40,620 nucleotides of DNA from a virus, in the IMG/VR virus record IMGVR_UViG_3300035670_000523, positions 1 through 40,620 of that record. One strand, 5' to 3'. The notes below the pieces were generated by a model. That model was not told where the DNA came from. It saw only the letters and a program-made list of their open reading frames with translations, and did no database searches. The position numbers and the translations under genes are program-made. This document shows, one piece after another, positions 1 to 40,620 of this stretch. Each line of letters starts with the position of its first letter. Positions within the stretch are counted from its first letter, which is position 1.

Positions 1-1
1 T

Positions 2-193
2 AAGGACTTGGGGGTTGAACGGGGGCTCGTGGATATCGACGATGTAGTAGCAAAACTTGATGAGCTTTACTACGAAAAAAGTATTTACGACGAAGTTGCG
101 GACGCCTGTTTTGCCGTCACGCAACGACCCGAATATCGCTGGGAGCACGTAGCTGCCGGATTCTCCAAAGCCATCGAAGATTTACTGGTCTGA
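2..193 (+). CDS. Glycosyltransferase, C-terminal fragment (runs off left edge)
   Basis: The reading frame is open to the left edge, so only the last 63 residues are present and any start codon inside the window would be artificial. The visible tail has the pattern of the C-terminus of GT-B (group 1) glycosyltransferases: a VDIDDVVAKLDEL helix, a short acidic helix, then a YRWEHVAAGF segment, matching the usual 'xSWxxVA' ending. It stops 3 nt before the next gene, which is also probably glycan-related. The assignment rests on a short tail only; the donor and acceptor cannot be guessed. Confidence 0.55.
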   Translation, partial: KDLGVERGLVDIDDVVAKLDELYYEKSIYDEVADACFAVTQRPEYRWEHVAAGFSKAIEDLLV

Positions 194-196
194 CTC

Positions 197-1276
197 ATGC
201 AATCAACTACACGATTTTTTCACACGCACAGCAGTGTCCTCTTCCCTATTAGACGGGCATCGTCGGGTATACCCAATGTATATACCCAAGCCGAAAAACT
301 AAACGGCATATTTACGCGCATTAACTATGGGCTACCGGAAGGTTCCACAGCAAACTTCAGCCCATCGATTCTTAGACACAACGATAAAACGTATATAGCT
401 TGGAGATCACAACCGGAACCTTTCGGATTTCGGTGGGACAACAATTACTTCTACTTAAACGACAAACCAACTGAAATTTACTTGGGCTTATTGCACGATG
501 ATAAAACAATCGTCGGCGCAAAAAATTTAAGACCTAAAAAACACAGGGCAAGTTACGAAGATCCTCGATTATTTGTAGGTCCGGACAGCGAACTATACGT
601 TCAATTTGTTGCGTCAACATACGCAAGTCGACATAACAAAGGGGGTAAAAATTTCTTTGATAACCCTAAAGTTATCGTTTGTTATATAGATGAACTAGGG
701 GAAGCCATTAGAGCTGCAATACCTCCTATTGGCGGTAATCGCGAAAAAGATAAAACAGAAAAAAACTGGTGCTTTTTTAGCCACGCGGATGAATTACGCT
801 GCCTTTATTCGACAAGACCTTTAGAAATTGAGTGCGAAAAAACCCCAAAAATCACGATTGACTCTACTGTTCTCGACTCAGTAACCGGAGGAGCACCTAC
901 TTTTAATTCTCTCGCGCCTATTGACCTAGGTTATGCTCATCTTGTTTTCTACCATTGGAAACACGTCGCCAGAAAACCTGACGGTAGCAACTATTTGCTG
1001 TACCACTTAAGCGCTTACTTAGTGGATAAAGCTTTTACTAAGATTACGCACGTTATAAATGAGTCTTTATTCTCAGGTTCCCTTGACGATGAACTTATTC
1101 ATTGGACGGATTATGGTGGGACACCTGTATCAAATCAACCCGCTGTAATCCTGCCGTTCGGGGGATATGTAGAGAACACTGAGTTAGTTTTATCCCTAGG
1201 TGTAAATGATGCTTTTATCGGTATTATGCGTTGTCCTCTTGAGTCAGTTATGCGAAAGTTAAGTCCGGTTAATTAG
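197..1276 (+). CDS. GH130-like five-bladed beta-propeller, putative glycan-active protein
   Basis: The 359-residue protein has the signature SYEDPRLFV near residue 120, the hallmark of GH130-type beta-propeller glycosidases and phosphorylases, followed by a KNWCFF / LRCLYSTRPLEI segment that looks like the next propeller blade, and a GGTPV motif late in the chain. No signal peptide is visible. In GH130 the Asp of EDPR is the catalytic acid, so the active site may be intact, but related non-catalytic propellers share this motif. It follows a glycosyltransferase fragment by 3 nt, suggesting a two-gene rightward operon for surface-glycan processing. Its last 4 nt overlap the end of the convergent gene. 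Confidence 0.5.
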   Translation: MQSTTRFFHTHSSVLFPIRRASSGIPNVYTQAEKLNGIFTRINYGLPEGSTANFSPSILRHNDKTYIAWRSQPEPFGFRWDNNYFYLNDKPTEIYLGLLHDDKTIVGAKNLRPKKHRASYEDPRLFVGPDSELYVQFVASTYASRHNKGGKNFFDNPKVIVCYIDELGEAIRAAIPPIGGNREKDKTEKNWCFFSHADELRCLYSTRPLEIECEKTPKITIDSTVLDSVTGGAPTFNSLAPIDLGYAHLVFYHWKHVARKPDGSNYLLYHLSAYLVDKAFTKITHVINESLFSGSLDDELIHWTDYGGTPVSNQPAVILPFGGYVENTELVLSLGVNDAFIGIMRCPLESVMRKLSPVN

Positions 1277-1803
1277 GATTTCTCTTCACGTTCAATGGTC
1301 GACCAAACCAACAATGACGAATCATCTAACAAAGCTTGTATCCCAGGTTGCCCATCGAATGTTTGCATAAGTTCACGCAAACAACGATCTGCCCCGGCTA
1401 ATAAAAGTCCACGTCGATCCAATCCGTCAGAGATGGCACGTACAGCTTGAATGTGTGAGCGAAGTTCTTTCTGCAGCGCGGACAATTTTGTGGCCGCCGT
1501 GGCATGATCTAACATGCCTGTCGCGGTCATATTGCGCACATTATCAATGTCCTGCTTGGTGCCGTCGATTTCTGTTAGAAGAATTTTACGTAGATCTTCT
1601 TTAGGGTACTTTTCTTGAACCCAAGCAGTTAAATCAGAAATACTACCCCGATACCCAGGGTTTAAAAATCGAGCATATAAATACGCCTCAATATCACTAG
1701 TTGCGTTTTTGGCGTAGAAAATAAAAGCGTCTTTTTGCGATTTATCAAGACTATCTAACCACGATGCAACAGTCGTGGAGTCTCCAATTTGAGCTTTTAT
1801 CAT
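1273..1803 (-). CDS. Unknown helical protein, last gene of leftward virion-like block
   Basis: A 176-residue protein of mostly alpha-helical character. The N-terminal part (SWLDSLDKSQKDAFIFYA) and the central acidic/basic helices are compatible with a small terminase or scaffold-like role, but no diagnostic motif is visible, so function is unassigned. The ATG start lies inside the stop of the preceding gene (ATGA, 4-nt overlap), indicating translational coupling with the Ala-rich protein upstream. The stop overlaps the convergent GH130-like gene by 4 nt. Confidence 0.7.
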   Translation of the reverse strand: MIKAQIGDSTTVASWLDSLDKSQKDAFIFYAKNATSDIEAYLYARFLNPGYRGSISDLTAWVQEKYPKEDLRKILLTEIDGTKQDIDNVRNMTATGMLDHATAATKLSALQKELRSHIQAVRAISDGLDRRGLLLAGADRCLRELMQTFDGQPGIQALLDDSSLLVWSTIEREEKS

Positions 1804-2498
1804 GCATATGAACGTTGACCGGCAAGTGCCATACCGGCACCAAATCGCTTGAGGGCTAACTGCCCTTCAATATTCCCGCGTTGCAACGCAAGAGCATTAC
1901 GCGTATCTTCTTGCCGCTCTTTAATTTTTAAATTTGTAGAAGCGATGTTACTAGCTAATTGATTTGACGCACGTTGCGCTTCTGTTGCCATTGTGGCAAA
2001 CGCAGTGGCAGCTGGAGTTAAAAGCTGTGTCTGGCCCTTTAAACCTTCGGTAGCTAATTCTTGAACTCCTTGGGCATACTGACGGGTTAACGCTGCACCT
2101 GTTTCAGGACCCAGCATCTCCATAGACAACTTAGCTTTACCCGCTAAATCTCCCAGCCCAATAGCACTACTCGCAAGCTGCGATGCAATACCTGTTTGAA
2201 GCCCTGCTAAAGACTGTTCTTTTTGTTTGGCGACTTCAAACTGTTGAGAAGCTGCTTCACCAAGGCCGCGTGTTTGCGCGGCGACAGTACCTAAGTACGG
2301 TGCCATGGAGGATGCGAGCTCCATGGCAGCTGAAGTCAAAAGTGTGTTACCGGGAAGTAACTGACCGGCATAAAGACTTGCGTAGTCGTAGACGGCACCC
2401 GGACTAGAAGCCTGAGGCTTAGGAGCAAACAGTGCGCTTCCTATACCCCCCGCAGTGCTAATACCAGCTGCAATAAGAGTGGCTGTTCCCGGATCCAT
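1800..2498 (-). CDS. Ala/Gln-rich putative virion-interior (ejection-type) protein
   Basis: A 232-residue protein opening with a hydrophobic Gly/Ala/Ile stretch (residues 5-25, TATLIAAGISTAGGIG) followed by long, uncharged Ala-, Gln- and Leu-rich helices without enzymatic motifs. This composition is typical of tailed-phage proteins injected with the DNA, such as podovirus internal virion proteins. The inference rests on composition and on three similar neighbours, not on homology. It lies 2 nt downstream of the previous gene and overlaps the next by 4 nt. Confidence 0.65.
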   Translation of the reverse strand: MDPGTATLIAAGISTAGGIGSALFAPKPQASSPGAVYDYASLYAGQLLPGNTLLTSAAMELASSMAPYLGTVAAQTRGLGEAASQQFEVAKQKEQSLAGLQTGIASQLASSAIGLGDLAGKAKLSMEMLGPETGAALTRQYAQGVQELATEGLKGQTQLLTPAATAFATMATEAQRASNQLASNIASTNLKIKERQEDTRNALALQRGNIEGQLALKRFGAGMALAGQRSYA

Positions 2499-2500
2499 AT

Positions 2501-3223
2501 TTACGCGCCTCTAGAAACAAAAGGAGTCATGGCATTTGCAAACGCTTGGTTCATGCCCTGCATTAACCCTTGGTTTGGCACCATAGCTAACGCAATAGTC
2601 TGACCGAACGCTAATGCTTGACGCGAATTAGCCTCAATTCGAGCACGCTCTAAATCACGCCACGCTTGTATATTTTGAACTTCAAGTTGACGCCGAGTAT
2701 TTTCACGACTTTGCTCAAGAGATAACGCTTGTGTTACTAATGACCTCTTTATAAACTCAGCTGTATCTTGTGCCCCGAGCTTTGCCCGAAGTTCAGGATT
2801 TAAGGTTAACTCACGAAGAATTTTGTTGTACTCATCAATCTCAGGATCTGTCTTTTGTGCCCCAGGTTTCTGAGAGGGTTGCCCCGTAGACGTAGGTGTC
2901 TCTTGTCCCCGTTGATCTGCTTGTTGGCGATCCATTGCATCTTTATTTTTTAAATTTTTTTGTAACTCGCGGAAGTACGCTTGCTCCATGCGATCACCCG
3001 ATGCTCGCTCAACGGGAATATTGGCTAAAGCACCCGGCGTTTGGAACCCGTAATTCTTACCTGTGTAATACTGTGTACCGATCGGTATAGTACGCTCTTC
3101 GCCCACGGTGGGCATAGGTTTCGATTGCTGCATAAGGGCACTAGCACTCGCTAATGCTTCTAAGGGGTTAGTACGATCAAAAGGGTTAACAGGAGCCGCG
3201 AGAGGAAAGAAGGAACTTGTCAT
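2501..3223 (-). CDS. Putative virion protein with Q/P-rich linker
   Basis: A 240-residue protein with a Pro/Ala N-terminus, a low-complexity Gln/Pro/Thr linker around residues 95-130, and a C-terminal helical part ending in a Met/Ala/Gln-rich tail. No catalytic motif is visible. A longer TTG start exists, but the ATG at 3223 has a GAGGAG Shine-Dalgarno 7 nt upstream, so MTSSFF is chosen as the N-terminus. The neighbouring long virion-like gene at 17.6 kb begins with the similar MTSSYF. Confidence 0.65.
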   Translation of the reverse strand: MTSSFFPLAAPVNPFDRTNPLEALASASALMQQSKPMPTVGEERTIPIGTQYYTGKNYGFQTPGALANIPVERASGDRMEQAYFRELQKNLKNKDAMDRQQADQRGQETPTSTGQPSQKPGAQKTDPEIDEYNKILRELTLNPELRAKLGAQDTAEFIKRSLVTQALSLEQSRENTRRQLEVQNIQAWRDLERARIEANSRQALAFGQTIALAMVPNQGLMQGMNQAFANAMTPFVSRGA

Positions 3224-3230
3224 TTTTTGT

Positions 3231-3236
3231 CTCCTC
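3231..3236 (-). promoter_or_regulatory. Shine-Dalgarno GAGGAG
   Basis: GAGGAG lies 7 nt upstream of the ATG at 3223 and overlaps the stop of the upstream gene. It decides the start of the 240-residue protein against a TTG 15 nt upstream. It is one of the few canonical ribosome binding sites in this window. Confidence 0.75.
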
Positions 3237-3894
3237 AAATGGCTCGGGCTAGTTCAGCAAGAGCAGTGTTATTTTCATAACGCTCCCTCGCAACCACATC
3301 TTTAATAGCTTGATTTAACAAGTTAGAGGCAGTTCCGTAACTAGATTCTACACGTTGACGCTGGACGTCGCCCAGGGATCGCTCACGCTGAGCAGAAACT
3401 TGAGCCTCAGAAGCTAAACGTTGTTTCTCTATTTCAGCCTGACGAGCAATTTCTGCAATTTGAACGTCAAACCCACGCTGGGCTTCAATCTCCTGAATTT
3501 TGCGCTCTGTGGCGCCCCCCAGCTCACGTTCTTTTGTTTGAGAATACGCTGCAATAACCGAGGCTGGGTCTAATTCGGGTAATTCCTCACCACCAACAAA
3601 CTGAGATAAAAAATTTAATTGTCTACGACGCTGGTTTTCGCTAACAACCCACTGATAAATAGATAGTTGTTCGGAACTCGTCGTTAAAAATCCTTTTCCA
3701 GCTGGTGCAGCAGATGCTGCAGCACCAGGTACAACTGGCGTGAACAGTCGATCAGATAATTGATCCGCAGCAATTTGCGTGGCCAAAGCACCTGCGAGAC
3801 CACCGGCAACATTAGCTCCTTGTCTCATCGCTCCGCCGACCATGCTGGCGCCTCCTTTTAGAGCGCTTCCTAAACCAGCTACTACAGGATTCAC
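3235..3894 (-). CDS. Coiled-coil putative virion-interior protein
   Basis: A 219-residue protein with a Gly/Ala-rich N-terminal third (residues 1-65, rich in GG and AGAL steps) followed by a long charged coiled coil (about residues 105-200, rich in Glu, Arg and Gln, e.g. EIEAQRGFDVQIAEIARQ). It starts with GTG 3 nt after the upstream stop. Composition again suggests an ejected or internal virion protein; no enzymatic motif is visible. Confidence 0.65.
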   Translation of the reverse strand: MNPVVAGLGSALKGGASMVGGAMRQGANVAGGLAGALATQIAADQLSDRLFTPVVPGAAASAAPAGKGFLTTSSEQLSIYQWVVSENQRRRQLNFLSQFVGGEELPELDPASVIAAYSQTKERELGGATERKIQEIEAQRGFDVQIAEIARQAEIEKQRLASEAQVSAQRERSLGDVQRQRVESSYGTASNLLNQAIKDVVARERYENNTALAELARAI

Positions 3895-3896
3895 AA

Positions 3897-4130
3897 CTAA
3901 TAACCAGCAGGGTTATCGTAAGAGGTGCCTGATAAAGGCTTCTTTTTATAGTTTACATCTTCTTCCGAAGCCTGCGGCATTACGCCCAGTAATTGTTGTT
4001 TTTCTGAAGGTAATGCAGCAGTTTGTGGAAAATTAGATGCAATATATAATTCCAAGAAACTAGACGGATTCAACAAAGGAGCCGTCTTTCGAACGTCACG
4101 CTCTCGTAGTTGTTCTTCCCTAAATGTCAC
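3897..4130 (-). CDS. Small unknown protein in virion-like block
   Basis: A 77-residue protein (MTFREEQLRERDVRK...) starting with GTG 2 nt after the upstream stop and ending 2 nt before the next start. The tight packing supports it as part of the leftward operon. No recognisable domain. Confidence 0.6.
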   Translation of the reverse strand: MTFREEQLRERDVRKTAPLLNPSSFLELYIASNFPQTAALPSEKQQLLGVMPQASEEDVNYKKKPLSGTSYDNPAGY

Positions 4131-4132
4131 GA

Positions 4133-4636
4133 TTATCCGAGCTCCTGGTAACGAACAGAAGCAGGAATGGTCGAACTACTCGGAGCATTCAAAACGGAAT
4201 ACTGACCACCATAATTAGGAAGATCGTACTCAAGAGGGCGTTGCTGGCTTAAATATTCACCCCCATACTCAGCATCAGCATTAATATTCTGTAAAAAGTC
4301 CATGAACATCGCCATTATCTGGGGGTTATTAGCAATTAACATCATCAAATCAATAACTTCTTGCTCATCCGACTCATTAACCACACCGGCTTGTAACCGC
4401 CTGTTTAATTGAATACGAGCTTCAGGCTGAGTATTCGCTGGATAAGCATTTAGTGATCGCGTCGGACTTGTGATCATTCCTTCAGCTTCGCGCCCGGGCA
4501 TGGGAGGAGCGGCTTTATAAAAATTTTTTAAAATAACCGAAGTCATTGGTGTAGCCGCCGCACGCTCAGCCGGTGTCTGAGGACAAGGAAGCCCAACAAT
4601 ACGAGCCGCTAATTCATAGTCCTGAGGAGAGAACAC
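4133..4636 (-). CDS. Unknown protein in virion-like block
   Basis: A 167-residue protein with a Met-rich hydrophobic helix near residues 90-115 (VIDLMMLIANNPQIMAMFMD) and Pro/Tyr-rich flanks. It starts inside the end of the HTH gene (23-nt overlap), so the two are probably co-translated. No family recognised; likely structural from its neighbours. Confidence 0.65.
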   Translation of the reverse strand: MFSPQDYELAARIVGLPCPQTPAERAAATPMTSVILKNFYKAAPPMPGREAEGMITSPTRSLNAYPANTQPEARIQLNRRLQAGVVNESDEQEVIDLMMLIANNPQIMAMFMDFLQNINADAEYGGEYLSQQRPLEYDLPNYGGQYSVLNAPSSSTIPASVRYQELG

Positions 4637-4898
4637 CGGAACACACCATTACTTCTAGTTCTAGTTTAGAGGTAATCTCTAAAATATCGCCAGGTTGGAT
4701 CTGAAGTCCTAAGCAAATCCGCTCCAGTACATCCGGAGATGGAATGTAATCCTGATCCGTATAAATTTTACGGGTAGTAGTAGGTGAAAGTTTAGTTAAC
4801 TTACTTAACTTAAAAGATGATAAACCGCGAGAATCTAGAACGTCTCTAAGACGATTAATCAATCGACCGCAGCTGGGATAAGAAGAATAAAACGGCAT
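4614..4898 (-). CDS. XRE/Cro-C1-type helix-turn-helix regulator
   Basis: A 94-residue protein with a helix-turn-helix of the Cro/C1 type spanning about residues 12-75: LRDVLDSRGLSSFKLSKLTKL (helices 1-2), then the recognition helix SPTTTRKIY, then a PSPDVLERICLGLQIQPGDILEI tail, which is the standard ending of this fold. It should bind DNA as a transcription regulator. It opens the leftward virion-like block and overlaps the next gene by 23 nt. The short Cys-containing N- and C-terminal extensions are unusual. Confidence 0.75.
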   Translation of the reverse strand: MPFYSSYPSCGRLINRLRDVLDSRGLSSFKLSKLTKLSPTTTRKIYTDQDYIPSPDVLERICLGLQIQPGDILEITSKLELEVMVCSGVLSSGL

Positions 4899-4921
4899 TC
4901 CCCTACCAATATGTTGAGCTA

Positions 4922-5257
4922 CTACTCCAGATCATAATCCTTAATCAAATAAGATTTGTCAAATCCGCTCTCTCGAATTAAATAATTGCAACTTGCTGCA
5001 GATAAACGATACCATTGTTTTTTGTCTATGCCACGCAATGCCGCCATTTTATCTATATTGCAAACAATAGGTCTATTTTCGTAAACAGAACATTTATTAT
5101 CTATGAGCATTTTACAAGCACCGTTTTCATCCGTCTCATAAGGAAACGCATCCAACGCAGCTCGTATTAAAGGATCTTTCCATTGATCTTTATTAGCGAG
5201 TGCGGTTGCGACTAAGCGACAACACAGACCACATTGAGTACAAGGAAAATCTGACAT
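4922..5257 (-). CDS. YkgJ-type CxxCxxCC metal-binding protein
   Basis: A 111-residue protein with CTQCGLCC at residues 6-13, a Cys at about 48, and CSVYENRPIVC at about 55-65, the arrangement of the YkgJ (Zn/Fe-chelating) family. These Cys residues are thought to bind an Fe-S cluster or zinc; the biochemical role is generally unknown. The family has been seen in cyanophages and bacteria near glycosylation genes. It sits 1 nt downstream of the glycosyltransferase gene and is likely co-transcribed with it. Confidence 0.75.
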   Translation of the reverse strand: MSDFPCTQCGLCCRLVATALANKDQWKDPLIRAALDAFPYETDENGACKMLIDNKCSVYENRPIVCNIDKMAALRGIDKKQWYRLSAASCNYLIRESGFDKSYLIKDYDLE

Positions 5258-5258
5258 T

Positions 5259-6026
5259 CTAAAAACCTAAATTTTTACTACGGACAAAATGAAGGTCATA
5301 TGTTGTGAAGTCAATAGGAAGTGTTGGATTATTAAAAGGTGTTTTATATACCTCACCTTCAACGTGGGCTTGCCACGCTGGATTCCACTTAGCGTGTAGA
5401 TACTGTTTATTCATCTCATGCGCATAATGAATTCCTTGCGCTAGGTCTGGTTCACTTCTCCACGTCTGCGAACCATCTTTATAGTCCCCTGATGTTTCAC
5501 CGTGGTAATACGGGAGACCAACAGACATACAACGTTTTAGTTCCTTGTGTTTAAAACGCATTCCGTAGTCCATATCTTCGCAGTACGCCGGATATAAATT
5601 TTCATCAAACAAACCGTACTGCTGCACTACCCAGTCCTTTAGAAGGAAAAAATCCCAGCTTCCGTTGTCTCCGTGGACGATACCTATTTCTGCATCCTGC
5701 GCGTTCTCCACAGCTTTTGCCAGAAACCCTGGCGTGTACATAAGGTCGTGGTTTGTTATGATCCAATACGGCGCATTCATAAAGGACTTGATAATTAAGT
5801 TCCAAGCCCCAGAGCAGCCGTAGTTTGACGGCATGTGCGTAACAACCACCCGCTTTACATATTTGTGTGGTACTTTTGTAAGTAAGTCAAGCTCCTCCGT
5901 AATCTGGTTGCGTCCGTTGTTATTGAATACGACAAAGGTATCTACAGGATAATCAATACTGTAAAATAAACGATACACCCAATGAGGAGCATTTACGACC
6001 GCTGTGCCTAATACAGGTATAGTCAT
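5259..6026 (-). CDS. GT-A (family 2-like) glycosyltransferase
   Basis: A 255-residue soluble protein with the fold order of GT2 enzymes: an N-terminal nucleotide-binding part (FVVFNNNGRN near 35), GCSGAWNLII around 70, TNHDLMYTPGF near 92 with a plausible DxD-like metal site, and a CEDMDYGMRFK segment near 150 carrying the catalytic acidic pair. It should transfer a sugar from a nucleotide donor, perhaps onto a virion or host surface glycan. It is divergent from the methyltransferase gene and shares a 45-nt intergenic region with it. Confidence 0.7.
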   Translation of the reverse strand: MTIPVLGTAVVNAPHWVYRLFYSIDYPVDTFVVFNNNGRNQITEELDLLTKVPHKYVKRVVVTHMPSNYGCSGAWNLIIKSFMNAPYWIITNHDLMYTPGFLAKAVENAQDAEIGIVHGDNGSWDFFLLKDWVVQQYGLFDENLYPAYCEDMDYGMRFKHKELKRCMSVGLPYYHGETSGDYKDGSQTWRSEPDLAQGIHYAHEMNKQYLHAKWNPAWQAHVEGEVYKTPFNNPTLPIDFTTYDLHFVRSKNLGF

Positions 6027-6071
6027 TCTTGACCGTGGCTGTTATCATATTAGCACTAATCCTAAACTTGA

Positions 6072-6788
6072 GTGGCGACTTACTTCTGGGGTCCGGAGAA
6101 GCGACTAATCGTTCCCACACCAGACCTCGCATTTTTAATGCACGACGATGACTCTGGCCGCTGTCAGATGCACCAAGTTGGTGTCCCTGAAGTGCCGATT
6201 ATTAATTGGGCTGCTCAGACTTTCGGCGACAAAGAAAAAATCTTCATAGACTGTGGCGCACATATGGGCGCGTACTCAGTATTACTAGCGGACTACTTCA
6301 AAGAAGTTCATGCTTTTGAAGCCCAGCGTCGTACGTTTCAACAACTCTGTGGCAATCTATTTATCAACGAAAAAACAAACGTTTACCCATACCACCGCGC
6401 TGTAACCGATCCAGCAGGTGCGAACCAAACCAAAACTCTTTACGTTGTGTCCGAAGACGGTGGAGGTACAACTTTAAATAAACCGCCTTGTGTCAAAGTT
6501 CTTAGCGAAGAGATTACAAAGACACGCACCCTCGATCAGTACCACTTCAACAATGTCGGGCTGATCAAACTAGACATTGAAGGGAACGAACTTAAAGCTC
6601 TTAAAGGCGCAATGTACACATTGACCCGCAATAAATTCCCGCCCCTGATCTTCGAAGCTAATAATGACTCTCATTACGAAACCGAAAAACAAAAGCTTTT
6701 CAGTTATATAAAATCTTTAAAATACGAAATCGGGGAGATTCACCCATTTGACAATATGTTTGCCGCAATCAACACAAGCAACACCTAA
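6072..6788 (+). CDS. FkbM-family SAM-dependent methyltransferase
   Basis: A 238-residue protein with the FkbM motifs: FIDCGAHMGAYSVLLA (SAM motif I, about residues 57-72), VHAFEAQRRTFQQL (motif II), and LIKLDIEGNELKALKGA near 165, the FkbM signature. FkbM enzymes O-methylate sugars or small molecules, so a role in capping or masking a glycan with the neighbouring glycosyltransferase is plausible. It starts with GTG. It is the only rightward gene between 1.3 and 7.3 kb and faces the deaminase gene tail to tail. Confidence 0.8.
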   Translation: MATYFWGPEKRLIVPTPDLAFLMHDDDSGRCQMHQVGVPEVPIINWAAQTFGDKEKIFIDCGAHMGAYSVLLADYFKEVHAFEAQRRTFQQLCGNLFINEKTNVYPYHRAVTDPAGANQTKTLYVVSEDGGGTTLNKPPCVKVLSEEITKTRTLDQYHFNNVGLIKLDIEGNELKALKGAMYTLTRNKFPPLIFEANNDSHYETEKQKLFSYIKSLKYEIGEIHPFDNMFAAINTSNT

Positions 6789-6831
6789 CGCGTTCTGGCA
6801 CCACCAGGCAGCGCAACCTCACAAGGCGGGT

Positions 6832-7266
6832 TTAATCAGACAATAAAACAAGATCAACTTCTGCCTCTTTGAGCATCTCCACGGATGCTGTAAAGCTTTC
6901 GTACCAACGGTCCGGAATCGGTGTGTTTGGAGTAACGATACGACGTACACCGGTTTGAATTAACAATGTGCAACAGTTGGCACAAGGTAAAAAAGGCCAA
7001 ATATAAACCGTGGAAGCCTCCAAACTGACGCCGTGCTTAGAGCACTGAGCGACAATATTTGCTTCAGCGTGTACCGTACGTAAGAGTTTTTCTTTGCGGT
7101 CAAGTAAACGGCCCGGTAGATCTGCAACCCCACGTGGGAATCCGTTGTATCCCGTAGCTAATATTCGCCGTTCGCGAACAGCGACTGCGCCAACTTGCGT
7201 CGATGGATCTTTACTCCATGTAGAGATATGTCTGGCTAATTCTAAAAATCGTTTGTCCCAGGACAT
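6832..7266 (-). CDS. Deoxycytidylate (dCMP) deaminase
   Basis: A 144-residue protein with the cytidine/deoxycytidylate deaminase zinc site: HAEAN near residue 83 (His ligand and catalytic Glu) and PCANC near 106 (two Cys ligands), plus the upstream DPSTQVGAV and GYNGFPRG motifs of dCMP deaminases. It converts dCMP to dUMP, feeding thymidylate synthesis for phage DNA replication. Length and motif spacing match the family (ComEB/phage-type), and the active site appears intact. The ATG start is clear. Confidence 0.9.
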   Translation of the reverse strand: MSWDKRFLELARHISTWSKDPSTQVGAVAVRERRILATGYNGFPRGVADLPGRLLDRKEKLLRTVHAEANIVAQCSKHGVSLEASTVYIWPFLPCANCCTLLIQTGVRRIVTPNTPIPDRWYESFTASVEMLKEAEVDLVLLSD

Positions 7267-7294
7267 AAAATAAAGTAAATAGGGTAGTCGCTAC

Positions 7295-8074
7295 GTGAAT
7301 CCTCTAGAGGTTTTAAATCGTTTAAGAGCTAATGTACCATCGCCTGTACAACGCTTTGCAGGTCAAGTGTGGAACAAAATCCCCACTGCGATAAACCCTT
7401 TTAAAACAAGGCAACCTACAACAGCACTCGGAAGACTCGGTAAAGGATTTAACCCATTAAATCCTGCTAATGCCTTATCGATTGCTGCAACTGAAGCGGC
7501 AATGGCCATTGCTGGAAAAACTCTTCCCCCAGAGGATAGAGCACGTGTAGAGTATATGACCTTAGGACCCAAGATAGGGCTCTTTTTAAACGCGTTGGAT
7601 GCGGGGTCTGCTGGTGTTAGTCCAGAGCGTGAGCGCCAATTAATCGAAGAATCCGAGCGGTATTTTGCTCAGCGTTCACAACCAGGGGGAATGCAAGCAG
7701 CACCAACAACAAGAGGCCCCCGCGTGGATACTTCGACAACACAAGCTCAGTTTTACACCCCTACTCCGCAGCAATCCGCCCGTGTTGTGCCTGTAGTTGC
7801 TGCCGCTCCTCCTACACCAAGACCCTTAAGCACTCAGGTTCTTGAAGCTGCTAAGTCAGAGTTTGCTGCGCCCACGGGGGTTTCGTTGTCTGATTTCTAT
7901 CAAGCTCAAGAACAACTAGGTCGCGAAATGGTAGCATCCGGTGCTCTACAGCAACGTATGCAAGAAACGAACCTAACAGGAGATGCTCTCGCTGAATGGG
8001 CGCGGGCTAACCCTGCTTTGGCTTACAGAGAAATTATTAAACGACAAAAACAACCTATACCAAGTGTCGACTAA
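7295..8074 (+). CDS. Putative virion-associated protein, Pro/Ala-rich
   Basis: A 259-residue protein, GTG start. The first 80 residues are basic and helical with an Ala/Met stretch (ALSIAATEAAMAIAG). Residues 120-190 form a low-complexity Pro/Thr/Gln/Ala linker, and the C-terminus is helical. No catalytic motif. Composition resembles the other virion-like proteins here, but this gene is rightward and alone, divergent from the deaminase. Its last 20 nt overlap the small convergent gene. Confidence 0.6.
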   Translation: MNPLEVLNRLRANVPSPVQRFAGQVWNKIPTAINPFKTRQPTTALGRLGKGFNPLNPANALSIAATEAAMAIAGKTLPPEDRARVEYMTLGPKIGLFLNALDAGSAGVSPERERQLIEESERYFAQRSQPGGMQAAPTTRGPRVDTSTTQAQFYTPTPQQSARVVPVVAAAPPTPRPLSTQVLEAAKSEFAAPTGVSLSDFYQAQEQLGREMVASGALQQRMQETNLTGDALAEWARANPALAYREIIKRQKQPIPSVD

Positions 8075-8282
8075 TATTATGACGTACAAGATCTCTGTGT
8101 ACCCTATTAGCGTGCTCAGCTTCGTTACGCAGATGCCAAGTCTGAATAGAAGGGCCGCACGAGTTTTCTAAGTACTCAGCAAATATTTTAATCAAAGCAG
8201 TTATTTGAACAGAGCTTAGCTCCGACAGATAGTTTTCTTGAGCAAGAGTTGCCCACAAGGGGGCTTGAGTTTCAGTATTCAT
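8055..8282 (-). CDS. Small unknown protein (MNTETQ)
   Basis: A 75-residue protein with ATG start. Its first residues (MNTETQAP) resemble those of the cupin just upstream (MNTENQTD), suggesting a shared leader or a duplicated 5' end. Otherwise it is helical and polar with no recognised domain. Confidence 0.5.
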   Translation of the reverse strand: MNTETQAPLWATLAQENYLSELSSVQITALIKIFAEYLENSCGPSIQTWHLRNEAEHANRVHRDLVRHNISRHLV

Positions 8283-8299
8283 AGGAATTTAAAATTAAC

Positions 8300-8875
8300 T
8301 TAGCCTAGCTTACCTTTATTGCCAGAAGCAGCGTCTTGCTTTGACAAACAGCCATCAAAATAAGCGTCCCCGAACTTTACGGATTTTAAATGGTGTTCGC
8401 CCATCGTTTTACCGATGTAATCCGCTGCAACACAATGCGGTTCAACATCGTTTAGCCAATGCTGAACAGAAAAAAACACGCCGCCGTTTTCCCCGGTAAA
8501 CCCACCGTGGACATCATTTGGTTTAACTCGAATTACCGTGCGGTGTAAAGTCGACAAACCCATGGGGCTTGTAGGGTCTTTTTTGCACTCATCGTCCGCT
8601 GACAGTAGTTTGCCGCTGTGCGAAAACCTAATCTCGCCGCCGCCATAAATTTCGTAGCTATCTACGTTTGGGTGCGTGTGCTCCGGAACAATTGTGTGCG
8701 GTGGAACAATAAACATCTGCGTTTGAAACTGCCCCTCTCGGTGCATAAGAACAGACGTAATGTTCTCAATATGCCAGATCGGTTTTTCGAAGGGGATGCG
8801 CCCCACAGAGGTACAACTGGTTAAAAACCAGTAGCAGTATTCCTCAAGTACATCCGTCTGATTTTCCGTATTCAT
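8300..8875 (-). CDS. Cupin-fold protein
   Basis: A 191-residue protein with a cupin metal-binding motif EHTHPNVDSYEIYGGGEIRF at about residues 65-85 (His-x-His, then a Glu and the Gly-rich turn) and a second-motif candidate further on (PNDVHGGFTGENGG near 125). Cupins of this type act as isomerases, dioxygenases or sugar-modifying enzymes; the substrate is unknown. A TTG 12 nt upstream is possible, but the ATG at 8875 is preferred because MNTENQ matches its neighbour. It overlaps the upstream gene by 32 nt. Confidence 0.6.
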   Translation of the reverse strand: MNTENQTDVLEEYCYWFLTSCTSVGRIPFEKPIWHIENITSVLMHREGQFQTQMFIVPPHTIVPEHTHPNVDSYEIYGGGEIRFSHSGKLLSADDECKKDPTSPMGLSTLHRTVIRVKPNDVHGGFTGENGGVFFSVQHWLNDVEPHCVAADYIGKTMGEHHLKSVKFGDAYFDGCLSKQDAASGNKGKLG

Positions 8876-9068
8876 AGCCGGTGACAAACGCTACATGGAT
8901 CCATTTATACATTAAGTCCTGCAAAGTTTTAGAATCTTCTACTTCGCAGTCCGAATAATAATATTCACTTCTAACAGAAAAAGGTCCGTAATTGTCGTGA
9001 AACCATTTATTAAAAGTTTCTTCTGCTTTAGCGTTAAAATTCCATTCTTGGTGAGGTAATTTTGGCAT
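8844..9068 (-). CDS. Small unknown protein
   Basis: A 74-residue acidic, Tyr/Trp-rich protein (RSEYYYSDCEVED in the middle) with ATG start. It overlaps the cupin start by 32 nt, implying co-translation. No domain recognised. Confidence 0.55.
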   Translation of the reverse strand: MPKLPHQEWNFNAKAEETFNKWFHDNYGPFSVRSEYYYSDCEVEDSKTLQDLMYKWIHVAFVTGYEYGKSDGCT

Positions 9069-9084
9069 AGTTAACTAATTTAAA

Positions 9085-9282
9085 TTAGGTTTCAGATGCT
9101 TTGATTTTCCAAAATCCTACAACCTGTGTACCGGGCGCGTGCTTCAAATGATACGCCAAAACGCGCTGCGCAGCATTTAAATCTTTAGTAGCGCATATTG
9201 TTCGCCACGCGTGGTACGCAATATAAAAACCTTGATTGTCGGTGAGTAGCTGGATCGTCCCGTCATTTTTATTTGGTTCCAT
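9085..9282 (-). CDS. Small unknown protein
   Basis: A 65-residue protein with ATG start, two short beta-like segments and a central helix (LNAAQRVLAYHLKH). Its start abuts the stop of the next gene upstream. Unknown function; part of the run of tiny leftward genes. Confidence 0.5.
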   Translation of the reverse strand: MEPNKNDGTIQLLTDNQGFYIAYHAWRTICATKDLNAAQRVLAYHLKHAPGTQVVGFWKIKASET

Positions 9283-9549
9283 TTACTCGTATTTCTTGTA
9301 CCATCTAAAGTCACGTGGTTTATACACCATAAAGTGTCCGCTCACTTCAAGCCACTTCCATCTAAAACAAAATCCGCAGAGAGATCTTGATCCAAAATTA
9401 ATCAGAAAAAGAGGTAATAACTCTGGAGAGGGAAAGTCATCCCATTGAACATAAGCATCTAAAACACAAAAACTTGAAGAAATTTTAAATAATTGTATGT
9501 GCCACTCGTGTCCGAAATCTTCACGATGTAAATAGTTGAATAACTGCAT
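9283..9549 (-). CDS. Small unknown aromatic-rich protein
   Basis: An 88-residue protein rich in Phe, Trp and Leu (LLPLFLINFGSRSLCGFCF), ending in a basic WYKKYE. The pattern looks like a small beta-rich protein rather than a membrane helix. Its ATG overlaps the end of the neighbouring gene by 1 nt. No family recognised. Confidence 0.5.
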   Translation of the reverse strand: MQLFNYLHREDFGHEWHIQLFKISSSFCVLDAYVQWDDFPSPELLPLFLINFGSRSLCGFCFRWKWLEVSGHFMVYKPRDFRWYKKYE

Positions 9550-9797
9550 TAGTGACTAAGATTTGATTTTATTTTAGCTTCATGAGCACGACGTTCTATC
9601 GCATGATACTCGGCAATTGACGCTTCAGCTCGCAACCAATCTGAGGTCTCCCCCGGGTCGAGATCTAGCTGCTGTTCACCTCGTTTTTCGATGTGATCGG
9701 CAATCTCGTGCAGCAGCACCGCCGCTTGGCCTGCATGTATGTGAAGACAAAACAGGCTTGGGTTATTGCGAAGTTGTAGCCATAAGGGATCAGTCAT
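9549..9797 (-). CDS. Small unknown protein with ATGACTGA start
   Basis: An 82-residue protein (MTDPLWLQLRNNPSLF...) with a central amphipathic helix (AAVLLHEIADHIEKRGEQQ). Upstream in-frame starts exist, including an ATG 6 nt earlier, but the ATG at 9797 is chosen because it opens with ATGACTGA, shared with seven other genes here, and has AGGAG 10 nt upstream. Function unknown. Confidence 0.55.
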   Translation of the reverse strand: MTDPLWLQLRNNPSLFCLHIHAGQAAVLLHEIADHIEKRGEQQLDLDPGETSDWLRAEASIAEYHAIERRAHEAKIKSNLSH

Positions 9798-9810
9798 CAG
9801 CATTAATCTC

Positions 9811-10068
9811 CTAATTTGGCGCAAAATTGGACATAGTTAGTTGCTCCGGCTGCTGGGCTTCCAGCTCGTCAGCTATTTCTGCGATGTAGCCGTGGATGAA
9901 CTGGTGTGCTGTAAAGACACCGGCGTCGGCGGCAGTATCCCCGAGTGGTTGGTCCAATCGTATAAACTCGGAGATCACACGCAGGGCGGCGGCAACGGAG
10001 TAGCGGTGAACTACGTGTGGCAACGCTGCGTCAAGCACGGCTTCAGCAGCGGGAGAAAGTTCAGTCAT
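9811..10068 (-). CDS. Small unknown protein of GC-rich island
   Basis: An 85-residue protein (MTELSPAAEAVLDAA...) beginning with ATGACTGA. It is helical and acidic, with Ala-rich and Glu-rich ends. Its DNA is visibly richer in G+C than the flanking genes, like the next three genes upstream. I recall similar MTELSPAAxAVLxA proteins in Synechococcus phages and hosts; function unknown. Confidence 0.65.
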   Translation of the reverse strand: MTELSPAAEAVLDAALPHVVHRYSVAAALRVISEFIRLDQPLGDTAADAGVFTAHQFIHGYIAEIADELEAQQPEQLTMSNFAPN

Positions 10069-10082
10069 AGAAGTGATGTTGA

Positions 10083-10337
10083 CTAATCGGGCTGGGATTC
10101 AAGAGCTTCCTTGATAGTCTCAATGTCTTGGTGAAACTCTCTGGTGTCGTCAGCGCCAGTGGCAATGGCATAGAGAGCACCAAGCGCCTGCTCCTTCAAG
10201 CTCGGCGGCTCGGGCTGGGCCAATGCGGCACTGGCGCGATCCACTACAGCCTGAAATCTTGGCCCGTCGTTGGTGTCAATAACGTCATCTTCAATTGCCT
10301 CTAGGAGCTCAGCGCACAGCGCTCGGAAGTCAGTCAT
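10083..10337 (-). CDS. Small cyanophage-type protein with PPSLKEQAL motif
   Basis: An 84-residue protein starting MTDFRALCAELLEA with a PEPPSLKEQALGAL segment at about residues 42-55 that recurs in the two genes upstream. A longer frame reaches 10406, but the ATG at 10337 matches the ATGACTGA start motif and overlaps the upstream stop by 8 nt (ATGACTGA contains both codons). I recall this family in marine cyanophages; no function is known to me. Confidence 0.7.
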   Translation of the reverse strand: MTDFRALCAELLEAIEDDVIDTNDGPRFQAVVDRASAALAQPEPPSLKEQALGALYAIATGADDTREFHQDIETIKEALESQPD

Positions 10338-10695
10338 CGAGCTGCTCCAGGGCGCGGCGAATAATGTTTGCTTGGTCCGAGCAAATCCCCTCTGGCGGGG
10401 TGTCATCAGCCATTTTGATGGCTTCAGAAAGTGCTTGTAACGCCTGCTCCTTCAAGCTCGGCGGCTTGGGGCGGCGGCGGGCGCGGAGCGAGGGGATCAG
10501 CTCGGAATGCGTGGCCAGGTTCTGCCAGTGAAGCCACTCGCAGCACGCCTCCAGCTCCTGGTCGGCGCCTGCTTGCGCACCTGCGGCATATGCATTTACC
10601 AGCAGGACATCAGCGTGTTCACGCTCGTTAAACCAGTCGTTTTCCCACCTCGTGAGAAGCTCTGTGGGTGGCGTCATTGGGTGTTGATCAGTCAT
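10330..10695 (-). CDS. Small cyanophage-type protein, TPPPEL/GADQEL/SLKEQAL family
   Basis: A 121-residue protein with three segments shared with its upstream neighbour: TPPTELLTRW near residue 8, AGADQELEACCEWL near 42, and RRPKPPSLKEQALQAL near 75, ending in LDD. It begins MTDQHPMTPP at an ATGACTGA that overlaps the upstream stop by 8 nt. This family is common in Synechococcus phages as I recall; function unknown. It is a paralogue of the next gene. Confidence 0.75.
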   Translation of the reverse strand: MTDQHPMTPPTELLTRWENDWFNEREHADVLLVNAYAAGAQAGADQELEACCEWLHWQNLATHSELIPSLRARRRPKPPSLKEQALQALSEAIKMADDTPPEGICSDQANIIRRALEQLDD

Positions 10696-11056
10696 CGATA
10701 GTCTCCAGTGCTTTACGAATAAACTCAAGTTCACGCATTTGGTCCGAGAAAAACTCACCGCTCTTCTCAAATCGTTTCACACTTTCCAAGGCCAGTTCCT
10801 TCAAACTCAGTGGCCTCGGGCGGCGGTAGTTATAGAACTCAGTTACATCCTCTTCCTCCCACGCAGCGCACTGCTTGAGGTAATTTCCACAAGCCAGTAA
10901 CTCCTGGTCAGCGCCCCATTGGGCGGCCTCGTTGGCAATGCGGAACCACAGCGCTTCGGGATCGGTGTCGCCTTGGAACCGGGACCAGTGGCGCACCAGC
11001 TCCGGCGGTGGTGTGATCGGCGCCATTTTGTTGACGTTAACAAATTGGTCAGTCAT
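10688..11056 (-). CDS. Small cyanophage-type protein, paralogue of adjacent gene
   Basis: A 122-residue protein beginning MTDQFVNVNK and carrying ITPPPELVRHW, GADQELLACGNYL and RRPRPLSLKELALES in the same order as the next gene, ending IDD. It is therefore a tandem duplicate at about family level. It opens the GC-rich island and starts with ATGACTGA. Function unknown. Confidence 0.75.
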   Translation of the reverse strand: MTDQFVNVNKMAPITPPPELVRHWSRFQGDTDPEALWFRIANEAAQWGADQELLACGNYLKQCAAWEEEDVTEFYNYRRPRPLSLKELALESVKRFEKSGEFFSDQMRELEFIRKALETIDD

Positions 11057-11074
11057 AGTGATTAGTCGCTTTCA

Positions 11075-11158
11075 CTAGTGTTTGTGAATTAATTCAGGGA
11101 GGACAATCGCTGTGCAGATTATAGCTGTCATTACCACGAGGGCTTCAGGGAGTGACAT
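11075..11158 (-). CDS. Tiny putative membrane peptide
   Basis: A 27-residue reading frame (MSLPEALVVMTAIICTAIVL, then PELIHKH) with a single hydrophobic helix covering most of its length, ATG start. Such single-helix peptides are frequent beside this gene family in cyanophages, as I recall. A longer frame extends upstream but is antisense-free only here and overlaps the gene at 11199. Existence is plausible, not certain. Confidence 0.4.
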   Translation of the reverse strand: MSLPEALVVMTAIICTAIVLPELIHKH

Positions 11159-11198
11159 CGCACGAACTTGAAGGAACTGAAAGTAAACGCGACCTAGA

Positions 11199-11438
11199 TC
11201 AGAATCTAAAAGCAACTTTAGACGCCTCTTGATCCGACAGCAGGCATGTGATTCCCGGCGCCCACTCTTGAAGATTTTGCGTCTTGTCGACTTTAACAAC
11301 GTAAAAATACCGCCGAGCGCCATTCCGATTTGGTTTCTCTACAAAGCCCACGACGGTGCCAGACCAATTTGGCGCCTTCAACGATGCACAAGGCTTTTTC
11401 TTAAAAACGCGGTCACCGATAGAAAATTTTAAGTTCAT
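11199..11438 (-). CDS. Small SH3-like protein
   Basis: A 79-residue protein starting MNLKFSIGDRVFKKKPC. The IGDRVFKK / WSGTVVGFV / RYFYVVKVD sequence of short beta strands is typical of small SH3-barrel (KOW-like) phage proteins in which GDRV starts the barrel. Basic and soluble; possible nucleic-acid or protein binding. Unknown role. Confidence 0.6.
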   Translation of the reverse strand: MNLKFSIGDRVFKKKPCASLKAPNWSGTVVGFVEKPNRNGARRYFYVVKVDKTQNLQEWAPGITCLLSDQEASKVAFRF

Positions 11439-11517
11439 AAGATGTAGTCCAAAAGGGACCTACACACAGTAGCGCGATTAGCCTGGTGTGAGCTGAATAT
11501 TCAGGAACTACAACAGA

Positions 11518-11763
11518 TTAGTAATACTTTTGATACTTGCCCTCACGATAACCGCTTATAACTTCGTCATCCCACGCGGTGGGAATGTACCGCCCAAACG
11601 TACGGTTAGCTTTCGATAGAGGCGACTCCAAAGTGGGATGATCCCACTCAAGCTCTGAGTAATCCTGTTGAAGCCCGTGGAGCTGCTTAATTTCGTTAAA
11701 GGTCTTCGGACGCTTTAAAGCGGCGAAGTGTCGCCCTTGTAAGTTTCGCCAAGTCCGGCTCAT
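11518..11763 (-). CDS. Small unknown cyanophage-type protein
   Basis: An 81-residue protein (MSRTWRNLQGRHFAALKRPK...) ending in basic/Tyr-rich GKYQKYY. The ATG at 11763 is chosen; a longer frame would overlap the upstream gene more. A similar RTWRxxxGxHFxALKRPKTxNE pattern occurs in marine cyanophages as I recall. It overlaps the upstream gene by 68 nt in another frame. Function unknown. Confidence 0.55.
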   Translation of the reverse strand: MSRTWRNLQGRHFAALKRPKTFNEIKQLHGLQQDYSELEWDHPTLESPLSKANRTFGRYIPTAWDDEVISGYREGKYQKYY

Positions 11764-11989
11764 AACTTGCCGTACGAGTCTCTGGATGTAGTCTAATGGC
11801 GTCCAATAACCGCTTTCGGAGCCCGACAGCATCCAAAAATAGCTCAGTATTTCCTTTGTAGTTGTGCGGAAACGTGTCACGCTGCAGCTCAATCGCCAAA
11901 AATGCGAGCACAACACTCATACGGTCTGTCGGAGTCCCTTCCGTCGTCTCGTATAGCTCCGCGCATTGCGAAAGAATAGGGTCAGTCAC
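11696..11989 (-). CDS. Small unknown helical protein with GTGACTGA start
   Basis: A 97-residue helical protein beginning (GTG) MTDPILSQCAELYETTEG. The start is set at the GTG because GTGACTGA matches the ATGACTGA motif of seven other genes; a TTG lies 15 nt upstream. No domain recognised. Confidence 0.55.
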   Translation of the reverse strand: MTDPILSQCAELYETTEGTPTDRMSVVLAFLAIELQRDTFPHNYKGNTELFLDAVGLRKRLLDAIRLHPETRTASYEPDLAKLTRATLRRFKASEDL

Positions 11990-12191
11990 CGAAAAAACTC
12001 CCAAAACCTCTTAAACACCACAAAACCAAGCCCCGCCACCGTGGACGAACTTAAAATCAAAAGCAAGAAGTACCCGAGGGGGTCATCTGAAACAGGCAAT
12101 GCCGCAAACAACACTGAAAAACAGAAAAAATACTTTTTTAGCTTACTTTTTTTGTTGCAACGCAAGATAAATATCTGGAGATGCCGAAATC

Positions 12192-12572
12192 TTACCCTTT
12201 ATCGAGTTCGAACATTGAACATTCGTTCGCAAAATCTCCTCCAGCGTCGGGAAACTCAAAACCGCATCCAAAGGAACGCATGTGAACACAATCGCCGCAG
12301 TCATAACCATCGGGCTCATCGTTAATTAGAGAAGATTCGTTTAAGTTTAAACACTTCATAATAGTATCAAGAGCTCTTTTATTAGTAAGAGCAGTTTTAT
12401 AAAATTCTTCAGATACTTCATGCGTTGTAAATTTGTGATTACACTCTGAACACTCTTTGCGTCGCCGCCTAGAGTTATCTTTATTTGATCGACTTTCTAT
12501 CGTGAGTACGGTCCGTTGTTTACAAACAGGACAAATTGTTGCCTGTACGGGAAAACAGTGCCGAGATGTCAT
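12192..12572 (-). CDS. NrdR-like zinc-ribbon protein lacking the ATP cone
   Basis: A 126-residue protein whose residues 14-52 match the NrdR zinc ribbon: CPVC, a run of basic residues (RRRRKEC), then ECNHKFTTHEV. NrdR is a repressor of ribonucleotide reductase genes, but the ATP-cone domain that follows in NrdR is absent. Instead, residues 85-126 form a second Cys-rich module with CGDC, a further Cys in FGCGFEF, and NECSMFE. It may be a stand-alone DNA-binding protein. Start ATG. No nrdA/B gene is in the window. Confidence 0.65.
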   Translation of the reverse strand: MTSRHCFPVQATICPVCKQRTVLTIESRSNKDNSRRRRKECSECNHKFTTHEVSEEFYKTALTNKRALDTIMKCLNLNESSLINDEPDGYDCGDCVHMRSFGCGFEFPDAGGDFANECSMFELDKG

Positions 12573-12591
12573 CAGGTATCAGCAAGTTTTA

Positions 12592-12897
12592 TCACGTATC
12601 TTTAAAGCTACTTTGAGCACGCGTTCGGTGTTTTGGTTCTTTCCACACCGCTGACTGAATAAACTCGGAGGCGTCCCGATATCCCTCTCGATTCAAGTGC
12701 TCTGCCACGATTTCAAGGGCGCGAATGGCTCGATCAACGTGAAGCGGCCAATCAACCTCACTATGCCAATCAGAGATCGCACGAGAAGTCCGTTCAACTA
12801 AGGGATGTTCAACAAAATCAGCAGACATTAATACGGAATCTGAAATAACAGGTTTTGCTCGTTTAATAACCGACAAACGGGAATTGGTATCAATCAT
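12592..12897 (-). CDS. Unknown protein
   Basis: A 101-residue protein with ATG start. The middle is helical (VDRAIRALEIVAEHLNREGY). The C-terminus is basic and polar. Its start codon overlaps the stop of the upstream gene by 1 nt. No family recognised. Confidence 0.55.
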   Translation of the reverse strand: MIDTNSRLSVIKRAKPVISDSVLMSADFVEHPLVERTSRAISDWHSEVDWPLHVDRAIRALEIVAEHLNREGYRDASEFIQSAVWKEPKHRTRAQSSFKDT

Positions 12898-13100
12898 TAG
12901 TTAGTATTCGCTGACTTACGATAGCTTGAATTAAAGGAGTCCATGTAATTTTCTTGATCAGGAATGTAGTATTCACAATGAAAGCCGGGGTCTGGCGGCA
13001 AAATATAGCTCTGAAAAAGGCCGCTTGTACATAAATAGCGGTAGCAATTAAAACTTAGTTCGCACGACGAACCAATACTACATTTAGCGATGTCAGTCAT
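12897..13100 (-). CDS. Small Cys-rich protein with ATGACTGA start
   Basis: A 67-residue protein MTDIAKCSIGSSCELSFNCY... with five Cys in the first 40 residues. This may bind a metal. The longer frame to 13148 would run into the tRNA-Leu gene, so the ATG at 13100, which carries the ATGACTGA motif, is preferred. Function unknown. Confidence 0.55.
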   Translation of the reverse strand: MTDIAKCSIGSSCELSFNCYRYLCTSGLFQSYILPPDPGFHCEYYIPDQENYMDSFNSSYRKSANTN

Positions 13101-13115
13101 GTATTTAAAGTCGAA

Positions 13116-13200
13116 TAGCTCAGGCGGGACTCGAACCCGCAAGACCATAACGGTCGACGCATTTTAAGTGCGTTCTGTTTACCTATTTCAGCACTGAGCC
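13116..13200 (-). tRNA. tRNA-Leu (UAA)
   Basis: A full class II cloverleaf: acceptor GGCTCAG/CTGAGCT (first pair G-U), D-stem CTG/CAG, anticodon stem ACGCA/TGCGT with loop CTTAAAA (anticodon UAA), a long variable arm GACC-GTTAT-GGTC, and T-arm GCGGG-TTCGAGT-CCCGC. The discriminator is A and CCA is not encoded. There is no group I intron, unlike many cyanobacterial tRNA-Leu(UAA) genes. Confidence 0.93.
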
Positions 13201-13203
13201 GTA

Positions 13204-13279
13204 TGGTGCGCGTCGTCAGGATCGAACTGACCTCGGGCGAATTATGAGTTCGCTGCCTTCACCAGATGGCTAGACGCGC
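13204..13279 (-). tRNA. tRNA with CAU anticodon (elongator Met or Ile2)
   Basis: Acceptor GCGCGTC/GACGCGC pairs perfectly, D-stem GCC/GGC, anticodon stem GCGAA/TTCGC with loop CTCATAA (anticodon CAU), and T-arm GTCAG-TTCGATC-CTGAC. The discriminator A is followed by an encoded CCA. It lacks the three G-C pairs of an initiator anticodon stem. CAU may read AUG (Met) or, if lysidine-modified, AUA (Ile2); sequence alone cannot decide. Confidence 0.92.
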
Positions 13280-13322
13280 CTGCTGAGTACAGTAACAGTA
13301 ATTCGAGAAACCCAGCGCAACC

Positions 13323-13583
13323 TTACTTTTTGTTTCGGCTAACGCGAATTTCAGTAGCTCGCCTGATGTTGAACCGACTGGAACATAAATAATCACAAAA
13401 GGGTCCTACTAGATCTGGTTTAGCAAGTTTATCTTTAGTCCACCGCCGAAGGCGGGAACCTTTAATAACAAATGATTTTTGACAAGTCGGACAAATGACG
13501 TGTAAAAACTCTTTAGTCACGAGGTGGAGACGATTCCGTACCCAGTAAACCGTGTTACACCAGATAAAGCAAGCGCTGTTCAC
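13323..13583 (-). CDS. Small zinc-finger protein
   Basis: An 86-residue protein with ICPTCQKSF near residue 31 and a second pair GPFCDYLCSSR near 62, a four-Cys treble-clef or zinc-ribbon arrangement common in phage proteins. GTG start at 13583; an internal GTG at 13520 would give a shorter protein beginning just before the first CxxC. Probably nucleic-acid binding; role unknown. It is the gene just upstream of the tRNAs on the same strand. Confidence 0.55.
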   Translation of the reverse strand: MNSACFIWCNTVYWVRNRLHLVTKEFLHVICPTCQKSFVIKGSRLRRWTKDKLAKPDLVGPFCDYLCSSRFNIRRATEIRVSRNKK

Positions 13584-13598
13584 AAAGTCTTCTGATTC

Positions 13599-13922
13599 TC
13601 AACGAGTCTCTTTTTGGAAAGAGCGGACAGTAGCGTGTGCCCAGCAACGAGTACTTGTATCTGTAAAATCCTTAGTCGTATAAGAACCTTGTAATTTAAA
13701 CTGAGCCATACAAAGTTGATATTGATTTTGACGTTCACGAGCACGAATATTAAAAACAGGAGTGGCGGACATAACGACAGAAACACTCCATACGATAAAA
13801 AGTAAAAAAGAGCCCTTTAATGCGGAGTTAAATAAAACGGTTATAAATTTTGGACCTTGCCACAGGGCAGCCGCAGGAATTAAGTGAGCGGTGTTGATGT
13901 TTATACGATTGTAAGAAGTCAC
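13599..13922 (-). CDS. Putative exported or membrane-anchored small protein
   Basis: A 107-residue protein with one hydrophobic segment at about residues 38-55 (GSFLLFIVWSVSVVMSA), followed by a polar, Gln/Arg-rich soluble part. It could be a signal anchor. The GTG at 13922 is chosen because the strong promoter at 13946-13974 would start transcription near 13939, downstream of the earlier TTG starts. An internal ATG after the hydrophobic part is a rival start. Confidence 0.5.
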   Translation of the reverse strand: MTSYNRININTAHLIPAAALWQGPKFITVLFNSALKGSFLLFIVWSVSVVMSATPVFNIRARERQNQYQLCMAQFKLQGSYTTKDFTDTSTRCWAHATVRSFQKETR

Positions 13923-13945
13923 TTGATGTTGTTTGACGCGTACAT

Positions 13946-13974
13946 AGTATACCAACAACCGGTCCGACTGTCAA
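13946..13974 (-). promoter_or_regulatory. Sigma70-type promoter, TTGACA-17-TATACT
   Basis: On the minus strand TTGACA (13974-13969) is followed by exactly 17 nt and TATACT (13951-13946), a near-consensus housekeeping promoter. It overlaps the last codons of the DUF4278-like gene and points left, toward the small membrane protein, zinc finger, both tRNAs and the genes beyond. Confidence 0.8.
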
Positions 13975-14135
13975 AAAACTGAAGGACCGTCTTTCGTTAC
14001 AGTTCCGGGACGATATTCTACGCCACGGTAAGTAAGCCATAAGGTCGCCCTATGGACAAAAACCCACCAAGCCAAATGTTTTTTATGATGAATTTCGCGG
14101 TCATAAGGTACACCGCGATACACAATAGTAGTCAT
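13971..14135 (-). CDS. DUF4278-like YRGV-repeat protein (54 aa)
   Basis: A 54-residue protein, ATG start, with IVYRGVPYDRE at residues 4-14 and LTYRGVEYRPG at residues 34-44. The doubled YRGVxY motif is that of the small cyanobacterial DUF4278 family, which has no known function. It supports a cyanobacterial context. The start codon lies at the loop/arm border of a perfect 10-bp inverted repeat, and the 3' end overlaps the -35 box of the leftward promoter. Confidence 0.65.
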   Translation of the reverse strand: MTTIVYRGVPYDREIHHKKHLAWWVFVHRATLWLTYRGVEYRPGTVTKDGPSVF

Positions 14136-14156
14136 ACTGTTACGACGACTACTATT
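14124..14156. promoter_or_regulatory. 10-bp inverted repeat at DUF4278-like start codon
   Basis: AATAGTAGTC (14124-14133) and GACTACTATT (14147-14156) are perfect complements with a 13-nt loop. In the leftward mRNA the start codon straddles the loop and 3' arm, so the hairpin could hide it. Alternatively it is an operator. Confidence 0.6.
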
Positions 14157-14224
14157 ACGCTAGATATTAATTGTGTAAATTAAGAGCTTGTAGCGTTACA
14201 AAACTTGTTAAGAAATCTAAAAAT

Positions 14225-14446
14225 TTAAATACGCTTTAAAGTCGGCAAAGACGCCCCAGGTAAATACATCTCACGGATCTGATCGGCAAAATCAGGATTT
14301 GCTTCAATTAACCGCTGCACATCTGACGGCGATAATCCTTTGCGAGCACGTCGTGCATCCCCGCCGCTACTCTTGACGTCGAAGCTTGGCGATCCTGCTA
14401 CAAGTTGATCAGCTAAAAAGCCTTCTAGAAAAGCCTGAGGATCCAC
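14225..14446 (-). CDS. Small unknown protein
   Basis: A 73-residue protein (MDPQAFLEGFLADQL...) with GTG start. It has a short helix-loop-helix (LSPSDVQRLIEANPDFADQI). In size, style and C-terminal layout it resembles the isolated leftward 73-residue protein at 21.7 kb. Function unknown. Confidence 0.5.
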   Translation of the reverse strand: MDPQAFLEGFLADQLVAGSPSFDVKSSGGDARRARKGLSPSDVQRLIEANPDFADQIREMYLPGASLPTLKRI

Positions 14447-14498
14447 GGGGGGAACGTGCTGTTATTATTTAGTATAAAAGACAAATGTAGGGTTCTAA

Positions 14499-14702
14499 AT
14501 GAAAGAACTTACCAAATTTAAAGACGACAATGGGTTTCGTAAAATCGATCTTCGCGTAATCGAAAACGAAGACGATTCTTTAAATTTAATCTTTGACTGG
14601 GATGAAACAGACCCTGATCTTAAGACGTGGACTGAGTGGGGTCCTGAAAAACAAGAAGAGTTTATTTTAAACGCGCTAAAAAATTCAACGACCAAAGAGT
14701 AA
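14499..14702 (+). CDS. Small acidic protein
   Basis: A 67-residue acidic protein (MKELTKFKDDNGFRKIDLRV...) with Asp/Glu-Trp-rich middle, ATG start. It is one of the few rightward genes in the left arm and its last 18 nt overlap the end of the convergent virion-like gene. Upstream, TTTAGTATAAAAG may serve as its -10. No family recognised. Confidence 0.6.
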   Translation: MKELTKFKDDNGFRKIDLRVIENEDDSLNLIFDWDETDPDLKTWTEWGPEKQEEFILNALKNSTTKE

Positions 14703-17654
14703 CTCAGAAAGACCAAATTCTCCTCGACTAGGGTTGACTCGTTCCCTAAATAAATCAATACGCCTTTGTAGTTCGTTTCTGTTTTGTTGTCGCTGAAGCT
14801 CAGAACGTTGTCCTGAAGTTAAAGGCTTTAACTGCGCAGTAAGGGGCCGTTCCCCCACGCGGGGTTTAGCGGCAGCACCCGTACGCGGAGCAGTTCCGAT
14901 ATACTGCCGAAGTTTAGGTACGATACCTTCACCTGTTTCTTGACGAACTATTTCGTTTAACGCACGAGCCCCTGCCGCACCTACAAGCCCAGCGCCGATA
15001 CCGGGAGCCAAAGGAGCTGCTACAGGCGTAGCTAAAACACTTGTAGCGGCAAATGTGGCGGGTAAACTTTGTACAAACTCTTGAGCCATTTGTTGACCCA
15101 TGGCTGCAGGACCTTGTGCGTATCCGGTTTGAATGGCTTCTGGGCTGGGAATTAAATCGGCCACGCTGGGCAATAACGAGGAAGGTGCTTGCTTTATTCC
15201 CGCACCTAATTCCTTTAACCCAGCAGTTGCAGCCGCTACTGGATCTAAAGAAAAGTAAGCTTTACTAGTTAAAGGTTCGCGAGACTGAGAAATAGAAATT
15301 CGTGGAGGACGAGTTCGCGTCATCAAAACCTCAGCAGGTTCTATTTGAAGTTTGCCAGCTAAACTACCAGCAGCTCTAGTCGGTTGAAGGGGTACAATAT
15401 TTCCCTCTGAATTAACAAAAGCAAACTGTTCGCGACTTTCAGTTAACGGACCAAATCCACCGGCGCGGTAAGCTGCAGCTCGTCTATTTGGTTTCTCTCC
15501 GAGAAATAAATCGTTTCGACGGAGTATTGAGCTTTCACTTGGGTCAATTCCTTTAGCTTCTAAGTTTCGAACAATATCGTATGTATTTAAAGGTTCGTTT
15601 ATAAGAAGTGTTCCAGGACGAATTCCTGCTAAGGCATTTTCTCTTATAAACGACTCCATTAGATTAAAAACGGGACGTGGGATATCTTTAGCGTCATAAT
15701 CTAAACCAGGGTTATCCGGAGTAGCAGTAGAGAAAGAAATGCTACGTATGTCAGTTATAGGATTATCAGCTAAATAACGAAGAACATTTGTTGAAATATC
15801 ATCGTTAATAAACCCGCTTAAAGGATTTTCTATTCGTAATTCTCTTTCATTAAGTCCTCGGGAAAGCGCAACTTTATACGGACCTTCAGGATCAACTTGA
15901 GCGGTTTGCGTTTCCGGGTCATAAGAAAATGTTTCCCCAACCCTTGATAAAAAAGAACTCGTCGGATTATTAGTTCGGAGTAACTGCAAAGCACTATTGC
16001 CTGAGATATTTCGACGCAAGGAATCAAAATCTTGTGCTCGCTTAGAAATATATTTTTTTAATTCTTTAACTTCTTGATTCTCAGAATCATATCCACCACC
16101 GCCAACAACAGGAAAACGACGTGATAAAGCTGGAGCACTAATCGACTCCAAATCAGAGCCGTAACCTAATCGTGCAATATAATCATTAACCTGTTTTTGT
16201 TTCGCGGGATCGCCGCTTGTGTAATTTGTTTCTAGTTGTTTAAATTGTTCTACCGGAACTCCTAAGTCTGCTCCAATTTTTTTATATAATTTTAAACGGT
16301 CTTCTGGCTTAGATATCTGTTGTTCTGTGTCCACATAACCTTGTAACGCTGATAAATTTCGCTCTACGTTAGGTTTGCCACGCGTGGCCAAGCCTTGAAA
16401 ATAAGCCGCAGTTTCGGGATATTTTTCAATGTACTTATTAATTTTTTTTGCATCCTCATTTAATTCACTTTCGGCAGCTAAATCTTTGGTTTTTGCTAAC
16501 TGCTGAGGTAATCCTGGTATTGGGCGCAAACCTTCTTCTCGTCCAGGAAAGTCTAAAGATATTTCCGATGGGCGTCTGGCTAAAGCCCGTTGCATTAACT
16601 CCTGTTCTCCACCCAAAGCACTTAAGTCGCGCTCAATGTTATAAAGTGAATTACGAACATTTCTTTCTTGATCGCGTTCGCGCAAATAGCGGTTTACACC
16701 AGTATTAATTTGACGCTCCGATAATATGTCCCTTACTTCGGGTAATATCTGGTTGCGTACGTTTAACTCTGGATCAGTTAAATAGGGATTACTTGTGTGA
16801 CTTCTTGCAGCGCGAAGTAGCTCAGGACTTTCAGAACTAAAGTCTTCAAAACTACTTGGCAAATCTCCTTGGAGTAAACGATCAATAAGGGGGTTCGATT
16901 CTACGACAGGTAAACCTAACTGAGTAGCTCCTGATAAATCACCTCTTTGTCGGGAACGAAGCTCCTCGTCAAACGGATTGCGGGAACCACGCTGACGGGC
17001 TACGTTTGCGGCGGCTTCATAGCTCCTAACCGCTGCTGTAACGGGGCGAGTAACCTCATCAATTCTTTCTAATGCCGTAGCCACGCGGGGCATAAGTTCG
17101 GCGTAATCTGCTTCCCCACCAGTAACGTTGCGAATTATATCGCTAACGATTTCGGTAGAGGGTCGGTCGTAATCTTGTTCGGATAAGAACTCGGATTCTC
17201 CTGCAGTATTTAAACGGGTTAAATCGTTGGAATTTATACGTCGCGAGCGGTAAGCGTCATAAAGATCTTGACGCGCTTGTTGTACAGGCTGATCTAGTGA
17301 AAAGTCTTGGTTTTCTAAATACTGCGCTGCTTTAGGATTTTCAGCAGCTAAACGAAACGCACTGTAATCTTCGTAATCAGGATCTATCGAGTATCCTTGA
17401 AACGGAACACGATTAGGGAAATCTTCAACCGAAGCTAACTCTCGTAACTCGGGTCCGTCGATACTTTCATATCCATAGTCCTCGTCGGGATCACCTAGAG
17501 CACCGGATTCCCATAAATCTATAAGAGCGTTGTCTAAATCTCCTACGTCACGCGAAGAGCGAAATATATATTCTCTAACCCCACGAGGGCTGACTCTCGC
17601 TTCACGAAGCTTGCGGGATATTTCCTCAGGGTTGGAAAAATATGATGAAGTCAC
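14685..17654 (-). CDS. Very large putative virion/ejection protein (989 aa)
   Basis: The largest gene in the window. The protein is polar, Arg/Glu/Asn-rich over its first 800 residues without enzymatic motifs, with many short helical segments. A Gly/Ala/Pro hydrophobic stretch follows at about residues 830-910 (FAATSVLATPVAAPLAPG and GIGAGLVGAAGARA), then a basic Gln-rich tail. That composition fits proteins packaged in the virion and ejected into the cell; a peptidase or lytic domain is not obvious. The GTG at 17654 (MTSSYF) is chosen because a TATAAT at 17676-17681 would place the transcript start downstream of the longer upstream start. No homologue recognised. Confidence 0.7.
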   Translation of the reverse strand: MTSSYFSNPEEISRKLREARVSPRGVREYIFRSSRDVGDLDNALIDLWESGALGDPDEDYGYESIDGPELRELASVEDFPNRVPFQGYSIDPDYEDYSAFRLAAENPKAAQYLENQDFSLDQPVQQARQDLYDAYRSRRINSNDLTRLNTAGESEFLSEQDYDRPSTEIVSDIIRNVTGGEADYAELMPRVATALERIDEVTRPVTAAVRSYEAAANVARQRGSRNPFDEELRSRQRGDLSGATQLGLPVVESNPLIDRLLQGDLPSSFEDFSSESPELLRAARSHTSNPYLTDPELNVRNQILPEVRDILSERQINTGVNRYLRERDQERNVRNSLYNIERDLSALGGEQELMQRALARRPSEISLDFPGREEGLRPIPGLPQQLAKTKDLAAESELNEDAKKINKYIEKYPETAAYFQGLATRGKPNVERNLSALQGYVDTEQQISKPEDRLKLYKKIGADLGVPVEQFKQLETNYTSGDPAKQKQVNDYIARLGYGSDLESISAPALSRRFPVVGGGGYDSENQEVKELKKYISKRAQDFDSLRRNISGNSALQLLRTNNPTSSFLSRVGETFSYDPETQTAQVDPEGPYKVALSRGLNERELRIENPLSGFINDDISTNVLRYLADNPITDIRSISFSTATPDNPGLDYDAKDIPRPVFNLMESFIRENALAGIRPGTLLINEPLNTYDIVRNLEAKGIDPSESSILRRNDLFLGEKPNRRAAAYRAGGFGPLTESREQFAFVNSEGNIVPLQPTRAAGSLAGKLQIEPAEVLMTRTRPPRISISQSREPLTSKAYFSLDPVAAATAGLKELGAGIKQAPSSLLPSVADLIPSPEAIQTGYAQGPAAMGQQMAQEFVQSLPATFAATSVLATPVAAPLAPGIGAGLVGAAGARALNEIVRQETGEGIVPKLRQYIGTAPRTGAAAKPRVGERPLTAQLKPLTSGQRSELQRQQNRNELQRRIDLFRERVNPSRGEFGLSELLFGR

Positions 17655-17675
17655 TACCAGACCACCAATACAAGA

Positions 17676-17681
17676 ATTATA
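17676..17681 (-). promoter_or_regulatory. Candidate -10 box (TATAAT) for the large virion-like gene
   Basis: A perfect TATAAT on the minus strand, 22 nt before the GTG start at 17654. No good -35 is seen 17 nt upstream. The leader would be about 15 nt. Confidence 0.5.
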
Positions 17682-17718
17682 ACAGGGTACAACCAAAAAA
17701 AATCCATGAGGAAGTGTG

Positions 17719-17724
17719 CTATAG
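17719..17724 (+). promoter_or_regulatory. Candidate -10 box (TATAGT) for the DUF6717-like gene
   Basis: TATAGT (17719-17724) sits 27 nt before the ATG at 17751 and is back to back with the leftward TATAAT. The -35 region is weak. It supports the downstream ATG over an in-frame start at 17706. Confidence 0.35.
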
Positions 17725-17750
17725 TACGCAAGACCAAACTAAAACACTTT

Positions 17751-18122
17751 ATGAACTCAATGCTTACTATACAAATATACAAACATGATGGTCTTTGGTG
17801 TTTTACAGATGACAGCCGTGACTTGCTGCACGAACCGTTTGTGCTTGGAATGTCTGAAATAATTACGCATGTAATAAAACTGTTCAATATTGGTTCTGAA
17901 CAAGACTATTTTCGAATTACTTTTTCAAGTAACAAGTTTCCTCAACACCAAGGAAAACTTTATTATCAATATTCGGAATATGACGGCGCGTGGTACTGTT
18001 TAAACACTATAAAAGATGAAAATCCCAACGAAAACGATCTAAAAGGTTGGCTGTGCCCAGCAACTTTGAAGTTTTTTGAGATATTTCCTAAAAGTATCTA
18101 CTTCAAAGTCGAATTAGTCTAA
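17751..18122 (+). CDS. DUF6717-like small protein
   Basis: A 123-residue protein with the segment order I recall for DUF6717: a short N-terminal strand and GLWCFTDDSRDLLHEPFV (about residues 14-31), LGMSEIITHVI, FRITFSSNKFP, a Tyr/Trp turn (GAWYC near 82), and GWLCPATLKFFEIFPKSIYF at the end. This is a small family in cyanobacteria and phages, function unknown. The ATG at 17751 is preferred given the TATAGT at 17719. It overlaps the next leftward gene by 9 nt. Confidence 0.55.
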   Translation: MNSMLTIQIYKHDGLWCFTDDSRDLLHEPFVLGMSEIITHVIKLFNIGSEQDYFRITFSSNKFPQHQGKLYYQYSEYDGAWYCLNTIKDENPNENDLKGWLCPATLKFFEIFPKSIYFKVELV

Positions 18123-18251
18123 GAATGATCCGGGGTCTACACCAGTAGTAACAATAACGACAGCTCTTTTATAAAAAGGGCTGTCTATTTTGTTGGCTTT
18201 TTCAAGCTCTTCTTTAACTTTTTGCCATTTTTTTAATTGATCAGAGTCCAT
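18114..18251 (-). CDS. Small unknown cyanophage-type protein (45 aa)
   Basis: A 45-residue leftward reading frame, ATG start. It begins MDSDQLKKWQKVKEELEKA (amphipathic helix), continues with FYKRAVVIVTTG, and ends DPGSFLD. The helix plus 'FYxRAVxI' layout resembles small cyanophage proteins I recall. It overlaps the 3' end of the DUF6717-like gene by 9 nt. Unknown role. Confidence 0.5.
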   Translation of the reverse strand: MDSDQLKKWQKVKEELEKANKIDSPFYKRAVVIVTTGVDPGSFLD

Positions 18252-18334
18252 ACCACGAGGGCAGACATAAAAGTACAATAGCGTCGTATTTACGCGTAAT
18301 CGTAATAACTGCTACTTATTGAGAAAACAACTTA

Positions 18335-18439
18335 TTAGCGTTTTTTGCCGCCATTTTTTGCTTTTTTGGCCGTGGCGTTGCCAACGTGTTGCTTAGAACC
18401 AGGCTTGGAGGCGGATTTTTTCTTTTTTGAAGTCGCCAC
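18335..18439 (-). CDS. Tiny lysine-rich basic protein (34 aa)
   Basis: A 34-residue leftward frame, GTG start (MATSKKKKSASKPGSK...). Eleven of 34 residues are Lys, one Arg, with no acidic residues, and Ser/Ala/Gly between them. The composition is protamine- or histone-tail-like, suggesting nucleic-acid binding. There are no in-frame stops and the codon choice looks coding. It lies about 230 nt from the alternating-repeat tract. It could still be a spurious frame. Confidence 0.5.
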   Translation of the reverse strand: MATSKKKKSASKPGSKQHVGNATAKKAKNGGKKR

Positions 18440-18511
18440 GGCGCTAAAAGTTATATAAAACTATTTTAGATCAAAAAATCTGCGCCGAAATTTTTTATAG
18501 AGGCTGTCATT

Positions 18512-18661
18512 ATGCTGTCATTCAAAATGTTGGACCTCAGTTTACCCAGAAAATTATCAGAACCTTCTCGCCCCCGCCGTCGACCAAAGTCTATATATAA
18601 AAAAAAGGCCGAATTGCAGGCAGGATTGCGGTCACAAATCGCGGCCACTAAATATAACTAA
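18512..18661 (+). CDS. Small basic protein (49 aa)
   Basis: A 49-residue rightward frame, ATG start, with an Arg/Lys-rich centre (SRPRRRPKSIYKKKAELQAG) followed by an amphipathic helix. An internal ATG at 18527 is an alternative start. Its stop codon is 4 nt from the alternating pyrimidine-purine tract. A nucleic-acid-binding role is a guess from composition. Confidence 0.4.
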   Translation: MLSFKMLDLSLPRKLSEPSRPRRRPKSIYKKKAELQAGLRSQIAATKYN

Positions 18662-18664
18662 CCT

Positions 18665-18759
18665 CGCGTGCGTGCGCGTGCGCGTGCGCGTGTGTGCGCG
18701 TGTATGTATGCGCGTGTATGTATGCGCGTGGGCGGGGGTGCGTGCGTGCGTGCGTGTGT
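18665..18759. repeat. Alternating pyrimidine-purine (CG/TG/TA) tract, Z-DNA type
   Basis: Positions 18665-18730 alternate pyrimidine and purine without a single break for 66 nt, made of CG, TG and TA steps. Two tandem copies of CGCGTGTATGTATG lie at 18697-18710 and 18711-18724. After a GGCGGGGG interruption a further 22 nt alternate (18738-18759, mainly TGCG repeats). Such tracts adopt Z-DNA under negative supercoiling. Confidence 0.9.
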
Positions 18760-18965
18760 TTCTATTCTAGATCAAACCCTGCGCTGTGTGACAGTTGGGG
18801 AACCGGCTGGGCCCCCTTGACGTTCGAACCGGTTAGCCCTTACCTTGAGGTCACTGGAGAGCAGGCCTCGGCCAGAACCCAGTCCGCACTTAGACAATTC
18901 GGCACCGGCAAGGGCAGTAGCGTCACGCAGCGATGCGGCGAAAGGAACTCCCGGTGTAGATAAAT

Positions 18966-19038
18966 ATGCAATTCATGCAGCAGCGCAATGCAGCCGAACC
19001 ACAGTAGGCCACTGGATATGCACCGACTACTGCATGAA
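18966..19038. repeat. ATGCA repeat cluster with 9-bp inverted repeat
   Basis: ATGCA occurs at 18966, 18975, 18988 and 19018, and inverted (TGCAT) at 19031. TTCATGCAG (18972-18980) and CTGCATGAA (19030-19038) are perfect complements around 49 nt. This could be an iteron-like binding region or the base of an RNA stem. Confidence 0.5.
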
Positions 19039-19126
19039 CACAAAGAGTCTGTAACTAAGGCAAACTATGGGCGCTAAATGTTAACAACTCTCGCCCAGTT
19101 GTAACTGAATACAACCTTTGTCAGGG

Positions 19127-19287
19127 TGTAGTTAGTTACAGTGCCGCAGATCTTCTTGTCCAGCGTACCTGTGTTTGATGCAGGTACTCTGGCCATTGGA
19201 CATTAACCTCCCACGTCGGCGCTTATCCGTACGATGGCGAGGTTAGTTATCAGCCAATGATCATTCTGTGCACTGTAACTAACTACA
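19127..19287. repeat. Perfect 18-bp inverted repeat enclosing two hairpins
   Basis: TGTAGTTAGTTACAGTGC (19127-19144) is the exact reverse complement of 19270-19287, 125 nt apart. Inside, hairpin 1 has GTCCA/TGGAC (19158-19162, 19197-19201) and GTACCTG/CAGGTAC (19165-19171, 19181-19187). Hairpin 2 has TAACCTC/GAGGTTA (19204-19210, 19239-19245) closed further by CGTCG/CGATG. The whole folds as a three-way junction as RNA, or as a large cruciform as DNA. Confidence 0.85.
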
Positions 19288-19387
19288 TACCTAGCAAATT
19301 GTTTTCACTTTTCCTCCAGAGTTTTACTCTGTGGGGTTTCATCTTGTCTGTAACTTGTCTGCGGGCAGGTTCAATTTAGGACCAAAC

Positions 19388-19405
19388 ATGATCATTCTTG
19401 ATCAT
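19388..19405. promoter_or_regulatory. 7-bp hairpin/palindrome ATGATCA-TTCT-TGATCAT
   Basis: ATGATCA (19388-19394) and TGATCAT (19399-19405) are perfect complements around TTCT. TGATCATTCT also occurs at 19258. It lies about 85 nt before the first rightward gene and could be an operator. Confidence 0.45.
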
Positions 19406-19416
19406 AGACTTTTGTC

Positions 19417-19474
19417 GATTCTCTCCTTAAACTTAATAGTTTAATGAGGGATTCTCCCTCAAACCTAACAGTTT
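19417..19474 (+). repeat. Imperfect tandem direct repeat in leader of first rightward gene
   Basis: A 26-nt unit at 19417-19442 (GATTCTC...TAATAGTTT) recurs as a 25-nt copy at 19450-19474 (GATTCTC...TAACAGTTT) with a period of 33 nt. The second copy overlaps a 7-bp hairpin TGAGGGA-TTC-TCCCTCA (19445-19461). It ends 15 nt before the start codon at 19490. TTGTCG-16-TAATAG at 19412-19439 is a possible promoter inside it. Confidence 0.55.
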
Positions 19475-19489
19475 CTCAGGTGTATCTAC

Positions 19490-19816
19490 ATGACTGAACT
19501 GACAATTAAGACCAACAATCAACCACGGCAGCCTATGTCTGGCTTGACCATTGAGCTATTTGTTGGTGACAAACAAGCTACAAAGATTCGCCAACAGTTC
19601 GATTATTTGTCTGACGAAGAGTTTGAGAATGAATCATTCATAAGTTACAAAGGTTATGTATACGCTATGTCCGACTTCATGCGAATCGATCAGGATTCTA
19701 CCGGCGACCTAGCACAACTAGGTTGGCACGGTTACAGTTCAGATTCATTCTTTAGTGGAGCGTTAATTAAACTATGTGATGACGGCGATGTAATTATGGG
19801 ACGCTTCTACTCCTGA
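19490..19816 (+). CDS. Unknown protein, first gene of rightward arm
   Basis: A 108-residue protein starting with ATGACTGA (MTELTIKTNN). It has an acidic C-terminal half (YLSDEEFENESF, then IKLCDDGDVIMGRF) with a beta-rich look. It heads the rightward arm and is preceded by the repeat-bearing leader, so it is probably an early gene. No family recognised. Confidence 0.65.
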   Translation: MTELTIKTNNQPRQPMSGLTIELFVGDKQATKIRQQFDYLSDEEFENESFISYKGYVYAMSDFMRIDQDSTGDLAQLGWHGYSSDSFFSGALIKLCDDGDVIMGRFYS

Positions 19817-19860
19817 TATTTGTAACTAACCCAACACACAATCACAAACTTCCTATCATC

Positions 19861-20163
19861 ATGCCCGACACAGTTGCGGCACGCGAGCTACAACTTTACG
19901 CGTGCAATTTTTCAGAAGCTCACTACAACATGGTGGGCAAAACGTTATCTAAGTTTCACAAGCAAGGTACGTTTAATCTTGACCGTGCCATTGGTTATGT
20001 TGATCGCTATTTGTTAATTCCTGCTGCTAAAGATTACGTTCAATGTTTCGGCAGTATGGAAACATCGTGGAAGATATTATTCTCCAAACCGACACGTTCC
20101 CACGCTGCTGAAACTATTGCTCGTGAGTTTGTTGCCGAGTTTCGGTTAGGTAACTATTGGTAA
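19861..20163 (+). CDS. Unknown small protein
   Basis: A 100-residue protein (MPDTVAARELQLYACN...) with ATG preceded by ATC ATC. It is helical with aromatic residues (LDRAIGYVDRYLLIPAAKDY). I recall similar proteins in cyanophages. No function known. Confidence 0.6.
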   Translation: MPDTVAARELQLYACNFSEAHYNMVGKTLSKFHKQGTFNLDRAIGYVDRYLLIPAAKDYVQCFGSMETSWKILFSKPTRSHAAETIAREFVAEFRLGNYW

Positions 20164-20168
20164 TTACC

Positions 20169-20369
20169 ATGAATAAACTACAGTATGCTGACGAACTTGT
20201 GCGGGTTAAGTTTGATCTACAGCGTCAAGTTCTAGACAGTTGGGATCAACTAAATAACATGCAACAACAACATGCGCGACTGTTGCAACGTCTGCAACAT
20301 GTTCGCGAGCAGATTAATTTATTGAACGAACCTTCACTCTTTGATCAACTATTTGAGACACAATCATGA
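20169..20369 (+). CDS. Small coiled-coil protein
   Basis: A 66-residue protein, nearly all one Gln/Leu-rich coiled coil (QQQHARLLQRLQHVREQINLL). The ATG at 20169 lies 5 nt after the previous stop and is preferred over an in-frame TTG at 20157 that would overlap it. The stop overlaps the next start by 4 nt. Confidence 0.6.
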   Translation: MNKLQYADELVRVKFDLQRQVLDSWDQLNNMQQQHARLLQRLQHVREQINLLNEPSLFDQLFETQS

Positions 20370-20572
20370 GCACATTTACACTCGCAACAGGTCGCAAAGT
20401 TGAGAAGAATGCCACATATTGTGTGGCAGTTAAAACTCGTGGCCGGTGGAATCATCAATTCTTTAAGTCATACAAAGGCGCAATCAATGAGATGCGTCGG
20501 CTACGTAGTCACAGCGCAGATACGATTGCATATTATGACATTCAAGATTTCAAACTAATTGAAGCAAACTGA
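20366..20572 (+). CDS. Small basic unknown protein
   Basis: A 68-residue protein (MSTFTLATGRKVEKNA...) with beta-like N-terminus and basic helix (GAINEMRRLRSH). Starts with ATGA overlapping the previous stop. The layout of residues 17-60 (aromatic strand, helix, strand) looks like a small one-domain fold. Unknown function. Confidence 0.6.
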   Translation: MSTFTLATGRKVEKNATYCVAVKTRGRWNHQFFKSYKGAINEMRRLRSHSADTIAYYDIQDFKLIEAN

Positions 20573-20574
20573 TT

Positions 20575-20742
20575 ATGTACTACATCCAACGTCGCTCTAT
20601 CAATCACAACTATCTAGAAACTATCGACGAGTTTGAGTCGTATATGGAGGCATCTAGCACGGTTCGAGAGCATCGAATGTGCGATTATTCTGCAGACTAT
20701 TATGTAAGCTCACGTTGCTGTAAAGCATGGAAAGAATCGTGA
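20575..20742 (+). CDS. Small unknown protein (55 aa)
   Basis: A 55-residue frame starting ATG two nt after the previous stop, MYYIQRRSINHNYLETIDEF, with Cys pairs in the C-terminal half (SRCCKAWKES) and several Tyr. Tight fit between genes and a GTGA overlap with the next supports it. No family recognised. Confidence 0.55.
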   Translation: MYYIQRRSINHNYLETIDEFESYMEASSTVREHRMCDYSADYYVSSRCCKAWKES

Positions 20743-20939
20743 ACACACTATCTGCAACCACGCTGCGAACAGCATTAGTAGATTACCGCGCAGAATTGCT
20801 GCGCATGTTGAACAAGTACCCTAGTACGTTTGCTGCTAATGATGTAGCAATCGATGAGATTGATCGGGTGTTGTTATCTATCGAGGGCAACATCACAACA
20901 GTCAACGTCACACCATCAACCTGCAATCCTAATCGCTAA
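20739..20939 (+). CDS. Small unknown helical protein
   Basis: A protein of about 66 residues (MNTLSATTLRTALVDYRAEL...), two helices separated by a loop. The GTG at 20739 overlaps the previous stop by 4 nt (GTGA) and is preceded by ATC, like its neighbours; an ATG at 20727 would add four residues and a 16-nt overlap. Unknown function. Confidence 0.55.
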   Translation: MNTLSATTLRTALVDYRAELLRMLNKYPSTFAANDVAIDEIDRVLLSIEGNITTVNVTPSTCNPNR

Positions 20940-20944
20940 GTATC

Positions 20945-21130
20945 ATGTACAACCCAAACTTCCCTGAGTTTCACAAAGATCAACTGCTCGCAGTAGTTAA
21001 GCACTACATGCAGCAAGATATGTGCAGACATTTAATGCGTGAATGTCCTGCAGCATATAACTCACTATGCGGCAGAGTTGTTGTTACTTCGCAGATCGAA
21101 GATAACGGCGACAAAGTTATCTCCCGCTGA
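20945..21130 (+). CDS. Small unknown protein
   Basis: A 61-residue protein, ATG preceded by ATC, with Met/Cys/His-rich middle (HYMQQDMCRHLMRECPAAYN). Nothing recognised. Confidence 0.55.
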   Translation: MYNPNFPEFHKDQLLAVVKHYMQQDMCRHLMRECPAAYNSLCGRVVVTSQIEDNGDKVISR

Positions 21131-21172
21131 CGCGGGGCAAACTCACACAATCACACTAACATCACAATCATC

Positions 21173-21439
21173 ATGGCTTATAGTGTATACAAGTCTCGCA
21201 TATGTAGCGAGTCAATCGACACAATCGCAATCGTTCTCCACGGTGCTTTTTGTCTGCTGACAGACGATCAACTACAGAAGTGGTACAGAACTACAGTAGA
21301 TACAATCCGCGCATTATCTAACAGCGTGGATAAAGATACACCAGCAACGAAACAATTCCTTCAGGAGGAACAACTTAAGAAAGACATTATTGAGTCTATG
21401 TGTCGTCTACGACAGATCCCACTTAGCGCCAGTTTCTGA
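21173..21439 (+). CDS. Unknown small protein
   Basis: An 88-residue protein starting after ATCATC (MAYSVYKSRICSES...). The C-terminal half is helical and charged (TKQFLQEEQLKKDIIESMCR). A frame in another phase spans its start but has no support. Unknown function. Confidence 0.6.
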   Translation: MAYSVYKSRICSESIDTIAIVLHGAFCLLTDDQLQKWYRTTVDTIRALSNSVDKDTPATKQFLQEEQLKKDIIESMCRLRQIPLSASF

Positions 21440-21465
21440 CAATGTACCTCACTCAAAACACCATC

Positions 21466-21696
21466 ATGAAAGAACAGTTTCACGTCACAGTTACGTTAAC
21501 AAGGGATGAGTTGTACGATCTATGTGCAGCTCTACATGATTCAACATCTTATTGGTATAAACATCTACGCAACGCACAAACGGAGAAAAATTATTTCTTA
21601 AGTGCGAATGGTGCGGAACTTGTTTACGATCAACGCAGTAACATGTACACCAAGTTCAATGATGTTTATCACGCCACATTCGGAGACGAAGATTAA
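21466..21696 (+). CDS. Unknown small acidic protein
   Basis: A 76-residue protein (MKEQFHVTVTLTRDEL...) with a helix (YDLCAALHDSTSYWYKHLRN) and aromatic C-terminus. The ATG at 21466 is preceded by ACCATC, the local start context, so it is preferred over the upstream in-frame ATG at 21442. The stop overlaps the end of the convergent gene by 4 nt. Confidence 0.55.
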   Translation: MKEQFHVTVTLTRDELYDLCAALHDSTSYWYKHLRNAQTEKNYFLSANGAELVYDQRSNMYTKFNDVYHATFGDED

Positions 21697-21914
21697 ACAC
21701 CGCGTAAGCGTTGTCCACTAATTTGATCTAACAACTGCTTCATCGCATCCTGTAACTGTGGGGAATTAGGGTCACCTAACTCCCCTGCTTTAATTGCACG
21801 GTATAGAATCTGTGCATCTTGCCGATCACGCTGACGATCTTCATACGATGACGCCATTAGTGAATCATCCCCAGGAACCAACATCGACACGTCGGTGTCA
21901 CCAGCAAAACGCAT
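21693..21914 (-). CDS. Isolated leftward small protein
   Basis: A 73-residue acidic protein (MRFAGDTDVSMLVPG..., ending QLLDQISGQRLRGV), ATG start. It is the only leftward gene between 18.5 and 36.4 kb and shares with the 14.2-kb gene a size of 73 residues and a similar helix-loop-helix layout. It may be a late gene stranded in the early region. Unknown function. Confidence 0.5.
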   Translation of the reverse strand: MRFAGDTDVSMLVPGDDSLMASSYEDRQRDRQDAQILYRAIKAGELGDPNSPQLQDAMKQLLDQISGQRLRGV

Positions 21915-21973
21915 GGATCAGCTCATATGCTGCGTCCATTCTACACACTCATTAATCTTGCATCTTTAAAATC

Positions 21974-22336
21974 ATGCGACTTATTGAACGACAAATGATT
22001 GCCGCCATTCTTGATTGTAAAGATTGGAGCAAAGACAACACTCGTGTGGTTGTAACTTATTTTGCCCACGCTGCACACCCGATCGAACGAATAAATGTAT
22101 ATCTACACGACAACAACATCGCTACGATTGAACACGATCAAATTACTATAAATAATTGTGGTTGGTTTTCACCTACTACAAAAAGCAGACTTAATGCTAT
22201 CCTTCATGAGTTTTCTAGCGCAGGTATTTACCAGAAAGATCATAAGTGGTTCCTAGAAACTCCATATAGTTTGACTCAAATGGAGAATCGCACAGACTAC
22301 ACAATCATGACTAAATACGCAACCGTAATTCATTAG
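21974..22336 (+). CDS. Unknown protein of a cyanophage-type family
   Basis: A 120-residue protein (MRLIERQMIAAILDCKDW...) with strands INVYLHDNNIATI and ITINNCGWFSPTTKSRLNAI. I recall this pattern (VYLHxNxIA, NxCGWxTxTTKSRLNALL) in marine cyanophages, as a small domain of unknown function. ATG preceded by AATC. Confidence 0.65.
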   Translation: MRLIERQMIAAILDCKDWSKDNTRVVVTYFAHAAHPIERINVYLHDNNIATIEHDQITINNCGWFSPTTKSRLNAILHEFSSAGIYQKDHKWFLETPYSLTQMENRTDYTIMTKYATVIH

Positions 22337-22340
22337 AGCT

Positions 22341-22541
22341 ATGTTGTTTCAAGTCACCGACATTACATTCGATTTCACCACGGATGATGATGAACTCCAA
22401 CCTGAAGAACAGCTTGAGATTATCAATGAAGTCTGCAATCAACTTTGGGTCGCTTATAGCGAAGATGACTTAGTTGAAGAGATTACTAACGTTGTTGGTT
22501 GGTGCGTTAAAACAATCGAATATAAAATTGAGGATATTTAA
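22341..22541 (+). CDS. Small acidic protein of a cyanophage-type family
   Basis: A 66-residue protein with very acidic middle (FDFTTDDDELQPEEQLE) and a conserved-looking C-terminal half (WVAYSEDDLVEEITNVVGWC). I recall similar 'xDLxEEITxxxGxC' proteins in T4-like cyanophages. Function unknown. Confidence 0.6.
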   Translation: MLFQVTDITFDFTTDDDELQPEEQLEIINEVCNQLWVAYSEDDLVEEITNVVGWCVKTIEYKIEDI

Positions 22542-22545
22542 TGTT

Positions 22546-22710
22546 ATGAAACCTTCCGAATATACCAAGGGCGATATTGCTCGCGACAGATTACGTGCGT
22601 TAGTTGAGTTTCACGGTTACACATTATTTATGGCCCGAGTATTACTTGAACGAGTTGATGATGAACTATGTGAGAAACTTATTGACGACATCGACAACGA
22701 CAGAGTGTGA
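22546..22710 (+). CDS. Small helical protein (54 aa)
   Basis: A 54-residue protein (MKPSEYTKGDIARDRLRALV...) ending DDIDNDRV. The ATG at 22546 is 4 nt after the previous stop and is chosen over a longer upstream start that overlaps the previous gene by more than 60 nt. Unknown function. Confidence 0.5.
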   Translation: MKPSEYTKGDIARDRLRALVEFHGYTLFMARVLLERVDDELCEKLIDDIDNDRV

Positions 22711-22800
22711 CTGATTATTTTAAACCTTATTATCTACGAAAACTTTACTTTCGACGACAAAAATTAAACGCTCTAACTTATTTACATCATTAAAATCATC

Positions 22801-23022
22801 ATGGCTTTTTACTACATCGAAGTCACCGACACTTACGGTGGCCAAGCCAACTACAGTTGGGTTGAGAAACACTGTATCGAAGCAGAGGAAACGAACGCAA
22901 TTCGACGTGCTAAACGTGAAATCGGTTGGAATGGTTTGCGATGTAACCGATTCGATTACGGGGACACTGTAGAATTACGACCGCGTGGGCTTGCGCAAGT
23001 CGCATTCATTCAACGTGAGTGA
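22801..23022 (+). CDS. Small protein of a cyanobacterial/cyanophage family
   Basis: A 73-residue protein, ATG preceded by ATCATC. YYIEVTDTYGGQANYSWV and GWNGLRCNRFDYGD followed by LRPRGLAQVAFI form a small beta-rich fold that I recall in Synechococcus and cyanophages. Function unknown. Confidence 0.65.
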   Translation: MAFYYIEVTDTYGGQANYSWVEKHCIEAEETNAIRRAKREIGWNGLRCNRFDYGDTVELRPRGLAQVAFIQRE

Positions 23023-23041
23023 CTTAACTAACTAACGCTCC

Positions 23042-23236
23042 ATGAATTACTACAAAGTTAAAGTTCAGATCGTAGATTCAAACGGACAAAAACAAGAGTT
23101 TGAGATTCAGCGAAACTTTGTTTCAGATAAAGATGCGTACATTTACGCAAGCGGATTCGCGCAAGGGTGCGTAAGTGCATTTAATGGCGTACTGTTAGAC
23201 AAGCAAATCGAACGATTGAACGATGATAGGATATGA
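23042..23236 (+). CDS. Small unknown protein
   Basis: A 64-residue protein (MNYYKVKVQIVDSNGQKQEF...) with N-terminal strands and a helix. The N-terminus resembles a short beta-hairpin found in many phage regulatory peptides. Unknown function. Confidence 0.55.
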   Translation: MNYYKVKVQIVDSNGQKQEFEIQRNFVSDKDAYIYASGFAQGCVSAFNGVLLDKQIERLNDDRI

Positions 23237-23427
23237 GTTTTAACAAATATAAACATATTTATTACTAAGAAAATCGCGTTAAGTGAGAACTTATAACTAA
23301 AAGTTTTTATTAAATTATGAGCAACTAAGCTAGTCGCTAAAAACACTATAAATGACTATAAAAGTTGTAAAACAGTTTAAAACAACGACTTGAATTGTAC
23401 ACGACTTTCACTACAATAATTAAATTC

Positions 23428-23634
23428 GTGCTAACTCTTGGTCAAACCGTGTCTCAGTATCCATACGACAAAGCCACGCTGAAAAAGTTCGATGTTTTCG
23501 CTCGAAAGGGCAAAAACGGTTGGGCTTATAAATGCTCAATCGAAGCAAAGACAGAATCTCACGCTAAAAATCTTATTCTGCAGGAGTTTAATGATTTAAA
23601 AGAACATCAACTTGCCGTTTACCCAAAACGTTAA
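23428..23634 (+). CDS. Small basic unknown protein, start uncertain
   Basis: A protein of about 68 residues with a basic C-terminal half (FDVFARKGKNGWAYKC) and helix. Candidate starts are TTG 23395, GTG 23428 and GTG 23449; none is preceded by a clear ribosome binding site. GTG 23428 is a compromise. The upstream 190 nt (23237-23427) are very AT-rich and hold no other gene I can support, so a promoter there is likely. Confidence 0.45.
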   Translation: MLTLGQTVSQYPYDKATLKKFDVFARKGKNGWAYKCSIEAKTESHAKNLILQEFNDLKEHQLAVYPKR

Positions 23635-23638
23635 AATT

Positions 23639-23727
23639 AAGTGACGGGGCGTCCGATTGGCCACCGTGCTTAGGTGGGTGTAGGCACGGTCTGCGGGGGT
23701 TTAATTCCCTCGGCCCCGACTTCACTT
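23639..23727 (+). ncRNA. tRNA-like structure, D-arm reduced or absent
   Basis: A 12-bp acceptor-like stem, AAGTGA-CGGGGC against GCCCCG-(ACT)-TCACTT, closes the structure. A T-arm GGGGG-TTTAATT-CCCTC (23695-23711) sits in the right place against the acceptor. CCACC-GTGCTTA-GGTGG (23661-23677) is a perfect 5-bp anticodon-like stem with U33 and a GCU triplet. Only 9 nt remain for the D-arm, and the variable region is 17 nt. A second fold pairs ACCGTGC with GCACGGT. It could be a degenerate tRNA-Ser(GCU), a tRNA mimic or another RNA. Confidence 0.4.
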
Positions 23728-23733
23728 ATTTAC

Positions 23734-23760
23734 AAGATCGGCACAGTGTGCTACGATCTT
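23734..23760 (+). other. Hairpin after the tRNA-like structure
   Basis: AAGATCG (23734-23740) pairs with CGATCTT (23754-23760), with an inner stem GCAC-AGT-GTGC and a 2-nt bulge. No U-tract follows, so it is not a standard terminator. The rest of the spacer to 23822 is GC-rich (GCGGGCGGCACCGGCC) and shows no gene. Confidence 0.55.
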
Positions 23761-23822
23761 AACGCGGGCGGCACCGGCCTGTACAAACGCGGCGCAACTA
23801 CCGTTCATCACATCAACTTCTT

Positions 23823-24245
23823 ATGACAATTAAAACCTCTGACCTTGTAACTCTAGGGTCTGTTGCCGCAGAAGCATTCGACGAATTCGATGTAGCACAC
23901 ACACAATTAAACGAATCTTTTGGCGTTACGTATAGTGCGGCAAAAGATAATTTACTTCGTGATGTAACAATCGCGGAATCTGAAGGACTTGATCTAAGCA
24001 TTTTTTCTGGCTCTGAAAGTAGATTTCGTTACCCCGCGATGAATACAAACATCGTAGTTCGAGTGCATAAAAAGCCCACAGAGCACACAAAGCTAGAAAA
24101 GCTTGCGGCAAAAGTAGTCAAAATTGAGAGAGATTTGAAGCTAGCCAAGATGGCACTCAAGCATGAAACTGAACAGCTAGTTGTTTCAGGTGCGTGTGAT
24201 GAATTAACTGAGCGAATTGTTCTTGCTTTTACGAGGATTAAATGA
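23823..24245 (+). CDS. Unknown protein with C-terminal coiled coil
   Basis: A 140-residue protein; the N-terminal half is mixed (SDLVTLGSVAAEAFDEFDVA), and residues 90-125 form a charged coiled coil (LEKLAAKVVKIERDLKLAK). The stop overlaps the next start (ATGA). No family recognised. Confidence 0.6.
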   Translation: MTIKTSDLVTLGSVAAEAFDEFDVAHTQLNESFGVTYSAAKDNLLRDVTIAESEGLDLSIFSGSESRFRYPAMNTNIVVRVHKKPTEHTKLEKLAAKVVKIERDLKLAKMALKHETEQLVVSGACDELTERIVLAFTRIK

Positions 24246-24418
24246 TGTGGTTAATTTCTAAGGAGACTATGTTTAACGGGTTGTGTATGCTTATGTTTGT
24301 CTTTATTGGTGCAATGACATCAATGGGTTTGCTAGGGGTAGACCCGAATACATTAAACGACAAGAATCAAATCTGTAAACATCATGAACAACAGTCTACC
24401 TTATGTAAAAAGCGCTAA
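24242..24418 (+). CDS. Small membrane protein (58 aa)
   Basis: A 58-residue protein starting at an ATGA overlap with the upstream stop. Residues 13-33 are hydrophobic (GLCMLMFVFIGAMTSMGLLG), a single transmembrane helix, followed by a soluble tail with two Cys. Tight coupling and a terminator just after it support a real gene. Function unknown; a holin would usually have more charge pattern than is seen here. Confidence 0.55.
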   Translation: MMWLISKETMFNGLCMLMFVFIGAMTSMGLLGVDPNTLNDKNQICKHHEQQSTLCKKR

Positions 24419-24426
24419 GATCTCAT

Positions 24427-24480
24427 GGGACTTAGGTCCCGGTGGGAGGATCCCCTCTTTTAAATAGAGGGGACTTTTTT
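24427..24480 (+). terminator. Tandem hairpins ending in U-tract
   Basis: GGGAC-TTAG-GTCCC (24427-24440) is followed by TCCCCTC-TTTTAAATA-GAGGGGA (24451-24473), then C and TTTTTT. The second hairpin is a classic rho-independent terminator. It ends the run of small genes and marks the start of the MoxR-VWA operon. Confidence 0.85.
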
Positions 24481-24517
24481 CTCTTATTTAACCTTACAAT
24501 TTCTTTAACTAATTCAA

Positions 24518-25726
24518 ATGACTTCGCATTATTTGCTCACGTGTTCTATTTCTGCAGATGTAAGACAGTCTGTACAAATTAAATTTGATGACCTTAAACT
24601 ACCGAAAACAGTAATCGAAACGCTTCAAAAGAACAACACTGTTAGTCTTCGCCCAAACCTCTCAAATGCACTTAAGACAGAACTTGATGCGCTTCGTGTC
24701 ATGCAGCGTGATCTGTATGACAGTTATTGTATTCACAGTGGTGACGCTCACTTTGTCACTTCTTCCTACTTTTATCTCGCTAATGAACTGATTAAAGAGA
24801 TTCGAAGGGCAGCGAAAGAAGCAAACGAAAGACTGAAAGATTTGTGGGAACAGGAGTTTAACTCGTGGCAGCAAACTGCTGAAGGTATCCTTAAACCTTT
24901 GTTTAACGATTCGGATGAGTTCAATCTTGCGTTCGACGCTTACATGCGTTTCTTTCCGACGAAAGAAGAATACAGAACACCAATTCGAGTTTCTGTATTA
25001 GGGCCGCTACCAGTCTCAATGGAGCCAGTGAGCAAACCTATTGAAGGTGATCTCGTAGCTCTGGCAGCGTACGAAAACCAAATTAACACCCAACAAGTTT
25101 TAGAAGCAGCACGTAATAGCGCAGCAGATAAAGCTCTGCTTATTAGTGCGGAACTTTTGGATGATCTCGATGTACGCCACGTGTCAAAGGTTGGTCGCCA
25201 ACAAACTGGAGGCGATAAAAAACGGGGAAGTTGGCAGCTCACAGCGCAAAAGTTGAAGCTCATTAGCGATAGTGTTCCCGGTTTTGAGTCGCTTACAGAC
25301 TTGGCTGATCAGTTACTCGAAGCTGGTAATGACATTCAATCGAAGGATCGGCTAACTCGTCAAAAGGGAACTGACAATTTCTACGCAGTTCAAGAAGAGA
25401 TTCGTACGGAACTCAGCTCTATTTGTGAGTCACGTGATTCATCTAAAGGTCTTGACACCCTGAAACAGTCACTTGCGCTCTCTTCTACATATAAAACTCT
25501 TTGCGATCGAATTAAAAATGCGGAGAACACCAACAGCTTAAATCTTCTAATAAAGGACGCCAATTTACAAATTGATGTTTACGCACAACGTTCAAAACAG
25601 CTGAATAAACTTATTGCTCAACGTAAAGAATTGATCGATGCTGCTGGGGACGATCTGTCACAGTTAATCTCTGACGTTAAGGATGATGAAACAACTTCAG
25701 ACAACCCCGAAACTATTGATTTCTAA
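24518..25726 (+). CDS. Large coiled-coil protein of MoxR-VWA module (DUF3150-like)
   Basis: A 402-residue, charged helical protein (helices near 100-130 and 340-390; VYAQRSKQLNKLIAQRKELI) without catalytic motifs. It is the first gene after the terminator and lies just upstream of a MoxR-type ATPase and a VWA protein. In plasmids and integrative elements a DUF3150 protein of similar size sits in the same place, so it may be the third partner of that complex, but residue-level similarity is not proven here. The stop overlaps the next start by 1 nt. Confidence 0.5.
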   Translation: MTSHYLLTCSISADVRQSVQIKFDDLKLPKTVIETLQKNNTVSLRPNLSNALKTELDALRVMQRDLYDSYCIHSGDAHFVTSSYFYLANELIKEIRRAAKEANERLKDLWEQEFNSWQQTAEGILKPLFNDSDEFNLAFDAYMRFFPTKEEYRTPIRVSVLGPLPVSMEPVSKPIEGDLVALAAYENQINTQQVLEAARNSAADKALLISAELLDDLDVRHVSKVGRQQTGGDKKRGSWQLTAQKLKLISDSVPGFESLTDLADQLLEAGNDIQSKDRLTRQKGTDNFYAVQEEIRTELSSICESRDSSKGLDTLKQSLALSSTYKTLCDRIKNAENTNSLNLLIKDANLQIDVYAQRSKQLNKLIAQRKELIDAAGDDLSQLISDVKDDETTSDNPETIDF

Positions 25727-25950
25727 TGAAACGTTTAATCTTTACAATCGAATCTCACAAGGGATTTCTACAAGATATTGAATGCTACACAGACTCTCTC
25801 GTAGACGCAGTGAGTTTTACAACATTCGATGTTGCAGCACAAAGGCTAAGCGCTGTAAGAGAAAAACTAACTTTGGACTGTTGGGTGAGCGCAAACTACC
25901 TTGAGTTTCCACGCTCGAAACCGGCTCCGACTTTGGCTCAAGTTCACTAA
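25726..25950 (+). CDS. Small unknown protein in MoxR-VWA operon
   Basis: A 74-residue protein (MKRLIFTIESHKGFLQDIEC...) with beta-strand N-terminus, helix, and Pro-rich end. Its ATG overlaps the preceding stop by 1 nt (TAATG), so it is translated with the coiled-coil protein. It may be an accessory subunit. No family recognised. Confidence 0.55.
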   Translation: MKRLIFTIESHKGFLQDIECYTDSLVDAVSFTTFDVAAQRLSAVREKLTLDCWVSANYLEFPRSKPAPTLAQVH

Positions 25951-25968
25951 ACCAATCAATTTTTAATC

Positions 25969-27159
25969 ATGAACGACGAACTTTTCACGAAACTGCAGAA
26001 CTTTCGCGGCGCACTTAACGCGTCGTCTCTTGAGAGGGAACACGTTATCGATGGTCTTTTGGCCACTTTGTTGAGCAAACAAAACGCATTTTTGCTTGGA
26101 GCTCCTGGTACAGGCAAATCTGATCTAGTGCGTAGCATTTGCAACGGAATTAATGGGAGTAATTATTTCGGTTATTTGCTTACTCCCACCACCGATCCTT
26201 CTGAAATTTTTGGTCCTGTAGCAGTAACAAAATTGCTTAAGGACGAATATACCCGCGATATTACAGGTTATTTACCTGATGCACACATTGGTTTTTTGGA
26301 CGAGTTATTCAGAGGTAGTTCAGCCATTCTTAACTCTCTACTAACTCTGCTTAATGAGAGAACATTTAATAACGGTAGGGACACTATAAAAACACCAATT
26401 CAATCAATAGTCGCAGCGACAAACAGTTGGCCTGACGAAGAAGCGTTGCAGGCTTTTGCGGATAGATTTTTATTCCGCCCCACCGTGGACTTTCTCCGTA
26501 AACCAGTATCGAAAAGAAGACTTGACGAGTGGGCTTTGGGTCTATCAGAACGTCCAAAAGTAGGTGCTCATCTGTCTATGAATGAGCTTTATGAATTACA
26601 GGAATTCGTAGATGAAATTAAAATTTCAGAGGAGTTTTTAGATCGTTTTAGTAATGTTTGGGAGATGCTTGCCACAAGAAACATAGTTATTAGTGACCGT
26701 AGACGTGTGCAGATCCTTAAGTTTCTGAAAGCTTGGGCTCTGGTTCAAGGGGACGATCAGCTGTTTTCAGAACACATGCACAATAGCCTTATTCATATTG
26801 TCTACCAAACGAAAGAAGATCAAGACATAATTGAGGAGGTGCTTGAGCAAGAAGTACCGACTGCTGATCGTGTGTTTAAGGATGCTAAGAGAGCTGCAGC
26901 TGGAATTATGGCAGAATATACAAGTCATGCACATAAACATAAAGCTAAGGGTCTAGGAGATTTAAATGATTACGTTGTCAATCTCCGTAAGTACCACAAG
27001 GATATGCAAACCGTAAGGGATAAAGTTGGTGAAATTCTTGACGGCACCCGCTACCAAATGTCAATTGGGACACGATCAACGGGAGTAAAGTTGCAGCAGA
27101 ACCTTCAAAATCATTGTGATACGCTTGCTCGTGCTCTAAGTGAATTAGCTTCCGATTAA
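25969..27159 (+). CDS. MoxR/CobS-like AAA+ ATPase
   Basis: A 396-residue protein with Walker A GAPGTGKSD (residues 44-52), LLTPTTDPSEIFGPV (about 72-86, the MoxR-type insert), Walker B IGFLDELFRG near 106, a sensor Asn in VAATNSWP near 148 and an arginine finger region ADRFLFR near 162. This is the MoxR/RavA/CobS clade of AAA+ ATPases, which works with a VWA-domain partner as an unfoldase or metal-insertion machine. The VWA gene follows at once. It is not enough to call it cobS, since no cobalamin genes are here. Confidence 0.85.
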   Translation: MNDELFTKLQNFRGALNASSLEREHVIDGLLATLLSKQNAFLLGAPGTGKSDLVRSICNGINGSNYFGYLLTPTTDPSEIFGPVAVTKLLKDEYTRDITGYLPDAHIGFLDELFRGSSAILNSLLTLLNERTFNNGRDTIKTPIQSIVAATNSWPDEEALQAFADRFLFRPTVDFLRKPVSKRRLDEWALGLSERPKVGAHLSMNELYELQEFVDEIKISEEFLDRFSNVWEMLATRNIVISDRRRVQILKFLKAWALVQGDDQLFSEHMHNSLIHIVYQTKEDQDIIEEVLEQEVPTADRVFKDAKRAAAGIMAEYTSHAHKHKAKGLGDLNDYVVNLRKYHKDMQTVRDKVGEILDGTRYQMSIGTRSTGVKLQQNLQNHCDTLARALSELASD

Positions 27160-27184
27160 ACACCAATACACGTAAAACAGCACA

Positions 27185-28735
27185 ATGAACCTCACAACTC
27201 ACACCGAGATTATTCGGATCGCAGCTAACGAACCTATCACACTGACATGCTCAGCTCTGGCAGATTTTCTTTGGGAGGATTTTGTTCGCGATAGTCGCCC
27301 ACTTGTAACTTACCTGATAGACCACTATAAAGTTAAACAATTATCTAGGTTCGGTAAAGAGTTATTTGAAAGATTGTACTCAGCAGATAACGTTAACTGG
27401 TTAGTAAGTGAAGACGCCTATGAAACATACTTTCGCAAAGTATGCGACGGGGACATTACAGCTATACCTGAAGGCTACAAACCAGAAAACGGTATATGGT
27501 ATTCCATTATGAGTGACTTAAGTCAAGCGGCGGCTTGGCCGGAACTCTTAAAACGATCGGTGGGTGATCAGTTTAACGCTGGTAATAATGCTGTAAATAT
27601 ACTCAATGAATTATCCAACGTAATTGTTGAAGCTATAGAACGGGGTCAGTTTAATGTAGATGTACTAACGGCTAGTAAAAGCGCTTTAGACCAATTGCGC
27701 CAACAATATCAAGAAGCTTTAAATAATGGGGATAAGAAAAAAGCTGATCAACTACGAAAGGAGGGTAAAGCTCTGGGGGAAGCTATTAACGAAGCTATTC
27801 AAAATGTGAAAGACAAAATTCAAAGTAACTCACACCGAATAATTGATAATACGATTAAAGAACACGATAAAACTAACGAGGCTTTAAATACACTGCACGG
27901 TGAGCAGAAAGGAACAGGCACACATAAACCAGATCTCGAAGCAAAAAAAGATTTAGCAAAAAAAATTAGAAATAATAAAGAACTAAAAATGCTTATAAAA
28001 AAATTAGGAGCTCTTAGAAAAATTTGGATAGAACGAAAAAAAGCAAGGAAAGCAAAAGATAAATACGAAGCAATTACAGGAGCTTGTTTTGACGCAGACG
28101 TAACGAAAGCATTTCCTGCCGAGATAGCGTTGGCGGCCACGCCGGAAGGCAAAGCCTTATTTGCGCTTAAATACGCTCAGAAAACTTTGCTCACAAAAGA
28201 CTACACATCGCATCGTAAAGATATTGGTAAAGGTCCCATCGTTATGTATATTGACGTATCAGGTTCAATGAGCGGTGAAGCTGAACTGTGGAGCAAAGCC
28301 ATCGCCATCGTAATTGCTGAGGAAGCTTTAAAAGAAAATCGCGAAGTTCAGATCCACTTGTTCGATACAAGAATCGATAGCTCAGTCTGTTTGGACTCAA
28401 ATAGAAAAAATAACAGCGAGTTGCTTGATTTTGTTTGTACGTGGTCACTAGGAGGAGGCACTAGTTTTAATGCTGTGCTTGCTCACGCTTTAGATCGCGC
28501 AAGAATAAACGAAAAGGCAGACATACTTATGATTACAGACGGAAACAGTGAGGTACACGACAATTACATAAAGAGGTTAAATAAATTTAAGCAGGATACT
28601 GGTATTCAATGGAATACAGTGTGTATAAATGCTGCAGTTCCAGCAATCTGTAAAAACTTTAGTGATGAGATATTCTCAGTAGATTTGTCAGATCAGGATA
28701 ATGCGGTAGATTCAATCCAACGCTGCATTCGGTGA
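27185..28735 (+). CDS. VWA-domain protein, partner of the MoxR-like ATPase
   Basis: A 516-residue protein. Residues 150-310 form a long charged coiled coil (KKADQLRKEGKALGEAIN). The C-terminal VWA domain has the MIDAS site: DVSGSMSG at about residue 357, a Thr in GGGTSFN near 427, and an Asp in ITDGNSEV near 450. MoxR-VWA pairs couple ATP hydrolysis to remodelling of a target bound by the VWA MIDAS. It resembles CobT-like or DUF58-neighbour VWA proteins in overall plan. The target is unknown. Confidence 0.85.
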   Translation: MNLTTHTEIIRIAANEPITLTCSALADFLWEDFVRDSRPLVTYLIDHYKVKQLSRFGKELFERLYSADNVNWLVSEDAYETYFRKVCDGDITAIPEGYKPENGIWYSIMSDLSQAAAWPELLKRSVGDQFNAGNNAVNILNELSNVIVEAIERGQFNVDVLTASKSALDQLRQQYQEALNNGDKKKADQLRKEGKALGEAINEAIQNVKDKIQSNSHRIIDNTIKEHDKTNEALNTLHGEQKGTGTHKPDLEAKKDLAKKIRNNKELKMLIKKLGALRKIWIERKKARKAKDKYEAITGACFDADVTKAFPAEIALAATPEGKALFALKYAQKTLLTKDYTSHRKDIGKGPIVMYIDVSGSMSGEAELWSKAIAIVIAEEALKENREVQIHLFDTRIDSSVCLDSNRKNNSELLDFVCTWSLGGGTSFNAVLAHALDRARINEKADILMITDGNSEVHDNYIKRLNKFKQDTGIQWNTVCINAAVPAICKNFSDEIFSVDLSDQDNAVDSIQRCIR

Positions 28736-28742
28736 TAACCCA

Positions 28743-28946
28743 ATGGATTCGGATCAGAGCGTCCAACGGGAGCTGTCAAACCTAATTGCCGAATACGACT
28801 CACGTCGGGGTCCGACGACCCAATCGACCGAGAAGGATCCGAGGGGTGCTGTTTGGGTTTGCACGAAGACAGGCAAAGTATATGTTTGTACCGGAGTTAT
28901 TAACAAAAAACCCGTTTGGAGCTTAATAACTCTTAAGGGATCATGA
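28743..28946 (+). CDS. Small unknown protein
   Basis: A 67-residue protein with a helical N-terminus (SVQRELSNLIAEYDSR) and a beta-rich C-terminal half with KTGKVYVCTG and WSLITL. Starts 7 nt after the VWA stop; its stop overlaps the next start by 4 nt. Unknown function. Confidence 0.55.
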   Translation: MDSDQSVQRELSNLIAEYDSRRGPTTQSTEKDPRGAVWVCTKTGKVYVCTGVINKKPVWSLITLKGS

Positions 28947-29392
28947 AGTGTTGTAATTCTATTCAATCAATCCTAGAAGATATAAAAGAGATAAGTAGTT
29001 TTTACTGTGAATTAGATATAACAGGCGAAAAACTCAAACACTGGGTTGCACATTGCGTTCGACTAACTATACAAAACACAGACGAAAAAAGAGAAACATT
29101 TATATACACTGACTGTCGTATAGAGTACTTTAAAAGTATACAAATGTTTTCGTTAATAAAAACTAAAATAGATAATGACGGTTATGCGACAGGAACTAGT
29201 TATGATATCGGAATTAACTTAAATCCTTATTTATTAAAATTTTTTGGAACAGACGAATTGCCGATCATAAACGAAATGCTAAGAATCACCGATAACGATT
29301 TTGAAGAGATAAGCGAAGAGCTAACAGAGGACATCCTTAGATGGTGCTTAAATGTAGACAACGTATTTGCGCAGCTGTCCCTAAGCATATAA
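28943..29392 (+). CDS. Unknown acidic protein
   Basis: A 149-residue protein (MKCCNSIQSILEDIKEISS...) rich in Ile, Glu and Asp, ending DVFAQLSLSI or similar. Its ATGA overlaps the upstream stop, extending the MoxR-VWA operon. No family recognised. Confidence 0.6.
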   Translation: MKCCNSIQSILEDIKEISSFYCELDITGEKLKHWVAHCVRLTIQNTDEKRETFIYTDCRIEYFKSIQMFSLIKTKIDNDGYATGTSYDIGINLNPYLLKFFGTDELPIINEMLRITDNDFEEISEELTEDILRWCLNVDNVFAQLSLSI

Positions 29393-29431
29393 CACAAAAC
29401 TAAAACAACTGTTAAATCTTATGTAGTGACC

Positions 29432-29459
29432 TTGTTGACTTATCTTCCTTGTCTATGCT
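29432..29459 (+). promoter_or_regulatory. Candidate promoter TTGTTG-16-TATGCT
   Basis: TTGTTG (29432-29437) and TATGCT (29454-29459) with a 16-nt spacer lie just before the gene at 29469. Transcription would begin near 29466, giving almost no leader for the first ATG; a second ATG at 29484 is possible. Confidence 0.4.
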
Positions 29460-29468
29460 GTACCCGTC

Positions 29469-30278
29469 ATGCACTTCTTTGACATGAACTTTCAATTTTG
29501 TTTCAACGGAACCCCAATCGAGCCGCACGAAGCTATAGCTTTGTTAGAAGCGTCCTCCGACAAAGATCGAACAAAACCAATTATTGACATCAGTGATTTA
29601 ATTGACTCTAAAAGTTTAGACGCTAATAAACTTTTTGAATTATCTGTTAGTAACAAAAACCAAGGACTTGCCTCATTAGCTTGGAAGATTTCAGTACAAC
29701 AAAAACAAACAAAACAAAACACGGTAAAAGCACAAGTTATCGAGACTTTACTTCCTGCTTCGAAGGAAGAAAATACCAGTCTTGAAGATATTATCGATTA
29801 TCTCAACAACACGACAAACTATGCAGCATTGGGTGTTGCACTCTTGTTGAACGCGACGAAACAAAAAGAATGGGTGACCTTGAGAGAAACAGCTATCGGT
29901 GTAATTAATAAAATCCTCATTAGTAAATTACATATGAAAAACTCTAAGTTTTTGCGAGGTTTCGAATGGGATAGTAATGAAACAATGTATATGCCTGTTG
30001 ATTTAAGTAGTGGACAAAAGAGGCGAAATACTTTTCATGTGTCACCACTTTACATTGCGCTCCGAGAAGGTTTAGTTTACTGCAAAAAGCATAATTTAAT
30101 AGAGCAAAAGAAAATGCTGTCAGTGGGAGCTTTGTATACGAAAACTAACTCTCCAAGTGCGGACGGCACCCGTCGACTTTATTACAAGATTAAATCTTCA
30201 GAACGAGGGAACAATTTGGTCAAACTGTGGGCCGACCTTGATCGCTACATTGAAAAAACTCTTGAGGTGCATCGATGA
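29469..30278 (+). CDS. Unknown 269-residue protein upstream of DNA polymerase
   Basis: A basic, helical protein. The N-terminal part is acidic (EPHEAIALLEASSDKDR), and the C-terminal third is strongly basic with a RGFEWDSNETMYMPVD turn and Tyr/Lys-rich end. It lies in the replication block. The stop overlaps the next start by 4 nt (ATGA). No catalytic motif; could be a replication accessory protein, but this is only position-based. Confidence 0.5.
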   Translation: MHFFDMNFQFCFNGTPIEPHEAIALLEASSDKDRTKPIIDISDLIDSKSLDANKLFELSVSNKNQGLASLAWKISVQQKQTKQNTVKAQVIETLLPASKEENTSLEDIIDYLNNTTNYAALGVALLLNATKQKEWVTLRETAIGVINKILISKLHMKNSKFLRGFEWDSNETMYMPVDLSSGQKRRNTFHVSPLYIALREGLVYCKKHNLIEQKKMLSVGALYTKTNSPSADGTRRLYYKIKSSERGNNLVKLWADLDRYIEKTLEVHR

Positions 30279-30478
30279 CTCCTGATAATGACAGCTGTGA
30301 AATTTATGAACAAGAATTGATTGAATCTTTAGCTGAAAGTTTCTCGATAGCTATCGAGTTTTTAGATGCTGAAACAATCATTAAGTGCATTAAAGTTGCT
30401 TTAGAAAACGATAAAAAGTATTACGAAGAAAACTATAACAAGTATGTCTTTATGCTTCAAAAGATTAGTTCCGACTAA
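30275..30478 (+). CDS. Small acidic protein
   Basis: A 67-residue acidic helical protein (MTPDNDSCEIYEQELIES...) starting inside the previous stop and ending just before a terminator. Unknown function; coupled to the 269-residue protein. Confidence 0.6.
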   Translation: MTPDNDSCEIYEQELIESLAESFSIAIEFLDAETIIKCIKVALENDKKYYEENYNKYVFMLQKISSD

Positions 30479-30488
30479 GTTCCCTCAC

Positions 30489-30521
30489 GTGCGCTGCTTA
30501 ATATAGCGGCGCACTTTTTTA
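30489..30521 (+). terminator. Rho-independent terminator
   Basis: GTGCGCTGCT and AGCGGCGCAC form a 10-bp stem (one mismatch) with loop TAATAT, followed by TTTTTT. It separates the small genes from the polymerase gene, which begins 8 nt later, so the polymerase must have another promoter or be read through. Confidence 0.85.
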
Positions 30522-30528
30522 TCTAATT

Positions 30529-32421
30529 ATGAACTTTATCCTGATCGATTCAACTTCAAAGTGCATCAAAGCTTTAACCGAATTAAGTAAGTATGACAAG
30601 ATTGTAGTCGATACTGAAACCACGGGGCTCGACAGTTGGGTCGCTCAGTTGCGTTTAATCCAAATATGTTCCGCTTCAGTGGAGGATATTGAAGATCCTG
30701 TGTATATTTTTGACGCGTTCAAAATAGACCTAAACGATGTTAGTCGTTACATAGAATCTCGAAAAACTTTAGTTGCTCATAACGCCAATTTCGATTTACA
30801 ATTTTTAGCTTCAGTCGGATGCGATTTTAAAGGTAATGTATTTTGTACTTACGTTGCAGAAAGAATACTGCGTGCGGGCTTTAAGGAGAAAAAAATTGCC
30901 CCTAAGACACAAAAGTCTTATTTCGCGGACATTTCCTGTGGCTTAAAAGCAGTTGCAGAACGTAGGTTGGGGTTAGAAATATCTAAAGAAGAGCAGCGGA
31001 GTGATTGGAGTCTCGAAGAACTTAGTCAGAGTCAACTAGATTATGCTGCTAAAGATGTAAAAATTTTACCTTTAATAGCAAAACAACAGTTAGAAGAATT
31101 AAAAGAGGAGAATCTGTTGGGAATATATTCAATCGAAAGTAAATGTATCCGACCCGTAGCGCAAATGTGTAGAAGAGGATTTAATATTGACATCGGTAAA
31201 TTAAAACAATTAAAGATTAAGATACAGGAAAAACTTGATACTAAAACAAATGAATTTATATTAGAACTAGATCAACGTTTACCTGATGATAGGAAACTTC
31301 CTCGAACAGACACAGGTGAACTTGCTATAGGTAAAAAACGAAATAAAGAATTTAATCCAAGCAGCACTGCTCAGTTAATCGTAGCTTTTACAAGCTGTGG
31401 GATCTCGGTGCCGGTAGATCAGAAGACAAATAAACCTACCTTGAATCAAGTTGCGTTAGCTGAATTTGATAGCGAAGATCCAACTTTATCCTTATATAGA
31501 GAAAGAGCGAAAATAGAAACACAATTAGAGCACGTTAATAAGTTACTTGAAAATATAAATCCTGTATCCCATAGATTACACTCCGGGTACAATCAAGTTG
31601 GTGCAAACTCTGGACGTTTTACAAGTAGTGGCGCACCAAAAACGGCGGCACGTAAAGCGAAAACAGTCTTTGGGATAAACATACAGCAAATTCCACGATC
31701 GAAAGAATTCCGTGAAATATTCGTAGCGACTCCTGGTTATAAATTAGTTATCTGCGATTGGGCTCAGATTGAACTTCGTCTTGGTGCTGAGCTAATTAAT
31801 ATTCCGCAGATGAAAAAAGCTTTTATTGATGGAATTGATTTGCACACACTAACTGCTAGTTTGATCTACAAAAAAGACATTTCAGAAGTAACGAAGGATG
31901 AGCGTCAAGATGGCAAAACTCTTAACTTCGCGCTGCAATATGGTATGGGTTATAGGAAATACAAAACTTATGCTGCACAGAGCGGTAAGTTAATTTCATT
32001 ATCAGAAGCAAAGGTCGCTCATACAGGATTTCATGCGGCATACCCACGCCTAAAAACTTGGCATACAGAACGTGCGGCACTGGTGGCCGACGGTTGGGCG
32101 TATGTACGTACAGCCTGCGGGCGTCGACGACTTTTAAGTTATGACGATGCGACAATGATGTGTAGCGCGAACACCCTGATTCAAGGTTCTGGCGCTGATA
32201 TTCTTAAAATAGCGATTGCAAAATTAAGCGATTATCTAAATAACGAGGCTTTCTTGGTCGCATGTGTTCACGACGAAATTGTTTTAGAGGTTAAATCAGA
32301 GCTAGCTGAATCATATAAAGAAAAATTAGAGACAATTATGAAAGAGGCTGCCGAGACTGTGCTGAAAACAGTTCCTGCCGCCGCCGACGCCAGCGTTGGC
32401 GATTCCTGGGCGTCCAAGTGA
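30529..32421 (+). CDS. Family A DNA polymerase with 3'-5' exonuclease
   Basis: A 630-residue protein. The 3'-5' exonuclease domain has Exo I VVDTETTGLDS (about residues 27-37), Exo II AHNANFDLQFL near 85, and Exo III DYAAKDVKILP near 170. The polymerase domain has motif A VICDWAQIELRLGAEL near 406, motif B with Arg, Lys, Phe and Tyr in the pattern R-x3-K-x3-F-x3-Y (RQDGKTLNFALQYG, near 458), and motif C VHDEIVLEV near 580. It copies the phage genome with proofreading. There is no 5'-3' exonuclease domain, as in T7-type and other phage polymerases. All catalytic residues appear intact. Confidence 0.95.
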   Translation: MNFILIDSTSKCIKALTELSKYDKIVVDTETTGLDSWVAQLRLIQICSASVEDIEDPVYIFDAFKIDLNDVSRYIESRKTLVAHNANFDLQFLASVGCDFKGNVFCTYVAERILRAGFKEKKIAPKTQKSYFADISCGLKAVAERRLGLEISKEEQRSDWSLEELSQSQLDYAAKDVKILPLIAKQQLEELKEENLLGIYSIESKCIRPVAQMCRRGFNIDIGKLKQLKIKIQEKLDTKTNEFILELDQRLPDDRKLPRTDTGELAIGKKRNKEFNPSSTAQLIVAFTSCGISVPVDQKTNKPTLNQVALAEFDSEDPTLSLYRERAKIETQLEHVNKLLENINPVSHRLHSGYNQVGANSGRFTSSGAPKTAARKAKTVFGINIQQIPRSKEFREIFVATPGYKLVICDWAQIELRLGAELINIPQMKKAFIDGIDLHTLTASLIYKKDISEVTKDERQDGKTLNFALQYGMGYRKYKTYAAQSGKLISLSEAKVAHTGFHAAYPRLKTWHTERAALVADGWAYVRTACGRRRLLSYDDATMMCSANTLIQGSGADILKIAIAKLSDYLNNEAFLVACVHDEIVLEVKSELAESYKEKLETIMKEAAETVLKTVPAAADASVGDSWASK

Positions 32422-32453
32422 GTTTCACTAAAGTACGGTCTGCCTCCAACCGA

Positions 32454-32482
32454 TTGACAATTCTCGAACTAAACTCTTAAAA
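32454..32482 (+). promoter_or_regulatory. Candidate promoter TTGACA-17-TTAAAA
   Basis: TTGACA (32454-32459) followed by 17 nt and TTAAAA (32477-32482). The -35 is perfect, the -10 weak. It would start transcription a few nt before the gene at 32496. Confidence 0.5.
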
Positions 32483-32495
32483 AAGATCAGGCCAA

Positions 32496-32993
32496 ATGGA
32501 TTTAGTAAAACTAAAAACTCAAAATAGTAAAGAAGTTTGTGCAGTAAAACTTTTTGCAGGTTACCACGGAGTGGTAATCGGAGATGATGAAATTTATGTT
32601 ACAAGTGAAGCGTTTAGATCTCCGTTACACGCGGCTAACGCTGCTCGAAAACTGAAAAAAGAACACAAAATTATAAAAAATATTAAGAAAAAAAACGATA
32701 CAACCACTACTATTATCCAGACTAAAATATGCAGAGTCAAAAAACTCTACAGCGAAGCCGAAGTGTCTACCTTAAAACATTTAAGGTTTCGGGAAGCTTG
32801 GGTAATCCTAAGCCCCGCTGGTGAATATGTTAAAACGGTTCTTACGCAAAATCGCGTTGTCGACTATTGTAGTAATAGAGATCAAGCTAAAACTTTTAAG
32901 ACATATGAAGAGGCTTCTGATTTTCAAAAAACTTTAAATAGAGTTGTAAAAACAGGACATTGCTTACGTAGATTTTTTGTCGAGGCAAATTAA
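32496..32993 (+). CDS. Unknown basic protein
   Basis: A 165-residue protein with strong positive charge, including a KKEHKIIKNIKKKN stretch near 55-68, which suggests nucleic-acid binding. The C-terminal half (REAWVILSPAGEYVKTVL, then a YEEASDFQKTLNRV helix) has a small alpha/beta look. No family recognised. Confidence 0.55.
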   Translation: MDLVKLKTQNSKEVCAVKLFAGYHGVVIGDDEIYVTSEAFRSPLHAANAARKLKKEHKIIKNIKKKNDTTTTIIQTKICRVKKLYSEAEVSTLKHLRFREAWVILSPAGEYVKTVLTQNRVVDYCSNRDQAKTFKTYEEASDFQKTLNRVVKTGHCLRRFFVEAN

Positions 32994-33028
32994 ACACTGC
33001 TAAACTGTAGGAAGTTAAGCTGCCAATA

Positions 33029-33973
33029 ATGGCCCGTCGTAGAACGTCTGCTCCAGAGCGAATCGCTGGTGATATTCTCGGTTTTACCACGGGGGCGGAT
33101 GTAGAGGAAAGTGAATCTGTTTTATCAAAATATTTTCCCGAACTTAGCCTGCGTTTACCTGCTAAAGGTTCTCGCGGTGGACGTTTAGGTCGGGCACCTC
33201 AAACAGCAGAGCAGGTTGTTAGCTATACACCTAAAGAAATGCTACAAGGATCTAGGGGTGGAGCAAGTGGCGGCAGCGCAAATGTTACTATTACTGCCCC
33301 TGTTTCGCTGTCACAAACGCAGACTGGAGCATCCGATTTTGCATCACAAATAGAAGATTTAAAGAAAACTTTATTAAGCCAATCAGAGACTTTAAAACAG
33401 TTAACTACGCCGAAGAAACCAGAAGGAGAAATAGAGCAAAAACCGGTAACTGCTCCACAAGTGCCGCAAGAAGCTGCTAGGGATTTTACACCTGTAAATT
33501 TAAATCCGCAAACTTCGGAAGAAGCTATTGAATATCTTTATCAAACTCAATTGGGTCGCACACCGGTTCAATCCGAAATTAAAAACTGGTTACAGGACCC
33601 TGCCTTTGCTGATAAAAGTCTTACAAGTGAAGAATGGAAATCCTTAACTTCTCAATTTCAAGGGTCTCCTGAGTATCAAAAACTGAAACCGCCAGCGGGG
33701 GGTTCGACGCCTGCTGCAGCGTCAACTCCAGCTCAGGCTCCTGCTTCTGCTCCTGCTAGAAGTTTCGAGCCGAGCAATATGAACCCACAAACATCAGAAG
33801 AAGCGGTTAAATACTTGTATCAAACTCAATTAGGTCGAACGCCTACCAGTTTAGAGACGGCATCGTGGCTGAAAAACCCCGCTTTCTCAGATGCAAGTTT
33901 AAGTGCTTCTGAGTGGAATACGCTAACATCTGCGTTCAAATCTTCTCCCGAGTACGCGTCAATACGTCGGTAA
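33029..33973 (+). CDS. Virion-like protein with two DUF4214-like repeats
   Basis: A 314-residue protein: a basic N-terminus (MARRRTSAPERIAGD), a Gly/Ser/Thr-rich linker, a short coiled coil around 110-130, then two repeats of about 57 residues (near 156-212 and 249-305). Each begins NPQTSEEAxxYLYQTQLGRT and ends in SPEY, the DUF4214 pattern that also appears in phycobilisome-linker-like and surface proteins. The linker between them is Ala/Pro-rich. It probably has a structural or adhesion role, although it lies among replication genes. Confidence 0.6.
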   Translation: MARRRTSAPERIAGDILGFTTGADVEESESVLSKYFPELSLRLPAKGSRGGRLGRAPQTAEQVVSYTPKEMLQGSRGGASGGSANVTITAPVSLSQTQTGASDFASQIEDLKKTLLSQSETLKQLTTPKKPEGEIEQKPVTAPQVPQEAARDFTPVNLNPQTSEEAIEYLYQTQLGRTPVQSEIKNWLQDPAFADKSLTSEEWKSLTSQFQGSPEYQKLKPPAGGSTPAAASTPAQAPASAPARSFEPSNMNPQTSEEAVKYLYQTQLGRTPTSLETASWLKNPAFSDASLSASEWNTLTSAFKSSPEYASIRR

Positions 33974-33995
33974 ATTAACTAAGACTTAGTGATTT

Positions 33996-34550
33996 GTGGA
34001 GAAATATAATCTAACGTTGTTTACAAGTAGTAAAAAAATCAGTTTGCCTGTTGCCGCAAACGATAGTAACCACGCGCAGGCACAGTCGGCGGACATCTGC
34101 CGAAGTCTTTGTGGTACACGATTTGAGCTGACCTACGGAACCAGTAGAAATAACTTATTATCTGAACTATTTAAAAAATTAGCTTTTAATAGCTATTCGC
34201 ACGACAGCTGCTCTATTTGGGAAGGTAAATTTACTAACAACTCGCCTTGTGTTTACGTCCTTGGCACTAGATTATATGTAAAAAATATAATTTTACGTTA
34301 TCTGGATATCCCCACTGACTCAGTTGTAAAACCTATCTGTAAATGTCAAGAGTGCGTAAATCCATATCACTTTATGTATACGCAACATAAGAATTCACGG
34401 TTAACGATCGGAGATATAAAATTACTAGAGGCATATAATCAACAAGGAGTGTCAGTAAACCAAATCGCAAAAGCTTTAAATGTGCATCGTTCAACAATAT
34501 TTAGAAAATTAAAAAAAGTTGATACTAGTAAAGTAAAAAACAAACCGTAA
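33996..34550 (+). CDS. HNH-like and HTH protein (possible homing-type nuclease or regulator)
   Basis: A 184-residue protein, GTG start. Residues 110-130 contain ICKCQECVNPYHFMY, a C-x-C-xx-C-NPYH motif as at the zinc site of HNH_3-type endonucleases, but the upstream HNH half looks weak. The C-terminus (about 140-175) is a resolvase-like helix-turn-helix: LLEAYNQQGVSVNQIAKALN, then VHRSTIFRKL. It may be a homing endonuclease, perhaps decayed, or a DNA-binding regulator. It sits between a virion-like gene and the SSB-like gene. Confidence 0.5.
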   Translation: MEKYNLTLFTSSKKISLPVAANDSNHAQAQSADICRSLCGTRFELTYGTSRNNLLSELFKKLAFNSYSHDSCSIWEGKFTNNSPCVYVLGTRLYVKNIILRYLDIPTDSVVKPICKCQECVNPYHFMYTQHKNSRLTIGDIKLLEAYNQQGVSVNQIAKALNVHRSTIFRKLKKVDTSKVKNKP

Positions 34551-34644
34551 TCCAGAATTTTCTTCGTAAACCTGATACCATAAGCAGGCTGTGAGGACTT
34601 TTTAGGCACTCATGGTAAACACACAATCCTTTAAAGTACACTAA

Positions 34645-35289
34645 ATGAATGTATTTATTCTTGGTCTCAGAGTCACAGCTGAGGCTCAAACAGACGACGA
34701 GACTCTAAATGTATTAGCGGAGGCACTTCCAAATTCTGAAAAAAGGGTTCCTACAAAAGTTCAATTGCTGCAGAAGACAAACCACTACGTCGGAAAACTT
34801 CTACAAAAATTAGTAGAGGGGGAAACTTTGTTAGCTATCGGGCCGACAAGGCCAACACCTGATGGTGTCCTACAAATGCAGCCAATGTTAATCGTTCAAA
34901 AAGATAACTTTGACGATTTATTAGCGATCAATTTATATGTAATGACGGGAGGCTTGGGTCCAAAATCTGACGAAGTAGAGTTATCGGATACCACGGTGAC
35001 AAACCGTTCTTTGGCTTGGCAAACTGAGGATAACGAAACCTCTTGGGCAAAGATTACAGCATGGAATGAACTTTCGAAACAGCTATCTGAACTCGCGCCA
35101 GGCACGCCAACTATCGCAGTTGGTAAAGTCTCAACAAGTGAGAAAGACGAAAAAATGTATTTAAACTATAACGTCGATAAAATTCTCTATCTTCCCAAGT
35201 CAAAAAAGGTTGCTCCTAAAAAAGCCGCTGACCCTGAAAAAGGTGTCGTGGCTGCAGCCGCTCTAGGTTCTATCGACTTTTCTCTCTGA
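34645..35289 (+). CDS. SSB-like single-stranded-DNA-binding protein
   Basis: A 214-residue protein. Residues 118-180 have the OB-fold strand order of SSB: NRSLAWQTEDNETSWAKITA, then WNELSKQLSELAPGTPTIAVG and MYLNYNVDKILYL. The N-terminal half is a divergent strand-rich region. The C-terminus is Ala-rich and ends in GSIDFSL, without the acidic tip of cellular SSBs. It should coat ssDNA at the replication fork. The next gene probably works with it. Confidence 0.6.
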   Translation: MNVFILGLRVTAEAQTDDETLNVLAEALPNSEKRVPTKVQLLQKTNHYVGKLLQKLVEGETLLAIGPTRPTPDGVLQMQPMLIVQKDNFDDLLAINLYVMTGGLGPKSDEVELSDTTVTNRSLAWQTEDNETSWAKITAWNELSKQLSELAPGTPTIAVGKVSTSEKDEKMYLNYNVDKILYLPKSKKVAPKKAADPEKGVVAAAALGSIDFSL

Positions 35290-35297
35290 TTCCAATC

Positions 35298-36119
35298 ATG
35301 GTATTTATCGCTGGCCAATTTTCTGCAGACGAAATTCTCTGCAACGTACCTCCTCACACACTACGTATTGATCTTCAAGCTCGCCGCTGGAAGTCCGACA
35401 TCGATTCGGAAAATGCAATTGTCGATAAAAACGACAACGGTATCCCTATCGAAATTGTTTTACTGGGTCTTACTCCTTACTTCGGAAATTTAGGCTTACG
35501 TAATCAAGAAGAGTTTTTACGAATTGCTTTCATCGGTGTAAGCCCGAACCACAGGTTGCTGCCACCTAGATGCGTTACTACTGCGATGATTTCTGGTAAG
35601 TCATCACAGAAAAACTTTATTAGCTACTTTCAAACTCTTTATAACAATAGAATTAACTGCGCTTCTGTTGTGACTACAACTAAATTTGTTACGCGCAGTT
35701 TTAATGAACGCGATCCGGTCACAGGCGCAGACGGAGCAAAAATTAACTTCAATGCTCTCGAATTTGCAGATCGACCTCCATCGGGCGAAGAAGAAACAAA
35801 CCTTATTGAGGATATAAATGCCTGGTTATCCGACAAGGGAACGATGCTCGCCACGGCGGCGCTCAAGTCTCACATTCCTGGATCGGATCTGGTTGAACTT
35901 CCTCTTGGGGCAGATCACACGGAAATTAAGGCCCAATTTGCTGCAACGCGTGGTGCTCCGGGGGAAAGAAATCTTCCTTCTGCTCGTGTTCCTTCAAAAT
36001 CTCTTATGCCTGCTGTCGTGGATGATGAGCAAGTGGATAATTCACCACCTGCTCCAAAAGCGAAAAAGGCTCTTGAGCTGACAGAAGAACAAGCAAAAGC
36101 TCTCGGGCTTGATTTTTAA
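35298..36119 (+). CDS. Unknown protein of replication block, SSB partner candidate
   Basis: A 273-residue protein, ATG preceded by ATC, 8 nt after the SSB-like stop. The first 110 residues are beta-rich and basic (IDLQARRWKSDID), and the last 60 are acidic and Pro-rich with a short ending ALELTEEQAKALGLDF. An acidic, hydrophobic tail is a feature of ssDNA-binding and recombination mediator proteins, so such a role is suggested but not shown. Confidence 0.5.
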   Translation: MVFIAGQFSADEILCNVPPHTLRIDLQARRWKSDIDSENAIVDKNDNGIPIEIVLLGLTPYFGNLGLRNQEEFLRIAFIGVSPNHRLLPPRCVTTAMISGKSSQKNFISYFQTLYNNRINCASVVTTTKFVTRSFNERDPVTGADGAKINFNALEFADRPPSGEEETNLIEDINAWLSDKGTMLATAALKSHIPGSDLVELPLGADHTEIKAQFAATRGAPGERNLPSARVPSKSLMPAVVDDEQVDNSPPAPKAKKALELTEEQAKALGLDF

Positions 36120-36136
36120 TTCACCTATTAAACTGA

Positions 36137-36164
36137 GGGGGCCAAGTAGGCCCCCGTTTTTTTT
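36137..36164 (+). terminator. Rho-independent terminator
   Basis: GGGGGCC (36137-36143), loop AAGTA, GGCCCCC (36149-36155), then G and TTTTTTTT. It is a strong terminator ending the SSB operon. The next gene starts at the base after the U-tract. Confidence 0.9.
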
Positions 36165-36566
36165 GTGAAACAAATTACTTTACGTAAAAAATCTAATCGT
36201 TTTTGGTGTACTATCTATTGCAAAAAGTTAACTAAAAATATTTGGAGTATTGGGTTAGTGGTAAATAAATCTAAACGAGCTAGTAATGATTGGTACGCGC
36301 AGCGTATGAACAAAAGAAAAAAACGTGTGGTAAGTGAACGAATTTATAAATCTTTAAAACAGTTACGAGTTTGCTTTATCCTCATTAAAAAAGCAATCAA
36401 AGTTTTACCGAATGACGCTGACTTCATCATCCACAACGATTTTAGAGAGGCGCAAGCACTTTCAAAATATGTTGAACGGTTAGGTTTTATGCCTATTTAT
36501 CTTCGGGGCTCTGTGTACTGGGTTTTAACAACTCCGAAAAAGGCGGAAGTTCTACTCCGTTCCTAA
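36165..36566 (+). CDS. Unknown basic protein starting in terminator tail
   Basis: A 133-residue basic protein (MKQITLRKKSNRFWCT...) with GTG start directly after the terminator U-tract. It has several Lys/Arg clusters (KKSNRF, NKRKKRVVSER) and a helical middle. If the terminator works, it needs read-through or an internal start. Its last 74 nt overlap the leftward NblA-like gene. Unknown function; nucleic-acid binding is plausible from charge. Confidence 0.45.
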   Translation: MKQITLRKKSNRFWCTIYCKKLTKNIWSIGLVVNKSKRASNDWYAQRMNKRKKRVVSERIYKSLKQLRVCFILIKKAIKVLPNDADFIIHNDFREAQALSKYVERLGFMPIYLRGSVYWVLTTPKKAEVLLRS

Positions 36567-36732
36567 CGCACCACTTGGTAAGACACACAAATAAGTGATT
36601 GCGTAATTGGTATTGTTGATGAATACCTTCGAATATTTCTAGTAACTCTTCTTTATTTAACTTTTTAGCATCCATCATCACGCGTTGGTGCATGAAGCTT
36701 TGCTCGGGAGTGACCCACTCAAGACTTAACAT
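36493..36732 (-). CDS. NblA-like (phycobilisome degradation) candidate
   Basis: A 79-residue protein. The segment MLSLEWVTPEQSFMHQRVMM with LNKEELLEIFEGIHQQYQLR has the shape of NblA: an LSLEQ-like opening, a charged V/M helix, then the E-L-L-x-I-F helix with Gln/Arg after it. NblA binds phycobilisomes and directs their breakdown, and functional copies occur in some cyanophages. Here the LEQ motif is split and a WCVRNGVELPPF tail is added. It lies convergent to the basic gene and overlaps it by 74 nt. The call is plausible but motif-level only. Confidence 0.45.
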   Translation of the reverse strand: MLSLEWVTPEQSFMHQRVMMDAKKLNKEELLEIFEGIHQQYQLRNHLFVCLTKWCVRNGVELPPFSELLKPSTQSPEDK

Positions 36733-36827
36733 AATCTTTAGGGCTTACGTGCTAACTATAATCACTATCAGCTGGCCGCGCTAGCAATACTCCGCTAAGC
36801 TTTGCAGACCTTGACTCCCGCACACCG

Positions 36828-37370
36828 GTGTCCGATTTTTACAGCATTCCTAAAGGTGTAACACACGCCCTTATAAAACACAGCTATATAACGGGTACGG
36901 TGCTGGTGCCTTATGATCCTCTTAGTGTATTGACGGATCAACTTCGATCACATAACTTCGTGGTCACCCGAAACGAAGACGAACAAAACTTAACGGATCC
37001 CATATGGTGGGTGTCGGAAAAACAAAAACAATACGATTGGGTAATTGCATGTACTACAGGCATTCCAGACTATAGTGAATACATACTGGAGTATGGAATA
37101 CAAATAGCAACTCAAGGAATAGCTGTATTAGATAGATTGTCTTTTATCGAACCAGTTACTCGGAGAAAAACATTCTTATTAAAAAATAAACTTACTAATA
37201 TGGTTGTTCTCCACCCACGCCCGAAGTTTCGTGCGTTGGGTAGTACAAGAGACTCTGTGACCAGTTGTTGGTTCGTCTTCCAACGTCCGGAAAATTGGCG
37301 CGATGGCACTCAAGTGACATTCGGGTTAGATTGGGACCGCGTTGACCCCCTGCCTCCGCTACAAGAATGA
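36828..37370 (+). CDS. Degenerate N6-adenine methyltransferase-like protein
   Basis: A 180-residue protein, GTG start, built like a short DNA adenine methyltransferase: DWVIACTTGIPDYSEYI where motif IV (D/NPPY/F) should be, then GIAVLDRLSFIEPVTRR, and HPRPKFRALGSTRDSVTSCW before WFVFQRPENW, a pattern of phage Dam-like enzymes. The catalytic NPPY/NPPF is replaced by TTGIPDY. It may be an inactive paralogue, an anti-restriction or binding protein. The stop overlaps the next start by 4 nt. Confidence 0.5.
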   Translation: MSDFYSIPKGVTHALIKHSYITGTVLVPYDPLSVLTDQLRSHNFVVTRNEDEQNLTDPIWWVSEKQKQYDWVIACTTGIPDYSEYILEYGIQIATQGIAVLDRLSFIEPVTRRKTFLLKNKLTNMVVLHPRPKFRALGSTRDSVTSCWFVFQRPENWRDGTQVTFGLDWDRVDPLPPLQE

Positions 37371-37729
37371 CATCTAAATCACAAAAATTTGAAGCGTTTC
37401 AAAGATCTATCCTTGATCACCTAGTAGCAACAAATGCCAAGCTTGACAAAATATCCGCTCTACTGGTTTCTAACCAACTCTTGGAAGAATGCGTCTCCCC
37501 GGATGGGACAGTTCGAACTGCCGAAGAGTGCGCAGAAGTTGTTACAGAAAGTTTTTGCGCAGGTATGTGCATCTCCGAAGAACTGAACGACAGAACTAAA
37601 GAATTCGAGTATCAAAAATCTGAATTTTTTGTGGATAGCGAAGATGAAAACGATGAAGATGAATTTGATAACGATGATGACGACAATGACGACATTCCTC
37701 CAAGGCACCCAGCACTAAATTTTAGGTAA
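37367..37729 (+). CDS. Acidic protein with Asp/Glu-rich tail
   Basis: A 120-residue protein. The first half is helical with several Cys (ECVSPDGTVRTAEECAEVV), and residues 88-112 are almost all Asp, Glu and Asn (EDENDEDEFDNDDDDNDD), a DNA-mimic-like run. It is translationally coupled (ATGA overlap) with the methyltransferase-like gene. Unknown function; an inhibitor of a DNA-binding host protein is one guess. Confidence 0.55.
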   Translation: MTSKSQKFEAFQRSILDHLVATNAKLDKISALLVSNQLLEECVSPDGTVRTAEECAEVVTESFCAGMCISEELNDRTKEFEYQKSEFFVDSEDENDEDEFDNDDDDNDDIPPRHPALNFR

Positions 37730-37765
37730 AAGAAGAGTAAGATATAATCAATTCGACACCTTGAT

Positions 37766-38545
37766 GTGTCTCAAACACGACTTACACTCAACGGTCTAAG
37801 GCACTACAACTGCGCTGGAATTCCTAAACCGTTACCTTCCGTTACAAGTATTCTTTCGGCCACGCAATCGGAGGAAACTCAGAAGAAGCTGGCTCACTGG
37901 AACGTCATGAATCCGGGAGCGCTAGAGAACGCTGCCGCTCGCGGAACGTTTGTTCATAATGCTGTGGAGAACTGGATACGTGGGCTGCGAGTCGAACCGC
38001 CCCGCGAGTATTTTCCTTATTGGGAGGGTATGCCCGAAAGATTAACGGAGCTATTAAGTGATGGCAAGGTCTTGTGGTCAGAAAAACCATATAACCAACC
38101 GCAGTGGTCTCGTTATACGGGAGAAGATGGTGTGGGCCGCATCCATTATTACGACGAGATTACGGGCTATGGTTACGCTGGATGTTGTGACATTATTTAT
38201 ATCGATGGTAATGGTGAAGTAATACTGGGAGATTTTAAAACTTCTGCAGGTCCATATAGTTTCAGATTCCCTAAGGCAGGGGTATTGATGGAGGATAAAT
38301 TGCGTAAAGCTTTAATCTCAGGTGTATTTAAACTTAAGAAGACGCAACTACAACTAGCGGCGTATAAAAAAGCTGCTGAGAGTTGCTTAGGAATAAAAAT
38401 AGATAAAACACAAATAATCGTGTCCACGCCTGTTCCAGAATTTTCTGTTCAAGTATTTACTTTTGGTAAAAACGATATTGAAAAACACGAAGAGCAATGG
38501 ATGGAGGTTGTCAAAAAGTTCTACAATCTTCAAGCTCACCCTTAA
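37766..38545 (+). CDS. PD-(D/E)XK nuclease (Cas4/RecB-like)
   Basis: A 259-residue protein, GTG start. Key motifs: RGTFVHNAVENWIRG near residue 60 (the upstream His helix), GCCDIIYIDGNGEVILGDFK around 140-158 (D-x(n)-D-x-K: Asp in GCCD, then GDFKTS), and a QLQLAAYKKAAE helix near 195, the QxxxY motif of Cas4/RecB/AddB-type nucleases. It lacks the four Cys of a Cas4 Fe-S cluster. It should cleave DNA during replication, recombination or host DNA breakdown. A TATAAT at 37743-37748 may be its -10. Confidence 0.85.
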   Translation: MSQTRLTLNGLRHYNCAGIPKPLPSVTSILSATQSEETQKKLAHWNVMNPGALENAAARGTFVHNAVENWIRGLRVEPPREYFPYWEGMPERLTELLSDGKVLWSEKPYNQPQWSRYTGEDGVGRIHYYDEITGYGYAGCCDIIYIDGNGEVILGDFKTSAGPYSFRFPKAGVLMEDKLRKALISGVFKLKKTQLQLAAYKKAAESCLGIKIDKTQIIVSTPVPEFSVQVFTFGKNDIEKHEEQWMEVVKKFYNLQAHP

Positions 38546-38605
38546 GGGTTTCTTCGCTGGCCACGGGGGGTCGTGTGTGCCACAATGTCTGGGCGGGAAC
38601 TATCG

Positions 38606-40620
38606 ATGAAGTTTTACTACAGCCGGAACGTTGAGGTTCGGAAACACGTCAGCCCAAAAACCGGCAAGATCGCGACTGGCGGCAATTTTAAAGCGTTTAA
38701 TGAAAACTGGATTTCAGACTTTACTGATATTTCAATAATTGCTGAAAACGTTAAAAATGGATACGGGTTGTGTGCGTGGCATTTAATTGACGGCAAGCGT
38801 TCTCGTAACGAAACAGGCTGTATAAAGGCAGGCTTAATTATTATCGATGTTGATAATCAAGCGGACGGAAAAGATAACGACGGAAATAAAATTCAAAAGC
38901 AACAGCTAACAATAGAGCAAGCTCTTGAGCTGGATGTATGCAAGAAATATTTAAGTTTTGCCTATTACTCTCCTAGTCATGATATTGATTGGCCGCGATT
39001 TAGATTGGTTTTTGGTCTTGAAAAAGAGATTATTGATACAAGATTTTATCAATGGTTCTTGCGCGAAATATCTAAAAAAATTCCTGGCTCAGATATCCGT
39101 GCTACACAAGTACCTAACTTGTTTTATGGCGCTAAGCAAGGTAGCGAAATTATTTACATAAGTGAGAACTATATACCTATTCAAAAAATTGATCAAGCCA
39201 GTCAAAAATATGTATCTTTGCCGCAAGAGTCTGTGTTACGTGAGGGCTCTGCTGAGGCGCTTAACGCCAAAGTTAATGCGGATGGAATAAACCTAGAACA
39301 ACTTCTAGCAGCCAGCGTGCGAGGCATCCTGGACGGCGAAGAAGTCGAAGATCGCTCATTTGCGATGGCTGCGGCGCTCAAAGAAATTATCGGTTGGTGC
39401 AACTGGCTTAATACGGCTGGTATTGCTGTCCGTAAAGCCCCCCTTGACACAGCGAACCAAGTGTTCGAGAATATCTACGAATACGACCCACAGCTGGATG
39501 GAAAATTTGACCGAATCCTAAGCAGCATCACAGACGCACCAAACCTTAAACCAGCAATTGCTTTAGCTGCCGATACAGGCGAAACAGCAATCTGGAAAAA
39601 GATAAAAGCTCAAGACAGAACTTTATTCGACGCAATTTGCCCAGACGAAGTTAAAGAAGATCTTAAAAATAACAAACCCAAACCAAGTAACTCAATCTTA
39701 GTAATTGAAGATCAACCAAAAACTACCTCAACATCAACACAACTAACAACAAAAGCTCCTATGTCTTCAGCGCCCACACCGTCATCTCCAGCTCAACTTA
39801 TACAATTGCAGACAAATAATAGGCAATTTTCAGAAAATGATATCGCTGATGTAATTGTAAATAATTACGGGGATAAATTTTTATTTGATTCAAGTTTAGA
39901 TGAATTCTTTGCATACGATACGGATGAAGGAATTTGGTACATAAACGACGAACATCACATCAAACGCAGAATTGTAAATACGTTAGATACTTTCGTTACG
40001 GCAGGGGTTCTACCCAAATACAACTCTGCAACCGTAAGTTCTGTTTTTCAAATTTTGAAAGCCAAACTTCTTAAGTCAATTGACGGCGGACGAAACTCGA
40101 TTTGGAAAGCTGGTCGGGGCTTAATTGCGTTTAAGAACGGCGTGTACAACACAAAAGAACACAGTTTTGCACCAGGAAATAAAAAAGACCTGTACTTTCA
40201 AACTAAGCTTGCGTACGACTACGACCCAAAAGCTACCTGCCCAGAATTTATAAAATGGTTAACTTGGGCAGTCGAACCTGACAAAGTTATTTTGATTCAG
40301 GCATTTAGTCGAGCCGTATTGACGGGTTACACAACGGGCGAAAAATTTCTGCACTTAATTGGCGCTGGTGGTTCAGGTAAATCCACGCTTCAACAGGTTC
40401 TTATTGCCTTAGCTGGATTTACAGGCACACACACGAGCGATTTGGAGACGATTGAAACTAATAGGTTTGAGGCGCACAGTCTTATAGGTAAAAGACTCCT
40501 TCTTTTAACAGACGAAGCATCATTCAGTAAGCGTTTAGATACTCTTAAAAAATTAACATCTGCTTCAGACACTCTTAGGGCTGAGCGTAAGTACGGTACT
40601 CAGGTTATTAACTTTAAACC
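38606..40620 (+). CDS. Primase-helicase (AEP-like primase with SF3/D5 helicase), partial at right edge
   Basis: The frame is open from ATG 38606 (or in-frame ATG 38585) to the window end, 671 residues seen. Near residue 77 is IIIDVDNQAD, and near 120 YYSPSHDIDWPRFRL, matching the first two motifs of archaeo-eukaryotic-type primases (hhhDhD and sxH). A Ser/Thr/Pro linker lies around 375-400, followed by a P4/D5-like region. The SF3 helicase Walker A GAGGSGKST is at about residues 586-594, and LLLLTDEA near 632 is Walker B. It should lay primers and unwind DNA in phage replication. The C-terminus is missing. Confidence 0.88.
   Translation, partial: MKFYYSRNVEVRKHVSPKTGKIATGGNFKAFNENWISDFTDISIIAENVKNGYGLCAWHLIDGKRSRNETGCIKAGLIIIDVDNQADGKDNDGNKIQKQQLTIEQALELDVCKKYLSFAYYSPSHDIDWPRFRLVFGLEKEIIDTRFYQWFLREISKKIPGSDIRATQVPNLFYGAKQGSEIIYISENYIPIQKIDQASQKYVSLPQESVLREGSAEALNAKVNADGINLEQLLAASVRGILDGEEVEDRSFAMAAALKEIIGWCNWLNTAGIAVRKAPLDTANQVFENIYEYDPQLDGKFDRILSSITDAPNLKPAIALAADTGETAIWKKIKAQDRTLFDAICPDEVKEDLKNNKPKPSNSILVIEDQPKTTSTSTQLTTKAPMSSAPTPSSPAQLIQLQTNNRQFSENDIADVIVNNYGDKFLFDSSLDEFFAYDTDEGIWYINDEHHIKRRIVNTLDTFVTAGVLPKYNSATVSSVFQILKAKLLKSIDGGRNSIWKAGRGLIAFKNGVYNTKEHSFAPGNKKDLYFQTKLAYDYDPKATCPEFIKWLTWAVEPDKVILIQAFSRAVLTGYTTGEKFLHLIGAGGSGKSTLQQVLIALAGFTGTHTSDLETIETNRFEAHSLIGKRLLLLTDEASFSKRLDTLKKLTSASDTLRAERKYGTQVINFK

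Follow-up and report, generated by a model that had tools for sequence, protein, structure and literature searches.

A conserved structured element, almost certainly of RNA type, precedes the early genes in a lineage of uncultured phages

The analyzed window is an IMG/VR viral contig of 40,620 bases, in which the genes are mostly directed leftward up to about 17.7–18.6 kb and rightward from position 19,490 on. The same divergence of a leftward late block and a rightward early block was observed in three relatives of 86–87 kb, corroborating the location at a transcription switch that had been noticed in the first-pass annotation. The rightward genes include those for a MoxR-type ATPase, a VWA protein, a PolA-type DNA polymerase, and an exonuclease, and the phage encodes a primase/helicase in addition to its own PolA. 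The gene for the MoxR-type ATPase is followed by that for the VWA-domain protein (25969–28735), and this pair is common to dozens of relatives. Genes for tRNA-Leu(TAA) and tRNA-Met(CAT) adjoin each other on the minus strand (13116–13279). In a patch from 9600 to 11000, the G+C content is 53–63% in most 200-bp steps, versus about 43% in the surroundings, and a low-complexity GT/GC-rich tract (18666–18760) separates the leftward genes from the structured region described below.

The nearest isolate found, Synechococcus phage S-EIV1 (KJ410740), was identified via the proteins of one relative (G018), whose portal-like and PurM-like proteins are 42% and 82% identical, respectively, to those of S-EIV1. 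Because this isolate is a Synechococcus phage, the host of the phage studied here is probably a cyanobacterium. The octamer CCACG[CG][CG]G is found throughout the genome in excess and with a strand bias (12:3 in the contig, 36:11 in G018, 37:6 in G005, and 60:9 in G015, at an expectation of 0.7–5.8 per strand). In the two genomes that were binned, its polarity does not switch at the border of late and early genes; the octamer may be a signal of the Chi type or one for packaging or segregation.

The region between the divergent gene blocks contains a perfect inverted repeat, with arms of 18 nt that are 100% complementary and separated by 125 nt, and the arms enclose two nested hairpins, GTACCTG/CAGGTAC (19165–19187) and TAACCTC/GAGGTTA (19204–19245), all as originally annotated. 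The three-way junction proposed on this basis is indeed the minimum-free-energy fold of 19120–19295 (−84.4 kcal/mol), with a z score of −10.0 (minus strand, −8.7) and none of 200 shuffles folding as well. This is the only exact 18-mer inverted repeat within 200 nt in the whole contig, and 20 mononucleotide shuffles of the contig yielded at most one 14-mer repeat. A chance repeat was ruled out because the fold beats all 200 shuffles and no shuffle came near an 18-mer repeat, and a coding explanation was ruled out because the indels in the alignment of the relatives are not in threes.

The junction is the middle part of a non-coding structured stretch of about 450 nt (Table 1). The entire region 19040–19490, which the first-pass annotation had singled out for folding, is strongly structured in comparison with shuffles (z = −10.2), as is 19127–19287 (z = −10.3), and 19288–19489 has a z score of −7.3 on the plus strand versus −3.3 on the minus strand; for 18770–19040, the folding z score gave no signal of structure. 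In the pseudoknot upstream of the junction, 98.5% of the cells are paired, with 15 double-change cells versus 4.2 in shuffles. In the GATTCTCTCC...GAGGGATTC hairpin downstream of the junction, the lower stem contains a U.G wobble that nearly all relatives share (L078 has a U-A pair instead), and the changes in the apical (upper) stem are compensatory among relatives. The alternative hairpin GAGGGATTCTCCCTC would overlap and exclude the GATTCTCTCC...GAGGGATTC hairpin in an attenuator-like manner. One relative has a second copy of the latter hairpin about 450 nt past the first (L101:1598). The phased GATC(A) repeats are a possible DNA-protein site. The first-pass annotation had recognized the junction but missed both the longer structured region and the recurrence of the helix core that is discussed below.

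Table 1. Features of the structured region and the adjacent early genes (positions in the window)
Feature	Position	Strand	Basis or remark
Conserved structured non-coding region before the early operon (proposed leader RNA)	19044–19489	+	folding z, relatives
TGTAACTAAG, near copy of the GTAACTAAC motif, upstream of the pseudoknot	19050–19059	+	
H-type pseudoknot upstream of the junction	19070–19102	+	stem A 19070–19073/19092–19095, stem B 19084–19089/19097–19102
P1, 5' strand (left arm), core GTTAGTTAC	19127–19144	+	inverted-repeat search, covariation
P2 hairpin of the three-way junction	19160–19192	+	both sides changed in 8 of 11 pairs
P3 hairpin, three sub-helices	19194–19259	+	both sides changed in 18 of 20 pairs
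Conserved CAC ... GATGG internal-loop motif of P3	19212–19238	+	
P1, 3' strand (right arm), core GTAACTAAC	19270–19287	+	inverted-repeat search, covariation
G+C-rich hairpin downstream of the junction	19313–19336	+	fold; sequence variable among relatives
GATC(A) repeats phased at 10 bp	19380–19405	.	alignment of relatives, row L105 disregarded
Hairpin GATTCTCTCC...GAGGGATTC	19417–19454	+	identical fold in 17 relatives
Alternative hairpin GAGGGATTCTCCCTC (GAGGGATTC...CCCTC), putative	19446–19460	+	sequence inference
First rightward early gene, 108 aa	19490–19816	+	weak PHROG 1845 match
GTAACTAAC copy	19822–19830	+	30 nt before the ATG of the gene at 19861

The three-way junction was found in at least 22 distinct phage contigs, every one of them metagenomic, with a length of 150–172 nt across the members. 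The exact arm is present in nine other viral contigs, eight of which carry the element; L045, with a lone arm that is due to chance only, was rejected as a member. A gapped arm-to-arm pattern search retrieved 13 contigs. A covariance model that was built from 14 members, and whose E-values are rough owing to a short calibration, added seven divergent members (L116, L091, L114, L117, L096, L100, and L101; 49–77 bits), which were sought in loci fetched by the MoxR/VWA protein, that is, independently of the arm sequence. In all records that are long enough, the position and orientation of the element are constant, roughly 6–12 kb upstream of the MoxR/VWA genes; of the contigs that extend 10 kb or more upstream, about 15 have the full junction, and each near-complete relative has a single full-length sense-strand match to the covariance model. 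At the place of the junction, four more (L026/L077, L030, L032, and L090) have a shorter or rearranged hairpin, three of them with different arm sequences.

Close DNA relatives were not found in phage and plasmid collections, the element had no match in any isolate phage or plasmid, the arm pair had no match in 84,980 host genomes, and neither the search of host genomes with the VWA protein nor the use of the 1003-aa left protein as a handle for relatives gave a result. S-EIV1 is the nearest isolate by protein, yet neither the element nor GTAACTAAC is detectable in it, and it was ruled out as a member. Rfam 15 at the gathering cut-off retrieved only tRNAs from the contig and five divergent relatives, and a permissive Rfam scan of 18200–19500 gave only sub-threshold matches, none of them over the junction.

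The covariation that the first-pass annotation had proposed to look for in related phages is present: the pairing is conserved in homologous phages and is accompanied by compensatory changes. Among the 22 members, 91.0% of the cells are paired, versus 75.3% after shuffling, and both sides have changed in 31 of the 46 pairs. There are 161 double-change cells versus 45.5 ± 5.8 in column shuffles, a comparison that is inflated by the relatedness of the members, and only 22–38 when the 3' partners are slid by 1–3 columns, a control that retains the relatedness. The covariation score behaves likewise (0.464, versus 0.173 shuffled and 0.05–0.08 slid). Because this alignment (A5) had been fitted to the covariance model, the count was redone on a plain, unguided MAFFT alignment of 14 members (A3), which contains 75 double-change cells versus 22.6 in shuffled and 7–16 in slid controls. 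The P1 core GTTAGTTA/TAACTAAC hardly varies at all, in part because it was this core that led to many of the members, and its flanks covary (e.g., CACAGTGTTAGTTACA/TGTAACTAACACTGTG in L036). The preservation of the structure in at least 22 phages, while the letters changed, argues that the junction is almost certainly a real and hitherto undescribed conserved structured element of RNA type.

The core of the right arm is not confined to the junction. A count over 48 loci of relatives gave 58 distinct contexts of GTAACTAAC, versus 4.5 expected. Outside of the arms, an ORF start is at most 40 nt away in 35 of the 62 copies, compared to 18% of random positions, and the motif recurs 1–30 nt upstream of early-gene start codons, with some copies only 1–4 nt before the ATG. 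The contig itself has a single exact copy of this start-associated kind (at 19822), and the motif is barely enriched there (7 copies with one mismatch versus 3.2 expected). One relative (L131:1700–1780, contig G036) carries GTAACTAAC in the loop of a strong hairpin of its own, close to the homologous site. The recurrence of GTAACTAAC resembles that of the start-associated sequences of Cluster K mycobacteriophages and makes it plausible, though short of proven, that the junction and the early genes are linked in regulation.

Several observations bear on whether the element acts as RNA or as DNA. In Watson-Crick-only folds, isolated 1 × 1 mismatches on the plus strand are G.U in 23 cases versus A.C in 7. 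Relative to shuffles, the z score of the plus strand is lower than that of the minus strand by 1.0 on average across the members, and by 3–4 in L116, L114, L100, L101, and L032; the sub-clade L044/L049 folds better on the minus strand. These results provide moderate support for an RNA of the plus strand, that is, the strand of the early genes. The support is only moderate because the members are related, and, given the preference of L044/L049, a plus-strand RNA is less than proven for every member and a DNA role is conceivable. A sigma-70 scan found no plus-strand promoter at the structured region.

We assign a probability of about 0.5 to the reading that the junction is a structured RNA domain in an untranslated early-operon leader of about 450 nt that acts in cis. 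This reading fits best because of the position before the early operon, the series of covarying RNA-type elements, and the strand bias. The plus-strand transcript would start upstream of about 19044, and folding of the leader would produce the pseudoknot first, after it the three-way junction with P1 as its perfect closing helix of 15–18 bp, and finally further hairpins, whose end is 30–40 nt short of the first early start codon. Contacts of the folded leader, most likely in cis, with a phage protein or with the host machinery for transcription or translation may set the extension or the translation of the early mRNA, with the put RNA of HK022 as an analog. The phased GATC sites (19380–19405) have the look of a DNA-level feature and may indicate that a promoter lies downstream of the junction; such a promoter would place the junction outside of the early mRNA and would argue against the leader reading. 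A rather improbable reading is that the junction is the hub of an RNA-based early-gene switch, in which P1 is opened by a protein or by translation; since P1 holds the 9-nt start-associated motif together with its complement, its opening would enable a single RNA to act simultaneously on many early starts.

An unlikely alternative to the early-operon leader is a separate trans-acting small RNA of 160–200 nt, the 5' strand of which (GUUAGUUAC) would pair with GUAACUAAC in early leaders and set their translation. The over-representation of GTAACTAAC and its enrichment near ORF starts would be expected of such targets, GTTAGTTACA is present in the P2 apex of L053 and L055, and S-EIV1 lacks the element and the motif together. 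However, the complement of the motif is locked in a perfect helix, the contig itself shows hardly any enrichment of the motif, and P1 varies on single strands, on the right arm in L114, L096, L100, and L101 and on the left arm in L117 and G005, so that neither strand is the sole constraint. That the arms are just DNA operators, i.e., a protein site TGTA-N6-TACA present in two inverted copies that pair fortuitously, would explain the near-invariance of the P1 core as well as the near copies of the motif, which share one orientation upstream and downstream, reminiscent of mycobacteriophage stoperators. We consider this quite improbable: P2 and P3 are unlike the motif and covary extensively, the P1 flanks covary and the other motif copies do not follow, and L030, L026, and L032 retain a long hairpin at this place with different arm sequences.

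Among the functions that the first-pass annotation had offered, a non-coding RNA fits best. A replication origin or single-strand initiation site, functioning either through folded DNA or through a primer RNA, appears unlikely as well, although the element is unique and conserved, lies in the main divergent intergenic region, and folds well on both strands, with phased GATC repeats nearby and PolA and a primase/helicase encoded by the phage. At the element there is no reversal of the GC skew, and CCACG[CG][CG]G keeps one polarity on either side; both findings are suggestive only, as unidirectional origins can lack such a switch. In addition, G.U pairs are favored over A.C. Positive evidence was found neither for a partition nor for a packaging site. 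The pRNA of phi29, a phage RNA that is part of the packaging motor, is comparable in length and has a three-way junction, too. The size and the junction of the present element recall this pRNA, and many contigs end near the element, but it lies by early, not packaging, genes, the end repeats of G018 and G005 are far away, and Rfam has no match, making a pac/cos site or a phi29-like pRNA very improbable.

The element would represent a new class of structured RNA in a lineage of uncultured phages that is related to a freshwater Synechococcus phage, and its members are numerous enough for studies of structure and function. The motif shared by the closing helix and the early starts leads to a testable hypothesis of the way in which a single RNA could set early expression.

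Conserved RNA motifs of cyanophages, often located in 5' UTRs, include manA, wcaG, and PhotoRC-II (PMC2864571); at the Rfam gathering cut-off, none of them matches the junction. In Cluster K mycobacteriophages, the SAS, a short asymmetric repeat of 13 bp (GGGATAGGAGCCC), is found near start codons, and the extended SAS has an additional imperfect inverted repeat of 17–18 bp with a spacer and precedes many genes (PMC3203893). GGGATAGGAGCCC itself has no match in the contig with up to two mismatches, but GTAACTAAC in the relatives is likewise a short repeat just before a subset of starts. The extended SAS differs from the present case, in which there is one element per genome and its interior covaries. 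The nearest working analog is the put RNA of HK022, a cis-acting structured RNA that is encoded where phage early transcription units begin, consists of two stem-loops in about 70 nt, and has E. coli RNA polymerase as its target; RNAs of this antitermination type suppress termination without protein factors (PMC9378689). With a three-way junction of 150–172 nt instead of two stem-loops, the element falls outside of the put type. Its position upstream of the early genes, which is found in all members, would be in keeping with a put-like place in a transcribed early leader.
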